64,000 nt of DNA from Novibacillus thermophilus. GTDB lineage: Bacteria > Bacillota > Bacilli > Thermoactinomycetales > Novibacillaceae. Positions within the stretch are counted from its first letter, which is position 1. The number at the start of each line of letters is the position of its first letter. The translations under genes and the position numbers were made by a program. Shown in pieces: positions 1-64,000 of the stretch. The stretch spans positions 2,232,001 through 2,296,000 of the forward strand of contig NZ_CP019699.1 in assembly GCF_002005165.1 (NCBI RefSeq), written 5' to 3'. The notes under the pieces were generated by a model, which worked only from the letters and a program-made list of their open reading frames with translations, did not search any database and was not told where the DNA came from.

Positions 1-2
1 TG

Positions 3-245
3 TGTGTGAGTCCTTCGTATTTGAGTAGAGAGTTTAAAAAAGAGACAGGGTTTTCATTAGTAGAATTTATATCTTCGAAGCGCATTCGCTTAGCACGGGA
101 GTTACTCTTGAAGTCAAATTTACAAGTAACCGAAATTGCGGGAAGAGTAGGGTACAACAATGTAACGCACTTTCATTGGACATTTAAAAAAATGGTCGGC
201 ACGAGCCCGGGAAACTTTCGGAAAATGTACAAACAAAATCGATAG
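3..245 (+). CDS. AraC-family transcriptional regulator, C-terminal part (cut by window edge)
   Basis: The frame is open to the left edge, so only about 80 C-terminal residues are visible. They form an AraC/XylS-type double helix-turn-helix: SPSYLSREFKKETG matches the first recognition helix, and the second half holds VTEIAGRVGYNNVTHF and the usual FKKMVGTSPGNFRK ending. The family binds promoters of sugar or other catabolic genes and is often the response regulator of a two-component system. The next gene starts 37 nt downstream on the same strand, so it probably controls the deacetylase and ABC genes that follow. The sensor domain lies outside the window, so the ligand or partner kinase is unknown. 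Confidence 0.85.
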   Translation, partial: CVSPSYLSREFKKETGFSLVEFISSKRIRLARELLLKSNLQVTEIAGRVGYNNVTHFHWTFKKMVGTSPGNFRKMYKQNR

Positions 246-282
246 CGATAGACCTGTTGCTAGACCTAGTAGGGAAAGGAAG

Positions 283-984
283 ATGAATGTGATCGAAGGC
301 AAAAAAGTTTTGGTCTTTACGGCTCATCCAGATGATGAAGTTGCATGCGGTGGGACAATCGCGAAATTAACGCGGAATAACAACGATGTAGTCGTCGTTA
401 TCGCGACAAATGGGGATAAAGGAACTCATGATCCCAGTGTTTTACCTGAAGAAATCTCGAAAACGAGAAAAAGAGAAATGGATCGAGCCGCTCAAATTTT
501 AGGTTTGGATAAAGTGATCTGGTTAGGCTTTGATGACGGGTCGCTAGAAGCTAATCGTGATTTATTGAAAGAAAGCGTTTATCGCACTATTCGCGAAGAA
601 AAACCTCATGCGGTGATCACTTTTGATCCGTGGAAAAGATGGGATCCACATCCTGATCACCGTACGATTGGTTTTGCAGCGGTAGAAGCGGCTTATCTGG
701 CCAACGGATGTTGGTATTATCCGGAACACTTAGAGGATGGACTTCAACCACACGATGTAGACGAAATCTATTTATTCCACAGTGATGATCCTAATTATTC
801 AGTAGATATAAAGGACACTTTTGACGTTAAATTAAAAGCAGCCAATGCTCATGAAAGCCAGAGATTACAGTTTCCGACTTTTGGTGAAAAATATTTGAAC
901 GGATTAAAGAACCAGGGTGTCTCAGAAGAAGATTGGTATAAAGAGAAATTTCGGAAAGTGAACGATTCAGATTTAACATTTTGA
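283..984 (+). CDS. PIG-L/LmbE family deacetylase
   Basis: This 233-residue protein has the two zinc-site signatures of the LmbE/PIG-L/BshB fold: AHPDDE near residues 15-20 and HPDH in the stretch WDPHPDHRTIG. The family removes acyl groups from N-acetylglucosamine-type sugars, including glycoconjugates and the bacillithiol precursor. Here it is followed after 13 nt by a sugar-binding lipoprotein and ABC permeases, which suggests it deacetylates the imported amino sugar rather than serving bacillithiol synthesis; that is inference. A purine-rich GGAAAGGAAG stretch lies immediately before the ATG. The base composition is AT-rich like the neighbouring ABC genes. Confidence 0.85.
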   Translation: MNVIEGKKVLVFTAHPDDEVACGGTIAKLTRNNNDVVVVIATNGDKGTHDPSVLPEEISKTRKREMDRAAQILGLDKVIWLGFDDGSLEANRDLLKESVYRTIREEKPHAVITFDPWKRWDPHPDHRTIGFAAVEAAYLANGCWYYPEHLEDGLQPHDVDEIYLFHSDDPNYSVDIKDTFDVKLKAANAHESQRLQFPTFGEKYLNGLKNQGVSEEDWYKEKFRKVNDSDLTF

Positions 985-997
985 GGAGGAGAACGTT

Positions 998-2296
998 ATG
1001 AATAAAAGTCGTGGTTTCTGGAATCGCTTTATAATCCTATTATGTTCATGCTTAATGGGCACTTTTCTAGTTAGTTGTTCGGGTAATTCAAAAACAGGAT
1101 CTCCTCCATCAGATGAGGAAAAAGAAGAGGTTACGATTACGTGGTCTTTTTGGGGAGATCCTTGGGAAGTCGAGATCAACAACAAAGTCAAAGAAGCCTT
1201 TGAAGAGAAGTATCCGCATATTAAAGTTGAAACCCAGCATGCGCCGTGGTCCAATTATTTTGATAGACTGCAGACGCAGTGGGCGGCAGGAGAGTCTCCA
1301 GACGTGATGTTTTTAACCAACGTCCCGAGTTACGCTTCAAAAGGAGTACTAAAAGATCTCACCGGTTTAATTGAGGACGAAGGTTTTGATGTCAATCAGT
1401 TTACTGAAGCTCAGCTAAAGAACTTTGAGTATGACGGTAAATTGTATGGTCTACCTAGAGATAATGACACGAAAGTATTCTTTTACAACAAAAAATTGTT
1501 TGATGAAGCGAATCTACCGTATCCTGAAGAAGGATGGACCTGGAATGATTTACGCGAGTATGCTAAAGCCTTGACAAAAGAAGAAAATGGTAAGGTTGTG
1601 CAATATGGCGTTGCTTTTGAACCGGCTTGGTGGCGGCTTTGGGTCACAAGTAACGGAGGAGAGATATTTGATGACCCAGTCCATCCTACAACGACCACTA
1701 TGCATGAACCTGAGGCTGTCGAAGCGATTCAGTTCTTGGCCGATTTAATGAATGAAGACAAATCCGCCCCATCTTTTGACTTGCAAAGGGATTCCTCGAA
1801 CGTTTCACATTTGTTTATGACCGGTCAGGTAGCGATGGTATTCGGAAATCACGCTTTAATTCCTAACTTTATGGAGGCTGAAGATTTAGAGTGGGATATC
1901 GTCGGCATGCCACGAGCGGAAGGGAAAGATCCGGTTAACGTGGCTGCAGGTGCCGGATATGTCATTTCCGAGAATACCGAACACCTTGAGGAAGCTTTCT
2001 TACTATGGTCATTCTTGTTAGGTCCCGAAGGACAAGAAATCTTTACGGAATCGGGCGTACTCGTACCAGGATCGAAGGAAGCTCAAAATTCACCTGTATT
2101 TCTAGATAAACCGTACAATGCTCAGGTCTTTATTGACGAGACGGCAAACGGTCTGAACGTTACCCCGCTTGCCACGCAATGGCCTGAGGCAGCGCAAACA
2201 TTTGATTCCGCTTTTGAAGAGGTTTGGATAGGCCAGAAGACTGCTGAAGAAGCTATTAATGGAGTTATACCGTCAATTAATGAACTCTTAGAATAG
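998..2296 (+). CDS. ABC transporter extracellular solute-binding lipoprotein (family 1, sugar type)
   Basis: A 432-residue protein with a basic start, a hydrophobic segment and the lipobox LVSC at about residues 24-27, so it should be lipid-anchored outside the membrane. The mature part has the family-1 sugar-binding fold, with features such as ITWSFWGDPWE at the start, PDVMFLTNVPSY, and MTGQVAMVFGNH. It captures the solute for the two permeases that follow. A strong GAGGAGGAG site precedes the ATG. Together with the permeases it forms a CUT1-type importer for di- or oligosaccharides; no ATPase gene is present, so a shared MsmX-type ATPase elsewhere in the genome is likely. The substrate is not known; the adjacent deacetylase hints at an acylated amino sugar. 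Confidence 0.9.
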   Translation: MNKSRGFWNRFIILLCSCLMGTFLVSCSGNSKTGSPPSDEEKEEVTITWSFWGDPWEVEINNKVKEAFEEKYPHIKVETQHAPWSNYFDRLQTQWAAGESPDVMFLTNVPSYASKGVLKDLTGLIEDEGFDVNQFTEAQLKNFEYDGKLYGLPRDNDTKVFFYNKKLFDEANLPYPEEGWTWNDLREYAKALTKEENGKVVQYGVAFEPAWWRLWVTSNGGEIFDDPVHPTTTTMHEPEAVEAIQFLADLMNEDKSAPSFDLQRDSSNVSHLFMTGQVAMVFGNHALIPNFMEAEDLEWDIVGMPRAEGKDPVNVAAGAGYVISENTEHLEEAFLLWSFLLGPEGQEIFTESGVLVPGSKEAQNSPVFLDKPYNAQVFIDETANGLNVTPLATQWPEAAQTFDSAFEEVWIGQKTAEEAINGVIPSINELLE

Positions 2297-2320
2297 GTCG
2301 CACATTTTTAACAAAATTTT

Positions 2321-2378
2321 GTACTAGAAACGGGTCAGAAGTAGAAGGCGTAACATTGAATTTCCCCGTTTCTAGTAC
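2321..2378 (+). terminator. Large stem-loop between binding protein and permease genes
   Basis: A perfect 14-bp inverted repeat (GTACTAGAAACGGG at 2321-2334 and its complement at 2365-2378) encloses about 30 nt. There is no long T-run after it, so it is more likely an mRNA-stabilising or partial-termination hairpin than a full terminator. In ABC operons such hairpins commonly let the binding protein be made in excess over the permeases. Confidence 0.55.
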
Positions 2379-2455
2379 TTCGTTGATCACCGTGTACGTT
2401 GAAAACACATTGATTGAAATTCAGGTGCACTACGTGTGAGAAGGAGCACAATGCA

Positions 2456-3367
2456 ATGGGGCCAACAATGACGAGAAAAAAAAGGACGCATAGCCGTCTA
2501 GAAAAACAAGAACATAGGGCTGCTTTCTTTTTTTTGCTCCCGAGTTTTGTCTTGTTTATGGTATTTACGGTTATCTCTTTTTCAGCTTCTTTTGTACTGA
2601 GCTTCTTTGATTGGGATTTAATTACTACTCCACATTTTGTAGGGTTTCACAATTATATTGAATTGATGAATGACCCTTTGTTTAGAAAAGTGTTGTTCAA
2701 TACTTTATATTTCACCGCATTGACTGTTCCTCTTTCAGCTTTGGTTGGCTTAATCATCGCTTTGGGATTAAATCAGAAAATTAAGGGTGTCGCTATTTAC
2801 AGAACGGTGTATTTTATGCCTGCCGTAACGTCACTTGTTGCGGTATCTTTACTATGGCAATGGATATTCGACGGGAATTACGGCTTGTTGAACAACATTT
2901 TGTCGATTCTTGGGGTATCGCACCCACCCCAGTGGTTGTCTAGTACTGAATGGGCGATGCCAGCCTTGATCATTATGAGTGTATGGACCAATTCCGGTAT
3001 GACAATGGTGTTATTTTTAGCTGGCTTACAGAACATCTCTCAACATCTTTACGAAGCAGCCGCCATTGATGGAGCGTCTAAATTCAAGAAGTTTTTGTAT
3101 ATTACGCTCCCTGTTTTAACGCCGACAACATTTTTTGTTTTAGTCATCACAACAATTCATTCCTTCCAAGTTTTTACTCAAGCACTTATCATGACCAAAG
3201 GTGGACCAGCGGATGCTACAAACACGATCGTTTACTTTATTTACCAGAACGGGTTTGAATATTTTAAGATGGGTTATGCCAGTGCGGCTGCATGGGTATT
3301 GTTTACGATCATATTTGTTTTTACGCTGATCCAAATGAAGCTGCAGAAAAATTGGGTTCATTATTAA
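2456..3367 (+). CDS. Sugar ABC transporter permease (MalF/UgpA type)
   Basis: About 303 residues with six predicted membrane segments, starting with FFFLLPSFVLFMVF. The conserved permease loop that docks on the ATPase is seen as YEAAAIDGASKFKKFLYITLP. The frame is open upstream to a TTG, but I chose the ATG at 2456 because AAGGAG lies at 2441-2446 with 9-nt spacing. It forms the first half of the membrane channel with the next gene, the two being 17 nt apart. The low GC content matches the rest of this transporter and differs from the genes after 4.6 kb. Confidence 0.88.
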   Translation: MGPTMTRKKRTHSRLEKQEHRAAFFFLLPSFVLFMVFTVISFSASFVLSFFDWDLITTPHFVGFHNYIELMNDPLFRKVLFNTLYFTALTVPLSALVGLIIALGLNQKIKGVAIYRTVYFMPAVTSLVAVSLLWQWIFDGNYGLLNNILSILGVSHPPQWLSSTEWAMPALIIMSVWTNSGMTMVLFLAGLQNISQHLYEAAAIDGASKFKKFLYITLPVLTPTTFFVLVITTIHSFQVFTQALIMTKGGPADATNTIVYFIYQNGFEYFKMGYASAAAWVLFTIIFVFTLIQMKLQKNWVHY

Positions 3368-3384
3368 AGAGGAGGTGCTTGTTA

Positions 3385-4221
3385 TTGAGTAAAAGTCGGA
3401 GAACCCGTATCGGTCATTTTGTTCTGCACGTGTTTCTCATTTTTGGTGCTATTGTAGTGGCGATTCCACTTCTGTGGATGGTTTCAACATCTCTGAAACC
3501 TTTAGATGAAGTATTTAGTTTTGAAATAAAATGGTTCCCAAGTGAGCCAACGTGGGAAAACTACCAACAAGTGTGGACCCTTCTACCGTTTGGCAGGTAC
3601 TTTCTTAACAGTATTCTTGTATCGGTTGTCGTCACACTCGGTGCACTCTTGATTTCTTCGTGTGCAGGTTTCGCATTTGCCCGTTTACAGTTTCCGTTTA
3701 GGGATCAGCTCTTTTTACTTTATTTAGGGGCAATGATGATCCCTATAGAAATAACAGTTGTACCGAATTTCATTTTGATGCGCTATTTAGGTTGGATTGA
3801 CAGTTATCAAGGCATTATTGCTCCTCAATTGTTTAACGTGTTTGGAACATTTCTGATGAGGCAGTTTTTTATGTCTTTGCCTAAAGACCTGGAAAATGCC
3901 GCTAAAATTGACGGGGCAGGTTATTTCAAAATATTTTTTACGATCGCATTGCCACTGACTAAACCGGCACTATCAGCTTTAGGGATTTTTGCATTCATGG
4001 GGTCTTGGAATAACTTTTTATGGCCTTTGATTATTACGAACTCTGAGGAATTGCGAACAATTCCAGTTGCGTTGTTGAGTTTTCAAGGAGAATTCACGAC
4101 ACACTGGCCTATTCTAATGGCAGCGGCAGGATCTGCCCTCATTCCCGTATTAATTGTGTATTTTATCGCTCAAAAACAATTTATTCGGGGAATGACGATG
4201 TCTGGTATGGCGGGACAATAG
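3385..4221 (+). CDS. Sugar ABC transporter permease (MalG/UgpE type)
   Basis: About 278 residues with six membrane segments and the EAA loop LENAAKIDGAGYFKIFFTIALP. The C-terminal end, QKQFIRGMTMSGMAGQ, closely matches the usual MalG-type ending (Q-F-x-x-G-x-x-x-GAVKG). The frame stays open back into the previous gene, but a TTG at 3385 preceded by GAGGAGG gives the usual family length, so I use it as the start. It pairs with the upstream permease to make the channel for the binding protein's substrate. It is the last gene of the transporter, and no ATPase follows. Confidence 0.88.
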   Translation: MSKSRRTRIGHFVLHVFLIFGAIVVAIPLLWMVSTSLKPLDEVFSFEIKWFPSEPTWENYQQVWTLLPFGRYFLNSILVSVVVTLGALLISSCAGFAFARLQFPFRDQLFLLYLGAMMIPIEITVVPNFILMRYLGWIDSYQGIIAPQLFNVFGTFLMRQFFMSLPKDLENAAKIDGAGYFKIFFTIALPLTKPALSALGIFAFMGSWNNFLWPLIITNSEELRTIPVALLSFQGEFTTHWPILMAAAGSALIPVLIVYFIAQKQFIRGMTMSGMAGQ

Positions 4222-4583
4222 CAATATCAGGAGTGTAACAGGTAGTGGGGAATTCAATGCATCAATTTCTCGACCGGTTTCCTACGACCGGCGTCGATGG
4301 AGTGAATTAGTACATGGGACTTTTTAAATGAACGAAAATGAGGGGACTGAAATCCATTGGGATCTCATTTAATCGACGTCCTCTCATTTAATACCACTAA
4401 GTCGTCTGTTTTCATGGTATAATGCAGGACAGGAGGGGTTTCAAACTAATTCAAAAAATACATTTGTAAGCGGTGTCATAAATTGATGGTGAAGGTGATT
4501 AGCCGTGTGACGTTAGGAAAGATCTATGCCGTTGGTTGAATTACAGAAAGGAGCCTAAACTAGGTTCCAATGAAAACTTGAGG
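4222..4583. other. Intergenic region with imperfect inverted repeat and candidate -10 box
   Basis: No gene is seen here. AAATGAGGGGAC near 4336-4347 is repeated in inverted form, one mismatch, at about 4378-4389. A TATAAT lies at 4418-4423, but no good -35 is seen 16-18 nt before it. This stretch marks the change from AT-rich DNA to the more GC-rich main part of the window. Confidence 0.35.
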
Positions 4584-4637
4584 ATGGGCGAGCATGTTAA
4601 AGAAAATTATTTATTTCAAGAGGGAGTGAGTGAAAGC

Positions 4638-5975
4638 GTGTTGAAGTCTACCACCCTGTTTTTTGACCGCATGGTGCAGCGGTATTTGCCAGACGCGTTT
4701 TTGTTTGCCGTCCTGTTGACAGTGGTCGTGTACATTTCCGGCATTGTGTTTACCGGAAGCTCCCCGCTTGAAATGGTGCAGTACTGGGGAGAGGGTTTTT
4801 GGGATCTCTTGGCGTTTGCCATGCAAATGGCCCTCATCGTCGTTACCGGCTATATTTTAGCGAATGCGCCGGCGATCAAATCGCTTCTATCTCATCTGGC
4901 CCGCCAAGCGAGGACACCGGGTCAAGCGGTCGTACTGGTGACGGTAGTTTCGACGGTCGCCTGCTTGATCAATTACGGATTCGGTCTTGTCGTGGGGGCT
5001 CTCATCGCCAGACACGTCATCCGCGTCGTACCTGAAGCTGATTATCGCCTGTTAGTGGCAGGCGCTTATAGCGGATTTTTAGTGTGGCACGGGGGTCTGT
5101 CCGGATCGGTTCCTTTGACGATCGCTACTGCCGATCATTTTCTGGAAGATGCGATCGGCATCGTCCCCATCAGTGAGACGTTACTGTCCGGCTACAACCT
5201 GTTTATTGTCGTGGCGTTACTCGTGACACTGCCCCTGTTAAACCGCCTGTTGTTGAAGTCCATCGACAGCGGGGGAAGGATTGCCCCTTTGCTGGACGAC
5301 GAGTTGGCAGCTGCAGCCGAACCGGTTACAGAAACTTCGGTGAGAGGAGCACAGACTCCGGCGGACCGTCTGGAAAACAGTGTCGTCGTTTCCGTGGTCA
5401 TCGGTCTGTTAGGTCTCGTTTTCATCGTTTTTCACTTTGTTCAAAACGGGGTGGATCTAAACATTAATATCGTCAACTTCACCTTTCTGATTTTTGGCAT
5501 TTTACTGCATAAAACGCCTCGCCGGTTTTTGAACAGTGTCGCAGACGGCGTCAAAAATGCAGGAGGCATCATCATCCAATTTCCGTTTTATGCCGGGATT
5601 ATGGGAATGATGGTCGCATCAGGTCTTTCCGAACAGCTGTCGCTGTGGTTTGTCAGTATTTCCAACGACGTGACGTTCCCGTTCTTCACGTTTTTAAGTG
5701 CCGGGATCGTAAACTTTTTTATTCCTTCTGGAGGCGGTCAGTGGGCTGTGCAAGGCCCGATCATGGTGCAAGCAGGGGCCGAGCTGGGCGTCGACACAGC
5801 CAAAACGGCGATGGCTGTCGCCTGGGGCGACGCATGGACGAACATGATACAACCGTTTTGGGCGTTGCCACTTTTGGCGATTGCCGGATTAAAGGTGCGG
5901 GACATCATGGGGTTTTGTGTGATGGCGCTCCTGTGGAGTTTTGTCGTCATTGCGGTCGGTTTTTTCGCATTTTGA
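4638..5975 (+). CDS. Short-chain fatty acid transporter family protein (AtoE-like)
   Basis: A polytopic membrane protein of about 445 residues with at least ten hydrophobic segments. Features such as DRMVQRYLPDAFLFAVLLT near the start, YSGFLVWHGGLSGS in the middle and FFIPSGGGQWAVQGP near the end match the AtoE/TIGR00366 family, which is linked to uptake of short-chain fatty acids or other carboxylates. The frame is open further upstream to 4536 with other possible starts (TTG 4536, ATG 4584); GTG 4638 has AGGGAG 11 nt before it and gives the usual family start. About 200 nt downstream is an M20-type amidohydrolase on the same strand, so the two may share a substrate, for example a carbamoylated acid; that is inference only. 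Confidence 0.82.
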   Translation: MLKSTTLFFDRMVQRYLPDAFLFAVLLTVVVYISGIVFTGSSPLEMVQYWGEGFWDLLAFAMQMALIVVTGYILANAPAIKSLLSHLARQARTPGQAVVLVTVVSTVACLINYGFGLVVGALIARHVIRVVPEADYRLLVAGAYSGFLVWHGGLSGSVPLTIATADHFLEDAIGIVPISETLLSGYNLFIVVALLVTLPLLNRLLLKSIDSGGRIAPLLDDELAAAAEPVTETSVRGAQTPADRLENSVVVSVVIGLLGLVFIVFHFVQNGVDLNINIVNFTFLIFGILLHKTPRRFLNSVADGVKNAGGIIIQFPFYAGIMGMMVASGLSEQLSLWFVSISNDVTFPFFTFLSAGIVNFFIPSGGGQWAVQGPIMVQAGAELGVDTAKTAMAVAWGDAWTNMIQPFWALPLLAIAGLKVRDIMGFCVMALLWSFVVIAVGFFAF

Positions 5976-6173
5976 CGAACGAGACAAACCTCAAATCAAT
6001 GTGCGAAAGTGTTTTCTGTTATTATGGTATGGTGATCTCCTATGATAACGAGAGAACGGTTCGAGATCGAAAGAAAAAAGGTGTAGTGGAGGCCCAGAGA
6101 CTCGTCATCGTGCATGAAGGCTGTAGGCTGAAGACGGCTAACACGGATTCTACAACTGAAGGGAGGAGAGCGA

Positions 6174-7403
6174 GTGAACATTAACCGTGACCGGTTGTGG
6201 CACAACTTGATGCATCTCGGCAAAATAGGCCGCAATGAGGCGGGAGGGATCACCCGGTTGTCCTTTACCCCAGAGGAAAAAGAGGCGAAAGCGTTTGTCG
6301 CAGACTTGATGGAGCAAGCGAGTCTCGCTGTTGACGAAGATGCGATGGGGAATCTGTTTGGGAGAAGGGAAGGGCGAAACCCGCAGGCTCCCGCGGTCTT
6401 GATCGGTTCCCACGTCGACAGTGTGGTGAACGGCGGCATGTTTGACGGAACAGCCGGTGTGCTGTCCGGCATTGAAGTGCTACATACCCTACAGGAACAC
6501 GGGTGGCAAGGGTCTCATCCGGTGGAAGTCGTGGCGTTTACCGATGAGGAAGGCGCCCGCTTTTCCACCGGGATGTTGGGCAGTCAGGCGCTGGTCGGTC
6601 AGTTGACGCAGGAGGCCCTTGACAGCCACAAAGATGCAGACGGGATGTCCGTCGCGGAAGCGATGAAAGAAGCAGGTTACGATCCGCTCAAATTGCGTGA
6701 GGCGAAGCGCGATCCGTCTACGGTAAAGGCTTACCTGGAGCTGCACATTGAACAAGGGAAAGTATTGGAGAGTCAGGGGCTTTCCGTTGGCGTTGTGACC
6801 GGTATCGTCGGGTTGCGCTGGCTGCACTTAACGTTAAAGGGGGAAGCCGGACACGCCGGCACAACCCCAATGAAACTTAGGAGGGACCCCCTCGCTGCTG
6901 CTTCTGTTGTCATGGCTTACCTGGAAGATACGGTGAAGGGAGAAGCCGATACAGTGGGGACGGTCGGGCAGTTAAGGGTTCGTCCGGGAGGGATCAACAT
7001 TATCCCGGGGGAAGTCGAACTGACGATGGACATCCGCTCCCTTTCCCGTGCGACATTAGACAAGGTGGAACAGGCGTTGAGACAATTTATCGATGACATC
7101 TGCCAAGAGCGTAAGGTCCACTGCGCGTTAGACGTGTTGCATCGGTTGGAGCCCGTATCTTGTTCTCCCGGCATCGTCGACACTATCGAAAATGCGGTGA
7201 AAGAAACGGGACTCGACCTGTTTCACCTGGCAAGCGGCGCTGGACACGACGCGATGGTGATGGCCAGAATGACGGATGTCGGGATGATTTTCGTGAGATC
7301 AAAGGACGGAGTGAGCCACAATCCGAAAGAGTGGACGGAGAAAGATGACCTGGGCGACGGAGCAGACGTATTGCTGAAAACAGTGACCGCATTAGCCCGT
7401 TAA
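6174..7403 (+). CDS. M20-family Zn-dependent hydrolase (hydantoinase/carbamoylase, allantoate amidohydrolase type)
   Basis: 409 residues; GSHVDSVVNGGMFDG supplies the first metal ligands, FTDEEGARF carries the catalytic and bridging acids, and HIEQGKVLE and GHAGTTPM are typical of the amidase/hydantoinase/carbamoylase branch of the M20 fold. GHDAMVMA near the C-terminus gives the last metal histidine. Members hydrolyse N-carbamoyl amino acids, allantoate or ureidoglycolate, releasing ammonia and CO2 or urea. A GGGAGGAG site precedes the GTG start. The exact substrate cannot be read from sequence; no other purine-degradation gene is near, so an N-carbamoyl-L-amino acid amidase is the more cautious guess. 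Confidence 0.88.
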   Translation: MNINRDRLWHNLMHLGKIGRNEAGGITRLSFTPEEKEAKAFVADLMEQASLAVDEDAMGNLFGRREGRNPQAPAVLIGSHVDSVVNGGMFDGTAGVLSGIEVLHTLQEHGWQGSHPVEVVAFTDEEGARFSTGMLGSQALVGQLTQEALDSHKDADGMSVAEAMKEAGYDPLKLREAKRDPSTVKAYLELHIEQGKVLESQGLSVGVVTGIVGLRWLHLTLKGEAGHAGTTPMKLRRDPLAAASVVMAYLEDTVKGEADTVGTVGQLRVRPGGINIIPGEVELTMDIRSLSRATLDKVEQALRQFIDDICQERKVHCALDVLHRLEPVSCSPGIVDTIENAVKETGLDLFHLASGAGHDAMVMARMTDVGMIFVRSKDGVSHNPKEWTEKDDLGDGADVLLKTVTALAR

Positions 7404-7690
7404 ATTGCTAGTTTGGGGTATGCATAGGCGATGTGATTCGTTGGACGTATGGATTGTCATATAACCTTCCCGTCGTCTGAGGTGGACATGTGATTTCCAG
7501 ATGAATAGCATGCGTGCGGCGACGCTTATGGTATCGACACATGTCGCGCGATTCGGCATCAGAGGTAGAGACTTTAAACGGTCATCGCATCACGTAATGG
7601 TCTCAAGACACCCCTTTCCCACATTAATCACTCCTACTAGTACCGCCAAACGGCATAGATACGATCCACACGGCAATCGGTACGCGTGTG
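7404..7690. other. Intergenic stretch without a recognisable gene
   Basis: About 290 nt after the hydrolase. A possible 83-codon frame (7501-7752) runs straight through the terminator hairpin at 7691-7732 and lacks a ribosome binding site, so I do not call it a gene. Confidence 0.5.
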
Positions 7691-7732
7691 GGCGATCCAA
7701 GTCGAGACACAAGGACGGGATCGCCTTTTTTT
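7691..7732 (+). terminator. Intrinsic terminator
   Basis: Stem GGCGATCC (7691-7698) pairs with GGATCGCC (7718-7725), followed by seven T residues. It ends the transcript from the amidohydrolase side. Confidence 0.75.
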
Positions 7733-7749
7733 GTGATGCGTTCTCCTGC

Positions 7750-7777
7750 TAAAGATTTAGGTCATTCGTTCCGATAA
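7750..7777 (+). promoter_or_regulatory. Candidate SigD (flagellar/chemotaxis) promoter
   Basis: TAAA at 7750-7753 and TCCGATAA at 7770-7777 are separated by 16 nt. The SigD consensus is TAAA, 14-16 nt, GCCGATAT, so the -10 matches at six of eight positions. It lies just after a terminator and upstream of a chemoreceptor gene, the expected kind of target. Confidence 0.55.
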
Positions 7778-7832
7778 CTGAATCATATAAGGGACTTTTG
7801 ATTCAAATCTGATACATAGCAACAGTGACAAC

Positions 7833-10148
7833 GTGTGTGAGGGGGAGATTGTCATTCAGTGGCATTCCATGCGTTTCAGGTTAACGGTCATATTACTTAT
7901 CATCAGTTTGCTTCCGCTCATTCTTCTCGGCATTTTTTCGTATCAGCGGTCAGCGAGTGTCATTGAAAGTGAGACGCAGGAACTGACCAATCAGTTGGTA
8001 GGGGAGTCCAACAAGATTCTCAATCAACACCTGGATGAAATGGTACAGGTGTTTACGATGTTGTTTACGAACCAGAAGCTCTTTGATTTGCTGAATACGA
8101 AAAAATCGGATGACGCGTACGAAAACTACCAACGTGAATCCGAAATTCGCGACATAATGCGCAACATCACCAACGCGAGACTGGACATACAGGCGGTGAC
8201 GGTCGCCAGTGAATCGGGGGATCTGATCAGTACCGTGTCCACACTGAACGCTGATTTTCAGCCAGAAGAGCAAGACTGGTTTAAACAAGCCGTTGATGCC
8301 GAAGGAAAACTCGTGTGGTTTCCGACGAGACAAGAGGCCCTGATCGGCGAGGGAGGGGAGCAGTGGACGTACGCCCTGGCGCGCTCAGTCAAAGCTGTTG
8401 GCAGTGATGAAAACTACGTCTTTTTGCTCGAAGTGAGGGAATCGGCCCTCTCTGGCTTGTTAAAGGAGATGGAACTGAACAACACCGGGACACTGCGCAT
8501 TGTGGACCGGAACGGGACTGTGGTCAGCTCTCTCGAAGAAGGGGAGCTCGGGACGAAAAAAGAGACGTATACGTTTCTCGACCAGGGGGAAGCAGGGTCG
8601 TTTGTAGAAAGTGAACAACTGATCTCCTACGCCCCGCTTGAAACGTCTGACTGGTTTTTAGTGGCGGAAGTGCCGCTGGCGGCCATGTTGGGACAAGTGA
8701 AGCAAATCGGCATCTTCACATTTGGCGCTGTCGTTCTGAGTGCGGTCGCTTCCATCATTGCCTCTGTCCTCATTGGCCGTCAGTTGGCGCGACCTGTTGA
8801 AGCGATGCGCGGCGTGATGAAACTGGCGGGGGAAGGGGATTTAACGGCCCAGGCCGAAATTACAGGCAAACACGAAATTGCCCAGTTAAACAACAGTTAC
8901 GAGGAACTGATCAGGCGCTTCCGCAACTTCGTCGGCAGGACGAAAGGAGCAGGCGAAGAACTGAAGCAAGCGGCAGACGACTTGATCAAACAGGCCGAAC
9001 AAAACAACGTCACGTACCGCGAGATCACGGAGGCGACGGAAAGCATCGCCGCAGGTGCCGATCAGCAGGCGCGGGAAGCGGAAACGGGGGCAGAACTCGT
9101 CGGCGAACTGCTGAGTAAATGGCGGGCAAGTTTGTCTGAGGCGGAAAAGCTGGAGCAGGTCATGAATGAAACCGTTCAGGTGAGTGAAGACGGACGAAAC
9201 TCCATTCGCGATTTGCTGGAGAAAAATGAGTTAACGGAACAAGAAATTAAACGGCTGACGGACAATTTAGGCCTCTTGGAAGATCGAGTCGGCGAAGTGC
9301 ACAAGGCGACGAACCTCATTGATGACATTATGGACCAAACGAAAATTTTGGCGCTAAACGCTGCCATCGAGGCGCACCGCGCCGGCCAAGACGGACGGGG
9401 TTTCATCGTCGTCGCCGACGAAATCCAGCGCTTGTCGCAACAAGTGCTGTCGGCGACGGAAACAATCGGCGGCAGCATTGAAGCGATCCAGCAGGCGATG
9501 AAGAGCACGTGGAACAGCATGAAACTGACGAACGAAGCGATGGAACTGCAGCGGAACACGGTGACGGGGACAGATCAGGCGTTCAACAGTATCCGTGAAC
9601 AGATGGCGGAAGCGCAGTCGCAGTTGACGTCGGTGATGAACACCTTGAGTCTCGTTCAACAGTTTGAGCAAAAAATGTCCGATGCGATTCAAAATATATC
9701 TGCTGTCGCCCAACAGTCAGCTGCGGCAACAGAACAAGTGGCCGCTTTGGCAAAAGACCAGGAGAACTCTTCTGATCACTTGGTGACTCTGTCCCATTCC
9801 CTGGGAGAGGTTGTGAACACATTAGAGGAAGAATTGTCTCAATTTCGCGTTGATCGCGAGGCGGCAGGTGACGACGGAACGGAGACTGTTGAAGAGAGGC
9901 TCGCTAGAGAAGGTGAAAACGCAGATGACACCTCGCCGTTCGATAAGTCGAAGGCGTTGACGAACACTGTTGAAGAGGAGGAGCGCGCAGTCGGTGAAGT
10001 GTATTCAGTGTTTGTGGAAGGAGGAGGGAGGGAAGAAGGCGATACGCTGACAGAGGAGGAAACAGCGGGCGTGTACGAAAGCGATCCTACCTCTGAAACA
10101 GAAGGCGAAAGACAAGACGACGAAAAGCGGGAGGACAGCTCGAACTAG
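7833..10148 (+). CDS. Methyl-accepting chemotaxis protein
   Basis: 771 residues: one membrane segment near residues 15-37, an extracellular sensor domain of about 240 residues (probably Cache-like), a second membrane segment at about 290-315, a HAMP domain (RQLARPVEAMRGVMKL) and a long coiled-coil signalling domain. The conserved hairpin tip is at about 505-525 (ILALNAAIEAHRAGQDGRGF), with His where most receptors have Ala. It senses an external ligand and controls CheA. The last ~90 residues form an unusual very acidic tail of unknown role. The start is unclear: GTG 7833 has a weak site, GAGGGGGAG falls inside the frame, and ATG 7869 would give the standard N-terminus. A SigD-type promoter lies upstream. 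Confidence 0.92.
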   Translation: MCEGEIVIQWHSMRFRLTVILLIISLLPLILLGIFSYQRSASVIESETQELTNQLVGESNKILNQHLDEMVQVFTMLFTNQKLFDLLNTKKSDDAYENYQRESEIRDIMRNITNARLDIQAVTVASESGDLISTVSTLNADFQPEEQDWFKQAVDAEGKLVWFPTRQEALIGEGGEQWTYALARSVKAVGSDENYVFLLEVRESALSGLLKEMELNNTGTLRIVDRNGTVVSSLEEGELGTKKETYTFLDQGEAGSFVESEQLISYAPLETSDWFLVAEVPLAAMLGQVKQIGIFTFGAVVLSAVASIIASVLIGRQLARPVEAMRGVMKLAGEGDLTAQAEITGKHEIAQLNNSYEELIRRFRNFVGRTKGAGEELKQAADDLIKQAEQNNVTYREITEATESIAAGADQQAREAETGAELVGELLSKWRASLSEAEKLEQVMNETVQVSEDGRNSIRDLLEKNELTEQEIKRLTDNLGLLEDRVGEVHKATNLIDDIMDQTKILALNAAIEAHRAGQDGRGFIVVADEIQRLSQQVLSATETIGGSIEAIQQAMKSTWNSMKLTNEAMELQRNTVTGTDQAFNSIREQMAEAQSQLTSVMNTLSLVQQFEQKMSDAIQNISAVAQQSAAATEQVAALAKDQENSSDHLVTLSHSLGEVVNTLEEELSQFRVDREAAGDDGTETVEERLAREGENADDTSPFDKSKALTNTVEEEERAVGEVYSVFVEGGGREEGDTLTEEETAGVYESDPTSETEGERQDDEKREDSSN

Positions 10149-10183
10149 TTGGGGATGCAATCCCCCTTCCCTTCATCACGACG

Positions 10184-10228
10184 ACCGGCTGACCGTTGCC
10201 TCTATACGGTTGGCCGGTTGTTTGGTTG
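10184..10228 (+). terminator. Hairpin after chemoreceptor gene
   Basis: ACCGGC..ACCGT near 10184-10195 pairs with ACGGT..GCCGGT at 10206-10218, followed by a T/G-rich tract. It probably ends the chemoreceptor transcript, although the T-run is interrupted by G. Confidence 0.5.
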
Positions 10229-10315
10229 TTACATGCCGTATGCTAGATATTTCTTCCGTTCTCCGCTAGAATGAAAAAAAATGCACTCACGACACCGAAG
10301 AAAGAGTGAGCAACA

Positions 10316-10813
10316 GTGACACACGATGCGATCTTAAAAGAAGTGGAAGGATTAAACTCAGATGAGCGGGAGGAAATTCATAAACTGATTCAAGCTCTGA
10401 AGCGATCGCGGATGAGCCCGCTCGCTTTTGTTGAGGAATTAATGCACTTCGAAGTCGGCACGGTACTTGAGCGCGACCGGTTGTACGAGCATCGGATGGA
10501 AGTGACGGAAGCCCTGAAGAACCGCTTCGGCATGCTGCACGGGGGAATCACGGCAACTTTCATCGACACGGCGATGGGGTCCACTGTCTTTCAGATGACT
10601 GGGTCGACGGAAGGTGCCGTAACCCTCGATTTAAAAGTCAACTTTATCAAGCCGGCGCTCAGCGGTTGGCTGACGGCACAGACGGAAGTCGTCCAAAAAG
10701 GTGGCACCATCATTGTGATGCACACACGCGTGTATGACGAGGGAAAAGACGTCATTGCCACGGCGACCGGCACGTTTTACCGAATGAGACGCCGCGGTAC
10801 GTCAAAGGCGTAG
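10316..10813 (+). CDS. PaaI-family hotdog thioesterase
   Basis: 165 residues. A helical N-terminal extension of about 50 residues is followed by a hotdog fold with the family motif GMLHGGITATFIDTAMG and the strand VTLDLKVNFIKPALSG. PaaI-type enzymes hydrolyse acyl-CoA thioesters, often aryl or short acyl. It starts at GTG 10316 and is followed after 22 nt by a Nudix hydrolase, suggesting co-transcription. The acyl substrate cannot be told. The N-terminal extension (DAILKEVEGLNSDEREEIHKL) is longer than in minimal PaaI proteins and may help oligomerisation. Confidence 0.85.
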   Translation: MTHDAILKEVEGLNSDEREEIHKLIQALKRSRMSPLAFVEELMHFEVGTVLERDRLYEHRMEVTEALKNRFGMLHGGITATFIDTAMGSTVFQMTGSTEGAVTLDLKVNFIKPALSGWLTAQTEVVQKGGTIIVMHTRVYDEGKDVIATATGTFYRMRRRGTSKA

Positions 10814-10835
10814 ACGATGGAACGGGGGACCGACG

Positions 10836-11261
10836 ATGCCAAAACCGTATAAAATTGCCGCTAAAGCCATCATTTTTCAAGGGGATCGCGTGCTGGTGCT
10901 GCGCAAGTCGAAAGAAGAGCGCTTGGCTAAAAACCATCACGGCTGGGATTTCCCCGGCGGAGGTTTGGAGCCGGACGAGCCGATTATGGAGGCGCTGGCG
11001 CGTGAAGTGTGGGAAGAAACCGGTCTGCAGGTGAAAGTGGTCGGGCCGGTCTATATTCACGATGAGGTGCAGGAAGAAAAGCACTTAGTGGTGATCAAGT
11101 TTGCGTGTCACCAACCGGAAGGGGAGCTGTTGTTAAGCGGTGAGCACGAAAGCGCCTTTTGGTTTCCCATAGACGACGTGCCAGGAAGTGTGTTGCCGGA
11201 ATGGATGAAAGACGAAGTGGCCCGGGCCTGGCACATCATCTGTAACCCGCCTGTGAAATAG
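10836..11261 (+). CDS. Nudix hydrolase
   Basis: 141 residues with a clear Nudix box: GGGLEPDEP, then EALAREVWEETGL, matching GX5EX7REUXEEXGU at about residues 43-65. Such enzymes cleave nucleoside diphosphates linked to another group, using Mg bound by the REVWEE glutamates. The gene lies 22 nt behind the thioesterase. The substrate is unknown; candidates in this size class include oxidised nucleotides and nucleotide sugars. A GGGGGACCGACG stretch lies just before the ATG and may serve as the ribosome site. Confidence 0.88.
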   Translation: MPKPYKIAAKAIIFQGDRVLVLRKSKEERLAKNHHGWDFPGGGLEPDEPIMEALAREVWEETGLQVKVVGPVYIHDEVQEEKHLVVIKFACHQPEGELLLSGEHESAFWFPIDDVPGSVLPEWMKDEVARAWHIICNPPVK

Positions 11262-11363
11262 TGGGTAGACACGTGTGTCCCTTGGCGACGTGAACATCAA
11301 ATATGTGACCCAATCAACAGCGCGTGTTTTAAAGTCGTATGTATGCGCGAATGTCCTTCTCTT

Positions 11364-11864
11364 TTACGCAAACGAAGATGGCCACGTCGTCCGCCGTACG
11401 AGAAGGGCGACCAATTTCTCAAGTTCTGCTTGGTCCGTCTCGTCAAAGCGATCGGTCACTGGGCTGTCAATGTCCAGGACCCCGATGACGGTTCCGTTTT
11501 CCATCACGGGAACGACAATTTCAGACCGGGACGCCGCGTCACACGCGATATGTCCGGGAAAGGCGTTGACGTCCGGTACGACGAGTGTCTTTCGCTCCGC
11601 TGCTGCGGTACCGCACACGCCTTTTTCCAGCGGGATGCGGACACACGCCGGTTTGCCTTGAAACGGCCCCAGAACGAGTTCGTCACCGTGAAGGAAGTAA
11701 AAGCCCGCCCAGTTGACGTCGGGCAACTGCTGGTAAAGGAGGGCCGACGTGTTGGCCGTATTGGCCAGCCAGTTTGTTTCGCCCTCTAATAAGGCGGTCG
11801 TCTGTTGAAACAGTTGGCGGTACATGTCTTGTTTGTTTCCTTCTAGCGCTTGGAAACGAAACAT
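11364..11864 (-). CDS. GAF-domain free methionine-(R)-sulfoxide reductase
   Basis: 166 residues forming one GAF domain. The three family cysteines are visible in CVRIPLEKGVCG and GHIACD. fRMsr proteins reduce free methionine-(R)-sulfoxide with thioredoxin, using the cysteine at GHIAC as the attacking residue. The frame extends further upstream, but ATG 11864 has GAGGGGGAAGC directly before it and gives the standard N-terminal MFRFQALEGNK. It lies opposite to both neighbours, so it is a single-gene unit for oxidative damage repair. Confidence 0.87.
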   Translation of the reverse strand: MFRFQALEGNKQDMYRQLFQQTTALLEGETNWLANTANTSALLYQQLPDVNWAGFYFLHGDELVLGPFQGKPACVRIPLEKGVCGTAAAERKTLVVPDVNAFPGHIACDAASRSEIVVPVMENGTVIGVLDIDSPVTDRFDETDQAELEKLVALLVRRTTWPSSFA

Positions 11865-11963
11865 AGTGCTTCCCCCTCTCACCACTATCATAACATAAAA
11901 TTAAGAGGGAAAAAGCGTAGACTGACGCGAAGTCGAACACTTCACAAAGAATGGAGCAGTGGG

Positions 11964-13367
11964 ATGAAGGCATCGGAGTGGCAGACAGTGCAAGACGTCG
12001 AACAGTGGGTGTACGCTTCCTACTTGAGGGCGAAAGACCGCTTGACCGACACTTTGGACGAGAAGGTTCGCCGCCCGCAGTTGACGCGGCTTTTGTTGGA
12101 TCGCCTCGCTTCTCCCGACCGCTCAGGTTACAACGTGGTGGTAGCCGGGAGCAAGGGGAAAGGGTCGACATCGGTCATGCTGGCCGGGATTTTAAGACAG
12201 CACGGTTGGCGGGTCGGCTTGTTTACAAGTCCACATCTCATCCGCTTTACAGAGCGCATTCGATTGAACGGAGACGTAATTAGCGATGGCGATTTTGTCC
12301 GCCTCGCAAGGCGGGTGAAAGAAGTCGCGGATCCGATTGCCGAACGGCTGGCAGAACACGAGTACGTGAGTCCTGTCGGGCTCGCTGCGGTGATGGCCGC
12401 CCTTTACTTTCACGAGCAAGGAACGGATGTGAACATTTGGGAATGTGGGCGCGGAGCGCTGTTTGACGATGTGAACCAAGTGGTTCATCAAGAGGCCGTC
12501 ATAACGCCGATTCTGTCCGAGCACCTCACCCAGTTAGGGCCCGATTGGCAGGAGGTCGTCCGGCACAAACTCGGTGTCGTCACCTCTACTGTCCGCCATG
12601 TGTACATTGGAAAACAGGACCCGCAGGTAGAGCGGGAGATACGCCGGAGAACGGGCGGCTGGAAAGAGCTTGAGATCGTGTGGGCAGGGCGGGATGTCTG
12701 CGTATCGGGCGTTCACACCGGGATGAGGGGAACAGCGTTTACCGTTCAAACAGAAAGGGGACGGTACGAAAAACTGATGGTGCCGTTAATCGGGGAGTTT
12801 CAGGCGGATAACGCGGCCCTCGCCGTAGCCTGTGCCGAAAACGTCGTACAGCGTTTGAACCCACCGCGACAACGTCCCGCATTTCGACGTCTCACGCACA
12901 GCCTCGTTCGCACCGCCCTCGCGTCCGCTACGTGGCCTGGCAGGATGCAACTCGTTTCACGGGACCCCATCGTCTTCGTCGATGGGGCCATTCACCGCCG
13001 TTCGGCCCAGTATGTCGCCGAGACGCTGACCCGACTCTCGAATAGACCTGGTGTACTCGTCATCGGCATTCCGCGGGATAAAGACTACACTGGCGTGATG
13101 ACAGTCCTCGCTCCCTTAGCGCGAAAGGTCATCGTCACCGCCGCTGACCGTGACCGGGGCAAAATGCCCCATGATGCCGCGAACGTTGCAAAGACGTTCT
13201 GCTCTCAGGTAGAATTTGAGGAGGGTTCCGTTGAAGCATTTCAGCTGGGATTAGTCGATCTGAAGCAGGATGAGTGGATGGCTGTCGTCGGGACGCAATC
13301 GTTAGTAGGAGAGGCGGTCGCTTTTTTCAGACAAGGGGCGGCGCGTGCGGACGGCGCATGCCGTTAA
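11964..13367 (+). CDS. FolC-like Mur ligase family protein (folylpolyglutamate/dihydrofolate synthase type)
   Basis: 467 residues. VVAGSKGKGSTSVML (about residues 58-72) is the ATP-binding loop of the FolC branch, and FTSPHLIRFTERIRLNG is its substrate loop. The C-terminal ligase domain includes WPGRMQ and VFVDGAIHR, related to the family motif WPGR-x-E and DGAHN. FolC adds glutamate to (dihydro)folates. However, the usual EVGLGGRLDATN is replaced by WECGRGALFDDVNQV, and DGAHN by DGAIHR, so the substrate may differ. No folate gene is near. ATG 11964 has GGAG 7 nt before it; earlier in-frame starts lack a site. Confidence 0.75.
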   Translation: MKASEWQTVQDVEQWVYASYLRAKDRLTDTLDEKVRRPQLTRLLLDRLASPDRSGYNVVVAGSKGKGSTSVMLAGILRQHGWRVGLFTSPHLIRFTERIRLNGDVISDGDFVRLARRVKEVADPIAERLAEHEYVSPVGLAAVMAALYFHEQGTDVNIWECGRGALFDDVNQVVHQEAVITPILSEHLTQLGPDWQEVVRHKLGVVTSTVRHVYIGKQDPQVEREIRRRTGGWKELEIVWAGRDVCVSGVHTGMRGTAFTVQTERGRYEKLMVPLIGEFQADNAALAVACAENVVQRLNPPRQRPAFRRLTHSLVRTALASATWPGRMQLVSRDPIVFVDGAIHRRSAQYVAETLTRLSNRPGVLVIGIPRDKDYTGVMTVLAPLARKVIVTAADRDRGKMPHDAANVAKTFCSQVEFEEGSVEAFQLGLVDLKQDEWMAVVGTQSLVGEAVAFFRQGAARADGACR

Positions 13368-13408
13368 CGGGAAATCACGTGGCGTGGAAAGGACAGTGAG
13401 AGCGATAA

Positions 13409-13488
13409 GACTCTAAGAAAGCAGAAGGCGGATTTTTAGAGTCAGGACAGTCTCGTCCCGTTTGCAGACAAGTGCAAGCTGTCGGGAC
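13409..13488 (+). promoter_or_regulatory. Two consecutive hairpins in the aminopeptidase leader
   Basis: GACTCTAA (13409-13416) pairs with TTAGAGTC (13436-13443), and GTCCCG (13455-13460) pairs with CGGGAC (13483-13488). Neither has a T-run. I see no T-box or known riboswitch signature. They could be an untranslated leader structure or chance. Confidence 0.3.
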
Positions 13489-13536
13489 GGTTCGGTTCGT
13501 GGACGTGAGAACGGACTGTTTGGAAAGAAGGATTTG

Positions 13537-14679
13537 ATGAGCGAAGGAGTGATGTTCGTGCGCGACGCACGCGTTGAAAAACTGGCCAAGACGCTGGTCG
13601 AATACTCGTGTGACTTAAAGCCAAAAGAAAAAATACTGATTGAGGTGTTTGGGACGGACGGCGAACTCGACCTCGCCAAAGCGTTGATTCGCACCGTCTA
13701 CCGTGTCGGCGGATACCCCCACGTCAAAGTAAACGACTATTCCGTGCTGCGTGAGCTCTATTACGACTTGTCTCCGGAACACATAGACGACATCGCCCGC
13801 TTTGAACTGGAACGGATGAAGGAGATGGATGCCTACATCGGGCTCCGCGGCGGAAGAAATGTGAACGAACTGTCTGACGTACCGGACGACAAGATGCGTC
13901 TGTACATGACGAGGTACAATGAAGTCGTCCACACCAGGGAGCGCGTCAACCACACCAAATGGGTCGTGTTGCGTTACCCCACCCCGTCAATGGCTCAGCT
14001 GGCCAACATGAGTACGACCGCTTTTGAAGACTTTTACTTTGACGTGTGCACGATGGATTACGCTCACATGGATCAAGCGATGCAACCTCTGAAAAAGCTG
14101 ATGGAGCGAACCGACACGGTGCGGATAAAAGGCCCGGGAACTGATCTCACGTTCTCCATTCAAGGGATACCCGTCCGCATCTCTTCAGGGAGGCACAACA
14201 TTCCGGACGGGGAAGTGTTCACCGCACCGGTGCGGAATTCGGTCAACGGAACCCTTACGTACAACACGCCGAGTGTCTACCAAGGGGTCACATTTGAAAA
14301 CATTCAATTTACCTTCAAAGACGGGAAAATTATCGAAGCGTCGGCCAATCACACGGAACGCCTGAACCAAATTCTCGACAGTGACGAAGGCGCGCGATAT
14401 ATCGGCGAATTCTCCCTCGGCATTAACCCGTACATTTTGCATCCGATGAAAGACACGCTGTTCGATGAAAAAATCACAGGCAGCTTCCACTTTACACCGG
14501 GCAGTGCGTACGAAGACTGCGACAACGGGAACCGCTCCTCCATCCATTGGGATTTGGTAAACATTCAGCGACCGGAGTACGGCGGTGGAGACATTTACTT
14601 CGACGACGTCCTCATCCGCAAAAACGGTTTATTCGTGATTCCAGAACTGGAACAACTGAACCCAGATCAACTGAAGTAA
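13537..14679 (+). CDS. M29-family aminopeptidase
   Basis: About 380 residues. The protein matches the AmpS/AmpT (thermophilic aminopeptidase) fold: an N-terminal domain with KPKEKILIEVFG, and C-terminal metal ligands in PDGEVFTAPV, GEFSLGINP and SSIHWDLV. M29 enzymes are Co/Zn/Mg dimetal exopeptidases of broad specificity working on peptides in the cytosol. ATG 13537 is preceded by AAGAAGGA; GTG 13558, with AAGGAG, is another possibility. Enzyme I follows 28 nt later. Confidence 0.88.
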   Translation: MSEGVMFVRDARVEKLAKTLVEYSCDLKPKEKILIEVFGTDGELDLAKALIRTVYRVGGYPHVKVNDYSVLRELYYDLSPEHIDDIARFELERMKEMDAYIGLRGGRNVNELSDVPDDKMRLYMTRYNEVVHTRERVNHTKWVVLRYPTPSMAQLANMSTTAFEDFYFDVCTMDYAHMDQAMQPLKKLMERTDTVRIKGPGTDLTFSIQGIPVRISSGRHNIPDGEVFTAPVRNSVNGTLTYNTPSVYQGVTFENIQFTFKDGKIIEASANHTERLNQILDSDEGARYIGEFSLGINPYILHPMKDTLFDEKITGSFHFTPGSAYEDCDNGNRSSIHWDLVNIQRPEYGGGDIYFDDVLIRKNGLFVIPELEQLNPDQLK

Positions 14680-14707
14680 TTGAACGAATGGAGGTAGAGC
14701 GAACGAG

Positions 14708-16429
14708 ATGAGAACGGGCATCGCAGCATCACCCGGCATTGCCATTGGCCCGGCCTGGGTCGTGCAAGAGGTTGAACTGGACTTTCCGACGGAAAAGGTG
14801 GACAATCCCGAAGAACAACTGAACCGGTTCAGGGGAGCCGTGGATAAAGCAAAAACCCAAGTCGACGCTCTGCGTGAAAAGGCGAAACAAACGATGGGAG
14901 AAGACAAGGCGGCCATTTTCGAAGCCCATTTGATGGTGTTGGACGATCCTGAACTTTTGGGTAGCGTTGAACAAAAAATAAAGGAAGAGCGGCTGGACGC
15001 GGCCAAGGCCGTGCATGACGTCATCGAGCAATTTGTGGCGATGTTTGAACAGATGGACATGGAGTACATGCGCGAACGGGCAGCAGATATTCGAGATGTC
15101 GGTTCTCGCTTGGTACACATTCTGTTGGGAGTGGAGCCGCGGTCGCTGGCGGAGATGGACGATCCGTCCGTCGTCGTCGCCCACGATTTGACTCCCTCCG
15201 ACACTGCGCAAATGGATAAAAGCAAGGTGCTCGGCTTTACGACGAACATTGGCGGTCGCACGTCCCATTCGGCAATCATGGCCCGAACGCTGGAAATTCC
15301 GGCGGTAGTCGGATTAAAGACGCTTGTTTCCGAAATACAGCAAGGAGAAACGGTCATTGTCGACGGTATCGAGGGAAAGGTCATTGTCAATCCGACCGAA
15401 GCGGAGTTAGACGACTACCGAAAGCGGCAGGAGCGGTACGAGGCGGAAAAAAAAGCGCTGAAACGCCTCGTGTCAGAGCCGAGTGTGACGGCCGATCACG
15501 CGCGAGTTGAACTGGCAGCGAATATCGGTTCCCCCCACGATGCGCAACTGGCGAAAGAGAACGGCGCCGAAGGGATCGGTCTGTTTCGCACGGAGTTCCT
15601 CTACATGGACCGAACGGATCTTCCCACCGAGGAAGAGCAGTTCGAGGCGTACAAACACGTGGCGGAGACATTCGGCGAACACCCTGTCGTCATCCGCACG
15701 TTGGACATCGGGGGAGACAAGGAGCTGCCGTATTTAGATTTACCCGATGAACTCAACCCGTTCCTCGGGTATCGCGCCATCCGGATGTGCCTGGACCGTC
15801 CAGAATTGTTTAAAACGCAGCTCAGGGCCGTACTGCGGGCGAGTGCGTTCGGCAACATCAAAATGATGTATCCAATGGTCGCCACGCTGGAGGAACTGCG
15901 GGCTGCGAACCGCCTGTTGGACGAAACGCGGGCGGAACTGCGGGAGAAGGGGGCGGACTTTAACGAAAATATGGAAGTCGGCATCATGATTGAAGTTCCC
16001 GCTGCAGCCGTGATGGCCGACGCCTTGGCCGAGGAGGCCGACTTCTTCAGCATCGGCACGAACGATCTCATCCAGTATACGATGGCCGCTGACCGCATGA
16101 ACGAACGCGTCAGTCACTTGTACCAGCCGTTCCATCCGGCCCTTCTGCGCTTAATTAAACACGTGATCGACGCCGCCCACGCCAAGGGCAAATGGGCGGG
16201 CATGTGCGGCGAAATGGCGGGGGACCCTCTCGCCATTCCCCTCTTGCTCGGCCTCGGTTTGGACGAGTTCAGCATGAGCGCCATTTCGATTTTGCCGGCG
16301 CGCAAGCAGTTGAAACAGTTAAAACAGTCAGAGATGAAGCGCCTCGCTGAAAGAGCCCTTGAGCTGGGAACAGCCGAAGACGTTCGCGCGTACGTGGAAA
16401 ACGAACTCAAAACTTTACAGCACAGTTGA
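14708..16429 (+). CDS. ptsI: Phosphoenolpyruvate-protein phosphotransferase (PTS enzyme I)
   Basis: 573 residues, the usual length for enzyme I. The N-terminal half carries the phosphorylated histidine in GGRTSHSAIMAR (His about 187). The C-terminal TIM barrel has GIGLFRTEFLYM, the motif around IGTNDLIQYTM and the catalytic cysteine in AGMCGEMAGDP. Enzyme I moves phosphate from PEP to HPr for all PTS sugars. Unlike Bacillus subtilis, no ptsH lies upstream; the gene instead follows an aminopeptidase. A GGAGG site precedes the ATG. A promoter for the next gene overlaps its stop codon. Confidence 0.95.
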   Translation: MRTGIAASPGIAIGPAWVVQEVELDFPTEKVDNPEEQLNRFRGAVDKAKTQVDALREKAKQTMGEDKAAIFEAHLMVLDDPELLGSVEQKIKEERLDAAKAVHDVIEQFVAMFEQMDMEYMRERAADIRDVGSRLVHILLGVEPRSLAEMDDPSVVVAHDLTPSDTAQMDKSKVLGFTTNIGGRTSHSAIMARTLEIPAVVGLKTLVSEIQQGETVIVDGIEGKVIVNPTEAELDDYRKRQERYEAEKKALKRLVSEPSVTADHARVELAANIGSPHDAQLAKENGAEGIGLFRTEFLYMDRTDLPTEEEQFEAYKHVAETFGEHPVVIRTLDIGGDKELPYLDLPDELNPFLGYRAIRMCLDRPELFKTQLRAVLRASAFGNIKMMYPMVATLEELRAANRLLDETRAELREKGADFNENMEVGIMIEVPAAAVMADALAEEADFFSIGTNDLIQYTMAADRMNERVSHLYQPFHPALLRLIKHVIDAAHAKGKWAGMCGEMAGDPLAIPLLLGLGLDEFSMSAISILPARKQLKQLKQSEMKRLAERALELGTAEDVRAYVENELKTLQHS

Positions 16430-16454
16430 CTCCCGCCTGGCCGTTTGGTATAGT
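16426..16454 (+). promoter_or_regulatory. SigA promoter of the cold-shock gene
   Basis: TTGACT (16426-16431) and TATAGT (16449-16454) are exactly 17 nt apart, five of six matches each to the -35 and -10 consensus. The -35 contains the ptsI stop codon (TGA 16427-16429), so ptsI ends inside this promoter. Confidence 0.75.
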
Positions 16455-16460
16455 GAAGAA

Positions 16461-16587
16461 GCAAAAATTTTATGGCACGATCGTTTAAAAAGCACGTGAA
16501 TGACGAATGCATGATCTTGTGGCTCCTGTGTCACATGGCTGATTCGTGTTCCGCTTTTTAATCAAGATGCCAGAGGAGGCGCAAGAC
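16461..16587 (+). promoter_or_regulatory. Long 5' untranslated leader of the cold-shock gene
   Basis: About 125 nt lie between the predicted transcription start and the ATG. Cold-shock genes typically have such leaders, which refold with temperature to expose the ribosome site. The sequence shows the length; the thermosensor role is inferred. Confidence 0.45.
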
Positions 16588-16785
16588 ATGAAAGGGACAG
16601 TCAAATGGTTTAACTCGGAGAAAGGCTACGGCTTTATCCAGAAAGAAGACGGCGGTGACGTTTTCGTCCACTACTCTGCCATCGAAGGCGAAGGTTTCAA
16701 GACGTTAGAAGAAAACGAAGAAGTGTCTTTCGATGTGGTTGAAGGAAACCGCGGACCGCAAGCGGCAAACGTCGTCCGTTTGTAA
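16588..16785 (+). CDS. Cold-shock domain protein
   Basis: 65 residues, a single cold-shock OB-fold with RNP1 KGYGFI and RNP2 DVFVHYSAI. It binds single-stranded RNA/DNA and keeps mRNA unstructured in the cytosol. ATG 16588 follows AGAGGAGG with 8-nt spacing; an in-frame start at 16546 would add 14 residues not found in the family. It has its own promoter and terminator, so it is a single-gene unit. Confidence 0.95.
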
Positions 16786-16807
16786 AAATGCCAGAGGCCA
16801 GATGCCG

Positions 16808-16840
16808 ACACCCTCATGCGACGCATAGAGGGTGTTTTTA
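16808..16840 (+). terminator. Intrinsic terminator of the cold-shock gene
   Basis: ACACCCTC (16808-16815) pairs with GAGGGTGT (16828-16835), followed by a T-run. Confidence 0.85.
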
Positions 16841-16963
16841 ATTGGCCTGACGATTGAGCTGTCCTGATAAATGAAGTAAACAGGCGTCCTGTTCCTTCGA
16901 ATGGCATTGGGAGATGGACCGTACTGCTGCGGCACTAGTATTGTTGTAAAAGCTGCCTTCTTT

Positions 16964-17386
16964 TTAATCCTGTTCCCTTCCTGGGGCATCGGGACTTAAG
17001 AGACGCGTCCACACTTGGGCGTCGACAATGCCGTTGACAGGCAAATCGGTTGCGCGTTGAAAACGGCGCACGGCACGCTCCGTCCTCGCACCGAAAATGC
17101 CGTCCAAATCCCCGCGGTAATAGCCTAACAGCTGGAGCCGCAATTGGAGGAGAACGACAGCAGCGTCGACGGACCCGCGGCGCAGGATGGGGATCGGCAA
17201 CGGTCCGATCGGCCGGCGGGGAACACCGGGTTGCGGTTCTGCGACTGGTATGCGCAAGACTTGCCCTGGCAGTAGAAAGTTGAGATTGGTGAGGTTGTTG
17301 GCGTTCGCAATATCTTGAATGGAGACCCCGAACCTTTGAGCAATTGTGTACAGGGTGTCTCCGGGTTGCACGATGTACGTTCTCAT
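16964..17386 (-). CDS. LysM and peptidoglycan-binding domain protein
   Basis: 140 residues. An N-terminal LysM domain (YIVQPGDTLYTIAQRFGV ... NNLTNLNFLLPGQVLRIP, about residues 4-48) is joined by a proline-rich linker to a PG_binding_1 domain (LLQLRLQLLGYYRGDLDGIFG ... AVRRFQ, about 77-130). Both bind cell-wall glycan or peptide. There is no signal peptide and no catalytic domain. In spore formers such short LysM proteins are often spore-coat or cortex associated. The gene stands alone, facing away from gluP. Confidence 0.87.
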   Translation of the reverse strand: MRTYIVQPGDTLYTIAQRFGVSIQDIANANNLTNLNFLLPGQVLRIPVAEPQPGVPRRPIGPLPIPILRRGSVDAAVVLLQLRLQLLGYYRGDLDGIFGARTERAVRRFQRATDLPVNGIVDAQVWTRLLSPDAPGREQD

Positions 17387-17542
17387 ATCGACAGACCCTC
17401 CGTATATACGTTAGTTGAACGGTTACCATTCAATATATGGCTAGGTATTTGTCCGTGTGCAGAAATGGCGACAAAAGGTGGTGTGGGGTTGATGCATTTG
17501 CTATGATTAGGAGGACAAAGGTCGCGATGAGGAGATTGGTTC

Positions 17543-19111
17543 ATGCAGCCGTCATTACATACATCGACATGGTTGTTGGCTCGCAAGTTAGTGCGTGACT
17601 ACCAGTTTTCGGTCTTTCACATCGAAACACCGGAGCAGCGTGAAAATGGAGGTCAAGCGCTGAAGACCGCGATCCACTTAATATTGGAGCGCCGTAAGCG
17701 CGTCTTGTACATGCGCTTAGTGCCGCTGGACATTTACTGGGCACAGGTTGTGGAACGCGACGTGCAGGAAAGTCAGCGGCGACTTCGCCAACTGACGAGA
17801 CGTCTCGGGCCTCAACTGGACGTCATTAACGTGTACGTTCTGCCGGAAAGTCCGTCAGACGACATGGTAGAGCGTGCGGCCCTTGCCAGCGCGACGCCGC
17901 GTCACCACGGGTTTTCCCTCCACCCTCTGTTTTTGAGTGTGGCGCAGGAAGCGTGGTATGGATGGTTGGACGTGTTAGAGAAGTGGGACATGACACCTTC
18001 TGATTTGGCCCAGATTGCCCAAGAGTCGTCTGATTCTCTGGATGCAGAAGAGATCCGCAAGGACATTCAGGAACTGGAACGAAAGCGGGAAAAAGAGGTG
18101 CTGTCCGTCTTTCGCTATGGCAGGCCGATCTTGACGTACGCTTTTTTAATCGTCAGTACGATTGTCTATGGCGTCGTTTTGATGGACGGTGGCGTACAAA
18201 ATCTGGATACTCTCCTTCGCTACGGTGCCAAAAGCAACGGATTGATCATCGAAGGGGAATGGTGGCGACTGATCACCCCGATATTTCTGCATTTGGGCAG
18301 TTGGCACTTCTTATTCAACATGATTGCTCTCTATTTTCTGGGAACAGCCGTGGAAAGGATCTTTGGCAGCAAGCGGTTTTTCCTCATCTTCATGCTGGCC
18401 GGCATCAGTGGAACTGTCGCCAGCTTCGCTTTTACAGACAATTTGTCTGCCGGCGCTTCCGGGGCCATTTTTGGATGTTTCGGAGCTCTGCTCGTGTTCG
18501 GCCAGCACTATCCGAAGTTGTTTTTCCGGACGATGGGGCGGGACATCCTGTTTTTCCTCGGTTTAAACCTGACCCTCGGATTCGTCATTCCGAACATTGA
18601 CAACTACGGTCATATCGGCGGGTTAGTCGGCGGTTACTTTGCCGCAGCCTTGGTGAGTTTACCGCTGAAACGAATCCAGTGGGTGTGGCGGGCGGCAGCC
18701 GGAACGGTTCTGGCTGCACTGCTACTCTTCACGGCGTCTTACGGGTACGCAGAAGGGAGAGAGGGGACGGACTACCTCACTTGGAAGGGACAGCAGTACA
18801 TCCAGGAAGACAACGTGACAGAAGCGCTCCCGATTTACGAGAAACTCGTGAAGATGGAGCCGGAAAACGCGTTCCACCACTTTTACCTCGGGTATGTGTA
18901 CAGCAAAACAGGGCGGCTCAAGGACGCCGAATCTTCGTGGAAAACGGCGTTGGAGTTGGAACCCAACATGCCGGAAGCCCATTACAACCTGGCAGTTTTA
19001 TACGCGGGAAGCGGTGAGACGGAACGGGCGAAGTCACATCTTTTGCAGGCGAGGGAATTAGATCCCGACAATGAAGAGGTCAAGGTCCTGTTAGAAGAGC
19101 TGCAAGGGTAG
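17543..19111 (+). CDS. gluP: Rhomboid family intramembrane serine protease with TPR domain
   Basis: 522 residues in three parts: a soluble N-terminal domain of about 190 residues, a rhomboid membrane domain with catalytic Ser in SAGASGAIFG (Ser about 306) and His in YGHIGGLVGG (His about 357), and two to three C-terminal TPR repeats (about 420-515). This layout and length match Bacillus subtilis GluP (YqgP), which cleaves membrane proteins such as the Mg transporter MgtE together with FtsH. The ATG follows a GAGGAG site. The gene lies alone on the plus strand with glutaminase 117 nt later. Confidence 0.9.
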   Translation: MQPSLHTSTWLLARKLVRDYQFSVFHIETPEQRENGGQALKTAIHLILERRKRVLYMRLVPLDIYWAQVVERDVQESQRRLRQLTRRLGPQLDVINVYVLPESPSDDMVERAALASATPRHHGFSLHPLFLSVAQEAWYGWLDVLEKWDMTPSDLAQIAQESSDSLDAEEIRKDIQELERKREKEVLSVFRYGRPILTYAFLIVSTIVYGVVLMDGGVQNLDTLLRYGAKSNGLIIEGEWWRLITPIFLHLGSWHFLFNMIALYFLGTAVERIFGSKRFFLIFMLAGISGTVASFAFTDNLSAGASGAIFGCFGALLVFGQHYPKLFFRTMGRDILFFLGLNLTLGFVIPNIDNYGHIGGLVGGYFAAALVSLPLKRIQWVWRAAAGTVLAALLLFTASYGYAEGREGTDYLTWKGQQYIQEDNVTEALPIYEKLVKMEPENAFHHFYLGYVYSKTGRLKDAESSWKTALELEPNMPEAHYNLAVLYAGSGETERAKSHLLQARELDPDNEEVKVLLEELQG

Positions 19112-19228
19112 ACGAACGCGTGGTCACGGATCAAAAGAAGTATTACGCTGCAGATTCTGGCCGTACGGTGCAACCTCACGCATGGTGATGACCCGACAAG
19201 GTCATGCTATTGAGTGAGGTGGGAAGGC

Positions 19229-20140
19229 ATGCAGAAGACGTTACAACGGTACATTGAAAAAAACCGCGCCATTGCCGTACAAGGGGAGGTGGCTGACTAC
19301 ATACCCGAATTGCGAAAAGCATCAGTGAACACGCTCGGTGCTACCGTCGCGACAGCTGACGGTGACGTGGTGTCGGCAGGCGACTGCAGTACGCAGATGA
19401 CGATGCAGAGCGTATCTAAAGTGATGACGCTCATACTGGCGTTAATGGATCTGGGGGAAGAGGCAGTCTTTAGCCGCGTCGGCATGGAGCCGACTGGCGA
19501 TCCGTTCAATTCCATCTACAAGTTGGAGGTGCGCCGGGAGGCAAAGCCCCTCAATCCGATGATTAATGCAGGCGCCATTGCCGTCAGTTCCATGATTGTC
19601 GGAAAGAGTGTGGAAGACCGGTTGGAACGGATTATGGATCTCGTACGGGTGATGTCCGGAAATCCCGACATCTCGTACAGCCGAGAAGTGTACGAATCGG
19701 AAGCGGCGTACGGAGATCGCAATCGAGCGCTCGCCTACTTTCTAAAAGAACATGGCATGATAGAAGATGTGGAGGAAGTGCTGGATTTGTACTTTCGCCA
19801 GTGCGCCATTGTCGTGACGTGCGAAGATCTGGCGAAAATAGGCCTCTGTCTCGCTCAATTCGGGAGAAATGCAGAAGGGAGACAAGTTGTCCCCCCGGAC
19901 ATTGCCCGCCTGGTGAAGACGTTTATGGTGACTTGTGGCATGTACGATGAGTCGGGGGAGTTTGCCATTCGTGTCGGCATTCCGGCTAAAAGTGGTGTGT
20001 CCGGAGCGATCATGGCTTCCGTTCCAAACCGCATGGGCATCGGTGTGGTCGGACCTGCCCTGAACAAGCGGGGCAACAGCGTAGCCGGTGTGAAACTGCT
20101 GGAAGACATTGCGCGGGAATGGGAATTGAGTATTTTTTAA
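19229..20140 (+). CDS. glsA: Glutaminase A
   Basis: 303 residues of the serine-dependent glutaminase fold. MQSVSKVMTLILAL has the SxxK catalytic serine-lysine pair; NPMINAGAIAV and KSGVSGAIMASVP are family signatures. It hydrolyses glutamine to glutamate and ammonia in the cytosol. ATG 19229 is preceded by GAGGTGGGAAGG; a GTG five codons earlier is less likely. No glutamine transporter is adjacent, unlike the ybgJ-ybgH pair in B. subtilis. Confidence 0.93.
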   Translation: MQKTLQRYIEKNRAIAVQGEVADYIPELRKASVNTLGATVATADGDVVSAGDCSTQMTMQSVSKVMTLILALMDLGEEAVFSRVGMEPTGDPFNSIYKLEVRREAKPLNPMINAGAIAVSSMIVGKSVEDRLERIMDLVRVMSGNPDISYSREVYESEAAYGDRNRALAYFLKEHGMIEDVEEVLDLYFRQCAIVVTCEDLAKIGLCLAQFGRNAEGRQVVPPDIARLVKTFMVTCGMYDESGEFAIRVGIPAKSGVSGAIMASVPNRMGIGVVGPALNKRGNSVAGVKLLEDIAREWELSIF

Positions 20141-20151
20141 TGTGGATTTTT

Positions 20152-20180
20152 TTGCAATACGCCTTTGTTCGTGGTACACT
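20152..20180 (+). promoter_or_regulatory. SigA promoter of ylaN
   Basis: TTGCAA (20152-20157), a 17-nt spacer and TACACT (20175-20180). It begins 11 nt after the glutaminase stop. Confidence 0.65.
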
Positions 20181-20244
20181 TGGGTTAACGAGTTGAACAG
20201 ATAGGGCGTGTTGACGAGCGATCTGTGGGATGGGGGATTGTTCA

Positions 20245-20529
20245 TTGGAAACAGCCGTTAAGACAGACGACCGATATCGGTTGGCGTTAAAACTTCTTCA
20301 AGAAGATGCCGACAAAATCCACCGACTGATCGCGGTACAGCTCGACAATTTGACCATTCCGTCGTGTCCGCTCTACGAAGAAGTGCTGGACACCCAGATG
20401 TTTGGGCTATCGCGTGAGATAGACTTCGCGGTACGGGCCGGTCTCATTACACGTGAAGACGGGCGCGAGATTTTAAGTGACTTGGAGCGGAAGCTGGCCT
20501 ATCTCTACACGTTGACGGAATCGAAGTAG
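20245..20529 (+). CDS. ylaN: YlaN family protein (DUF1507)
   Basis: 94 residues. The stretch [20 protein letters not shown] followed by [12 protein letters not shown] is almost identical to Bacillus YlaN. YlaN is a small cytosolic helical protein needed for growth under iron limitation in some Firmicutes and reported to bind Fe(II) and counteract Fur; that is family knowledge. TTG 20245 gives the family length and has GGGGGA about 9 nt upstream; ATG 20230 would lack space for a ribosome site. It has its own promoter and terminator. Confidence 0.93.
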
Positions 20530-20585
20530 TCCATAGGGTACCAGTATCGGTTGAACATAAGGAAGACCATCCCGGCGACACGCAA

Positions 20586-20615
20586 AGGCTCCTTATCACA
20601 AGGGAGTCTCTTTTT
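20586..20615 (+). terminator. Intrinsic terminator of ylaN
   Basis: AGGCTCCTT (20586-20594) pairs, with one bulge and a G-T pair, with AAGGGAGTCT (20600-20609), followed by TTTTT. Confidence 0.75.
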
Positions 20616-20732
20616 AATGTGAGCGTTCATGCCGGGGACCGTGGAATGCCGATTAGATGCATATCGATCAACGTGCTCTAGTTCAGTCAAACGAGCTTAA
20701 TCAAAGTTATCAACGAAAGAAAGAGGAAAAGC

Positions 20733-21359
20733 ATGCAACCGATTCGCAACATTTACTGTGTCGGGAGAAATTACCGACTGCACGCGGAGGAACTGGGGAA
20801 TGACGTTCCTGACACTCCGGTCATTTTTTCCAAACCGACCCATGCACTCGTCAAAGCCGACGGAAGGGAAATCACGCTGCCGGGAGATTGGGGGGACGTA
20901 CACTTTGAAGTGGAATTCGTCGTTCACATCGGCCGCGCTTTTGAAACGGGAATGGCGGTCGACGATGTAGTGGACGGCATGGCCCTCGGTGTAGATTTCA
21001 CACTGCGGGATGTGCAGAGGGAGTTGAAAAAGAAAGGACAGCCGTGGCTCCTGGCGAAAGGGTTTCCCCGTTCCGCTCTCATAACGGACTTCCGGCCTTT
21101 CCCCGGCACCGCTCAATGTCTGAAGACCGAATTTGTCTTGCTCAAGAACGGAAAAACCGTGCAGACTGGGCGTATAGGTGAGATGTTGTTCGACTTGCAG
21201 ACGATCGTCGAATTTATCGCCGCACACGTCGGCTTGGGCGGGGGAGATGTCATCTATACGGGGACACCGGCAGGCGTGGGGCCTGTGTCAGACGGAGACC
21301 GCCTAACGTTGCGTTGGGGTGGAGAGACATGGGGCGACTGTGTTGTGAAGCTCATTTAA
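20733..21359 (+). CDS. Fumarylacetoacetate hydrolase family protein
   Basis: 208 residues, the short form of the FAH fold. IYCVGRNYRLHAEELG is the usual start; FEVEFVVHIGRA gives metal-binding acids, GVDFTLRDVQ is a family motif and TGTPAGVGPVSDGD is the C-terminal signature. Short FAH proteins act as acylpyruvases, oxaloacetate decarboxylases or isomerases of aromatic breakdown. With no aromatic-degradation genes near, an FAHD1/YcgM-like role is most plausible. It is the last gene before the Wadjet operon. Confidence 0.88.
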   Translation: MQPIRNIYCVGRNYRLHAEELGNDVPDTPVIFSKPTHALVKADGREITLPGDWGDVHFEVEFVVHIGRAFETGMAVDDVVDGMALGVDFTLRDVQRELKKKGQPWLLAKGFPRSALITDFRPFPGTAQCLKTEFVLLKNGKTVQTGRIGEMLFDLQTIVEFIAAHVGLGGGDVIYTGTPAGVGPVSDGDRLTLRWGGETWGDCVVKLI

Positions 21360-21443
21360 GATGACGGTTTCATTTTAGGGAATATTTAGAAAATACGTGA
21401 GCGTTTTATAAAACATTTTCTACGCCTGACATTATAGGAAAGT

Positions 21444-21463
21444 ACAAATCAATTCTGATTTGT
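21444..21463. promoter_or_regulatory. Perfect palindrome upstream of jetA (possible operator)
   Basis: ACAAATCA (21444-21451), a 4-nt centre and TGATTTGT (21456-21463). It lies in the AT-rich 160-nt region before jetA. A second perfect palindrome, GTTTTATAAAAC, lies at 21403-21414. I could not fix a clear -35/-10 pair. Confidence 0.4.
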
Positions 21464-21520
21464 GATATCCGATAAAATAGTATGCCTGTTTGTGCTACTA
21501 TAGGGTTGAGGTGAATGGAC

Positions 21521-23035
21521 ATGCGGTTGGAGTCGTCCCTGTTTAAGAGGGTGCAGGAAACGGCATACTTGAACGCCGAACGCACGTGGAGTTACCGGAC
21601 AATTTTGCGCTATTTTTACATACAGCACGAGCGGATGCAGGAATTTTTGTTTCCGGAAGAAATTTACGCTTATTTAAAGCGCCTGCCGGAATTTTACGAT
21701 TACACAGAGGAACAGCTGCACCAAGATTTGGCACAACTCGTCAACTGGAAAAATCTCGTGGCACGTCAGGAATTGAGCAACGCCAGGAGTATCGAGGAAT
21801 TTAAGAAAAAACGTTTCCGCTATCAGTGTACCCCGTATACGGTCGAGATTGAGCGGATGCTTGAGAAGTTGGAGCGGATCGGAGACAGTTTCGGCGGTTC
21901 GTTGGAACGTACGCAGTTTGACCGGCTGTATCAGTCATTGCAAGAAGTGGAAGAACTCGTGCGCACTGAAGGAGGTATCCGGGAAAAAGACGAGGAGTGC
22001 GCGCAACTGTGGGACGACGTATTCAATTACTTTCGTTCTATCGTGCAAAACACGTCCGACTACATCGCCTACATTAACAGCGAGCAAGTGGAAGAACGCA
22101 TGAAAACGGAAGCGTTTCTGGCCTACAAAGATCAGTTTACGGCCTATTTGCGCGACTTTATCATATCGCTGCAGCAGACGGCGCTGAAAATACAGGCGTT
22201 GCTCGAATCAGTGACAGTCTCCCAGCTTCACCCGTTCATCGTCAAAGTAGTCCGCCACCGCCTCTTTGTCCCCCGCTTTGAAGATATGTCCATAACAGAA
22301 GATGAGCTGATAACCGATCACATTGAAAAATGGGAAAGCTTGAAAAGATGGTTTCTCGGCAGCAGTCATCACGACAGTGAATTCCACCTGTTGCAGCTGA
22401 GGACGAATGAAACGATCCGGCGGGTGACACGGGTCGTACAGCGGCTGGGCGAGCGGTCGCACAACTTTCGCAGCCGCAAAAAGGACTATGTACACTTGGC
22501 CCGGTGGTTTTCAGAGCTGGAAGATGTGCGAGAAGCGCATGCGCTGTCGTCCGTCGTTTTCGGTGTATTCCACACTCGCCATCTGTTCAGCGACCACATT
22601 CCGTCGGAAGATCTGTACACCGACGTGTGGGAAGAACAGCCGGTAGACGTGCTCATTCGGCCGAGAATCCGCCATTACGCTGAAAAGACCCGTCCCGGTG
22701 CCGTGAAAGAGAACCGGGAGAAAAAAGAAGCGGCGCGTAAGGCCTATCTCGAAGAACGTGAACGGGAACGCGGCATCTTGGAACAGTATATCGACGGTGA
22801 CGTCATCCGGCTCAAAATGCTGCCGGTCGTGGAGGTGCATGTCCGCAAACGTTTGTTGGGGTGGATCGGGAAATCTATGGCGAAAAAAGATGGAATTATT
22901 CAAACTGAGTTGGGACATAAAATCCAGGTGACGCTCCATCTCGATCAGCCGTCCATCCGGTTGCGGGCAAAAGACGGCGTGTTAGTCATGCCTGATGCGA
23001 CGATCCGCTTTCTTGAAGAACGGGAGGTCGGTTAA
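21521..23035 (+). CDS. jetA: Wadjet type II protein JetA (TIGR02677/DUF2397)
   Basis: About 504 residues. The start (FKRVQETAYLNAERTWSYRT, then YRTILRYFYIQHER) and the overall length match the TIGR02677 family, a kleisin-like subunit of type II Wadjet. In Wadjet, JetA bridges the SMC-like JetC and holds JetB, forming a motor that extrudes plasmid DNA loops for cutting. It is the first of four tightly packed genes (jetB overlaps its stop). ATG 21521 has GAGGTG at a better distance than ATG 21515. The middle part is rich in charged helices. Confidence 0.87.
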   Translation: MRLESSLFKRVQETAYLNAERTWSYRTILRYFYIQHERMQEFLFPEEIYAYLKRLPEFYDYTEEQLHQDLAQLVNWKNLVARQELSNARSIEEFKKKRFRYQCTPYTVEIERMLEKLERIGDSFGGSLERTQFDRLYQSLQEVEELVRTEGGIREKDEECAQLWDDVFNYFRSIVQNTSDYIAYINSEQVEERMKTEAFLAYKDQFTAYLRDFIISLQQTALKIQALLESVTVSQLHPFIVKVVRHRLFVPRFEDMSITEDELITDHIEKWESLKRWFLGSSHHDSEFHLLQLRTNETIRRVTRVVQRLGERSHNFRSRKKDYVHLARWFSELEDVREAHALSSVVFGVFHTRHLFSDHIPSEDLYTDVWEEQPVDVLIRPRIRHYAEKTRPGAVKENREKKEAARKAYLEERERERGILEQYIDGDVIRLKMLPVVEVHVRKRLLGWIGKSMAKKDGIIQTELGHKIQVTLHLDQPSIRLRAKDGVLVMPDATIRFLEEREVG

Positions 23036-24216
23036 TGGAGCGCGATCTTTTTGACGAGAAAGCCCGGGAAGCGCTGAGCTTGCTGTTTGAACGTTTCTGG
23101 GTGTTGCGGGATCACGATCCGGAAGGATACCAGCTCATTCGGGAGCGGGAAAAAGTACTCACCCGCTACATCGAAGACAAATTCGGATTTCGTCTCATCG
23201 TGCACCGCTATTTTATAAAAATGGAGAAGACGCCTGTCGAACCGAAACCGTGGATGGGCATCAGCTCCTTTCAAAAACCGATGGATTACGCCATCCTTTG
23301 CTGTGCCCTCGCCTTTTTGGAAGAAAAAGCAGTAGATGAACAATTTTTGCTCTCAACGATTTGTGAAGACATTCAGGGCATGTATCCAGGAGAACTTGGA
23401 ATCGACTGGACGAACTACGAGCATCGCAAGTCGCTAGTGCGCGTGATTCGCTTTCTGACGGACTATCACTTGCTGGAGACCATCGACGGGGAGACGGACC
23501 GATTTGCCCTGGACGAAGAACAGGAAGTTTTGTACGAAGTGACCGTCTATTCCCGCTACTTCATGCGTTCTTATCCGAAGGATTTGTTTCAATACGAAAG
23601 CGTGGAGGACATTTTGCAGGCCGAGTGGGATCAACAGCGGGATGGTGAGAGGCGCAAGCGGGTGTACCGGCAATTGATGTTCTCTCCAGTCGTTTACCGT
23701 AAAGGGAACGATGACCCGGACTTTTACTACATTCGCAACATGCAGCGGAGGCTGCGGGATGACCTCGAATCCCACACCCCGTTTCGCTTAGAGATCTTCA
23801 AAAACGCGGCGATGCTCACCATACCGGAGAATAAAAGTGTGTTTACACTGTTTCCCGGCCAGAGGGCGATTCACGACCTCGTGTTGCAGCTGGCGAAAGT
23901 GCTGCGCGAAAAGAGAAAGACACACCCGCCGAACGAAATGGGAGAGATTCACCTCACTCCCGGAGAATTTCACGACCGGGTGAGAGAGTTGAAAACCCGG
24001 TTTTCCCACGGCTGGAGCAAACAGTACCGCGAAGCGACGGAGGAGGCAATCGCCGACGAACTCATCGCCGTCATGGCCGAATGGGAAATGCTTCACACTG
24101 AAGGGGATACGGGCATGATTGTGATCCGGCCGTTAGCAGGACGCGTGACAGGCGATTACCCGTCCGACTATTACGATAAATGGCAGGAGGCCAAGCAGGA
24201 TGACACACGTGAATAA
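23035..24216 (+). CDS. jetB: Wadjet type II protein JetB (TIGR02678/DUF2398)
   Basis: 393 residues. The N-terminal stretch FDEKAREALSLLFERFWVLR, the middle LVRVIRFLTDYHLLE and the repeated winged-helix character match TIGR02678. JetB is the KITE-like partner of JetA in the Wadjet complex. Its ATG overlaps the jetA stop by one base (TAATG), and its own end overlaps jetC by 17 nt, showing translational coupling. No catalytic motif is expected. Confidence 0.87.
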   Translation: MERDLFDEKAREALSLLFERFWVLRDHDPEGYQLIREREKVLTRYIEDKFGFRLIVHRYFIKMEKTPVEPKPWMGISSFQKPMDYAILCCALAFLEEKAVDEQFLLSTICEDIQGMYPGELGIDWTNYEHRKSLVRVIRFLTDYHLLETIDGETDRFALDEEQEVLYEVTVYSRYFMRSYPKDLFQYESVEDILQAEWDQQRDGERRKRVYRQLMFSPVVYRKGNDDPDFYYIRNMQRRLRDDLESHTPFRLEIFKNAAMLTIPENKSVFTLFPGQRAIHDLVLQLAKVLREKRKTHPPNEMGEIHLTPGEFHDRVRELKTRFSHGWSKQYREATEEAIADELIAVMAEWEMLHTEGDTGMIVIRPLAGRVTGDYPSDYYDKWQEAKQDDTRE

Positions 24217-27200
24217 GTGGATGCTAAACCGGGCAGGACTCCTCAACTTTTGGTATTACGACGAAGAAATTTTCCAATTCTCAAACGGCAAACTGCTGTT
24301 GCGCGGCAACAACGGTTCCGGGAAGTCGGTGACGATGCAAAGTTTTATTCCCGTGTTGCTAGACGGAAAAAAATCGCCGGACCGGCTCGATCCGTTCGGG
24401 TCCAAGGCAAGGAGAATGGAAGATTACTTGCTCGGAGAAAAAGATGTCGTCGACCGCGATGAACGCACCGGCTACCTTTTTATCGAATACAAGCGTACGA
24501 AGACGGATCAGTACGTGACGACGGGTATCGGTCTTCAGGCTAAACGGCACAAGAACATGGATTTTTGGGGGTTTGTCATATTCGACAACCGTCGCATCGG
24601 ATACGACTTCAACCTTTACAAAACAGAACGCCACGGCGGGGAAACGCGCAAAGTCCCCCTTTCCCGCGTCGAACTGGTCAACCGGATTGCAGACGGCGGT
24701 GTTGTCGTTCGGACGCAAAGCGAGTACATGCAGCTCGTCAATAAACACATTTTCGGCTTCGCGTCACAGGAACATTACGAAGACCTGATCAAACTGTTGA
24801 TTCAATTGCGCAGTCCAAAGCTCTCCAAAGATTTTAAACCGACCGTCATTTACGAAATTCTCGAAGCGGCTTTGCCGCCCCTTTCGGATGACGACTTGCG
24901 CCCCTTGTCGGACACAATTGAACATATGGATCAAACGAAACAGCAACTGGAACAGTTGGAACGCGAAGACCGGGCGCTCAAAAAACTGACGGACGCTTAT
25001 CATACGTACAACCAATACATGTTGGCAGAAAAAGCGTCGGAAGCAGTCCACGCACGACACAAATGGGAACAAGCAGAAGGGCGCTACGAACAGTTGAAAG
25101 CAAAGCACGCTGAACTCTCGCAAACCATTGAACGGCTGAAAGGGGGCATTCAGGGGCTGGAGCAAGACAGGGAAGTGGCGGAACAAGAACAAACACGGCT
25201 GTACAATCACGACGTGTGGAATCTCGAAGGGGAAAGGGAAAACCTGGAAAGCCAATGGCGTACTCTACAACGGGACGTGGAAAAAAAAGAGAGGCAGCTG
25301 GACGAGCAAAGGCGCCGCGAGCTTAAATACCGCGACGAACAAGAGAGAAAAGAAAGCGAGCAGGACGAAATCGAACGCAGCATCGAGGAGAAACTGGAAG
25401 ACCTGGCCGTCCATGCCGCAGACGCCGGGTTCGACCGACATGAAATGAACGTGGCGGACTACGCCCGCCGCGAGGAGGGGAGGGTATTTGACTTCTCGAT
25501 TTGGAAGCAGGAGGCCAACCGTCATTACGATACACTCCGACACGTGTTAGACTTGCTGCAAGACTATGAAAGTGTAAAAGATCGCTACCGGGAATTAAGT
25601 AAAGATTACGCCGACGTGATGAAGGAGATTGACCAGCTGCGCCATGAAGAACAAGAGTGGCGGAACGTTTTTGAAGAGGAGCGGGGCACACTGGAGGATG
25701 CGATTCACCGTTGGGCCAAGACTCACGCTTTTTTGCCTTTATCCGACGAAGCGATGCAACAGGCGTTGCGGGCGCTTTACGGTTTGTACGAGTCCCACGC
25801 CTACGAAGACGTCCGTCGCCCCTTGTTTGACGAGGCCCAGTCGTACCGCGAAAGGCTGCACACGGACATCGCGCAGAAAAAGCACGAACGGAACGAGCTG
25901 GAGCGGCAAATCAAAGAGTGGGAAGAAACGTTACACGTCTGGCGTTCAATGAAAGATCCTGAGCCGGACGTCCATGAGGCGACGCGGCAATCCCGGGAAA
26001 AGCTGAAAGCGGCCGGGGTGGCGTTCCTGCCCTTTTACGCGGCGGTCGAGTTTCAGGAACACGTGAACGATGCTCAGAGAGAGCGCATTGAATCGGCTTT
26101 GAAACAAATGGGACTGCTTGACGCGTTAATCGCCGAGAATGAACTAAAGGTTATACACGACAAAGTCCTTCAGCCCGCACCGAATGTGATGGCCCATTCT
26201 CTGGCAGACTATTTGCAGCCCGACGTTGACGATGCGTCCCCGATCTCAGCCGAACGAGTCGATCAAGTGCTGCGCAGTGTACTCATAGCGGATGAAGCCG
26301 TTACTGACGGCATTTCCCTTGACGAAAACGGGGAGTATTCGCACGGGCTTATTAAAGGTCATGCACCGCCGGAGCAAAAGGTGCGTTTCATCGGGCGCAC
26401 GGCGCGGGAGCGCTACCGCCGTGATAAAATACGTGAAGCCGAAGAAGCGATCGCTTCCTTACAAACAGAAAAAGCCGGTGTCGAGGGTGCGATTGACGCG
26501 TTGGAAGCGACTGTCGCAAACGTGAGGAAAGCGCTGGACTGTTTTCCCGAGGATTCCGATTTACACACGAGCTTTGAACACATACGCCAAACACAGTTGG
26601 CCGTTGAACAGAAAACGCGCCAGCGGGAGCAGATGGACGAGCGGTTAAAAGCGGTGGACCGGGAGTACAAGACGTTAAAGCGGGCGGTTGAGAAAGAGAC
26701 GGCTGACATCCCCTTTCCACTCACGAGAGAAGCGTTTCACGATGCGCTGGCGGCCATGCGGCAATACGAAAAAATCCTCAGCGAGTTAGGCAACGAAGAG
26801 TTGCGGCGAGCAAACGTTGTGCAACATATCGAACATCTCAAGGAACTCATTGAACAGCAGGCGGAAGAAGTCGACGGGTTGAAGGGAGAGCTGAACGAAC
26901 TCACTGACCGGAAACAGCGAACCGGCATGCACCTCGACAGTGTGCGCAAGCAGATCGAGCAGATGGGGGCGGACGACATCCGCAGGCAAATTAGCGAGGT
27001 TCAACAGCGCCTGGAAAGTATTAAATCAGAGTTGGAGTCGAAACGGCGCGAACTTCCGGAAGCGGAGGTCGCTTTGGAACAGACCGACAACAACTTGGCC
27101 ACTTTGGACAGAGAACGGGACTTTTGGAAAAAATTGAGCTGTTCATGGCTAGACGCTTACAAGAAAGAAGTCTCGACGGGTTTCGTGGACGTTAAACCGG

Positions 27201-28360
27201 CTGAAGATGCGTGGGACCAGGCGGCAGCCGTGAAAAAGACGTTGGCTCCGTTTTACGCGCAACATGAACGGGCGAAAGTGAGCGAATGGCTGACGAAGGC
27301 TTTTTACAGCGAACAGCCGAGCTTGATGGAATACCGCTTATCCGAGTATGAAGAGCGGGTGAAACAGCCGGAGTGGATGGACAGAGACGACTGGAAAGAC
27401 GAACACAAACATATGCTTGAACGGTGGAAGCAGTTGACTTCCCGCAATTACATTGAGTTAGACTACCAAGGGCAGCGGGTCAGTCCGTATTTTGTCAAAC
27501 GGGCTGTTGAGGACGAAATGACCCGCAACAAGGAGTATTTAAAAGAACAGGATCGCGAGCTGTACGAAGAAATCATTTTGAACTCTGTCGGCAACATGTT
27601 GCGCAGCCGCATTCAGCGTGCCGAACGATGGGTGAAAGAGATGAACAGTTTAATGCTCAAGCGCGACAATTCCTCCGGGTTGACGTTTTCGATACAGTGG
27701 AAACCGCGGACGGCGGAGGCGGAGGAAGAATTGGACACGAAGGATTTAGTCGAGCTGTTGCGCATGAATCCCCGGCTGTTAAAAGACTCGGACTTGGACA
27801 GCGTTACCCGCCATTTCCGCTCCAAGATCGACCGGGCCAAGGCGTTGGCCGATGAAAGCAGGGTCGGCCATACATTGCACCAGGTGCTTAAAGATGTGCT
27901 CGATTACCGCAAGTGGTTTTCGTTCATTTTGCATTACAAGCGGGAGAATGAACCGAAGCGAGAGCTGACGAACAACGCGTTTTACAAGTTCAGCGGAGGG
28001 GAAAAGGCGATGGCGATGTACATTCCCCTTTTTGCCGCTGCTTACTCGCGTTACAGAGAAGCCGATGACGCGGCGCCTTACATTATTTCGTTGGATGAAG
28101 CGTTTGCCGGCGTAGACGAGAATAACATTCGGGATATGTTCAAAGTACTGGAGGAGCTCGACTTTAACTACATCATGAATTCCCAAGCGCTTTGGGGCGA
28201 CTATGACACTGTGAGCGAACTCTCTATTTGCGAGCTCGTGCGGCCGAAAAATGCGGATTACGTTACCGTCATTCACTACTATTGGGACGGACGTGAGAGA
28301 CAGTACGTGCCGCAGACCGAAATGGATGCGGCAAAAAGAGAAATAGCGGCAACACAGTAG
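24200..28360 (+). CDS. jetC: Wadjet type II protein JetC, SMC/MukB-like ATPase (TIGR02680)
   Basis: 1386 residues. The Walker A loop GNNGSGKS is at residues 36-43. Long coiled coils rich in E, K, Q and R fill about 260-1150. The ABC signature FSGGEKA is at about 1264 and Walker B IISLDEAFAG at about 1295-1304 (DE 1299-1300). This is the SMC-type motor of Wadjet: two copies use ATP to extrude DNA loops until a small closed circle is recognised. Its length and the N-terminal LLNFWYYDEEIFQFSNGKLL fit TIGR02680 rather than type I JetC. All ATPase motifs are intact, so the motor looks functional. Confidence 0.93.
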   Translation: MTHVNKWMLNRAGLLNFWYYDEEIFQFSNGKLLLRGNNGSGKSVTMQSFIPVLLDGKKSPDRLDPFGSKARRMEDYLLGEKDVVDRDERTGYLFIEYKRTKTDQYVTTGIGLQAKRHKNMDFWGFVIFDNRRIGYDFNLYKTERHGGETRKVPLSRVELVNRIADGGVVVRTQSEYMQLVNKHIFGFASQEHYEDLIKLLIQLRSPKLSKDFKPTVIYEILEAALPPLSDDDLRPLSDTIEHMDQTKQQLEQLEREDRALKKLTDAYHTYNQYMLAEKASEAVHARHKWEQAEGRYEQLKAKHAELSQTIERLKGGIQGLEQDREVAEQEQTRLYNHDVWNLEGERENLESQWRTLQRDVEKKERQLDEQRRRELKYRDEQERKESEQDEIERSIEEKLEDLAVHAADAGFDRHEMNVADYARREEGRVFDFSIWKQEANRHYDTLRHVLDLLQDYESVKDRYRELSKDYADVMKEIDQLRHEEQEWRNVFEEERGTLEDAIHRWAKTHAFLPLSDEAMQQALRALYGLYESHAYEDVRRPLFDEAQSYRERLHTDIAQKKHERNELERQIKEWEETLHVWRSMKDPEPDVHEATRQSREKLKAAGVAFLPFYAAVEFQEHVNDAQRERIESALKQMGLLDALIAENELKVIHDKVLQPAPNVMAHSLADYLQPDVDDASPISAERVDQVLRSVLIADEAVTDGISLDENGEYSHGLIKGHAPPEQKVRFIGRTARERYRRDKIREAEEAIASLQTEKAGVEGAIDALEATVANVRKALDCFPEDSDLHTSFEHIRQTQLAVEQKTRQREQMDERLKAVDREYKTLKRAVEKETADIPFPLTREAFHDALAAMRQYEKILSELGNEELRRANVVQHIEHLKELIEQQAEEVDGLKGELNELTDRKQRTGMHLDSVRKQIEQMGADDIRRQISEVQQRLESIKSELESKRRELPEAEVALEQTDNNLATLDRERDFWKKLSCSWLDAYKKEVSTGFVDVKPAEDAWDQAAAVKKTLAPFYAQHERAKVSEWLTKAFYSEQPSLMEYRLSEYEERVKQPEWMDRDDWKDEHKHMLERWKQLTSRNYIELDYQGQRVSPYFVKRAVEDEMTRNKEYLKEQDRELYEEIILNSVGNMLRSRIQRAERWVKEMNSLMLKRDNSSGLTFSIQWKPRTAEAEEELDTKDLVELLRMNPRLLKDSDLDSVTRHFRSKIDRAKALADESRVGHTLHQVLKDVLDYRKWFSFILHYKRENEPKRELTNNAFYKFSGGEKAMAMYIPLFAAAYSRYREADDAAPYIISLDEAFAGVDENNIRDMFKVLEELDFNYIMNSQALWGDYDTVSELSICELVRPKNADYVTVIHYYWDGRERQYVPQTEMDAAKREIAATQ

Positions 28361-28381
28361 GTGGACAGGCAGGTGTCTTGG

Positions 28382-29683
28382 ATGACAGAGCTGTCTTCCG
28401 TTGAGGAAGCTGTTCGTTTTTTTCGTGAAGAACCAGGATTCGATCGGTTGTTTCGTCTGTTTAAAAAGAAATGCGAATCTCTTGGGCGTGTCGGCGGTTC
28501 CGTTAAACTGTCGCAGTTCACTGAAGCGGAATTGCGGTCCATCGCCAATTTTTACGGCACCTCTTACGACACGTTCGTCGAAAAGGACATGGTGCGTTTA
28601 AAAGGGTTTGAACAGCAGCTGCAAAAGACACGTTTCGAAGGTGTGGCATTGCACGAGCTGTTGGAGACGTATTTCGGCGAACGGCTCATGTCAAATAAAA
28701 TGAAACGGGAACAAGAGCGAGCAGAGGTTCGCGCCTTTTTCGCCAAATGCGCTGACATGTATCCCGCCATTGTCGAGTGGATCGTTCATGTGTTACAAAA
28801 GCCTGCCGATGCACGATTTATTTACAATCTCGAACGGGAGAACCGCGACCGGTTGCAAAAGATGATCGCGTGTGTTGCCAAGGCCATGTCCCAATTGCCT
28901 GGGAAAGGAGAGGCCGAGCGGCTGCCGCTTTTTGCCCAACGCGTGACTGGTAACCCCCATGCATTTGATGTACAAGGGGAACAAGGAAGACTGTTCCTTC
29001 ACGCCCTCGCCGTTCACCGGGCGCGGAAGGAAGGCGAAGCAGTGCGCATGCCGAACGGAAGTGAGGAAATGAACGATTTGTTACAGTACGCAGGGCTTTT
29101 GCGGGATGATTTGCACAACTTTGTCACGTGTGCGGGTCTGTTGGCAGAAACGGCCAGAGGGGTTCATCCGGTGTGGCGCGAAGCGGCATTGTCTTACACC
29201 GTTTGGCACGTTCCGGTGCGGGAACTAGTCAAAACCGTGAGCATTTACCCGTACAGGGGACGTCATGTGTGGATCGTGGAAAATTCCGGAGTGTATTCAG
29301 CCATACTCGATGCGTGTCCGGAAGCGCCGATTGTATGTACGCACGGGCAGTTTAAATTAGCGACTTGGTTACTGCTGGACCGGATAACGCGACATAATGT
29401 TGTACTTTATTATTCCGGTGATTACGATCCGGAAGGACTTAGAATGGCGCAAAACCTGAAAGACCGCTATCGGGAACACATTCAATTTTGGCGCATGGAT
29501 GTGGAGAATTACAGAAGCACCAAGCCGCAAAAAAAGGTTGGCCAGGATCGTTTAAAAAAATTAGAGCGGATTACCCACCCGGAACTGTTACCCGTTGCCA
29601 GCGAGATGAAGCGGTTGCAAGCAGCCGGGTATCAAGAAGCTTTAACCGATAGCTTTATTCACGATATAAGGTGTTCACTCTAA
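28382..29683 (+). CDS. jetD: Wadjet type II nuclease JetD (TIGR02679/DUF2399, Toprim-like)
   Basis: About 433 residues. The C-terminal Toprim-like domain has its glutamate in VWIVENSGVYSA (Glu about 300) and the DxD pair in SGDYDPEGL (Asp about 347 and 349). JetD is the nuclease that cuts circular DNA once the JetABC motor has extruded it. All acidic residues expected for metal binding are present. The start is either ATG 28382 with AGGTG upstream, or GTG 28361 directly after the jetC stop. The stop lies only 2 nt from that of the convergent next gene. Confidence 0.9.
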   Translation: MTELSSVEEAVRFFREEPGFDRLFRLFKKKCESLGRVGGSVKLSQFTEAELRSIANFYGTSYDTFVEKDMVRLKGFEQQLQKTRFEGVALHELLETYFGERLMSNKMKREQERAEVRAFFAKCADMYPAIVEWIVHVLQKPADARFIYNLERENRDRLQKMIACVAKAMSQLPGKGEAERLPLFAQRVTGNPHAFDVQGEQGRLFLHALAVHRARKEGEAVRMPNGSEEMNDLLQYAGLLRDDLHNFVTCAGLLAETARGVHPVWREAALSYTVWHVPVRELVKTVSIYPYRGRHVWIVENSGVYSAILDACPEAPIVCTHGQFKLATWLLLDRITRHNVVLYYSGDYDPEGLRMAQNLKDRYREHIQFWRMDVENYRSTKPQKKVGQDRLKKLERITHPELLPVASEMKRLQAAGYQEALTDSFIHDIRCSL

Positions 29684-29685
29684 TT

Positions 29686-29997
29686 TCAGAAGACAATCCC
29701 CTGCCTTTCCATTTCCCGCTTAGTCTCCGGTGTGCCCAATTCGTATATCAGTTTGTAAATGGCGTACATGTTGGCGTCGTAGTCGTCGTTTTCTTTGTCC
29801 AGTTGGTGGTACGGCACAATCGGAATGTGGGAAAGGACAAACGTCCCCCAGTCGGCTTTATCTTTGTGGTTAAACATGTCTTGCAGTCTTTTAATGTCGT
29901 CCTCGCTCGCTTCGATTTCAAATTCGTAGGGAGAATCGGTTTTGTCGTTCAGAATGTCACCTGAGGCAACCGAAACGTAATACGTTTGCTTTTCCAT
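29686..29997 (-). CDS. Hypothetical protein, 103 residues
   Basis: ATG 29997 has GGAGG 9 nt before it; an upstream in-frame ATG lacks one. The sequence begins EKQTYYVSVASGDIL and ends YELGTPETKREMERQGI, with an acidic middle. I recall similar small uncharacterised Bacilli proteins but no established function. There are no membrane segments or cysteines. It converges with jetD with a 2-nt gap and no terminator between, so the two transcripts overlap. Confidence 0.75.
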   Translation of the reverse strand: MEKQTYYVSVASGDILNDKTDSPYEFEIEASEDDIKRLQDMFNHKDKADWGTFVLSHIPIVPYHQLDKENDDYDANMYAIYKLIYELGTPETKREMERQGIVF

Positions 29998-30140
29998 CGT
30001 ACAGAACCTCCGCATGTTCAATCACTCATAGGTTTTCCCAAAGCATACAGATTATGAGTCCAAGCAATTTAAGCACCATTCTGCATGACATATTACATAG
30101 CATACGGATAATGTGTGTCAGGCGAACGAATGGCCGATAA

Positions 30141-30174
30141 AAAGAGGAAAGTCTCAACGTCGACTTTCCTCTTT
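30141..30174 (-). terminator. Intrinsic terminator, bidirectional shape
   Basis: A perfect 13-bp stem (30141-30153 with 30162-30174) around an 8-nt loop. On the minus strand it is followed by TTTTT, so it ends the Gln-rich gene at 30180. Confidence 0.85.
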
Positions 30175-30179
30175 GAACA

Positions 30180-30458
30180 CTACTGGAATTTGTTCTGTTG
30201 ATTTTGGGCCTGCTGCAATTGTTGCTGGGCTTGTTGCAACTGCTGTTCGGCCTGTTGAATCTGTTGTTGTTGCTGCGTATTGGCTTGCGCCCCTTGCTGT
30301 GCTTGTTGCAGTTGCTGTTGCGCCTGTTGCAACTGCTGTTGGGCTTGTTGCAACTGTTGAGGGTTCGCACTTTGCTGTGCTTGTTGCACGGCCTGTTGGG
30401 CTTGTTGAGCCGCTTGAACTGCCTGCTGCAACTGCTGTTGATTCTGTTGTTGTGCCAT
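30180..30458 (-). CDS. Small glutamine/alanine-rich low-complexity protein
   Basis: 92 residues made almost only of Q, A, L and N, with repeats of QQLQQAQQ. The ATG at 30458 has AAGGAGG about 10 nt before it and the gene has a strong terminator, so it is very probably expressed. The 7-residue rhythm suggests an alpha-helical or coiled-coil rod. It is not a typical alpha/beta or gamma SASP. Upstream, TGTATA and CAAAGTA about 15 nt apart loosely resemble a forespore (SigG/SigF) promoter. A spore-related structural role is a guess. The frames on the other strand are artefacts of the repeats. Confidence 0.75.
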   Translation of the reverse strand: MAQQQNQQQLQQAVQAAQQAQQAVQQAQQSANPQQLQQAQQQLQQAQQQLQQAQQGAQANTQQQQQIQQAEQQLQQAQQQLQQAQNQQNKFQ

Positions 30459-30545
30459 AGAAGAAAACCTCCTTGAGTAGTCGCTTGTGGTGAGAGACGT
30501 GTCCTCTCTCCCTTTATACTTTGTAAACTTCGTTGGTTTATACAT

Positions 30546-30852
30546 GTGACATCATATTTTTACTTTAAGGCTAAACTACTGGCGACAAGACGCTACTTTC
30601 TGCTGAAGGGATCGGCAGCTAGGTTATTCTGATGGTCACACGTTGCATGGCGTAAGATGGAAGGAGAGGACATCGAACTTGTCGAGCGGGATGTCATGCC
30701 CGTCCCGCTCAACAATCTCCTTTTAAAAGCTAGCGAAAGGTGTTGTCCCCCTGCCGGACGAAACCGGGACGGGTGGAAATATCGTGACTGATCATGTAAA
30801 AACGTCCTCTTGGGACAGCATGGGGTGCTTAACCTTACAAAGGAGTGATCGA
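30546..30852. other. Intergenic region with a hairpin upstream of yyaL
   Basis: GAGCGGGA (30684-30691) pairs with TCCCGCTC (30703-30710), extended by TTG/CAA outside; it is followed by TCTCCTTTT. It may end a transcript or form a leader. No T-box or other known riboswitch pattern is seen. Confidence 0.4.
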
Positions 30853-32916
30853 GTGCGAGAACCGAATCGTTTAATCCATGAAAAATCTCCCTACCTTCTG
30901 CAACACGCCGACAACCCTGTCGATTGGTATCCGTGGGGTGAAGAAGCGTTCGAGAGAGCCGAAAACGAGGACAAGCTCATCTTCCTCTCCATCGGTTATT
31001 CCACTTGCCACTGGTGCCACGTCATGGAACGGGAGTCGTTTGAGGACGACGAAGTAGCGGAACGGCTGAACCGCGATTACATTGCGGTCAAAGTAGACCG
31101 GGAAGAGCGACCGGACATTGACCACGTGTATATGACGGTTTGCCAGTTGATGACAGGGCAGGGCGGCTGGCCGCTCACCGTCATCTTGACACCGGACCAA
31201 AAGCCGATTTTCGCCGGTACGTACTTTCCCAAAGAGAGCAAGTGGGGTCGGGCGGGCCTCTTGGACATTTTAGAACAGATCGCGGAGAAATGGCGTCAAG
31301 AGCGGGACAGCGTCCAACGGACCGGGAATCAAATAGCGAATGCGGTCGTTCCGCACTTTGACGTGCAGGCGTACGGCGACCTCGATCCAGAAGTGCTGCA
31401 CGAGGCGTACCGGCAATACGACGCGCAGTTTGACGAAACGTACGGCGGGTTCGGACCGGAACCGAAGTTCCCCTCGCCGCACAACGTGATCTTTTTGCTT
31501 CGGTACTATAAGCAGACGGGCGAGAAACGAGCCCTCGACATGGCGGAAAAGACCCTCGACGGCATGTACCGCGGTGGGATGTACGACCATATCGGGTTCG
31601 GGTTCTCCCGCTATGCGACAGACGAGAAATGGCTCGTACCCCACTTTGAAAAAATGCTGTACGACAACGCCATGCTGGCGTACACATACTTGGAAGCGTA
31701 CCAAGTGACACACAAACACCTGTACAGAGAAGTAGCGGAACAAATTTTCACGTACGTGCTTCGGGATATGACAGACTCAAAAGGCGGTTTTTTCTCAGCG
31801 GAAGACGCCGATTCTGAAGGGGTTGAGGGGAAATTTTACGTGTGGACGCCGGATGAGGTGAAGCAAGTGCTCGGCCCCGATACAGGAGAGCTCGTGTGTG
31901 ACTACTACGGCATCACAGAAGGAGGAAATTTCGAAGGGAAGAGCATTCCGAATCTCATCGGGCGGTCGTTGGAGGCCTTTGCGACTTCCGCCGGAATGTC
32001 AGCAGAAATGTGGCAAAACCGGTTGCACGACGCCCGGGAGAAACTGTTCCGACACCGCGAGCAGCGCATCCATCCGCACAAGGACGACAAAATCCTCACC
32101 TCGTGGAACGGCCTGATGATTGCCGCGCTGGCGAAAGGGGCAAAAGTGTTACAGAACACGGCTTACAGGGAGGCCGCAGAAAAGGCGGCTCGCTTCTTGC
32201 TCACACGGCTGCGTCAGGACGACGGCCGACTGCTTGCCCGGTACCGGGACGGGGAAGCGGCTCACCCCGCTTACCTCGACGACTACGCTTTCCTCGTCTG
32301 GGGCTTGCACGAACTGTACGAAGCGACGTGGAACGTGACGTATCTGCGGGAAGCCGTTCGCTTGAATGAAGAGATGCTGCGCTTGTTCTGGGATGACGCA
32401 CAAGGCGGCTGCTTTTTCACCGCTCGAGACAGTGAAGCGCTGCTGGCACGGCCGAAAGAGATACACGACGGCGCCATACCGTCGGGCAACTCTGTCGCCG
32501 CGTACAACCTAGTACGCCTGGCCCACTTGACCGGCAGTGCCACGCTGCAAAAAAAAGCGGAACAACAGGTGCAGGCGTTTGCCGAGGAGGTCCGACGCGT
32601 CCCCACTGCGACTGCCTTTTTCTTAACGGCTGTGCAGCTTGCTGCGGGGCCGATGCGAATGGTCGTCATTGCCGGAGAGCGGGGGTCCCCTGCCGCAGAA
32701 GACATGCTCACTGCAGCGCAACAGGCGTACGTACCGGGCGACCTGCTCGTGTTCCATCCCCCCGGTGAGGCTGGCAGAGCCATTGAAGCGATCGCGCCGA
32801 GTGTAAAAGGACAACGCATGCGACAAGGCCAGGCGACCGCTTACGTGTGTGAAAACTACGCCTGCCAGGAGCCGGTCACAGACGTCGGCTGGTTCAAACG
32901 ACAACTGCAAATGTAA
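30853..32916 (+). CDS. yyaL: Thioredoxin-domain protein of the YyaL/spermatogenesis-associated 20 family
   Basis: About 687 residues. The N-terminal thioredoxin-like domain (DUF255) has [17 protein letters not shown] and the CHWCH motif (Cys 52 and 55), then KVDREERPD and [11 protein letters not shown]. The rest is an alpha/alpha toroid related to glycan epimerases and hydrolases ([26 protein letters not shown]). The family is widespread and its reaction is not settled. GTG 30853 has AAAGGAG 7 nt before it and gives the length of Bacillus YyaL; the frame extends upstream without support. It appears to be a single-gene unit. Confidence 0.9.
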
Positions 32917-32944
32917 ACATCGCCTTGTGACCGGCCGTTCACAA

Positions 32945-33178
32945 TTAACGCCGCGATGGAGGGCGGGCTCGAAATGTCACGCGAATGGCCGGCCCTATGC
33001 GTCCAGTCTCGTCTTGATCAGGCACGCTTTCGCGCTGCGATTTTTCTTTTTGCGGCGGATACTGATACGTGAACCAATACCATTCACCCGGTTCCAGAAT
33101 GCCGTAACTGTATGGGATGATGTCGTACAGATCCCGGTGGACTTCCGTTTCCCTCACTAGTCTCACGGTCACCATCAC
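32945..33178 (-). CDS. Hypothetical small protein, about 74-77 residues
   Basis: The sequence has a coherent first half (VRLVRETEVHRDLYDIIPYS, then GILEPGEWYWFTYQYPP) rich in aromatic residues, then a basic, hydrophilic tail. GAGG lies before a cluster of GTG/ATG starts at 33166-33178, so the exact start is uncertain. It is divergent from the glutaredoxin gene. No family is recognised. The residue use looks like a real protein rather than a chance frame. Confidence 0.5.
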   Translation of the reverse strand: MMVTVRLVRETEVHRDLYDIIPYSYGILEPGEWYWFTYQYPPQKEKSQRESVPDQDETGRIGPAIRVTFRARPPSRR

Positions 33179-33213
33179 CTCGCAAACGTTTCTCTACAGC
33201 TTATGGGAGGCTG

Positions 33214-33242
33214 TTATTGTCCTATTCCCTTTTTGGTATAAT
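33214..33242 (+). promoter_or_regulatory. Candidate promoter of the glutaredoxin gene
   Basis: A perfect TATAAT lies at 33237-33242. TTATTG at 33214-33219 is 17 nt upstream but is a weak -35. Confidence 0.45.
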
Positions 33243-33272
33243 GGGAATAAAATAAGGGAAGAAGGTGAATCA

Positions 33273-33527
33273 TTGCACAAAGTCATCGTCTACTCCAGGC
33301 CGCACTGCATTGAGTGCAACGTCTTGAAAAAATTTTTGAAGGATTACCAGATAGAGTACGAAAACCGCAATTGCAGCACCAATCCCGAGTACCTCGAGGA
33401 AGTAAAGAAAATGGGTTTTCTCGGCGTCCCTGTGACTGTCGTGGACGGGGAAGCGGTACAAGGGCTACAACCGGAAAAAATTTTAGAACTGCTCAACATG
33501 TCGCCAAAAGAAAACCACCTGACGTAA
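33273..33527 (+). CDS. Glutaredoxin family protein
   Basis: 84 residues with the thioredoxin fold of NrdH/glutaredoxin type: KVIVYSRPHCIECNVLKKFL has the CxxC redox pair, GVPVTVVDGEAVQG gives the cis-proline loop. It reduces disulfides in the cytosol; the electron donor is unknown. TTG 33273 has GAAGGTG upstream, and the frame before it encodes no family-like sequence. A promoter and a terminator bracket it, so it is a single-gene unit. Confidence 0.87.
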   Translation: MHKVIVYSRPHCIECNVLKKFLKDYQIEYENRNCSTNPEYLEEVKKMGFLGVPVTVVDGEAVQGLQPEKILELLNMSPKENHLT

Positions 33528-33534
33528 GCCAACA

Positions 33535-33564
33535 CTTGCCGAACTCAAGGCAAGCTATTTTTTT
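33535..33564 (+). terminator. Intrinsic terminator of the glutaredoxin gene
   Basis: CTTGCC (33535-33540) pairs with GGCAAG (33549-33554), followed by CTA and a run of T. It sits directly before the comK promoter. Confidence 0.75.
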
Positions 33565-33565
33565 C

Positions 33566-33595
33566 TTGATAATAGAACATATGTTCGTATATAAT
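33566..33595 (+). promoter_or_regulatory. SigA promoter of the comK-like gene
   Basis: TTGATA (33566-33571), an 18-nt spacer and a perfect TATAAT (33590-33595). The spacer holds a LexA-like palindrome. Confidence 0.7.
33575..33586. promoter_or_regulatory. LexA/DinR-like operator between -35 and -10
   Basis: GAACATATGTTC is a perfect 12-bp palindrome and matches the core of the Gram-positive SOS box (CGAAC-N4-GTTCG) with GAAC-N4-GTTC and a following G. Its place inside the promoter spacer is where a repressor would block polymerase. No LexA-controlled gene is otherwise visible nearby. Confidence 0.55.
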
Positions 33596-33637
33596 TGAAA
33601 TACGTCGCTACCAAAAAAAGGTACGGAGGGGTCAGCT

Positions 33638-34279
33638 ATGCATCACGCAGTCGAACGCTTTCTTATGGACGGAAGTGCTTGTATTCCACGCAACTGTACA
33701 GATGTCGGGGATCAATTAATGCTCTTGTTGACTTCCGGAAAAAGAGAATGCATCAAAATGACGGTGCGGACGTTTTTGAAACAGTCAGTTGCCTATTTCG
33801 GTAATGACCTCGCCGCTTTGCGCAAAATTTACGGACAAGTGATCGGAAAGCGGTACCAAGTACCGCTGCCGCTGACAGAACAGCTGACACTTGTGCCGTT
33901 CAAGGTGCGGAAGCCCATTGGACGGCAAGGGGCACACGGTTGGTTTGTCGCCGAACACATCCGGGGCTTAAAGCGGAGGTCAAAGGTCAGCACAACGATT
34001 GATGTGGATGGAGGTCACGACATTCTCTGTCTGCAGTCATTGGAAAGCTGCGAACAACAACTGCGCCACGTCATGCTCGTCAAAAATCACTATATGGCAT
34101 TACATCGTCATTCTGTCATCGTACGGGAAGCGGGGCCGAGCTTCTCTTATCCGTTTACCCGCCTCTTTCGGAAAGAAGGTGAGAACGGGTCAAGCATGAA
34201 GGGGTGGGCAGGCGTTAGCGACGATCCTTCCGAAATCTGTCGCCATGGACTAACGCATCGACCGCTAAAAATCAGATGA
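33638..34279 (+). CDS. comK: ComK-family competence transcription factor homologue
   Basis: 213 residues. Pieces that align with ComK are SVAYFGNDLAALRKIYGQVIG (compare SCRFFGSSYAGRKAG), TLVPFKVRKPIGRQGAHGWF (compare FLFPTLSSTRPQCGW) and CEQQLRHVMLVKNHYMALHR (compare NQVYRTAWLRTKFQDR). ComK activates DNA-uptake genes by binding AT-boxes. The C-terminal ~35 residues are longer than in B. subtilis ComK and differ. The start ATG has GGAGGGG. The promoter contains a LexA-like box, suggesting damage-induced expression. The assignment rests on visual alignment of a divergent family. Confidence 0.75.
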   Translation: MHHAVERFLMDGSACIPRNCTDVGDQLMLLLTSGKRECIKMTVRTFLKQSVAYFGNDLAALRKIYGQVIGKRYQVPLPLTEQLTLVPFKVRKPIGRQGAHGWFVAEHIRGLKRRSKVSTTIDVDGGHDILCLQSLESCEQQLRHVMLVKNHYMALHRHSVIVREAGPSFSYPFTRLFRKEGENGSSMKGWAGVSDDPSEICRHGLTHRPLKIR

Positions 34280-34436
34280 GGAAACTGGTTGAGATATTGA
34301 TGTACGGTAGTAGAGCTGTCCACACGGCCGTCCCTTCTCGACTACAAGTTATTCCAACAGGCCAGTATGGGAATTTTTTTATATTTGTGTGAGACTGCTA
34401 AAAGATGCAGTCTGCCGATAACGAAGAAATGAAAGG

Positions 34437-34478
34437 ACGGGCTGCCGTCAAGAGCGGTCAGCTTTTGAGACAGCCCGT
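34437..34478 (-). terminator. Hairpin terminator of the Gln-rich repeat gene
   Basis: ACGGGCTG (34437-34444) pairs with CAGCCCGT (34471-34478). On the minus strand it is followed by a T-rich tract. A second small hairpin, GACTGC/GCAGTC, lies at 34393-34412. The rest of the ~240-nt gap after comK holds no gene. Confidence 0.6.
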
Positions 34479-34518
34479 TCAAACAATTGTGATGGGTAAA
34501 TTCCTTGTTTTTTTCGGC

Positions 34519-35367
34519 TTAACTCACTGTGCTCGGCTGCTGCTGGGTCCGTTGCTTTAAGTTCTGGTAGATGTTGCTTTGTGGTTGTTGAATGGATTGT
34601 TGCTGTTGCGGCTGGAAGCCGACTTGGCTCACCTGATGCGGTTGCTGCTGGGTCCGTTGCTTTAAGTTCTGGTAGATGCTCCCTTGCGGTTGTTGAATGG
34701 ATTGTTGCTGTTGCGGCTGGAAGCCGACTTGGCTCACCTGATGCGATTGCTGCTGGGTCCGTTGCTTTAAGTTCTGGTAGATGTTGCTTTGCGGTTGTTG
34801 AAAGGATTGCTGCTGTTGCGGCTGGAAGCCGACTTGGCTCACCTGATGCGATTGCTGCTGGGTCCGTTGCTTTAAGTTCTGGTAGATGTTGCTTTGCGGT
34901 TGTTGAAAGGATTGCTGCTGTTGCGGCTGGAAGCCGACTTGGCTCACCTGATGCGGTTGCTGCTGGGTCTGCTGCTTTAAGCTCTGGTAGATGTTCCCTT
35001 GCGGTTGCCCTGAAGCGGAGCTGTAGGGCGGGTTAGCAGCCAAGCTTTGTTGTGGTTGATACACCGGTTGGGTTTGTGAGATCTGTTGCTGCCTCTGTTG
35101 AAACTGCCCTTGGGATTGAATTTGATCCATTTCTTGGGAAATCTCCTGGATCAACTGATTCACCTGACGCAGCTTTTGCACCGCGTTCCCTTCCCGCTGA
35201 GCAAACGTCCCCATCTGCGCCGCACTGATGGCTTGCGGCTGCTGTTGACCCTGTCGGGCAAACTGCTGATTCTGGCTTTCCACTTGCTGCAACTGTCCAG
35301 CGATTTGCGAAGCCTGGTTCAGGTTTTGCCGAATGTGACCCATACTCGCATTGAGTGCTTGATTCAT
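34519..35367 (-). CDS. Glutamine-rich protein with 35-residue tandem repeats
   Basis: 282 residues. The first ~90 form a helical domain (HIRQNLNQASQIAGQLQQVE ... AVQKLRQVNQLIQEISQEMD) that resembles the 86-residue protein at 39655-39915. After a linker come about five copies of a 35-residue repeat with core NIYQNLKQRTQQQ, HQVSQVGFQPQQQQ. Q is about a third of the residues. The ATG has AAAGGAGG 10 nt upstream. No signal peptide or cysteine. I suggest a spore coat/exosporium or other assembled layer protein, because of its paralogue and CotF neighbour; prion- or amyloid-like behaviour is possible. No known family recognised. Confidence 0.8.
   Translation of the reverse strand: MNQALNASMGHIRQNLNQASQIAGQLQQVESQNQQFARQGQQQPQAISAAQMGTFAQREGNAVQKLRQVNQLIQEISQEMDQIQSQGQFQQRQQQISQTQPVYQPQQSLAANPPYSSASGQPQGNIYQSLKQQTQQQPHQVSQVGFQPQQQQSFQQPQSNIYQNLKQRTQQQSHQVSQVGFQPQQQQSFQQPQSNIYQNLKQRTQQQSHQVSQVGFQPQQQQSIQQPQGSIYQNLKQRTQQQPHQVSQVGFQPQQQQSIQQPQSNIYQNLKQRTQQQPSTVS
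34537..35020. repeat. In-frame 105-bp tandem repeats
   Basis: The block starting GGTCCGTTGCTTTAAG recurs at 34546, 34651, 34756 and 34861, with a diverged copy (GGTCTGCTG) at 34966: a constant 105-bp period. The copies are nearly identical, with a few single-base changes, pointing to recent expansion. They encode the repeats of the Gln-rich protein. Confidence 0.93.
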
Positions 35368-35561
35368 TCTATATGAACCTCCTTTGTATCGAAATGGGCG
35401 GGTACACCTTTAATGTAAGGTAATCCCGTTCCCATTATGTACCCGCTGTGTCCCAACGTGTCGGCCAATTTAAGGAAAAGGCGTTAAAGTCTGTGATGTT
35501 GAGCATATTTCATGTTCCGTATGAAAAAGCTAGTTAAAAAGCGACATCGGGAGTTCACCAA

Positions 35562-37496
35562 ATGTCAATCAAACGGATCTCTGTATGGACCCTTTCCTTA
35601 AGTGGAATTGTCATCGTCGGCATCGCTTTGTACACGTTGATCCAGGAGCCGGAGTTCGGCTATACGCCTTCCCTCGATCAAGTGCTGAATGTTGACAGAA
35701 GGCCTGTAGAACGAACGTCCGGAAACGGCATCTCTCCCGTATCACACGAGGAACAGGAGATCGAGGTCACGCCCCGCCTGTTAGAAATGGGGCGAAAGGC
35801 GTTTTACGAAGAGACGTTTGGCAATGAAGTGTTTTTCACAGATATCATGGGACAAATGGACGGCCCGATCAATTTTGTCAGCATCGGAAAAGCAGTGGGG
35901 AAATTGCGGGGGAAAGGCACGTCCAACTTGCAGATCGAATTGTCGGACGACGTCACGGTTGGCGGCCAAACGTTCAAAAGAGGAACGCTCATCGACACAG
36001 GGATCGATGTGCCAAAAGGGTCTTACCGTCCACTCGGCATCGTGACGAAAGTGACGCGGGAAGGTTTGAAAGCAGGCATGACGTGTGCCGCTTGCCACGC
36101 CACCGTCGACAACAGGACGGGAAAGGTCATCGAAGGGGCACCGAACAGCGATTTGAACGCCGGCCTGTTGATGGCGTTCGCGACTAATTCGGCCGCCTAC
36201 TTTCGCCATACGGACGTCAACCCGGAAGAGATAGCCCAGTTAAAAAAACACTTGGACCGGCTGGACGGCAGTGAGGCGAAGGAAAAGGTTTTGCCAGATG
36301 TGAAGCAGTTTGAGGACGCGGTCGACCGGACATTAATGTCGTGGCCGGCGGGAAACTTCGATTCGACCATCGACTTAGAGGCCAACCCGGCACAAATTCC
36401 GGATTCCTTTACATTCGGCGATTTTCCATACGGGTGGAGCGGGTTTGCTTCTGCCGGGCCGTTTCACGGCTTGAGTACATTTAACAACAATGTGCACGCC
36501 ACCAACTCCGATACGCTGACGACGGCGGATCAGAGTGAGGCGCTGTTCGGGATTGACACGGACGTTTACTACGGGACGGTCTTGCAAAACGCGGCAAACA
36601 AACGGTACCGCTATACCGGCGGAAACCAGCGCCCGTCCGACTTCTTCAAAGCCATCGATCCTACCCCGGGGGTGCCGGGGGTCGTACAGGCAGTCCCCGC
36701 TCCCACATTTCCGAAAGGGTCTGTCGTCAGTCCCGACGCTCTCATCGTCAGCGACCCCGGCGATCAAATCAATGAGAAGAACAACGCCGAAGCCGCCTGG
36801 CAAAACAGTTTAAAACCGCCCCGGACCTGGAAAGATGCAGAACGCGTGCGACAGGGGCGAGATGTGTTCGCCCGGGCTGGGTGTATTCGCTGTCACGCCG
36901 GGGAAACGTTGACGAACAACACAGTCATCTCAGCTGTCGAGATCGGGACGCAGCCGTCTCGGGCCAAAGCGTTGCAAAAGTTGCCGAAAACGTTCGCCGA
37001 CCCGAAAATGTGGGACAAAAACGCGCGAGCCCCGGTTGACAGCAAAGCCGAAGTACTGCGCGTCCCGACGGATCACATCCCCTCGGCCGAACGCCGTCTG
37101 GCGTACGCCCAGGACGGCGTAGGGGGTTACAAAGTCCCGAGTCTCGTCGGCCTTCACGTGACGGCTCCTTACTTACACGACGGGGGAGTGGCGGCAGGTC
37201 CGCAAGCTGTCGAGTGGACAGAGGACGAAGGGTACATCCCCCGAATAAGGGAAGAGCTCGGATTGACCGGGACGGTACTTAAAGGCAGGTCGCCCGATGT
37301 CGAAAACAGTCTGGCCGCACTCGTGGACCGGGGGATCAGGCGTGAGGTCGTGCGGAACAACCGGGCATCGGACCGCCTGGCGACCTCTAACGTCACCGGA
37401 GCAGGACACGCGTACTGGGTGGACAGTGAAGCCGGGTTTACGCCCGAGGAACAAAAGGCACTGGTGGAGTACTTGATGTCTCTGGACGGATCGTAA
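35562..37496 (+). CDS. Membrane-anchored di-heme cytochrome c (cytochrome c peroxidase/MauG-like)
   Basis: 644 residues. One N-terminal membrane segment (about residues 8-28) anchors it outside. Two heme c motifs are present: CAACH at 175-179 and CIRCH at 441-445. The stretch GGYKVPSLVGLHVTAPYLHD near the C-terminus is the CcP-family signature. Such proteins reduce peroxide or oxidise substrates using two hemes. The length (about twice a simple CcP) resembles large di-heme oxidoreductases, including the RoxA type. Heme attachment needs a cytochrome c maturation system not in this window. A 57-residue gene follows 39 nt later. The substrate is unknown. Confidence 0.83.
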   Translation: MSIKRISVWTLSLSGIVIVGIALYTLIQEPEFGYTPSLDQVLNVDRRPVERTSGNGISPVSHEEQEIEVTPRLLEMGRKAFYEETFGNEVFFTDIMGQMDGPINFVSIGKAVGKLRGKGTSNLQIELSDDVTVGGQTFKRGTLIDTGIDVPKGSYRPLGIVTKVTREGLKAGMTCAACHATVDNRTGKVIEGAPNSDLNAGLLMAFATNSAAYFRHTDVNPEEIAQLKKHLDRLDGSEAKEKVLPDVKQFEDAVDRTLMSWPAGNFDSTIDLEANPAQIPDSFTFGDFPYGWSGFASAGPFHGLSTFNNNVHATNSDTLTTADQSEALFGIDTDVYYGTVLQNAANKRYRYTGGNQRPSDFFKAIDPTPGVPGVVQAVPAPTFPKGSVVSPDALIVSDPGDQINEKNNAEAAWQNSLKPPRTWKDAERVRQGRDVFARAGCIRCHAGETLTNNTVISAVEIGTQPSRAKALQKLPKTFADPKMWDKNARAPVDSKAEVLRVPTDHIPSAERRLAYAQDGVGGYKVPSLVGLHVTAPYLHDGGVAAGPQAVEWTEDEGYIPRIREELGLTGTVLKGRSPDVENSLAALVDRGIRREVVRNNRASDRLATSNVTGAGHAYWVDSEAGFTPEEQKALVEYLMSLDGS

Positions 37497-37535
37497 GCAG
37501 CTTAATGAATCACTTCAGAAGAAAGGGGGTCGGCA

Positions 37536-37709
37536 GTGACAGAGAGAAAAAAAGAGGAAGACAAGGAGATCATTGAAGATTCGGTCGACGAAGGTCGAAA
37601 AAAGGCGATGATGGACATCGACCGGATGGTGAATGAAGGGATGGCAGGAGGCCGCGTTCACCGCGACCAAATCGAGGAAGCGTCGGACATGCCTCGGGAA
37701 GAGAAGTGA
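37536..37709 (+). CDS. Small charged protein, 57 residues
   Basis: GTG 37536 is preceded by AAAGGGGGT. The product begins TERKKEEDKEIIEDSVDEGR and ends EEASDMPREEK; it is very rich in E, D, K and R, with VNEGMAGGRVHRD in the middle. It lies 39 nt behind the di-heme cytochrome gene and before a large hairpin, so it is probably co-transcribed. I recognise no family; such small hydrophilic proteins are common among spore-related genes of Bacilli. Confidence 0.6.
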   Translation: MTERKKEEDKEIIEDSVDEGRKKAMMDIDRMVNEGMAGGRVHRDQIEEASDMPREEK

Positions 37710-37775
37710 GCAGTAGCGACCGTCCACGGTAACAATTTCGTGAAGGGTCTGAGAGATGAGGGGGTTTCACGAGAC

Positions 37776-37817
37776 CCGCCAATCGCCCGCCTTTCCGCCA
37801 AGGCGGGTGATTGGCGG
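37776..37817. terminator. Very stable hairpin between convergent genes
   Basis: An 18-bp stem with one G-T pair (37776-37793 with 37800-37817) around a 6-nt loop. It separates the plus-strand 57-residue gene from the minus-strand gene ending at 37835. No strong T-run is seen on either side, but the place fits a bidirectional terminator. Confidence 0.6.
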
Positions 37818-37834
37818 TCGCGCCTCTCTGCCCT

Positions 37835-38176
37835 TCAGATTGAGGTGCAGGGCGTCACAGTGTATTCAGCACGTTCCGTTTCTATCAAGACCGTGTTCTG
37901 ATTGTGCTGGATGTGGCAGTTATCTGTCAGCGGAATGTCGTATCTGGCGAAGGGAAGAGGCTGTCGCTCCCCTCTTGCTGTCTGGACTGTTCCTTCTCCG
38001 CGCAGCTGCAACGTACGGGAAGCGACATAGCCGTCAATCGTCTCTCCTCGCTCTACATACGTGACGTGCTCAAGGGACATGACCGTCTGATCGATGTCAC
38101 CGTCTTCCTGCTTCGTTAGCACGACGTCGCGGCCGACCCACTGATCCAGCACCTGTTTCAATTCCCGTTCGTGCAT
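37835..38176 (-). CDS. Hypothetical protein, 113 residues
   Basis: ATG 38176 is preceded by GGGGGCGG; the frame extends upstream into the glutamate synthase gene without a site. Sequence features: HERELKQVLDQWVGRDVVLT at the start, beta-rich middle (VERGETIDGYVASRTLQLRG), and FARYDIPLTDNCHIQHNQNT near the end. It looks like a small soluble beta-sheet protein. It starts 25 nt after the glutamate synthase-like gene, so it should share that transcript. No family recognised. Confidence 0.7.
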   Translation of the reverse strand: MHERELKQVLDQWVGRDVVLTKQEDGDIDQTVMSLEHVTYVERGETIDGYVASRTLQLRGEGTVQTARGERQPLPFARYDIPLTDNCHIQHNQNTVLIETERAEYTVTPCTSI

Positions 38177-38201
38177 GGTGCCGCCCCCTTTCATGTCATC
38201 C

Positions 38202-39647
38202 TTAATGTAGCGGTTGCTGCCCATCATTACGTGTTTCCACTGCCGGTGTGACGTCGGCGTGCGGAGCCGGCGTGAACGTTCCTCCGAGTTCTCTAAAGTA
38301 GTCATTCTGCTCCTCGGAGGAGACGTAACCGAGCTCCACACCGGTGGCTCTGGCGAGAAACGGGTCGACGGCACATAAGTCGGACGGCGAGACGTCGGAC
38401 AGGCTCGTTTTTCCGAGAGAATAACAGGCCAGCTCCATTTCCCGGACGGAGGCGTTAAGGAAATTGAACAAATTGTTGACACTCCGCTCTACATCCAGTT
38501 TTTCTGTCAGTTTTGCGTTGTAGACGACGAGGCTGGTGGGCGGTTCGAACGGAACCGCTTTCGTCATTTGATCCCCGACCAACGCCATCACCGCGATCGT
38601 CCCGATGTAGACGGCGTCTGCCCCGAGGGCCATCGCCTTCAAAAAGTGACCGGGTGTCACCAGTCCCCCGGTGGCGATGAGACTGACATCACCCGTGGCG
38701 CCTTTTTCGGCAAGGAATTTCGCCGCTCTGGTGACGGCAAACAGGGTCGGCAACCCCATATCGTCTTCCAAGATAGGCGCTGCGGCATGGGTTCCGCCTT
38801 CCGCCCCGTCGACCGTGATAAAGTCGACACCCGCCTCCAGGGCGACCTCAAGTTCTTTCTCCAGGTGGTGGGTGGCGGCAATTTTCAGCCCGACGGGGAC
38901 GCCGGTTTCTTCCTGTAATTTGCGTACGAGCGCGATGAATTGCTCCTTCGTATCCACACCGGGGAGTCGGGAGTGGATAAGGGCGTCTTCTCCTTCAGGA
39001 ATGTCGAACACCTCGCGGTACTCTGCCCCGATATTTTTGGCGGCGGTCCTCTGGGGAGAGGAGCCTTGGGCCCCCTGACCCAGCTGAACTTCGATGGCGT
39101 CTAAACGGGAGTACTTGTCCCGGGAGTTGAGCCACCCCCCGCGGTTGTACTGTCCGATGAGCAAATCGGCTGCTTCTCGTTCTTCCTCCATCAACCCCGC
39201 CTCCCCTGTATTTGTGGCCGTCCCGATTTTGGACGCGGCCTTCGCCAGGGCGATTTTCGTACTTTTACTTAAGGCGCCGCCGTACGACATAGCGGCTATC
39301 ATGATCGGAATGGCCAGCTCCAGCGGTTTTTTGGCCCGTTTTCCGATGGTCACAGCAGTGGAAATTCCCACGTCTTCCGGTGTGGGAAAACGGTGTAGAT
39401 GAACGGGGTTAAAGAATAACTTCTCCCACGGAGACCCGTGGATGTGGCTTCCGAGGGGTCGGGCGGGCGGGGTGCCCTGATCTGCCCGCATGACGGCCTC
39501 CATTAGATAGATCGGGCTCACCTTCTTGGTGATGGGCATCATTTCAAACAAGTTTTCCGTGTACTGATCCCGTGCGATGCGTTCGATCGCTTTGTCTACT
39601 GTTTCATTGACGATACTGCGCGTGAAATTGCTGAGAAATTTAAACAT
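38202..39647 (-). CDS. FMN-binding glutamate synthase-like protein
   Basis: 481 residues. The central domain of glutamate synthase is clear: AAMSYGGALSKSTKIALAKA (FMN site), NTGEAGLMEEER, GQGAQGSS, and the FMN phosphate loop in GGLVTPGHFLKAMALGADAV. It lacks the glutaminase domain and the C-terminal glutamate synthase domain, like Bacillus YerD. The usual Cys ligands of the 3Fe-4S cluster are not evident in the expected place; one Cys is in MELACYSLG and another in SDLCAVDPF. The reaction is unproven. It lies 7 nt behind a small helical gene and ahead of a 113-residue gene, forming a three-gene unit. Confidence 0.87.
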   Translation of the reverse strand: MFKFLSNFTRSIVNETVDKAIERIARDQYTENLFEMMPITKKVSPIYLMEAVMRADQGTPPARPLGSHIHGSPWEKLFFNPVHLHRFPTPEDVGISTAVTIGKRAKKPLELAIPIMIAAMSYGGALSKSTKIALAKAASKIGTATNTGEAGLMEEEREAADLLIGQYNRGGWLNSRDKYSRLDAIEVQLGQGAQGSSPQRTAAKNIGAEYREVFDIPEGEDALIHSRLPGVDTKEQFIALVRKLQEETGVPVGLKIAATHHLEKELEVALEAGVDFITVDGAEGGTHAAAPILEDDMGLPTLFAVTRAAKFLAEKGATGDVSLIATGGLVTPGHFLKAMALGADAVYIGTIAVMALVGDQMTKAVPFEPPTSLVVYNAKLTEKLDVERSVNNLFNFLNASVREMELACYSLGKTSLSDVSPSDLCAVDPFLARATGVELGYVSSEEQNDYFRELGGTFTPAPHADVTPAVETRNDGQQPLH

Positions 39648-39654
39648 CGCGTGT

Positions 39655-39915
39655 TCACCTGGCTTCAGGGCGGCCGTTTTGCATGTCGTCTATTTTTTGT
39701 GTGAGAGCGAGACACATTTGTTTCACTTCCCCTAACTGCCTGGCGGCACTCTGTTCTTCGGTGGCGATGCGGTTTAATTTTTCATCTCCCACGTCCATTA
39801 AGCGTTTGTGGTGTTCGCTTTCCAATGTGGACAGTGTACCGGCGATAGTCTGAATTCGGTTTAATTCTGACTTAATGTAGTCTAGCGTCTTTTGATGCTG
39901 TTCCTGTTGTTCCAT
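39655..39915 (-). CDS. Small helical protein, paralogue of the Gln-rich protein's N-terminal domain
   Basis: 86 residues. DYIKSELNRIQTIAGTLSTL and SAARQLGEVKQMCLALTQKI align with HIRQNLNQASQIAGQLQQVE and NAVQKLRQVNQLIQEISQEM in the protein at 34519-35367, so both share one domain. The ATG has AAAGGGG upstream. It is the first gene of a unit with the glutamate synthase-like enzyme (7-nt gap). No membrane segment or signal peptide. Coiled-coil or helical bundle structure is likely; function unknown, probably spore-related from the neighbourhood. Confidence 0.75.
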   Translation of the reverse strand: MEQQEQHQKTLDYIKSELNRIQTIAGTLSTLESEHHKRLMDVGDEKLNRIATEEQSAARQLGEVKQMCLALTQKIDDMQNGRPEAR

Positions 39916-40104
39916 TCTCTGAAGCCCCTTTCGCCATTTTGTTCATATTATGGGATGCCGGGGCGGCAACTATGTATCCTTTTCCGAGAAACGCGACCAG
40001 TGCATCAAGGTCGTCCTGAAAACCGTAACAAAACAAAAATGGTCACCATCGGCGTGTGGCGTTCATACGATAAAAAGCCACTCCCTTTCAATTTTTGGTG
40101 CACG

Positions 40105-40131
40105 AGGAAGCCGTACAGCTTCCTTTTTTTT
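40105..40131 (+). terminator. Intrinsic terminator without an obvious upstream gene
   Basis: AGGAAGC (40105-40111) pairs with GCTTCCT (40118-40124), followed by eight T. No credible plus-strand gene ends before it in the 430-nt gap 39916-40344; a short RNA could (see findings). Confidence 0.75.
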
Positions 40132-40344
40132 GTAAGTTTAAAGGAACACGCCAAACCGGCGACGAATGGTGACATCCAGAAGTTAATCGATTGTGTTTGC
40201 CGAGGGAAGAACCACTGCTCCATGAAATAGAAAGAAAACCTCCGCCTTCTTGAACGACACTCCTTAACGGGCGAGTAAATATGCCGTACAGGGGGATAAT
40301 AGTCCTGGGTTCACACCCGAAATTTAAATCAGGAGGAATTCATC

Positions 40345-40905
40345 ATGGCTGCCAACTACGGTGCACACGAAGTGATGGAACTGCACGAAGTGTTGACCGA
40401 TACGATCGACGGGATTAACCAGTTCCAGCTTTACCGACCTCATATCACCGATTCGGAGTTGCGCTCTATTCTGGATCATCAAATCCAGTTTATGTCCCAA
40501 GATTACAATCAGATGGTACAGGCCATTAACCAGAAAGGTATGGGTCAAGCAACCCCGTACCGGGCACCGAAAACCCAACCTGTATACGGATTGAACAATC
40601 CCCAGCCCCAGTCCCCGAACACGGACATGAACGAAATGGATGACCGGGATGTCGCCAGCGGCATGTTAGGCTGTCATAAAGCGTCTGCCACCATGCGCAT
40701 GCACGCCGCGTTAGAGTGTGCGGACCCCCAATTGCGGCGCATGATGCAACAGGGTGCGATAAATTGTTCCGAACAGGCGTATGAAGTGTGGCAGTATATG
40801 AACGACAAAGGTTATTACCAAGTCCCGACGATGAAACAGATGACGACTGACACGGTGATTCAGTCGTACAACAGTACGGCGACGGGTCAACAACAACTGT
40901 CGTAA
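40345..40905 (+). CDS. Spore coat protein of the CotF family
   Basis: 186 residues. The N-terminal half (VMELHEVLTDTIDGINQFQL, then QIQFMSQDYNQMVQAI) is an all-helical ferritin-like bundle half typical of CotF proteins; the C-terminal half has DRDVASGMLGCHKASATMRM and QGAINCSEQAYEVWQYMNDK, then the GYYQVPTM ending. CotF proteins are built into the outer coat of spores. AGGAGG precedes the ATG and a terminator follows. Coat genes are usually read in the mother cell by SigE or SigK, but I see no clear match directly upstream. Confidence 0.9.
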   Translation: MAANYGAHEVMELHEVLTDTIDGINQFQLYRPHITDSELRSILDHQIQFMSQDYNQMVQAINQKGMGQATPYRAPKTQPVYGLNNPQPQSPNTDMNEMDDRDVASGMLGCHKASATMRMHAALECADPQLRRMMQQGAINCSEQAYEVWQYMNDKGYYQVPTMKQMTTDTVIQSYNSTATGQQQLS

Positions 40906-40930
40906 AAAAAGGGCCTTGCGGCCCTTTTTT
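40904..40930. terminator. Bidirectional intrinsic terminator
   Basis: GGGCC (40911-40915), TTGC loop, GGCCC (40920-40924), flanked by A7 and T6. It serves the coat gene and the convergent DUF2512 gene. Confidence 0.9.
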
Positions 40931-40945
40931 AGCGCCTGGCTAGGA

Positions 40946-41337
40946 TTAGGCTCTTTGTGGGTCTCGCAACACCTGTTGATTCATGTAACGGTGGAAGAAC
41001 CACTCACCGACCGCTATGACGAGTGAAGATAAGAACGCGGCTCCCACCACCGGCACGTACGGATCGAAAAAGTAAGCTCCGATTAACCAGATGGTTAAAA
41101 ATGACAGGGCAAAATCCGAAATTGTTGCTGCCATATTGCCGCAAAAGGCAACACGAACAGGTCTCCCAGCGCGTAGGCGACAGCTGTCAAGACCAGGCTC
41201 GTCCCCACAATATGGGCGAACGACACCCCGTAAAACAACCCTAACACGACGAGAAGCACTGCCGCAATCATGACGAATTTGATCATGATACTCGTGACGT
41301 ACTTCACGGCCTTCAGTCCTTTCCATTTTCGGTTCAT
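40946..41337 (-). pseudogene. DUF2512 (YndM-like) membrane protein, frameshifted
   Basis: Two overlapping frames together give one DUF2512 protein of about 130 residues. The first runs from ATG 41337 (IMIKFVMIAAVLLVVLGLFY ... VAYALGDLFVLPF), the second continues GNMAATISDFALSFLTIWLI ... ANRYMNQQ-type ending FHRYMNQQVLRDPQRA. The join is at the A-run 41143-41146 (TTTT on the coding strand), where one extra T would restore the frame. The family has four membrane segments and unknown function, typical of spore formers. This is either a true recent mutation or a homopolymer sequencing error. Confidence 0.75.
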
Positions 41338-41458
41338 CCTTACGTCCCTATTGTGAGCCCAGGGGTGAAAAATATGCGAAGGCAGCCCGCAGGTCATAAA
41401 TACTACCCACAATGGAAAAACTGAGGGATAGGTGTGACAACAGCGGGAAGGTGATGAC

Positions 41459-42550
41459 ATGAACTCGTTTACGTTCGTCGGAAATACGTTGAAAACGGAG
41501 ACATTGCACCGCTTTGCCAGCGGAATCAAACGGGTGATGGAAGCGAGCGGTTACCGTTACGTGCCGGAGCGGGAGCGGGATGTACAGCTCGTCGTCAACT
41601 TTGTCGATCCAGAGCATCCCAGGCACTACAGGAGGCAAGGGAAAGGCACGTTCGTCGTTGCTGTCACGGAGAACGACGTAGCGACAGACAACATCTTACA
41701 TACAGCTTACCCGATCTTGATCCGTTCTCTCGGGAATATGATGATTTACTTGGACCGGTCGGCCCAACCGTTCCCGGATGCGTATTTTATCACCCTGGAA
41801 CAGGGGTGTTATCCTGTTTTATACCGACAGGACGAGGCGGAGTTTTTCCGGCGTGTGTTCGAACGGCTCGAACCGCTTGCCTCTTCCCGACTCGTCATAG
41901 ACAACACGTTTTATCCCGATCTTCCACAATCATTGTGGGAAGGGGATGACGTGACGAAAAGTATCCACGAGGCCGGTAAGAAACTGGAAGAAATGAACTT
42001 GTTGCCTGCTCCCTTCCCCATCGAGGAACTGCTCCCGGCGCGGGACTTGCGTCACATTAAGCGGCTGTACGGAATTGGCGGTCTCAGTTACGGCAACTTG
42101 AGTGCCCGAAGAGAGGGCAGTCAGTTTTGGATGAGCGCCAGCGGCGTGGATAAGGGGAACTTGCGGGAGATCGGACGGGATATTCTGCTCATCAAAGGAT
42201 TTGACGAAAAAAAGCCGGCCATTGAAATCAGTGTGCCCGAACCGGTTGAGCCGCGGCGGGCTTCCGTTGACGCCATCGAACACTGGATGATTTATACGGA
42301 ACACCCGGAAGTGGGGGCCATTGTCCACATTCACGCCTGGATGGACGGCGTACCCTCAACGGAGATCAACTATCCGTGCGGGACGGTGCAATTGGCGGAA
42401 GCGGTAGCAGAGCAAATTAGGCAGGCCGATGATCCAGCGCGGGCAGTCGTCGGATTGAAGAACCACGGTTTGACAATCACCGGAAGGAATCTCGATGACA
42501 TTTTCGAACGGATTGAGGGGCGTGTCTTACCCCGAGTTCCTATGGAGTAG
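41459..42550 (+). CDS. Class II aldolase/adducin family protein
   Basis: 363 residues. The C-terminal ~190 residues form the class II aldolase fold: YGIGGLSYGNLSARR near the start, the zinc motif HIHAW, and VGLKNHGLTITG with the third histidine. The N-terminal ~180 residues are an extra domain (YRYVPERERDVQLVVNFVDP) not found in L-fuculose-phosphate or ribulose-phosphate aldolases. Such proteins split or rearrange sugar phosphates or decarboxylate keto acids. The ATG has GAAGGTG. An SDR gene starts 14 nt later, suggesting a two-step pathway. Substrate unknown. Confidence 0.85.
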   Translation: MNSFTFVGNTLKTETLHRFASGIKRVMEASGYRYVPERERDVQLVVNFVDPEHPRHYRRQGKGTFVVAVTENDVATDNILHTAYPILIRSLGNMMIYLDRSAQPFPDAYFITLEQGCYPVLYRQDEAEFFRRVFERLEPLASSRLVIDNTFYPDLPQSLWEGDDVTKSIHEAGKKLEEMNLLPAPFPIEELLPARDLRHIKRLYGIGGLSYGNLSARREGSQFWMSASGVDKGNLREIGRDILLIKGFDEKKPAIEISVPEPVEPRRASVDAIEHWMIYTEHPEVGAIVHIHAWMDGVPSTEINYPCGTVQLAEAVAEQIRQADDPARAVVGLKNHGLTITGRNLDDIFERIEGRVLPRVPME

Positions 42551-42564
42551 GAGGCGGTTCTGAA

Positions 42565-43395
42565 GTGGGACAGCGCATCATTTTGTTAACCGGTGCTTCG
42601 AGCGGTATCGGAGAGGCAGTGGCCCGCCTGCTCGTTCAGCAAGGGGACTTTCCGTTACTCGTTTCCAGGCGGAAAGACCGGCTCATCGCCTTACAACGGG
42701 AACTTGGCGGTGCGGACGCATTCCCTTGTGACGTGACGTCTGACGCACAAGTGCACCAACTGATGAAAAACGTGATCGCGCGGTACGGACGCGTCGACGT
42801 TTTAATTAACAATGCCGGGTATGGCCGTTTCGGCGGAGCTCTGGACATCTCGATGGCCGATTTTACCGGGATGGCGGAGACGAACTACCTGGGGGCTGTC
42901 CGTCTGACGCAAGCCGTGCTGCCGTACATGCTGCAGCGGGAAAAAGGAACCATTATTAACGTCGCATCCGTCGCCGGGTTGACAGGCATTCCCAATTTAT
43001 CGGCCTACAGCGCTTCTAAATTCGCCTTGATCGGCTTTTCCGAAGCACTGAAAATGGAGTATGCGCCGCCCATCGAAGTCGGCGTGCTGTGCCCGGGGCC
43101 TGTACAGTCCCCTTTTTTTCGAGGAGTCGATGCGAGCCGTCTCTTCCCTCCACTCATCGTCGGACACATGCTGGACGTCGAGACGACAGCCCGTCACGTA
43201 CTTCAGCTCATCGACCGGCCGACACTTTCCATCGTCCCTTCCGGGATGCGATGGGCGATGCGTTTGCGCCGTTTGGCTCCTGGGATTTACTTCCGGATCA
43301 TGAAACGGTTGTACGACTCGTTCGAGGAAAAACAGCACGCCTACACGGACATGAAGTGCAACGGACGTGCAGGAACGAGGAGACATAACGGCTGA
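42565..43395 (+). CDS. SDR family NAD(P)-dependent oxidoreductase
   Basis: 276 residues. TGASSGIG is the cofactor loop, NNAGYG follows strand 4, and the catalytic set is Ser in NVASVAGLTG with Tyr-x-x-x-Lys in YSASK. CPGPVQSPFF follows. This looks like a classical SDR of the DltE/YqjQ kind with a C-terminal amphipathic region (MRLRRLAPGIYFRIMKRLYD). The GTG start has AGGAGGCGG upstream and lies 14 nt after the aldolase, so they share a transcript. Confidence 0.92.
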   Translation: MGQRIILLTGASSGIGEAVARLLVQQGDFPLLVSRRKDRLIALQRELGGADAFPCDVTSDAQVHQLMKNVIARYGRVDVLINNAGYGRFGGALDISMADFTGMAETNYLGAVRLTQAVLPYMLQREKGTIINVASVAGLTGIPNLSAYSASKFALIGFSEALKMEYAPPIEVGVLCPGPVQSPFFRGVDASRLFPPLIVGHMLDVETTARHVLQLIDRPTLSIVPSGMRWAMRLRRLAPGIYFRIMKRLYDSFEEKQHAYTDMKCNGRAGTRRHNG

Positions 43396-43547
43396 ATGAG
43401 ACGCTTCGAGAAGTGGGCCATCCATGACAGTCGGAAGTAAATTTGCAACAGACGATTGCCAGTGCAAATAAGTTACCGGTTGAACGCTCGCTGGCACGAG
43501 GTTCAACAAGTAGAGCCGTCGTACAAGCCATTGTAAAACATGTGGAC

Positions 43548-43577
43548 AAGACCCCTGAAACCGAATCTGGGGTCTTT
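43548..43577. terminator. Intrinsic terminator between convergent genes
   Basis: AAGACCCC (43548-43555) pairs with GGGGTCTT (43569-43576). It lies between the SDR gene and the convergent hydrolase gene. Confidence 0.7.
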
Positions 43578-43601
43578 GATTTGAAAATGAACAAACTTAC
43601 T

Positions 43602-44492
43602 TCAGAGACTTGGTGAGGCGCCGCGGTGCACACTTTTGTTTAACCAATGGATGACGGCATCAACGGCTGCAAGCTGCTCAGAGTGAAACAACACGTGTTG
43701 CGCACCGCGAATCAAAACCCAATGTTTTTCTTGAACGGCGAGGTTGTCGAAAAATGCCCGGACGACGTCTAGGGAGATGAGCGGATCTTCGTCGCCGTGC
43801 AAGCACAACACCGGTATCACAATGTCGGCGGCGTGCTGGACCGCTTTTTGTGCATGTTTGAGCAGTTCTTCCACCCAGCGAATCGAGTACACAGGGCACA
43901 TTAACGGGTCTTTCAGCACGGGATCGACCTTTTCGGGGAAGAGGTGTTTGAAATAGGGGATCTCCTGTATTTTATTGGTCAAACGCCTGTGGTTCACACT
44001 GAGCGAAGGTGCCACATAACTAGCAAAGCGAACCATGCGCACGGCCAATGACGGAATTTTCAGGTTAAAGCCCAACGCCGGGGCGGACAAAATAATCCCA
44101 TTGACTTGTTTTGACTTGTGTTGAACGTACCGCGTCACAATTAGCCCGCCGAGACTGTGGCCGGCGAGAAAAATTGGCATTCGTCCCAAGTGACGTTTGA
44201 AAAAATCGATCAGTTGTTCCAGATCACGTAAGTATTCATCAAAACAGGACACGTGGCCGCGCCTCCCGCCGGATTTTCCAAATCCGCGCAGGTCGTACAC
44301 AGTACACGCGTGGCCCTCTCGGGAAAGGTGTTCCCCTATGTGCACGTATTTTTCAATGTGTTCGCCTGCCCCGTGGACGAAGATGACAATCGTGCGGGGT
44401 TCCCTCGGAAGCCACGAGCGATACCTGAGGTGAATCCCGTCTTTCGTGTAGAACAAGTCTTCGTAAACTGTTACGTCATTCCGCACTGTCAC
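43602..44492 (-). CDS. Alpha/beta hydrolase (monoacylglycerol lipase-like)
   Basis: 296 residues. HGAGEHIEKY is the oxyanion loop, GHSLGG carries the nucleophile serine, LHGDEDPLIS the aspartate and GAQHVLFHS the histidine. The DLRGFGKSGGRRGHV stretch is typical of the monoacylglycerol lipase / lysophospholipase (PldB) branch, which hydrolyses acyl esters of glycerol. The start GTG 44492 has only a weak ribosome site. It stands alone; a lipid kinase gene is divergent 161 nt away, which may hint at lipid turnover. Confidence 0.88.
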   Translation of the reverse strand: MTVRNDVTVYEDLFYTKDGIHLRYRSWLPREPRTIVIFVHGAGEHIEKYVHIGEHLSREGHACTVYDLRGFGKSGGRRGHVSCFDEYLRDLEQLIDFFKRHLGRMPIFLAGHSLGGLIVTRYVQHKSKQVNGIILSAPALGFNLKIPSLAVRMVRFASYVAPSLSVNHRRLTNKIQEIPYFKHLFPEKVDPVLKDPLMCPVYSIRWVEELLKHAQKAVQHAADIVIPVLCLHGDEDPLISLDVVRAFFDNLAVQEKHWVLIRGAQHVLFHSEQLAAVDAVIHWLNKSVHRGASPSL

Positions 44493-44653
44493 TCACCGCA
44501 CCCATGTCGCCGGGATGAATTTACGTTTTCATTATGACCGTTTCATCGGGATTCATACTGCAGATTGAAATTGAATGATTTGCTAAAGACTGCCATATTT
44601 TGTACCATGTGTTCAAATGACTCAAAGCACGACGTTCAATCGAAGGGGACGAC

Positions 44654-45541
44654 ATGATCACATTTATCGTGAACCCTTTATCTGCGGGCGGACGAGGTCA
44701 GAAGGTCTGGTCCAAACTGGAACCGATATTAAACGAAAAGGGAATTCAGTACGCCGTGCATTTTACGGAGTACCCGGCGCACGCGCGCGAGCTGGTCAAA
44801 ACAGTATTTCAAGCTGGGGAGGTCCAAGCTGTCGTCGCCGTTGGCGGTGACGGAACGGTCCACGAAGTGGCCCAAGACTTAGTGGGGACAGAGGTACCGT
44901 TAGGATTCATTCCGTGCGGTTCGGGTAACGACTTCGCCCGTGCCTTGAGAATTCCCGTCGACTGTGTGAAGGCGTTAGAACGAATTTTGACCCATCGCCC
45001 GCATAAAATAGATATGGCGAAAATAAACGGGCACTACTTTGTCAACGGTGCCGGGGTCGGTTTTGACGCGGCTGTCGCCAAGTTGTCGAATGCGTCCAAA
45101 ATGAAGTGTTGGCTTAACTACGTGAAATTGGGACGGTTTGCCTATGCGGCTAACGCGTTGCGGATGCTCTCCTCTTTTCGTCCGACCGACGTCGTTTTGA
45201 CGATCGATGGTGAACGCGTGCCCTTTTCCCACGTTTGGCTCGTCGCCGTGTGCAATGTGCCGTATTACGCGGGGGGAATGAAAATCTGTCCCCAAGCCGC
45301 GTGGGATGACGGCCGCTTGGATGTGTGCATCGTGCACAACATGAGACGCGTCACGCTGTTGAGCAATTTAACCAAAGTGTTTAGCGGGAGCCACGTTTCA
45401 GTACCGGGAGTCACGATGTTTCGGGCGCGGACGGTCAGTGTTGAGCCGGCTGAGAGGTTGTACGTTCACACGGACGGCGAATGTTATTTAACGACTCCTG
45501 TCACAATGACAATTCACTCCAACGCTCTCAATGTTTTGTAA
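44654..45541 (+). CDS. Diacylglycerol/lipid kinase family protein (YegS/BmrU type)
   Basis: 295 residues. VAVGGDGTVHEV is the ATP loop of the lipid kinase family; FIPCGSGNDFAR is the second signature. HYFVNGAGVGFDAAVA and the C-terminal VHTDGECY complete the fold. Members phosphorylate diacylglycerol, sphingosine or related lipids at the membrane; the exact lipid is not readable here. AAGGGG lies before the ATG. It is transcribed away from the hydrolase and upstream of malate synthase. Confidence 0.9.
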   Translation: MITFIVNPLSAGGRGQKVWSKLEPILNEKGIQYAVHFTEYPAHARELVKTVFQAGEVQAVVAVGGDGTVHEVAQDLVGTEVPLGFIPCGSGNDFARALRIPVDCVKALERILTHRPHKIDMAKINGHYFVNGAGVGFDAAVAKLSNASKMKCWLNYVKLGRFAYAANALRMLSSFRPTDVVLTIDGERVPFSHVWLVAVCNVPYYAGGMKICPQAAWDDGRLDVCIVHNMRRVTLLSNLTKVFSGSHVSVPGVTMFRARTVSVEPAERLYVHTDGECYLTTPVTMTIHSNALNVL

Positions 45542-45573
45542 TGCGATTCCCCCTAAACTGTTGGGAATAGTGT

Positions 45574-45601
45574 TTGAATTTCAGTAAAATTGTGATACAA
45601 T
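45574..45601 (+). promoter_or_regulatory. SigA promoter of the aceB-glc operon
   Basis: TTGAAT (45574-45579), 16-nt spacer and TACAAT (45596-45601), with an extended -10 TG at 45593-45594. Confidence 0.7.
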
Positions 45602-45618
45602 TTTTACTAGAGAAAAAA

Positions 45619-45643
45619 GAAACAATGTTTCTTAATGAGAAAC
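45619..45643. promoter_or_regulatory. Overlapping inverted repeats, likely IclR operator
   Basis: Three half-sites lie just past the -10: GAAAC (45619-45623), GTTTC (45627-45631) and GAAAC (45639-45643). The first two form a 13-bp palindrome, and GTTTCT/AGAAAC at 45627-45643 forms a 17-bp one. The position, straddling the expected transcription start, fits a repressor site; the IclR gene downstream is the obvious candidate. Confidence 0.55.
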
Positions 45644-45662
45644 GATTGGGAGAGTGAGTGTT

Positions 45663-47276
45663 TTGAATCAGAATCGGTTGGGTGTCATGGATGGCGTTCG
45701 CGTCACGGGTCGGATCACGCCTGAATTTGCCGACATTCTGTCTCCCGGAGCACTCGTCTTTATTCAAAAGTTGGCCAACCAATTTGAGGGTCGACGTCGA
45801 GAACTGCTGGCAAAGAGACAGGAGCGGCAAAAAGAAATTGATGCAGGGAAGTTGCCGGACTTTCTGCCGGATACAGAGCACATCCGCAACGGCGACTGGA
45901 CGATTGCGCCTGTGCCGGACGATTTAAAGGACCGTCGGGTGGAAATCACCGGCCCCGTCGATCGGAAGATGATGATTAACGCCCTGAACTCCGGGGCCAA
46001 AGTCTTTATGGCCGATTTTGAAGACGCCAACGCCCCGACGTGGACGAACAACATTCAAGGTCAGATCAATTTGCGCGATGCAGTGTACGGCACCATCACT
46101 TACGAGAACCCGGAAACGGGAAAACTTTATCAACTGAATGACGAGACCGCGACACTTGTCGTGCGTCCCCGGGGATGGCACCTCGTGGAAAAACACGTAC
46201 TCGTCGACGGGGAGCCGGTGTCGGCCAGCCTGTTTGATTTCGGCCTGTACATGTACCACAATGCAGAAAAACTGATCGCAAAAGGAACGGGTCCGTACTT
46301 TTATTTGCCCAAGCTAGAGAGTCACCTCGAAGCGAGACTCTGGAACGACGTGTTTGTGTTCGCCCAGGACGAATTGGGAATACCGCAGGGGACGATTAAA
46401 GCGACGGTCTTGATCGAGACGATTCTCGCCGCTTTTGAAATGGATGAGATTCTGTACGAACTGCGCGAGCACTCTGCCGGATTAAACTGCGGTCGCTGGG
46501 ACTACATTTTCAGCTACATTAAGCGGTTTCGCAACCAGCCCCACGTCATTTTGCCGGACCGATCGCAAGTGACGATGACCGTTCCCTTCATGCGCGCTTA
46601 CACCCTCTTGTGCGTCAAGACGTGCCACAGGCGCAAAGCGCCGGCCATCGGAGGAATGGCAGCGCAAATTCCGGTAAAAAACGATCCCCAGGCGAATGAA
46701 GAGGCGTTTAAAAAAGTGGCGGCTGACAAACGCCGCGAAGTGTTGGACGGATTTGACGGGTCGTGGGTCGCCCACCCTGGCCTCGTTCCCGTGTGCAAAG
46801 AGCAGTTCGACGAACACATGCCCCAGCCAAACCAGATAGACCGAGCGAGGGACGACGTCCGCGTGACGGCGGAAGACTTGCTGGAAGTGCCGGAGGGGAC
46901 GATCACGCTTGAAGGTTTAAGGACGAATGTCAACGTCGGCGTACAGTACATTGCGTCCTGGTTGCGGGGAAACGGCGCCGCCCCTATCCACAACTTAATG
47001 GAGGACGCGGCGACGGCCGAAATTTCGCGGGCACAAGTGTGGCAGTGGATTCGGCACCCGAAGGGTGTTTTAGAAGACGGACGGAAGGTGACGTTTGCGC
47101 TGTTTGAGGAGATTTTGCAAGAAGAGTTAGAGAAAATGAAGGGAGAAGTCGGAGAAGATCTGTTCGAAGACGGAAAATTTCAGGAGGCGAGCGAGCTGTT
47201 TGCCGACTTGACGCAACGGGATGATTTTGTCGAATTTCTTACGCTCCCGGCTTACGACCTGTTGGAGGAGAACTAG
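45663..47276 (+). CDS. aceB: Malate synthase A
   Basis: About 537 residues, the usual size of malate synthase A. The catalytic acid region [10 protein letters not shown], the base region RPRGWH, and [24 protein letters not shown] are family signatures. It condenses glyoxylate with acetyl-CoA to malate in the cytosol. No isocitrate lyase is present; instead glycolate oxidase genes follow, so glyoxylate here should come from glycolate. TTG 45663 has GGGAG at good distance; GTG 45654 is too close to it. The promoter and a probable operator lie just upstream. Confidence 0.93.
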
Positions 47277-47294
47277 ATCGAAGAGGTGGGGGAT

Positions 47295-48065
47295 TTGGTA
47301 GACGACTCAATCATCCAATCCGTCGACCGCGCGCTGCACATCCTCGACATGGTGAGCAGGAAGAGAGAAGGGTGCGGCGTTACTGAACTGTCCATCGCCC
47401 TTCCCTTGAACAAAACGTCTGTTTTCCGCATGTTGTCCACATTAAAGCGGCACGGCCTCGTAGAGCAGGACCCGGAGACAGAGCGGTACAAAATCGGGTA
47501 CAAAGTATTGGAGTTGAGCGGGAGGCTCCTGGACTCCATCGATTTGCGGGCGGAGGCGAGGCCTTATTTGAGAGAACTGGAAAACTTGACGAACGAAGTG
47601 ATTCACTTAGTCATTTACAACCGCGGAGAAGTGGTTTACATCGAAAAACTGGAAGGAAACGAAACGCTGCGCATGCACTCAAAAGTAGGGAACAGGGCGC
47701 CTATGCACTGCACTGGGGTGGGCAAAGTAATCCTCGCCCACCTCCCGCGGGAAGAAGCCCAGGACGTCATCGATCAGTGCGAGTTAACGCGGCACACGGG
47801 GAATACGATAACGGATAAAGACGCCCTTTGCGACCATTTGCGACGCGTGAGACAACAGGGCTACGCCCTCGATCTGGAAGAAAACGAAGCGGGCATTAAC
47901 TGCATTGCCGCCCCTATTTTCGATCATGCGGGCCGGGTTGTCTCGGCTTTGAGCGTGTCGGGTCCGGCCATCCGCATGACAGAGGAGAGGATCGAAACAC
48001 TGAAGGGCAAAGTGATGGAGACGAGTCGCAAAATTTCCCGTCGACTGGGATATACGGCACCGTGA
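47295..48065 (+). CDS. IclR-family transcriptional regulator
   Basis: About 256 residues. The N-terminal winged helix-turn-helix (IQSVDRALHILDMVSRK, VTELSIALPLNKTSVFRML) is followed by the ligand-binding domain (NRAPMHCTGVGKVILAHLP, CIAAPIFDHAGRVVSALSVSG). IclR proteins bind small acids such as glyoxylate or pyruvate. The TTG start has AAGAGGTG upstream. It lies 18 nt after aceB and 40 nt before the FAD subunit gene, so it is part of the operon and most likely represses it until glycolate or glyoxylate appears. Confidence 0.92.
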   Translation: MVDDSIIQSVDRALHILDMVSRKREGCGVTELSIALPLNKTSVFRMLSTLKRHGLVEQDPETERYKIGYKVLELSGRLLDSIDLRAEARPYLRELENLTNEVIHLVIYNRGEVVYIEKLEGNETLRMHSKVGNRAPMHCTGVGKVILAHLPREEAQDVIDQCELTRHTGNTITDKDALCDHLRRVRQQGYALDLEENEAGINCIAAPIFDHAGRVVSALSVSGPAIRMTEERIETLKGKVMETSRKISRRLGYTAP

Positions 48066-48105
48066 GAACGGTTGGTCTCTGCGGTGTAAAGGGAGGTGTG
48101 GCACG

Positions 48106-49401
48106 ATGGAAAAAACGTCTGCGGCCGGTTTGGACGCACTCGCTAGCGAACTGGAGAAAGTGACCGAAACCGCCGTGTGCGAAAGAGATGAAGTGTTTGG
48201 CAACACCGGCCGTTTGGTAGCTTATCCGCAAAATGAGCGAGAAGTGAGTGGGGCGCTGTCGTTGGCTGCACACACCGGCATCACAGTCATTCCCGAAGGA
48301 GGCGGAACGAAAAGGGGGTACGGTGGGACGCTGGAGGCGGCTGACGTCTTACTTTCCATGAAAAAAATCCGGGGCATCGTCGAACACGAGGCAGGCGATC
48401 TCATCCTGACCGTGAAAGCGGGAACGCCCCTCGCAGACATTCAACACGCCCTCGCCAAAAAGGGCCAGTTCCTCCCCTTAGACGCACCTGACAGCGAGAA
48501 AGGGACCATTGGAGGCATTTTGGCTGCCAATATGAGCGGGCCGAAGCGGTTGCGCTACGGGTCGGGGAGAGACCTCGTCGTCGGCATGCGCGTCGTCCAC
48601 GCCGGCGGACAGGTGATGCGCGCCGGAGCGAAAGTGGTCAAGAACGTGGCCGGATACGACATGAACAAACTGTACGTCGGGTCGATGGGAACACTCGGCA
48701 TTGTGACAGAAGTGACCCTCAAATGCCGGCCGCTGCCGGAACGCGAAAGCGTTGTGCTGCTGGAAAGCGAAGCGGGTGTAGACCCGTTAGCAGTTTTTTC
48801 TCGCCATTTGCTGGACACGCCGATGGAGCCGGTCGCAGTCGAGATCGTCAACCCTGCCTTGAGTGACAGGATGGGAGGGCGGCGGGCGTTCAGTTTGGCG
48901 TTGAGTTTTGAGGACGTCCCTAAGTCTGTCGAACGACAGGAGCAGTGGGTTCGGCGAAATGCCCAGCTTTTAACCGTGTCGGACACCTTGAGAAACGAGG
49001 AGGCAGCTGCGTGGTGGAAGCGCTTCCTGCAAACAGACAGACAGTGTGTGACGTTGAAGGTGGGCAGCTTGCTGACGGATGTCCCTGTTGTCTTGCATCA
49101 TGCCGAACGCCTCTCTGAACAACTCGGCATCACATTGCTCTCCCACGGAAGTGTGGGAGTAGGCTTAAGTAAACTTCACGTACAGGCAGAAAAAGAAGCC
49201 GTCTGCACGTTCATACGCGGAATGCGGCAATTCATGTCAGGCCGAGAGGGGTACGTCACCGTTGAACACGCACCGCTCTCCGTTCGCCGCCAAGTGGGTG
49301 TATGGGGAGAGAATTCGCCAAATAGCCGGCTTTTTGCAGGTATTAAACGGGCGTTTGACCCCGAAGGCATTTTAAATCCAGGAAGGTTTGTCGTCGGGTA
49401 A
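48106..49401 (+). CDS. glcE: Glycolate oxidase FAD-binding subunit (GlcE-like)
   Basis: 431 residues. FAD_binding_4 fold with VIPEGGGTKRGYGG, APDSEKGTIGGILAANMSGP and GSMGTLGIVTEVTLKCRPLP. The C-terminal FAD-oxidase domain ends GAERAFDP-like as IKRAFDPEGILNPGRFV. GlcE is the second flavoprotein of the three-subunit glycolate oxidase that passes electrons to the membrane quinone pool. AGGGAGGTG precedes the ATG. It lies between the regulator and glcF. Confidence 0.88.
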   Translation: MEKTSAAGLDALASELEKVTETAVCERDEVFGNTGRLVAYPQNEREVSGALSLAAHTGITVIPEGGGTKRGYGGTLEAADVLLSMKKIRGIVEHEAGDLILTVKAGTPLADIQHALAKKGQFLPLDAPDSEKGTIGGILAANMSGPKRLRYGSGRDLVVGMRVVHAGGQVMRAGAKVVKNVAGYDMNKLYVGSMGTLGIVTEVTLKCRPLPERESVVLLESEAGVDPLAVFSRHLLDTPMEPVAVEIVNPALSDRMGGRRAFSLALSFEDVPKSVERQEQWVRRNAQLLTVSDTLRNEEAAAWWKRFLQTDRQCVTLKVGSLLTDVPVVLHHAERLSEQLGITLLSHGSVGVGLSKLHVQAEKEAVCTFIRGMRQFMSGREGYVTVEHAPLSVRRQVGVWGENSPNSRLFAGIKRAFDPEGILNPGRFVVG

Positions 49402-49432
49402 GTGATATGGCCGTTCATAGAGGAGGGGTAGC

Positions 49433-50725
49433 ATGTCAGGCCATTACGTGTGGGAAGATCCGCCCAATTCCGAGAAATTTTCCGCTTGCGTGCATTGCGG
49501 CATGTGTTTGGAAGCGTGTCCCACGTACCAGGAGACCGGTCTTGAGCAACATTCTCCCCGGGGAAGAGTTCACATGATCGCCGCCGTGGCGGAAGGCAAA
49601 ATCGGCCTGAACGAAGCGTTTGCAGATCCCGTCTTTCAGTGCCTCGATTGCCGTGCCTGCGAGACGGCGTGTCCGTCAAACGTGCAGGTCGGGTCGTTGA
49701 TCGAAGCCGCCCGGGGACAGGTGCGGCAAGCGATGCCGCTGAAAGGGTGGAAGGGGTGGCTCAACCGCCTGTTCCTGCGCGGCATCTTCCCGTATCCGCC
49801 GCGCCTTCGGGCATTAGGGGCGATGGTGAAGTGGTATCAGCGGATCGGCGTGCAGAAACTCGTGCGACGGGCCGGACTGCTGAACTTGTTGCCGGAGCAC
49901 TTGCGCGGGATGGAAAGGGTCCTGCCGAAAGTGGACGATCCGGTTATGAAAAAGATGCCGGAAGTCGTTCAAGCGAAGGGACCCGTTCGGAAAAAAGTCG
50001 CCCTCTTGACTGGATGTGTCATGGACGTCGTGTACAGTGACGTAAACGCTGCAACTGTGCGGGTGTTGACAGAAAACGGCTATGAAGTCCATTTGCCGCG
50101 GGGGCAGCGGTGCTGTGGTGCACTGCACGTGCATGCTGGAGACCGGGAGCAGGCGAAGAAACTGGCGAAGCAAAACATTGATGCGTTTCTCGAGACCGGT
50201 GTTGACCACATTGTGGTGAACGCGGCTGGATGCGGCGCGGCCATGCAGGAATACGGAGAACTGCTCGAAAACGATCCCGAGTACCGGGAGAAAGCGGCTC
50301 AGTTTGCGGAAAATGTCGTCGACGTGTCCAAATTTTTGTACGACAACGGGTACCGCAAGCCGAGGGCACCGTTGAACACCCGTTTGACGTATCACGATCC
50401 GTGCCACTTGGCCCACGCCCAAAACGTGAGGTGTGAACCGCGGGAGCTGTTGAAAAGTGTGGACGGCGTGGAGCTCGTCGAGCTGTGTGACGCCGATCGC
50501 TGCTGTGGGAGTGCCGGCATTTACAACTTGACGCACCCGGAGATGGCGGGCCAATTGCTCGACCGCAAAATGGACGATGTGCCCGACGGAGTGGAAACGG
50601 TCGTCACGGGGAATCCGGGCTGCATGTTGCAACTGTCACTCGGAGTGCACAAACACCGTCGCGCGGAAAAAGTGCTCCACACGGTGGAAGTGCTGGACAT
50701 GGCCTATCGACAGGAAGCCCATTAA
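49433..50725 (+). CDS. glcF: Glycolate oxidase iron-sulfur subunit (GlcF-like)
   Basis: 430 residues. Two 4Fe-4S ferredoxin motifs are present: CVHCGMCLEACP (about 18-29) and CLDCRACETACPSNV (about 69-83). Two CCG domains follow with RCCGALHVHAGD and RCCGSAGIYNLTHPEMA. GlcF carries electrons from the flavin subunits to the quinone pool at the membrane. A GGAGGGG site precedes the ATG; 31 nt separate it from glcE. All cysteine sets look complete. Confidence 0.93.
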   Translation: MSGHYVWEDPPNSEKFSACVHCGMCLEACPTYQETGLEQHSPRGRVHMIAAVAEGKIGLNEAFADPVFQCLDCRACETACPSNVQVGSLIEAARGQVRQAMPLKGWKGWLNRLFLRGIFPYPPRLRALGAMVKWYQRIGVQKLVRRAGLLNLLPEHLRGMERVLPKVDDPVMKKMPEVVQAKGPVRKKVALLTGCVMDVVYSDVNAATVRVLTENGYEVHLPRGQRCCGALHVHAGDREQAKKLAKQNIDAFLETGVDHIVVNAAGCGAAMQEYGELLENDPEYREKAAQFAENVVDVSKFLYDNGYRKPRAPLNTRLTYHDPCHLAHAQNVRCEPRELLKSVDGVELVELCDADRCCGSAGIYNLTHPEMAGQLLDRKMDDVPDGVETVVTGNPGCMLQLSLGVHKHRRAEKVLHTVEVLDMAYRQEAH

Positions 50726-50810
50726 ACACCGTGTGAGGTCCTAGTACGTAACGGACAGACTCCCGTCCTTGCCCAGTCAACAACCCGCATCGAAAACGAG
50801 GAGGTGCAGA

Positions 50811-52223
50811 ATGGAAGACGAACTCATCACCCAGTTGGCAGCGATTGTCGGGCCAGAGGCTGTGTTGTCCAAATACGAAGATTTAGTGACGTACGAGTGT
50901 GACGGATACGTCATCCAGCGAGGTGTGCCCCGCGCCGTCGTCTTCCCGTCGACGACTGAGGAAGTGTCCGCTGTCGTCAAATGTCTCTCCGCCCAAAACG
51001 TTCCCTTTATTCCGCGGGGAGCCGGTACGGGATTGAGCGGAGGAGCGATTCCGTTGGGAGGGGAGGTGATCATCAGTCTCGTCCGCATGCGGAAACTGCT
51101 CGAAGTGGATTTCGAAAACAGGAGAGCCGTCGTGCAGCCGGGCTTTGTCAACTTGAAACTGAGCAATGCCGTCGCCCACAGGGGTTATTACTACGCGCCC
51201 GATCCTTCCAGCCAACGGACGTGCACCATCGGGGGGAACGTCGCCGAAAATGCCGGCGGCGCCCACTGTTTGAAGTACGGTGTCACGACGAATCACGTGT
51301 TAGGACTGGAACTCGTCCTGCCCGACGGAGAGGTGGTCGACATCGGCGGCGTCCCCGATGTGCCGGGATACGACCTCGTCGGCATCTTGACCGGGTCAGA
51401 AGGCACGATGGGGATTGTGACCAAGATGACCGTGCGCCTTTTGAAAAAACCGGAGCAGGTGCAAACGGTGCTCGCCCAGTTCGACCGGGTGGAAGATGCC
51501 AGCCGCGCCGTTTCCGACATCATTGCCGCAGGCATTATCCCCGCCGCCCTGGAAATGATGGACGAGATCGCCATCGAAGGGGTGGAGGCGGGAAACTATC
51601 CCGTCGGCTATCCGAAAGGGCTAGGCGCCGTTTTACTGATTGAGGTGGACGGGATTGCGGCAGGGATCGAAGATCAAATTCGACAGATCATAGACGTGTG
51701 CAAAAGGCGGAACGTGCGGGAAGTGAAAGCGGCGTCTGACGAAGCGGAGCGCACCCGCTGGTGGAACAACCGCAAACAGGCCTTCGGGGCGATGGGGACC
51801 CTTTCGCCAGATTACCTCGTACAGGACGGTGTCATTCCGCGGAGCAGATTGCCTGAAGTGCTGGAACGGATTACAGCCATCAGCCGCAAATACGGCTTGC
51901 GCATCGCCAATGTGTTTCACGCCGGAGACGGCAACCTGCACCCCCTCATTCTGTTTGATTCTCGCGTTCCAGGAGAAACGGAGAAAGCCGTTCAGGCCGG
52001 TTCAGACGTGTTGCAAGTGTGTGCCGATGTCGGCGGGTCGATCACGGGTGAACACGGGGTCGGGATCGAAAAGCGCGAGGAGATGACGTACATTTTCTCG
52101 CGTGAAGAGATCGACCTTCAGTTAAAAGTGCGCGACGTGTTTAACCCGCACAACTTGTGCAACCCGGACAAGATTTTTCCGTCACCGAGTCGGTGTGTCG
52201 AAGTGAGGCGCGCTTCGGGTTGA
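50811..52223 (+). CDS. glcD: Glycolate oxidase FAD-linked subunit (GlcD)
   Basis: 470 residues. The FAD-binding stretch FIPRGAGTGLSGGAIPLGG, DPSSQRTCTIGGNVAENAGG and GSEGTMGIVTKMTVRLL is very typical of GlcD; the C-terminal metal/substrate site has FHAGDGNLHP and GEHGVGIEKR. It oxidises glycolate (or D-lactate) to glyoxylate (or pyruvate). ATG 50811 has GGAGGTG; the in-frame region before it is not conserved. It lies 85 nt after glcF and 27 nt before the permease. Confidence 0.93.
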   Translation: MEDELITQLAAIVGPEAVLSKYEDLVTYECDGYVIQRGVPRAVVFPSTTEEVSAVVKCLSAQNVPFIPRGAGTGLSGGAIPLGGEVIISLVRMRKLLEVDFENRRAVVQPGFVNLKLSNAVAHRGYYYAPDPSSQRTCTIGGNVAENAGGAHCLKYGVTTNHVLGLELVLPDGEVVDIGGVPDVPGYDLVGILTGSEGTMGIVTKMTVRLLKKPEQVQTVLAQFDRVEDASRAVSDIIAAGIIPAALEMMDEIAIEGVEAGNYPVGYPKGLGAVLLIEVDGIAAGIEDQIRQIIDVCKRRNVREVKAASDEAERTRWWNNRKQAFGAMGTLSPDYLVQDGVIPRSRLPEVLERITAISRKYGLRIANVFHAGDGNLHPLILFDSRVPGETEKAVQAGSDVLQVCADVGGSITGEHGVGIEKREEMTYIFSREEIDLQLKVRDVFNPHNLCNPDKIFPSPSRCVEVRRASG

Positions 52224-52250
52224 TTTAAAAGGTTAAAGGGGGAGAGTGGG

Positions 52251-54005
52251 ATGAACATTGGCCTGTTGTCTACGCTGGCACTACTGCCAGTCTTGGTCGT
52301 CGCGCTGTTTTTAGTCGTCTTAAAGTGGCCTGCCAGCCGGGCGATGCCCCTTGCGTACTTGTCGGTCGTCGTTCTCGGACTGTGGGTGTGGAAACTGCCC
52401 GTTGCCCAAATTGGCGCCGCCACGGTGCGGGGGTTAGTGACGACACTGGAGCTGTTGTACATTATTTTCGGTGCGATTTTGATGCTGAACACGCTGCAGG
52501 AAAGCGGTGCGTTAAAGTCGATCCGCCAGGGCTTCACCGACATTACGCCCGACAGGAGAATTCAAGCGATTATCGTCGCTTGGCTATTCGGTTCGTTTAT
52601 TGAAGGGGCGGCCGGGTTCGGCACCCCGGCCGCCGTAGCGGCCCCGCTTTTAGTCGGTTTGGGATTTCCGGCCATGGCTGCCGTCATGGTCGCCCTCATT
52701 ATCCAGAGCACGCCGGTATCGTTCGGTGCCATCGGCACGCCGATGCTCGTCGGCGTCGGGACTGGACTGGAAACGCTGCAGGAATATACGGGCGACTGGG
52801 CGGGGTTCATTGCGGGGATCGGAGGAAAAACGGCGATCATCCACGCTATGTGCGGGATAGTCGTGCCGCTGTTTATGTCGTCGTTTCTCACCCGGTTTTT
52901 CGGTCGCAACCAGTCGTTTCGCGAAGGGCTGCGCGCGTGGAAGTTTGCCTTGTTTGCCGCAGTGGCCATGATTGTGCCGTACCTTATTGTCGCCAACACC
53001 CTCGGGCCTGAGTTTCCGGCGATGTTCGGCGGTCTGATCGGTCTCTTGATCGTCATACCTGCAGCAAGAAAAGGATTTCTCGTGCCGAAAGAGACGTGGG
53101 ATTTTGACTGGCGCGAACAGTGGGACCCTGAATGGGTTGGCGCGGTGAAAATCGAGGAGGTCGCGCACCGTTCCGGAGGCATGAGTTTAACGAAGGCTTG
53201 GACGCCGTATGTGCTCATCGGTCTGTTTCTCGTCATCACTCGAATGGAAGCGCTTCCTGTAGGCGCCTGGCTGAAAGCGTTGACGATTGAATTTCCCAGT
53301 CTGTTTGGCACGGAGATTACAGTGTCGACTCAGCCGCTGTTTTTACCCGGGACGATATTCCTCGTCGTGACGGCATTGACGTATGTGATACACCAGATGG
53401 ACGCCCCTTCATACGGCAGGGCGTGGAGAAACTCGTTTAAAGCGGCACTGTCTGCGTCTGTCGCATTGATCTGGACGGTTCCAATGGTCCAAGTGTTTAT
53501 CAATTCGAGTGGCGGAGGAGCGGGTTATGAGAGCATGGCCGTGGTCCTGGCCGAAGGAGTCGCAGCTGTGACAGGCACGCTTTGGCCGCTCTTCGCCTCG
53601 TTTGTCGGGGCCTTCGGCGCCTTTATCGCCGGGAGCAACACTGTGAGCAACATGATGTTCTCCTTATTCCAGTACGGCGTCGGCGAACGGATCGGGGTCT
53701 TTGATCCGACGTGGGTGGTGGCCTTGCAAGCCGTCGGCGGAGCGGCCGGCAACATGATCGCTGTGCACAACGTCGTCGCTGCATCGGCAACTGTCGGCCT
53801 CGTGGGAAAAGAAGGACTGCTCATCCGCAAGACGATCTGGCCGATGGCGTATTACGCCCTGTTTGCCGGTTGTATCGGGTACACGATTTTGTTCGGGTTT
53901 GGCATCGGCGCGATTTTGGCGACAGCGATGGTGATCGGCATTGTGTACGCTGTCGCCACAAGCCGCCGCGGGGTGACGTTGGAAGACCAGAACGCGACGA
54001 TGTGA
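52251..54005 (+). CDS. glcA: Lactate/glycolate permease (LctP family)
   Basis: 584 residues with about 13 membrane segments. Family marks: [37 protein letters not shown], and [20 protein letters not shown]. The LctP/GlcA family imports L- or D-lactate and glycolate with protons. Its place as last gene of the glcEFD unit argues for glycolate here, although lactate cannot be ruled out because GlcD-type oxidases can use D-lactate. A GGGGGAGAG site precedes the ATG and a terminator follows. Confidence 0.9.
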
Positions 54006-54021
54006 CCCCAAATCTCTGTCC

Positions 54022-54050
54022 GACCTCTCTTCTTTTAGGGAGGTCTTTTT
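54022..54050 (+). terminator. Intrinsic terminator of the glycolate operon
   Basis: GACCTC (54022-54027) pairs with GAGGTC (54040-54045), followed by TTTTT. Confidence 0.85.
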
Positions 54051-54112
54051 ATGCGGCGAGAATTGCGCAAGGTGCGTATTTGGTATGTCTTAACGTGGCG
54101 TTGCCCCTGGTG

Positions 54113-54451
54113 CTACTCTACCCTCGGTTGTGTCGGGTCGCACTCCGGCATCTTCACGTCGGACACTTGAGCGAGTTTCATCAAGTAGTAGCATTCCTCC
54201 CGGAACATGTGATCCGGCATGAGCGGGGATAACGTCCCCAGCACTTCGTCCTCCAGTTCCAGCTCTTCTATTTCACTTAAAAACGATTGAAACAGCGCCA
54301 TCTCCAGTTCCACTTCCCGATTAAACCGGTTCAGGGCGGGAAACGTAAAGAGGTGTGTCCGCAAATACCCGGCCAGTTCAGGCGCTTTTAAGAAGTACTC
54401 CTCAAAGCGTTTCGTAAAGGTGCGGCTCTCCTGTATCAACAAAATGTGCAT
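54113..54451 (-). pseudogene. DUF2935 protein remnant (C-terminal part only)
   Basis: About 112 residues that match only the C-terminal end of DUF2935 proteins: FPALNRFNREVELEMALFQS, ELEDEVLGTLSPLMPDHMFR and EECYYLMKLA. Complete members have about 260 residues with two such ferritin-like halves. Before ATG 54451 the frame turns into unrelated residues and no ribosome site is seen; it even overlaps the leader of the next plus-strand gene. I read it as a remnant cut short by rearrangement. Confidence 0.6.
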
Positions 54452-54514
54452 GAAAGGCAAACAAAGGGGGATACTATCAGCCAGAAAGCATCGTTTCGAA
54501 AAGGAGACTTTTCC

Positions 54515-55279
54515 ATGAGTGAGAATGAGCAGGAAAAACAACAGAAAACGATGACACGGCGGGAGTTTCTCCGCAAAAGCGGCTATGTGGCCGGCGGGGC
54601 GGTCGGGGGAGGCATTTTGGGAGGACTGATCACCTCACAAGTGGCGAACCGTCCCGGTACGAAGCGGCCAGAACAGGCGCAGCAACAAGGTGAAGACTTC
54701 AACAGAGCGTTGATGTTCTTCTCCAAACAAGAAGACTTTCAAATCCTGTCGGATGCGGCGGAACGCATTTTCCCCGAAGACGATTTAGGACCGGGCGCCA
54801 AGAAGCTGGGCGTGCCCTATTTTATCGACCATCAGCTGGCCGGGGCCTGGGGTCACAATGCTCGGGAGTACATGCAGGGTCCGTTTTACGATGGAACCGA
54901 GACACAAGGTTATCAGTCCCACTTGGATCGGCGCGAAATCTTCGGGCAAGGCATCAGCAAAATTCAAGCGTACAGCAAGGAAACGTATGACAAACCGTTT
55001 ACAGAGCTTTCGGCGGAAGAACAGGATGAAGTGTTGACCGCCTTTGAAGAAGGAAAAGTAGAGATGCAAGGCATTACGTCAAAGGAGTTTTTTGATCTGT
55101 TGCGCTCCTCCGTCATTGAGGGGGCGTATGCAGATCCTCTGTACGGAGGGAATGCCAACATGGACGGCTGGCGGATGAAAAAGTTCCCCGGGAACCAAAT
55201 GAGCTACACCGACCGGATCGAATCGGAGTTTGAGGAGATCGAGCCGCGCAGCTTGCGTGCCCACATGCAACAAGAATAG
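54515..55279 (+). CDS. Gluconate 2-dehydrogenase subunit 3 family protein (Tat-exported)
   Basis: 254 residues. A twin-arginine signal, TRREFLRKSGYVAGGAVGGG, occupies the N-terminus (about residues 14-45). The rest has FQILSDAAERIFPEDDLGPG and GKVEMQGITSKEFFDLLRSS, typical of the small subunit of membrane-bound gluconate dehydrogenases. It escorts the flavoprotein subunit, which lacks its own signal, through the Tat pore. ATG 54515 has AAAAGGAG; the longer upstream frame is not supported. The flavoprotein gene follows 20 nt later. Confidence 0.9.
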   Translation: MSENEQEKQQKTMTRREFLRKSGYVAGGAVGGGILGGLITSQVANRPGTKRPEQAQQQGEDFNRALMFFSKQEDFQILSDAAERIFPEDDLGPGAKKLGVPYFIDHQLAGAWGHNAREYMQGPFYDGTETQGYQSHLDRREIFGQGISKIQAYSKETYDKPFTELSAEEQDEVLTAFEEGKVEMQGITSKEFFDLLRSSVIEGAYADPLYGGNANMDGWRMKKFPGNQMSYTDRIESEFEEIEPRSLRAHMQQE

Positions 55280-55299
55280 GAAAAAGGAGGATGTTTACA

Positions 55300-57012
55300 G
55301 TGGCGAAAGAATTGGAGAAAGTGGACGTCGTCACCGTCGGGGTCGGATGGACCGGTGGCATCGTGGCGGCCGAGTGTGCCAAAGAAGGACTGAAAGTCGT
55401 CGGGTTGGAACGGGGCCGGGAACGGGGCGTCGATGATTACTTTATGATCCACGATGAGTTGCGTTACGCCATCCGCTACGACCTCATGCAGGATCTGTCC
55501 AAGGAGACGATCACGTTCCGCAACGAGCCGAAGCAGCGAGCCCTGCCGATGAGGAGGTTAGGTTCGTTCTTGCCGGGGGAAGGTCTCGGTGGCGCCGGCG
55601 TCCACTGGAACGGGATGACATTTCGCTTTTTGCCGTACGACTTTGAAATCTACAGCCAAACGGTGGACAAGTACGGCAAGGACAAAATTAAGAAGGATTA
55701 CACAGTCCAGGATTGGGGCATTACGTACGACGAGTTGGAACCGTATTTCGACAAATTTGAAAAGACGTGTGGCATCTCCGGGGAGGAATGGAAGTACAGC
55801 GGAAAGCGGAGCAATCCGTACCCTACGCCGCCCATGAAAAATACGCCTTATTTAAATCGGTTTGCCGAAGCGGCGAAAGAACTTGGGTACGAACCGTTTA
55901 TGGCCCCGTCGGCCAACCTCTCCGAAACATACGAAAACCCGGACGGCATGACGATAAACGCCTGTCAGTACTGCGGGTTTTGTGAACGCTTCGGGTGTGA
56001 GTACGGGGCAAAGTCAGACCCGACCATTACCGTCATTCCGACGGCCCAAAAAACCGGCAATTTCGAACTGAGACCCCACAGCAACGTGACAGACATTTTA
56101 CACGACGGTGAAAAGGCGACCGGCGTGAAATACGTCGACGTGCTGAGCGGAGAAGAGTACATTCAACCGGCAGAAGTCGTCGTGTTGACCAGTTATACGA
56201 TGAACAACACCCGCTTGCTGCTCCATTCTAAACTGGGACGCCCGTACGATCCCGACTCCGGCACAGGGGTCATCGGCAAAAACTACTGTTATCAGATTAT
56301 GGTGGGCGTGACGGGGTTTTACGAAGACGAACAGTTTAACACGTTTATGGGCGCAGGGGCTCTGGCACAAGCGATCGATGATTTGAACGGGGACAACTTC
56401 GATCATTCCGATCTCGACTTCATCCACGGGGGTGTCCTGACGTGCGGCCAGTCGGGACGACGTCCCATCGCCTACAATCCCACACCTCCGGGAACGCCAG
56501 GGTGGGGGGCCGAGTTCAAAAAGAACTCCATTAAATATTATACACAGACGATCAGTATCGGTTTTCAAGGGGCGTCAATCCCTTACCGCTACAACTATTT
56601 GGACCTTGATCCCACCTACAAGGACGCTTACGGATCGCCCCTGCTGCGCATGACGTACAACTTTACCGACCAAGATCGCCAATTGTTCAAATATTTGTCT
56701 GAAAAGGGCGGCGAGATTATGGAAGCGATGGGGGCGGATACGGTGGCTCGGCAAGAAGAGTTGGGAGACTACGACATCCGGCCGTACCAGTCTACCCACA
56801 ATACCGGCGGGGCCATCATGGGCGATGATCCAGACACGTCGGCGGTGAACAATTACTTGCAGATGTGGGATGCGGACAACGTATTCGTCGTTGGCGCGTC
56901 GGCGTTTGCCCACAACGGCGGCTACAATCCCACCGGGACTGTCGGCGCCCTCGCATACCGGGCGGCGGAAGGCATCGTCAAGTACAGCAAGAACGGGGGT
57001 CAGCTCGTCTAA
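55300..57012 (+). CDS. GMC family oxidoreductase (gluconate 2-dehydrogenase flavoprotein type)
   Basis: 570 residues. FAD site: [20 protein letters not shown] then E of [20 protein letters not shown] is the second FAD loop. [20 protein letters not shown] carries the Cys cluster of this subfamily, and the C-terminal active-site region has [12 protein letters not shown] and [20 protein letters not shown]. It oxidises a sugar or sugar acid outside the membrane after Tat export with subunit 3. The cytochrome c subunit common in Gram-negatives is missing, so the electron acceptor is unclear. GTG 55300 has AAGGAGG at 9 nt; ATG 55291 is too close. Confidence 0.88.
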
Positions 57013-57194
57013 TGTTTCTGCAAAACATCGGGGTTCCAGGGTTAATTGTGATCTTGCTCATTACCCTCATTATCGTCGGCCCAAAAAAACTGCCCGAAAT
57101 CGGGTCAGCCGTGGGGAAGACGCTGTCCGAATTTAAGAAGTCGACGCGAGAGATTATGAGCGCGGAAGATTCGTCTCCCGAAAGCAAGGAGTAG
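57012..57194 (+). CDS. tatA: Sec-independent translocase protein TatA
   Basis: 60 residues. One membrane segment ([20 protein letters not shown]) followed by the amphipathic helix [20 protein letters not shown] and a short acidic tail, as in TatA. It forms the pore for folded proteins with TatC. The ATG overlaps the stop of the GMC gene (TAATG), so it is translationally coupled to its presumed cargo. Confidence 0.93.
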
Positions 57195-57201
57195 CGAGGG
57201 A

Positions 57202-57944
57202 ATGGACGAGGAACGCACGCTCGTAGCGCACCTGGAAGATTTGAGGGGCGTCGTTTTGGCTTCGATATCGGTGTTCGGCTTCTGTTTCGTCGCCTTTCTT
57301 CTCAGCATTCAGCACACGATCCCTTTGATTACCCAGGGCGGCAGTTGGTCATGCTCAGCCCGCTGGACGTCGTCCGCTTTTACGCCAGCGTCGCGGGAGG
57401 ATTGAGTCTCGGTGTGTCTGCTCCTTTCATCGGGTACCGACTCTGGCGCTTCGTCCGTCCAGCTTTGACAGCTCAAGAAAGCCGGGCCGCCCTGACTTAC
57501 ATTCCGGCCATGTTTTTGAGCTTTGCCCTCGGCATCGCCTTCGGATTTTTTGTCGTCTTTCCGTTTGCTTTCCGCTTTCTCACCGCTCTCGGGGCGTCCC
57601 ACTTTACGGTGATGGTCACGACGCAGGAATATTTGTCTTTTTTGCTCATGACGACCCTGCCGATGGGATTTCTGTTTGAAGTGCCGTTCGTGCTCATGTT
57701 TTTAACGGCGACGGGGATGGTGACACCGGACAAGCTCAAGGCAGTTCGCAAGTACGCCTACTTGCTGTTCGCTGTCGTCTCGGCCATTGTCACCCCGCCG
57801 GAATTTGTTTCCCAACTCCTCGTGCTGTTCCCGCTGTTTGCCCTGTACGAACTGGGGCTGGTGCTGACGCGCTGGGTGTACCGCAAACAGCAGCGGGGGG
57901 AAGGGGACATGTTGGAGGGGGAGGCAGTGCCTGAGGGGGATTAG
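57202..57944 (+). pseudogene. tatC: Sec-independent translocase TatC, frameshifted
   Basis: Two frames make one TatC of about 247 residues. The first, from ATG 57202, has MDEERTLVAHLEDLRGVVLA (TatC start with the HLEDLR motif) through SIQHTIPLITQGG. The second takes over at about 57342 with QLVMLSPLDVVRFYASVAGG and continues with LSFALGIAFGFFVVFPFAFR, FEVPFVLMFL and the usual ending. One base is missing near the GGGCGG at 57336-57341. Either the gene is broken, which would idle the Tat cargo unless another tatC exists, or the read is wrong. Confidence 0.8.
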
Positions 57945-57971
57945 GGGATGAACAGATAAAGGAGGATCTGC

Positions 57972-58835
57972 ATGGATCGGCAGATGGAAGACAGCATGGA
58001 CAACACCTTCATCCCCGCCACGTCGGTGACGAGCGGGCAAGGTCAAGCGGTCAGGTCGGACCTGTACAGCCTCACCGTCCAAATTGTAAACGTCTGTTTC
58101 GTCGGCGATCCGGGTCGCACCTACCCCAAATGGGTACTGGTCGACACCGGTATGCCGCAATCGGCCAAAGCCATTGCAGCTGCAGCAGAAGAACGTTTCG
58201 GCCCAGACAGTCAACCTGAAGCGATCGTGCTGACGCACGGTCACTTTGATCACGTCGGCGCCGTCGTGGATTTGGTCGAACGGTGGGATGTACCCGTTTA
58301 CGCCCACGAACGGGAAATGCCGTACCTGACAGGCCAAACCCCATACCCGGCACCTGACCCGTCGGTGGAAGGCGGGCTGGTGGCCAAAATGTCTCCGATC
58401 TTTCCGGTGGAGCCCGTTGATCTGGGTGATTGCGTTCATCCCCTTCCGCCTTTCGGTGCAGTACCAGGTATGCCCGGATGGCGTTGGATTCACACCCCTG
58501 GCCATACCCCAGGTCACGTGTCCTTCTTCCGCGATCGGGACCGAGCGCTCATCGCCGGCGACGCTTTTGTCACAGTGAAGCAAGATGAGCTTTACAAAGT
58601 GGTGAGCCAAGAGCAAGAGATTAACGGACCCCCAAGGTATTTGACGACCGACTGGCAGGCTGCCAAAGATTCTGTTGAGAAGCTAGAAGAACTCAAGCCG
58701 TCTGTCATCGTCACCGGTCACGGAAAGCCGATGGACGGAGACGCTCTGTCAAGCGGCTTACAAAAACTTGTACAACACTTTGACGAGATCGCCGTACCCG
58801 ACTACGGCCGGTACGTGGACGGCACACAACATTGA
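57972..58835 (+). CDS. MBL-fold metallo-hydrolase
   Basis: 287 residues. HGHFDHVG is the zinc motif HxHxDH; further ligands are in HTPGHTPGH, AGDAF and TGHGKPM. The layout is like glyoxalase II / YqgX-type hydrolases. VQIVNVCFVGDPG at the start and a polar N-terminal end suggest a cytosolic protein. GGAGG lies before the ATG. It starts 28 nt after the tatC frame and may be read with it. The substrate is unknown. Confidence 0.9.
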   Translation: MDRQMEDSMDNTFIPATSVTSGQGQAVRSDLYSLTVQIVNVCFVGDPGRTYPKWVLVDTGMPQSAKAIAAAAEERFGPDSQPEAIVLTHGHFDHVGAVVDLVERWDVPVYAHEREMPYLTGQTPYPAPDPSVEGGLVAKMSPIFPVEPVDLGDCVHPLPPFGAVPGMPGWRWIHTPGHTPGHVSFFRDRDRALIAGDAFVTVKQDELYKVVSQEQEINGPPRYLTTDWQAAKDSVEKLEELKPSVIVTGHGKPMDGDALSSGLQKLVQHFDEIAVPDYGRYVDGTQH

Positions 58836-58843
58836 CGGATTGA

Positions 58844-58877
58844 AAAGAACCCGGCTCGATTGGATGCCGGGCTCTTT
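58844..58877. terminator. Bidirectional intrinsic terminator
   Basis: CCCGGC (58850-58855) pairs with GCCGGG (58866-58871), extended by AAAGA and TCTTT. It serves the MBL gene and the convergent dps gene. Confidence 0.85.
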
Positions 58878-58890
58878 AAGGGGTATCTCT

Positions 58891-59415
58891 TTACTGTTGG
58901 GAACCGATGTTAGGTTTCCGCCCACCGTAATAGACGGGGCGCGGCGCGGGATTCGTACGGGATTGACCCTGTCCTTCTTCAAGGTAAGAGCGGAAAAACC
59001 AGGCTTGTTTCTCCATGTCCTTCACGATCCCGAGGAACATGTCAGCCGTTCCTTCATCGTCCTGCTGTTCTGCTTGTTTCATGGCATCTTTCGTCTCAGA
59101 AATGACGGTTTCCAAATCTTGCAGGAGAGATTGTACCATCTCCTGTGCCGTCTGTTCATTTCCGGCTTCCTTCACACTGGCGTTTTCCAGAAATGCTTGC
59201 ATAGTGCTCAGCGGTTTTCCTTTTAAGGCTAAAGCCCGTTCTGCCAAATCGTCTATATAGTCCGCCGCTTTGTCGTACAAGTCCTCAAATTTTTCGTGAA
59301 GGACAAAGAAGCCCGTCCCTTTCACGTACCAATGAAAGTGATGCAGTTTGACGTACAGGACACTCCAGTTGGCTAATTGTTTGTTCAACAGTGAAACGAC
59401 TTGTGAATTTGCCAT
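58891..59415 (-). CDS. dps: Dps-family DNA-binding ferritin-like protein
   Basis: 174 residues. The ferroxidase site is visible in KLHHFHWYVKGTGFFVLHEK and FEDLYDKAADYIDDLAERAL (H, D, E ligands). Dps forms a 12-mer that stores iron and consumes peroxide. The C-terminal tail (TNPAPRPVYYGGRKPN, about 20 residues) is longer than in compact Dps and may help DNA binding. AGGTGGTGG precedes the ATG. Two direct repeats lie upstream. Confidence 0.93.
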   Translation of the reverse strand: MANSQVVSLLNKQLANWSVLYVKLHHFHWYVKGTGFFVLHEKFEDLYDKAADYIDDLAERALALKGKPLSTMQAFLENASVKEAGNEQTAQEMVQSLLQDLETVISETKDAMKQAEQQDDEGTADMFLGIVKDMEKQAWFFRSYLEEGQGQSRTNPAPRPVYYGGRKPNIGSQQ

Positions 59416-59744
59416 GGTCGCATGCCACCACCTTTAGCTGCATTTTAGAGTTTGTTTTAAACTGCATTTTAGTTATGCGCCTGAAAATGTATCTTATACA
59501 TCGGCATTCGACCTTTAGAAACGGTCATCGGAATGCGCTTACGGCTGGATGCACCTATGTACGTACAACGTCTGTTAGAAACGGACGTCCCCTGCACAAA
59601 ACCCTCGGGAGATGCCGAGGGTTCAAGAGACTGAAAAACCGGTATGTGTCCCTTTGTCTCAAAGCTGTCTTCGACCGTCGTATTGGAGACCTTGTACAGA
59701 CGCGGTGGGAGCGGACGGGAGCGAGTCCCTCCCTCCTACTTTCC
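59416..59744. other. Region between dps and yjcZ: dps promoter area and hairpin
   Basis: CTGCATTTTAG occurs twice, at 59438-59448 and 59462-59472, 24 bp apart on the plus strand, in the dps promoter region. A hairpin ACCCTCGG/CCGAGGGT lies at 59601-59622, followed on the minus strand by TTTT; it probably ends the yjcZ transcript. No gene is seen otherwise. Confidence 0.5.
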
Positions 59745-59864
59745 TTAATAATAAGGGAATCCGTTCCAGATGAACCAGAAGAAAATAATGATCAACAAAA
59801 TTAACAGCAACAGCGCGCGGTAGTTGTAAAATCCGTATCCGCCGTATCCTTTTCCACCTGACAT
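59745..59864 (-). CDS. YjcZ-family tiny sporulation membrane protein
   Basis: 39 residues. It starts SGGKGYGGYGFYNYRALLLL and continues with a hydrophobic segment ILLIIIFFWFIW and the end NGFPYY. This glycine-tyrosine head plus one membrane helix is typical of the small YjcZ/tiny_TM_bacill family, expressed during sporulation. A perfect AAGGAGG lies 7 nt before the ATG. Upstream, CATATGATG at 59894-59902 (minus strand) is close to the SigE/SigK -10 CATANNNTA. Confidence 0.88.
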   Translation of the reverse strand: MSGGKGYGGYGFYNYRALLLLILLIIIFFWFIWNGFPYY

Positions 59865-60236
59865 GTGAAGTCCTCCTTTTGTGTTGTTCAGTGCATCATA
59901 TGTCCAGCGACCACCGTGTGATTGGACGGTTGCCTTTAGACAATGCCTAATTCGGGCAACTTGTCTGTCTTTCGTTCGATTTTAAAGGCGAATACCCTTG
60001 ATCGCGCCTCGTTGAATACTGCAAAAAATAAGCATCAATATCCGTTTTTCTCTCATTTTTGCCCTATTTTACCTTGTAAAAAATCAATCGACCTGTGCCA
60101 CATTCGCGAGGCAACCGCGTCCGTTGAAGTTGGATCTTACGTGTGTGGCGGCGTGTTTTTGTTGTTACGGTAGTTTCAGCGCAGCGCGAGTACAACATGG
60201 AGTGAACCGGTTCCTCCCCTTTGGAGGAGCACGAAG
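59865..60236. other. Intergenic region between yjcZ and the sigma factor gene
   Basis: It holds the candidate mother-cell sigma -10 for yjcZ (59894-59902, minus strand). GTTGCC/GGGCAAC near 59930-59961 can pair weakly. I see no convincing promoter for the sigma factor gene and no small gene. Confidence 0.4.
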
Positions 60237-60803
60237 GTGCAGGAAGGGAAAACGGTCGAACAGTGTCTCAAGGCGAAAAGCGGCGATCGGAAGGCGATGG
60301 AATGTTTAGTACGGCAATACCGACCTTTGATGGTCAGTCTCGCCAACAAATGGAGGGGGTACGGGTTTGACGATGCCCTGCAGGAAGCGCATGTGGCCGC
60401 TCTAGAGGCCGTCATGCAATATAGCCCGGACGTTGGGTGTCCCTTTGGTACGTTCTTAAAACAGCGCATGAGATCCCATTTGCGCACGTGGGGACGACGG
60501 CAAGTTCGCTGGGTCGACAGACACGTTGCCGCTTCCGCCAGCCATCACGGCGATGACGCAACACTGCTCCCCGTTGAAGAGTGGGCCGATGTGCAGACCG
60601 ACTTCAGCCGACTGCCGGTGGAGTGGGCAGAATGGCTCGACGCGCTGTCGCCCCGGGAACAACTCGTGCTGAAGAAACAAGTCATCGAAGGGTACACGTT
60701 ACAGGAAATTGCCGAAGAAGAATCGGTCTCCCGCCACACCGTTCACACGTGGAAAAAGCGGGCGATGAAGAAACTGCGAAGCCGTGTGGCCGAAGAGGAG
60801 TGA
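60237..60803 (+). CDS. Small sigma-70 family RNA polymerase sigma factor
   Basis: 188 residues. Region 2: AMECLVRQYRPLMVSLANKW, then GYGFDDALQEAHVAALEAV, the helix that binds core and the -10. Region 4: LSPREQLVLKKQVIEGYTLQ, then EIAEEESVSRHTVHTWKKR, the -35 helix-turn-helix. No anti-sigma gene is evident. The size and shape resemble SigO/YvrI-type or phage-like sigma factors. GTG 60237 has GGAGGAG. It is followed by DUF1659, DUF2922 and YvrJ genes, a set that accompanies such sigma factors; target genes unknown. Confidence 0.88.
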   Translation: MQEGKTVEQCLKAKSGDRKAMECLVRQYRPLMVSLANKWRGYGFDDALQEAHVAALEAVMQYSPDVGCPFGTFLKQRMRSHLRTWGRRQVRWVDRHVAASASHHGDDATLLPVEEWADVQTDFSRLPVEWAEWLDALSPREQLVLKKQVIEGYTLQEIAEEESVSRHTVHTWKKRAMKKLRSRVAEEE

Positions 60804-60913
60804 TAAACGTTTTCCGGTTGTCCCCTGTTCGGTCCGTTGAGCGGCAGTGTATACAGTGAACCGCAAGACGCGGTGATCTCACTATTCCAGCGGAGAAAGG
60901 GGTGAGAAGAGCG

Positions 60914-61144
60914 ATGGCGATCGTGCAAATGCCCGATGCTTCCCGCCTCGTGTTGACGTTAGACGATGGTGTCGACAACGAAGGCAACCCTCAGACGAAG
61001 ACGAAGTCTTTCAACAACGTGAAGCCGGAAGCCAGTGATGAAGCGCTGTACCGTGTGGCGACGAGTTTAGCACAGCTCCAAACATTGCCGCTCGTCTCTG
61101 TCGACCGCCACGATCGAGCGGAACTAGTAGAGGACGGGCAGTAA
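60914..61144 (+). CDS. DUF1659 domain protein
   Basis: 76 residues. SRLVLTLDDGVDNEGNPQTK and TKSFNNVKPEASDEALYRVA are typical of DUF1659, a small beta-alpha protein of unknown function in Bacilli. ATG 60914 follows AAAGGGG; the frame extends four codons upstream. It lies 110 nt after the sigma factor and 37 nt before the DUF2922 gene. Confidence 0.88.
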   Translation: MAIVQMPDASRLVLTLDDGVDNEGNPQTKTKSFNNVKPEASDEALYRVATSLAQLQTLPLVSVDRHDRAELVEDGQ

Positions 61145-61181
61145 AACACATGATGGATTCTCTGGGAGGAGGTGACATCCG

Positions 61182-61409
61182 GTGGACGAAAAAAATCTGG
61201 AGCTCATTTTTAAAAATGAGCAGGGGAGAACGGTGCGCATTACACTGCCATCTCCTGTCGAGCCGGTGGACAGTGCGGCAGTGGATGAGGCGATGGATCT
61301 CATTTTGGCCGAAAACATCTTTCTCTCGTCTGGCGGAGACTGGGTCGAGAAAGTGGGAGCGCGCGTCGTCTCTCGAACGGTTGAAGAGATTCCGATCAAC
61401 GTGGAATGA
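61182..61409 (+). CDS. DUF2922 domain protein
   Basis: 75 residues. KNLELIFKNEQGRTVRITLP and VDEAMDLILAENIFLSSGGD match DUF2922, a small partner of DUF1659 in Bacilli. The GTG start has GGGAGGAGGTG upstream. A strong terminator follows. Function unknown; the two proteins are similar in size and secondary structure, so they may form a heteromer (inference). Confidence 0.88.
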   Translation: MDEKNLELIFKNEQGRTVRITLPSPVEPVDSAAVDEAMDLILAENIFLSSGGDWVEKVGARVVSRTVEEIPINVE

Positions 61410-61421
61410 CAAGCGACTGAG

Positions 61422-61455
61422 GCGGGGGTCGAACACGAAAAGGCCCCCGCTTTTT
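61422..61455 (+). terminator. Intrinsic terminator of the DUF1659-DUF2922 unit
   Basis: GCGGGGG (61422-61428) pairs with CCCCCGC (61444-61450), followed by TTTTT. Confidence 0.85.
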
Positions 61456-61553
61456 AACACATTTGTGTGAAGTCTCTTAAGTAGGGGAAACGGTAGCGGC
61501 AGAGGCGTAAGTCTTACCATGTTTTCACACTAAAGGGAGGGGAGGAGAGGGTG

Positions 61554-61700
61554 ATGGAGTACATCGCCGGATTCGTTTCTCAAGTGGGCTTTCCCATTGC
61601 AGTGAGCATATATTTACTCGTCCGCATCGAAGGAAAACTGGAATGGCTGACGGAAGCGATCCTCGATTTGTCCCGGTCCATCTCCAACATGAAGCATTAG
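61554..61700 (+). CDS. YvrJ-family protein
   Basis: 48 residues. The sequence EYIAGFVSQVGFPIAVSIYL, LVRIEGKLEWLTEAILDLS fits the YvrJ family: one membrane helix and a short helical tail. In Bacillus subtilis yvrJ lies beside the sigO-rsoA genes, which supports the link to the sigma factor here. GGAGG precedes GTG 61551 and ATG 61554; I use the ATG. Function unknown. Confidence 0.87.
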   Translation: MEYIAGFVSQVGFPIAVSIYLLVRIEGKLEWLTEAILDLSRSISNMKH

Positions 61701-61788
61701 AAAGTCTTATCGTGGACATAAATGGAAATGAGCTGTTATTTGTACTATCATTAGAAGTAACATCGTAAGGATGAAGGAGAGAAGTCGC

Positions 61789-62574
61789 ATGGACTTACGT
61801 TTGGCGGGAAAAGTGGCGCTCGTAACCGCGGCGAGCCGCGGTCTGGGAAAGGCGATTGCGGCGGAACTCAGCCGGGAAGGGGCTGACGTTGTCATGTGCA
61901 GCCGGAACAAAGACAACATCGAGCGGGCGGCTCACGACATAGCCGAGGAGACAGGCGGACGGGTGATTCCGGTGACAGGGGATGTCAGCCGTCTGGATGA
62001 CATTCAGTCGGTCGTCAGTCGCGTTCAGCAGGCGTACGGCAAACTCGATGTGTTGGTGTGCAATGCAGGCGGACCGCCTGGCGGTCCATTCGAATCGTTT
62101 GATGATGCGGCATGGCAATCTGCTTTTGAGACGAATTTACTCAGTGTTGTGCGTTTAGTCCGTGAGTGTCTTCCATTGATGAAAGACAATGGGGGCCGAA
62201 TTCTCGCTGTCGCTTCATCGTCGGTGAAAGTCCCCATACCGGGGTTGATCCTGTCTAACGTAATGCGGTCCGGGGTGGCCGGCCTCATGAAAACACTGGC
62301 CAACGAACTGGCTCCGTACGACATTTTGGTCAATACGGTCTGCCCGGGGCGCATTGCGACAGATCGTGTGGCGGAACTGGATGCGGCAAAGGCGGAACAA
62401 AACGGGATGAGCCTAGAGAGCGTCAAACGAGAAATGGAAGGGCAAATCCCATTGAAGCGTTATGGAAAGCCAGAAGAGTTCGCCAAGGTGGTCGCTTTTC
62501 TCGCGTCCGAAGCGAACAGTTATATGACCGGTTCGACGCTCATGATCGACGGCGGCATGGTTCAGGCCCTTTAA
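61789..62574 (+). CDS. SDR family oxidoreductase lacking the usual YxxxK
   Basis: 261 residues. Cofactor loop TAASRGLG, then CNAGGPPGG, and CPGRIATDRV; C-terminal IDGGMVQAL as in FabG-like proteins. The serine is in AVASSSVKVP, but where YxxxK is expected there is ILSNVMRSGVAGLMKTLANE, so Tyr is replaced. A known subgroup of SDRs has this SNxxR pattern; its reaction is unclear. ATG 61789 has AAGGAG. The Asp23 gene follows 31 nt later and may share its transcript. Confidence 0.88.
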   Translation: MDLRLAGKVALVTAASRGLGKAIAAELSREGADVVMCSRNKDNIERAAHDIAEETGGRVIPVTGDVSRLDDIQSVVSRVQQAYGKLDVLVCNAGGPPGGPFESFDDAAWQSAFETNLLSVVRLVRECLPLMKDNGGRILAVASSSVKVPIPGLILSNVMRSGVAGLMKTLANELAPYDILVNTVCPGRIATDRVAELDAAKAEQNGMSLESVKREMEGQIPLKRYGKPEEFAKVVAFLASEANSYMTGSTLMIDGGMVQAL

Positions 62575-62605
62575 CATTAGAACAAAGAAACGGAGGCATA
62601 CGACA

Positions 62606-62992
62606 TTGGCAAATGAACAGGATGGTCAAGTACGCATAGCAGATGACGTCGTGGCCGTCATTGCTGGCATAGCGGCGACGGAGACGGATGGCATCGCCGG
62701 CATGTCCGGTGGAGTGACGGAAGGTTTTACGAGACGTGTCACCGGAAAGAATGTCACCCGGGGGGTTAGCGTCGAAGTCGGCGAGCTGGAGGCGGCCATC
62801 GACTTGCGCGTCATCGTGCAGTACGGGGCGAAAATTCACGAAGTGTCCCGCCAGCTGCAGCACAACGTGAAACAGGCCGTAGAATCGATGACAGGATTAA
62901 ACGTTATTGAGGTGAATGTGAAAGTGGAAGGTGTCGTTTTGGCCGAAGAGGGAAAACATGCACCTGAAGAAGGCGAACAGCGGGTCAAATGA
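62606..62992 (+). CDS. Asp23/Gls24 family envelope stress response protein
   Basis: 128 residues. QVRIADDVVAVIAGIAATET at the start, GVSVEVGELEAAIDLRVIVQ in the middle and GLNVIEVNVKVEGV near the end define the family. Asp23 proteins lie at the membrane through partners and respond to cell wall stress. TTG 62606 has ACGGAGG. A terminator follows, and the group II intron begins right after it. Confidence 0.92.
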   Translation: MANEQDGQVRIADDVVAVIAGIAATETDGIAGMSGGVTEGFTRRVTGKNVTRGVSVEVGELEAAIDLRVIVQYGAKIHEVSRQLQHNVKQAVESMTGLNVIEVNVKVEGVVLAEEGKHAPEEGEQRVK

Positions 62993-63011
62993 CGGAAAAG
63001 CGGAGCAAAAA

Positions 63012-63047
63012 GCGCTTGAATATCCGAGGGGATTCAAGCGCCTTTTT
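63012..63047 (+). terminator. Intrinsic terminator of asp23, probable intron target
   Basis: GCGCTTGAAT (63012-63021) pairs with ATTCAAGCGC (63032-63041), followed by TTTTT. The intron sequence begins 2-3 nt later. Confidence 0.88.
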
Positions 63048-63049
63048 CT

Positions 63050-64000
63050 GTACGCCCAGCATGGGCGTCATCTATAGGGTGAAAGTCCCGAACGGGGGCT
63101 GGCGAGCGCCTACCGTAGTCAAAGGCAAGGGTGTCCGTCGCGAGGCGGAATCTGAAGGAAGCCGGAGACAAACGCACGGGTCAAGGTACACGAACTGGAT
63201 TTGAGGCAGGATTAGTTGGATGAGTTGCCAGAACACAACGAAATCCAAAGCCGCCAAGGGCTCATCCTGTAAACTCCAGTGATCGCGGGCGGAAAGATGA
63301 CGCTCTTATCTGGGGAGGCCTGCGGAACACGCGAAGTAACATCGTAACCGCAGTCGAGAGGCTGCGCTGAATCCGCAGGAGTCAGCAGAGGCCATAGTAC
63401 GCAAGTACGGGGCGCCGGAAAGCGGAAGGGCCGAACCGAAAGGAGAGAGGAAACCGATGCGTTCGAGAGAAGAGCGCAGACAGCAGAATATCCCGCAAGG
63501 GAGCTGCCAACAGAGAGCAGCGGTGAAGCCGCGAGGGTATGTTGGAGCGCCGAGCTCTTCTCCGGCACAAGTCGCCCCTTCCTCTCGCGAAGACCATAAC
63601 GACTTGCTGGACAGGATGCTTGAGAGAGAAAATCTCTTGCTCGCATAACAAGCGAGTGGTCCGAAACGGAGGAGCGCCCGGAGTGGACGGAGTAACGGTA
63701 GCTGAACTGCAGGCTTACCTGAACACACACTGGGCACAGGTGAAAGCAGAGCTCCTAGCGGGAACCTACAAACCCGCGCCAGTCAAACGGGTGGAAATCC
63801 CCAAACCTGGAGGCGGCGTGAGGCTTCTAGGGATCCCGACCGCGATGGACCGGCTCCTCCAGCAAGCCCTGCTGCAAGTGATGCATCCGATCTTCGATGC
63901 TCACTTCTCATGGGACAGCTACGGCTTCCGACCAGGGAAGCGAGCCCATGATGCGGTCCTTCAAGCCCAGCGCTATATCCAGAGTGGATACAGATGGGTT
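63050..64000 (+). mobile_element. Group II intron (probably class C), truncated by the window end
   Basis: The 5' end GTACGCCCAGCATGGGCGTC and the nearby TAGGGTGAAAGTCCC are typical of bacterial group II intron ribozymes. About 400 nt of structured RNA (domains I-III) precede the reverse transcriptase frame, which sits in domain IV. The position directly after an intrinsic terminator is the habit of class C introns. Domains V-VI and the 3' end lie outside the window. Confidence 0.85.
63457..64000 (+). pseudogene. ltrA: Group II intron reverse transcriptase/maturase, frameshifted and cut by window end
   Basis: From ATG 63457 (AAAGGAGAG upstream) the frame reads to DLLDRMLERENLLLA and hits TAA at 63646-63648. 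The next frame continues the protein at once: KRVVRNGGAPGVDGVTVAEL, PKPGGGVRLLGIPT, DRLLQQALLQ and SYGFRPGKRAHDAV, which are RT motifs 0-2 of intron-encoded proteins. One extra A in GCATAACAAG causes the break (GCATACAAG would be in frame). The frame is open at the window end, so the catalytic YxDD is not seen. Without frameshifting the protein would not be made from this copy. Confidence 0.85.

What the first reader, a model, noticed from the sequence alone, without database searches (positions are those of the whole stretch)
21521..29683. Complete type II Wadjet (JetABCD) anti-plasmid system
All four genes are intact, overlapping or adjacent, with full ATPase motifs in JetC and the Toprim-like acids in JetD. 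The genome probably restricts small circular plasmids.
Basis: partly seen in the sequence, partly recalled or inferred. Interest (0 to 1): 0.7.

Follow-up and report, generated by a model that had tools for sequence, protein, structure and literature searches.

The report
Ordinary complete type II Wadjet operon
This is a complete, intact copy of a known bacterial defence system (type II Wadjet) that most likely finds and cuts small circular plasmids; it is an ordinary member of a known family.

Summary
Window 21521-29683 (+) carries four intact, tightly packed genes in the order jetA-jetB-jetC-jetD. JetA, JetB and JetC match chains so named in solved entries 9qe0/9qe1 over nearly their whole length. 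JetD has no solved relative by sequence, but its predicted fold (mean pLDDT 91) has the C. glutamicum nuclease, topoisomerase VI A, P. aeruginosa JetD and Spo11 as best matches. ATPase motifs and Toprim-type acids are conserved in relatives. No second defence system shows in the window. In a sister genus the two genes that flank the operon lie close together without it, so it was perhaps gained here; loss there is not excluded. Type II Wadjet is already described, reconstituted and solved, so this is a new member of a known kind. Activity in this host is inferred, not shown.

The parts
21521..23035 (+). jetA (type II, DUF2397, kleisin subunit); start 21521 preferred over 21515
   Evidence: TIGR02677 439.6 bits; PADLOC JetA2 723.4 bits; PF09660; chain 9qe0_E 'JetA' E 2.1e-167; spacing of GAGGTG to the start
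23035..24216 (+). jetB (type II, DUF2398, KITE subunit)
   Evidence: TIGR02678 309 bits; PADLOC JetB2 528.5 bits; PF09661; chain 9qe0_D 'JetB' E 2.2e-133
24200..28360 (+). jetC (type II, SMC ATPase, 1386 aa) with Walker A, signature and Walker B motifs
   Evidence: TIGR02680 1054 bits; PADLOC JetC2 1698.2 bits; PF13558; chain 9qe0_A 'JetC' 1328 bits over residues 5-1374; motifs
28382..29683 (+). jetD (type II, nuclease with Toprim domain); ATG 28382 preferred, open frame begins at GTG 28361
   Evidence: TIGR02679 255.1 bits; PADLOC JetD2 501.6 bits; PF11796, PF09664; invariant E307, D354, D356 in the 440-aa numbering; predicted fold matches 8b7f and 7til; AGGTG 6 bases before 28382; residues 1-10 of the long form have pLDDT under 50

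Best explanation
It is a complete type II Wadjet (JetABCD) operon. By homology to reconstituted type I and type II complexes, a dimeric JetABC SMC motor loads on DNA and uses ATP to extrude it as loops; on a small circle extrusion runs to completion, and this switches on the JetD nuclease, which cuts the circle without sequence preference. The chromosome escapes, perhaps because extrusion on it does not complete. Shown here: four intact genes of the right families, ATPase motifs, Toprim-type acids, the predicted JetD fold, conserved gene order. Taken from the literature on relatives: extrusion, cleavage and plasmid restriction. Not shown at all: expression or activity in this organism.
For: All four NCBIfam cut-offs passed. 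Type II models win for every protein (JetC2 1698 against JetC1 86 bits; JetD2 502 against JetD1 45 and JetD3 17; JetA and JetB match no other type at E 0.001). Near full-length matches to solved JetA, JetB, JetC. JetD predicted fold: best Foldseek match 8b7f, nuclease from C. glutamicum, E 8.1e-08, with 7til JetD of P. aeruginosa third; VIA-align Z 15.6 (rmsd 7.2, 263 aligned) and 13.2 (rmsd 10.8, 271 aligned). Same gene order in 15 of the 16 named loci fetched with JetD; the sixteenth, L026, begins inside jetC at its contig end. Weak support: the genome is a single 3.63-Mb contig with no separate plasmid contig, and JetD relatives occur in 8 of 72,556 plasmid records, all 8 of them 148,985 bases or longer. 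Published: deletion of native jetABCD in Clostridium cellulovorans raised conjugation about five orders of magnitude (PMC12287153, abstract; its subtype is not stated in what I read); N. vireti Wadjet-II cleaves naked circular DNA (PMC12647877, passages).
Against: No expression or activity data. The promoter scan finds no sigma-70-like site between the upstream gene and jetA, and promoter-like hits in the region are no more than shuffles give (5 against 6.0). A single-contig genome is weak evidence, since genomes without Wadjet can also lack plasmids. The plasmid-size pattern is biased, as large plasmids hold more genes, and it also shows that such genes can ride on plasmids. The JetD fold matches have low whole-chain TM-scores (0.28-0.38 by query length for 7til and 8b7f) and large rmsd, so they show shared domains, not a shared arrangement.
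Confidence: 0.92

Rival explanations
1. The operon is intact in sequence but silent, or used mainly for chromosome organisation (a MukBEF-like role), with plasmid restriction secondary.
For: No promoter-like site found upstream of jetA; a review notes that an MksBEF complex of P. [quoted passage not shown]
Against: jetD is intact with its invariant acids; a purely chromosome-organising system would not be expected to keep the nuclease. The consensus promoter scan is weak evidence.
Confidence: 0.06
2. It is a type I or type III Wadjet, or another SMC-like defence system such as Lamassu.
For: Weak cross-hits to JetC1, JetD1, JetD3 and LmuB.
Against: For JetC and JetD the best of those hits has less than a tenth of the bits of the type II hit; JetA and JetB hit only type II models at E 0.001.
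Confidence: 0.01

Closest known systems
Type II Wadjet (JetABCD) of Neobacillus vireti LMG 21834 (nvJET)
   Same: JetA, JetB and JetC match the solved chains 9qe0/9qe1 nearly end to end; the printed part of the JetC alignment includes the middle, hinge-side region. That these entries are the N. vireti complex is my inference from a paper title in the reference list of PMC12647877.
   Different: JetC 1386 against 1371 residues, with short gaps in the part of the alignment printed. No solved JetD relative was found by sequence.
JetABCD of Scopulibacillus darangshiensis (L021)
   Same: Closest of the 16 named loci fetched: 72, 74, 64 and 59% identity for JetA-D, same order
   Different: Ordinary sequence divergence
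Type I Wadjet / MksBEFG (E. coli GF4-3, P. aeruginosa PA14, C. glutamicum)
   Same: Same four roles by the literature; JetD fold matches 8b7f and 7til
   Different: JetA and JetB match no type I model at E 0.001; JetC and JetD only remotely alike

Membership tests
Type II Wadjet | JetA of family TIGR02677 / DUF2397 | tested here: met
   439.6 bits, cut-off 165.85; JetA2 723.4 bits
Type II Wadjet | JetB of family TIGR02678 / DUF2398 | tested here: met
   309 bits, cut-off 124.65; JetB2 528.5 bits
Type II Wadjet | JetC of family TIGR02680 with complete SMC ATPase motifs | tested here: met
   1054 bits, cut-off 462.85; motifs at residues 36, 1265, 1296
Type II Wadjet | JetD of family TIGR02679 with Toprim acids | tested here: met
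   255.1 bits, cut-off 196; E307, D354, D356 invariant in 14 of 14 aligned; fold. That these three are the metal-binding acids is recalled, not mapped residue by residue.
Type II Wadjet | Operon order jetA-jetB-jetC-jetD | tested here: met
   same order in 15 of 16 named loci, the sixteenth cut by its contig end
Type II Wadjet | Restriction and cleavage of small circular DNA | not testable with these tools
   Known for relatives (PMC12647877 passages; PMC12287153 abstract)
Type I Wadjet | Best match to JetA1/B1/C1/D1 models | tested here: not met
   JetA and JetB hit no type I model at E 0.001; JetC1 86 against JetC2 1698 bits; JetD1 45 against JetD2 502 bits

The most novel reading that the evidence does not exclude
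The N-terminal 'FDE' stretch of type II JetB (window JetB residues 6-8; D in 14 of 14, F in 10 of 14 and E in 11 of 14 aligned sequences) could be the counterpart of the N-terminal IFDR motif through which JetB contacts JetD in a type I system (PMC10586767, passage): a shared docking or activation element across Wadjet types. I made no search in print for this idea.
Probability: 0.25. Interest if true: 0.35.

Novelty: new member of a known kind. Interest (0 to 1): 0.15.

Why it matters
It predicts that this organism resists small circular plasmids, so removing jetD or the operon could make it easier to transform, as was found for Clostridium cellulovorans (PMC12287153, abstract). It also adds one intact type II set to a subtype that, by a 2023 review (PMC10586767, passage), has had less study than type I.

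Tried and rejected
Defence island: 58 further mechanically chosen ORFs of the window (62 chosen, the four jet genes left out) were scanned against PADLOC at E 1e-5; two families rang, PDC-S07 and MzaA, one ORF each. PDC-S07 falls on 10836-11258, which also matches Nudix hydrolase families below their cut-offs; MzaA is a marginal match, E 4.6e-06, on 60237-60800. Neither indicates a second system in the window.

Second Wadjet in the genome: one TIGR02680 match only. Types I and III were not searched for outside the window.

Sequence search for a solved type II JetD relative: none at E 0.1, and a 14-sequence profile gave only three chance-level tRNA synthetase matches, which I rejected.

Phage carriage: no JetC match in 50,697 phage records at E 1e-5.

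Compositional sign of import: operon G+C 51.9% against 52.8% for the window, so none.

Import by synteny: only partly borne out. Of 12 window proteins compared with 18 kb of G001, four matched (hydrolase, 111-aa ORF, DUF255 protein, glutaredoxin-like ORF); the upstream rhomboid, glutaminase and 140-aa LysM-like proteins and the 121-aa ORF did not, nor did the four Jet proteins.

Promoters and terminators: promoter-like hits 5 against 6.0 expected, terminator-like 17 against 11.9 +/- 3.5; not used.

Fold comparison: VIA-align rows mostly span model residues 164-440, so the N-terminal part of JetD is barely tested.

Rows dropped or flawed: in the JetC alignment L020 and L029, read through in one frame, have 53 and 8 stops, so the signature and Walker B could be read in 12 of 14 relatives only; L024 has one stop; L026 (cut by contig end) and L028 (partial) were left out. 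The JetD and JetB alignments each hold the window plus 13 of the 16 named loci (L017, L026, L028 left out). Ten of the 13 JetB relatives, and several JetC relatives, were extended a few codons upstream of the match, so their first residues are uncertain.

Full report
The window holds four long open frames in a row on the + strand between 21515 and 29683. jetA ends in TAATG, sharing one base with jetB; jetB and jetC overlap by 17 bases; jetC and the longest jetD frame abut. Pfam gives DUF2397, DUF2398, SbcC/RAD50-like Walker B, and DUF3323 plus DUF2399 with JetD_C.

The subtype is type II. PADLOC's best models are JetA2 (723.4 bits), JetB2 (528.5), JetC2 (1698.2) and JetD2 (501.6). JetA and JetB hit no type I or III model at E 0.001; JetC1 reaches 86 bits, JetD1 45 and JetD3 17. 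JetA, JetB and JetC match solved chains of those names in 9qe0/9qe1 nearly end to end. That these entries are the N. vireti complex is inferred from a title in the reference list of PMC12647877; I did not read that structure paper.

The catalytic parts are intact. JetC has GNNGSGKS at residue 36, SGGEKA at 1265 and ISLDEAF at 1296. Among 14 relatives aligned, Walker A (GxNGSGKS) is kept in 14; the signature and SLDEAF are readable in 12, the two misses having frame breaks in the stretch read. JetD E307, D354 and D356, in the VENSGV and GDxDPEG motifs, are invariant in the 14 aligned sequences, window included. That these are the metal-binding Toprim acids is read from position and recalled knowledge of the domain; a paper reports four essential residues in JetD of B. 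cereus Q1 and P. aeruginosa PA14 (PMC12287153, section 15 read), but I did not map them one by one.

JetD has no solved relative by sequence, alone at E 0.1 or as a profile. A model built on 14 sequences has mean pLDDT 91.3 and pTM 0.53, so the domains are confident and their arrangement is not. Foldseek ranks the C. glutamicum nuclease 8b7f first (E 8.1e-08); topoisomerase VI A, P. aeruginosa JetD (7til) and Spo11 are the only others under E 0.001 (8 chains in all). Whole-chain TM-scores are low, 0.28-0.38 by query length. VIA-align gives topoisomerase VI A 1d3y Z 16.3 (rmsd 5.2, 244 aligned), 8b7f Z 15.6 (rmsd 7.2, 263 aligned) and 7til Z 13.2 (rmsd 10.8, 271 aligned), mostly over residues 164-440; the first two are tied. 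So the model supports a Toprim nuclease of the JetD / topoisomerase VI A kind, but does not by itself single out JetD. It fits the description of JetD as CAP plus Toprim (PMC10586767, passages); the N-terminal part was barely tested.

Start codons. For jetD, the frame opens at GTG 28361 with no evident ribosome-binding site, while ATG 28382 has AGGTG 6 bases upstream, and residues 1-10 of the long form are modelled with pLDDT under 50. jetD therefore probably starts at 28382 (433 aa).

Context. Upstream lie rhomboid, glutaminase and fumarylacetoacetate-hydrolase-like genes; downstream a convergent 111-aa ORF whose stop lies two bases from the jetD stop, then a 121-aa ORF and a DUF255 protein. 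Scans of 58 other ORFs of the window for defence families found no second system. G001 is the only genome of the same family among the 60 relatives returned. There the hydrolase, the 111-aa ORF, the DUF255 protein and the glutaredoxin-like ORF keep their order; the hydrolase and the 111-aa ORF are about 1.3 kb apart, with other small ORFs and no jet match between them. But the genes upstream of the hydrolase are not shared, and further ORFs lie between the 111-aa ORF and the DUF255 gene in G001, so the region is variable in general. Gain of the operon between these two genes is likely, loss in the sister is not excluded. G001 holds, at another place, a broken JetD-like fragment (TIGR02679 E 1.6e-10 with one stop; tblastn 26% over 170 columns), which suggests that Wadjet genes have come and gone in this family. 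Among 61 genomes searched (own included), 11 match TIGR02679, 7 of them over the cut-off, and 11 match TIGR02680, 10 of them over the cut-off. The distribution is patchy, as is usual for defence genes.

Function. The model in PMC10586767 and PMC12647877 (passages) is that dimeric JetABC extrudes DNA and JetD cuts once a small circle is fully extruded. N. vireti Wadjet-II cuts naked circular DNA but has a hinge without a channel and could not pass a large obstacle (PMC12647877, passages). The hinge-side middle of JetC here aligns to the solved chain with only short gaps, so the same behaviour is expected; this is inference. In C. cellulovorans, deleting native jetABCD raised conjugation about five orders of magnitude (PMC12287153, abstract), and in Bacillota plasmids were found in only 32 of about 1,442 strains with a jetD orthologue (section 17 read); that survey used B. 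cereus Q1 queries, so its bearing on type II is uncertain. Two weak facts here agree: the genome is one contig, and JetD relatives in the plasmid collection are found in 8 of 72,556 records, each 148,985 bases or longer, 4 of them covering at least 80% of the query. The second is biased by plasmid length.

Verdict: a correct and careful annotation of an ordinary, complete type II Wadjet. The only slightly fresh lead is the N-terminal FDE stretch of type II JetB, which resembles the IFDR motif through which JetB contacts JetD in a type I system (PMC10586767, passage).

Noticed in passing
   Followed up: partly
window 30180-30545 (-): 121-aa ORF made mostly of Q and A repeats (QQAQQ...); no Pfam match and no tblastn match in the sister genus stretch.
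   Followed up: partly
window 29686-30021 (-): 111-aa ORF of no Pfam family, 47% identical to an ORF at the same place in the sister genus; convergent with jetD, 2 bases between the stops.
   Followed up: partly
L020 (Shouchella shacheensis) and L029 (UBA5389): jetC matches lie in different frames in these draft genomes: either sequencing errors or decay.
   Followed up: no
L028 (Metabacillus malikii): Only partial JetB and JetC matches between JetA and JetD: a decayed or divergent operon.
   Followed up: no
window 10836-11258 (+): Nudix-like ORF matches PADLOC candidate family PDC-S07 at E 5.9e-18; probably a housekeeping Nudix hydrolase.
   Followed up: partly
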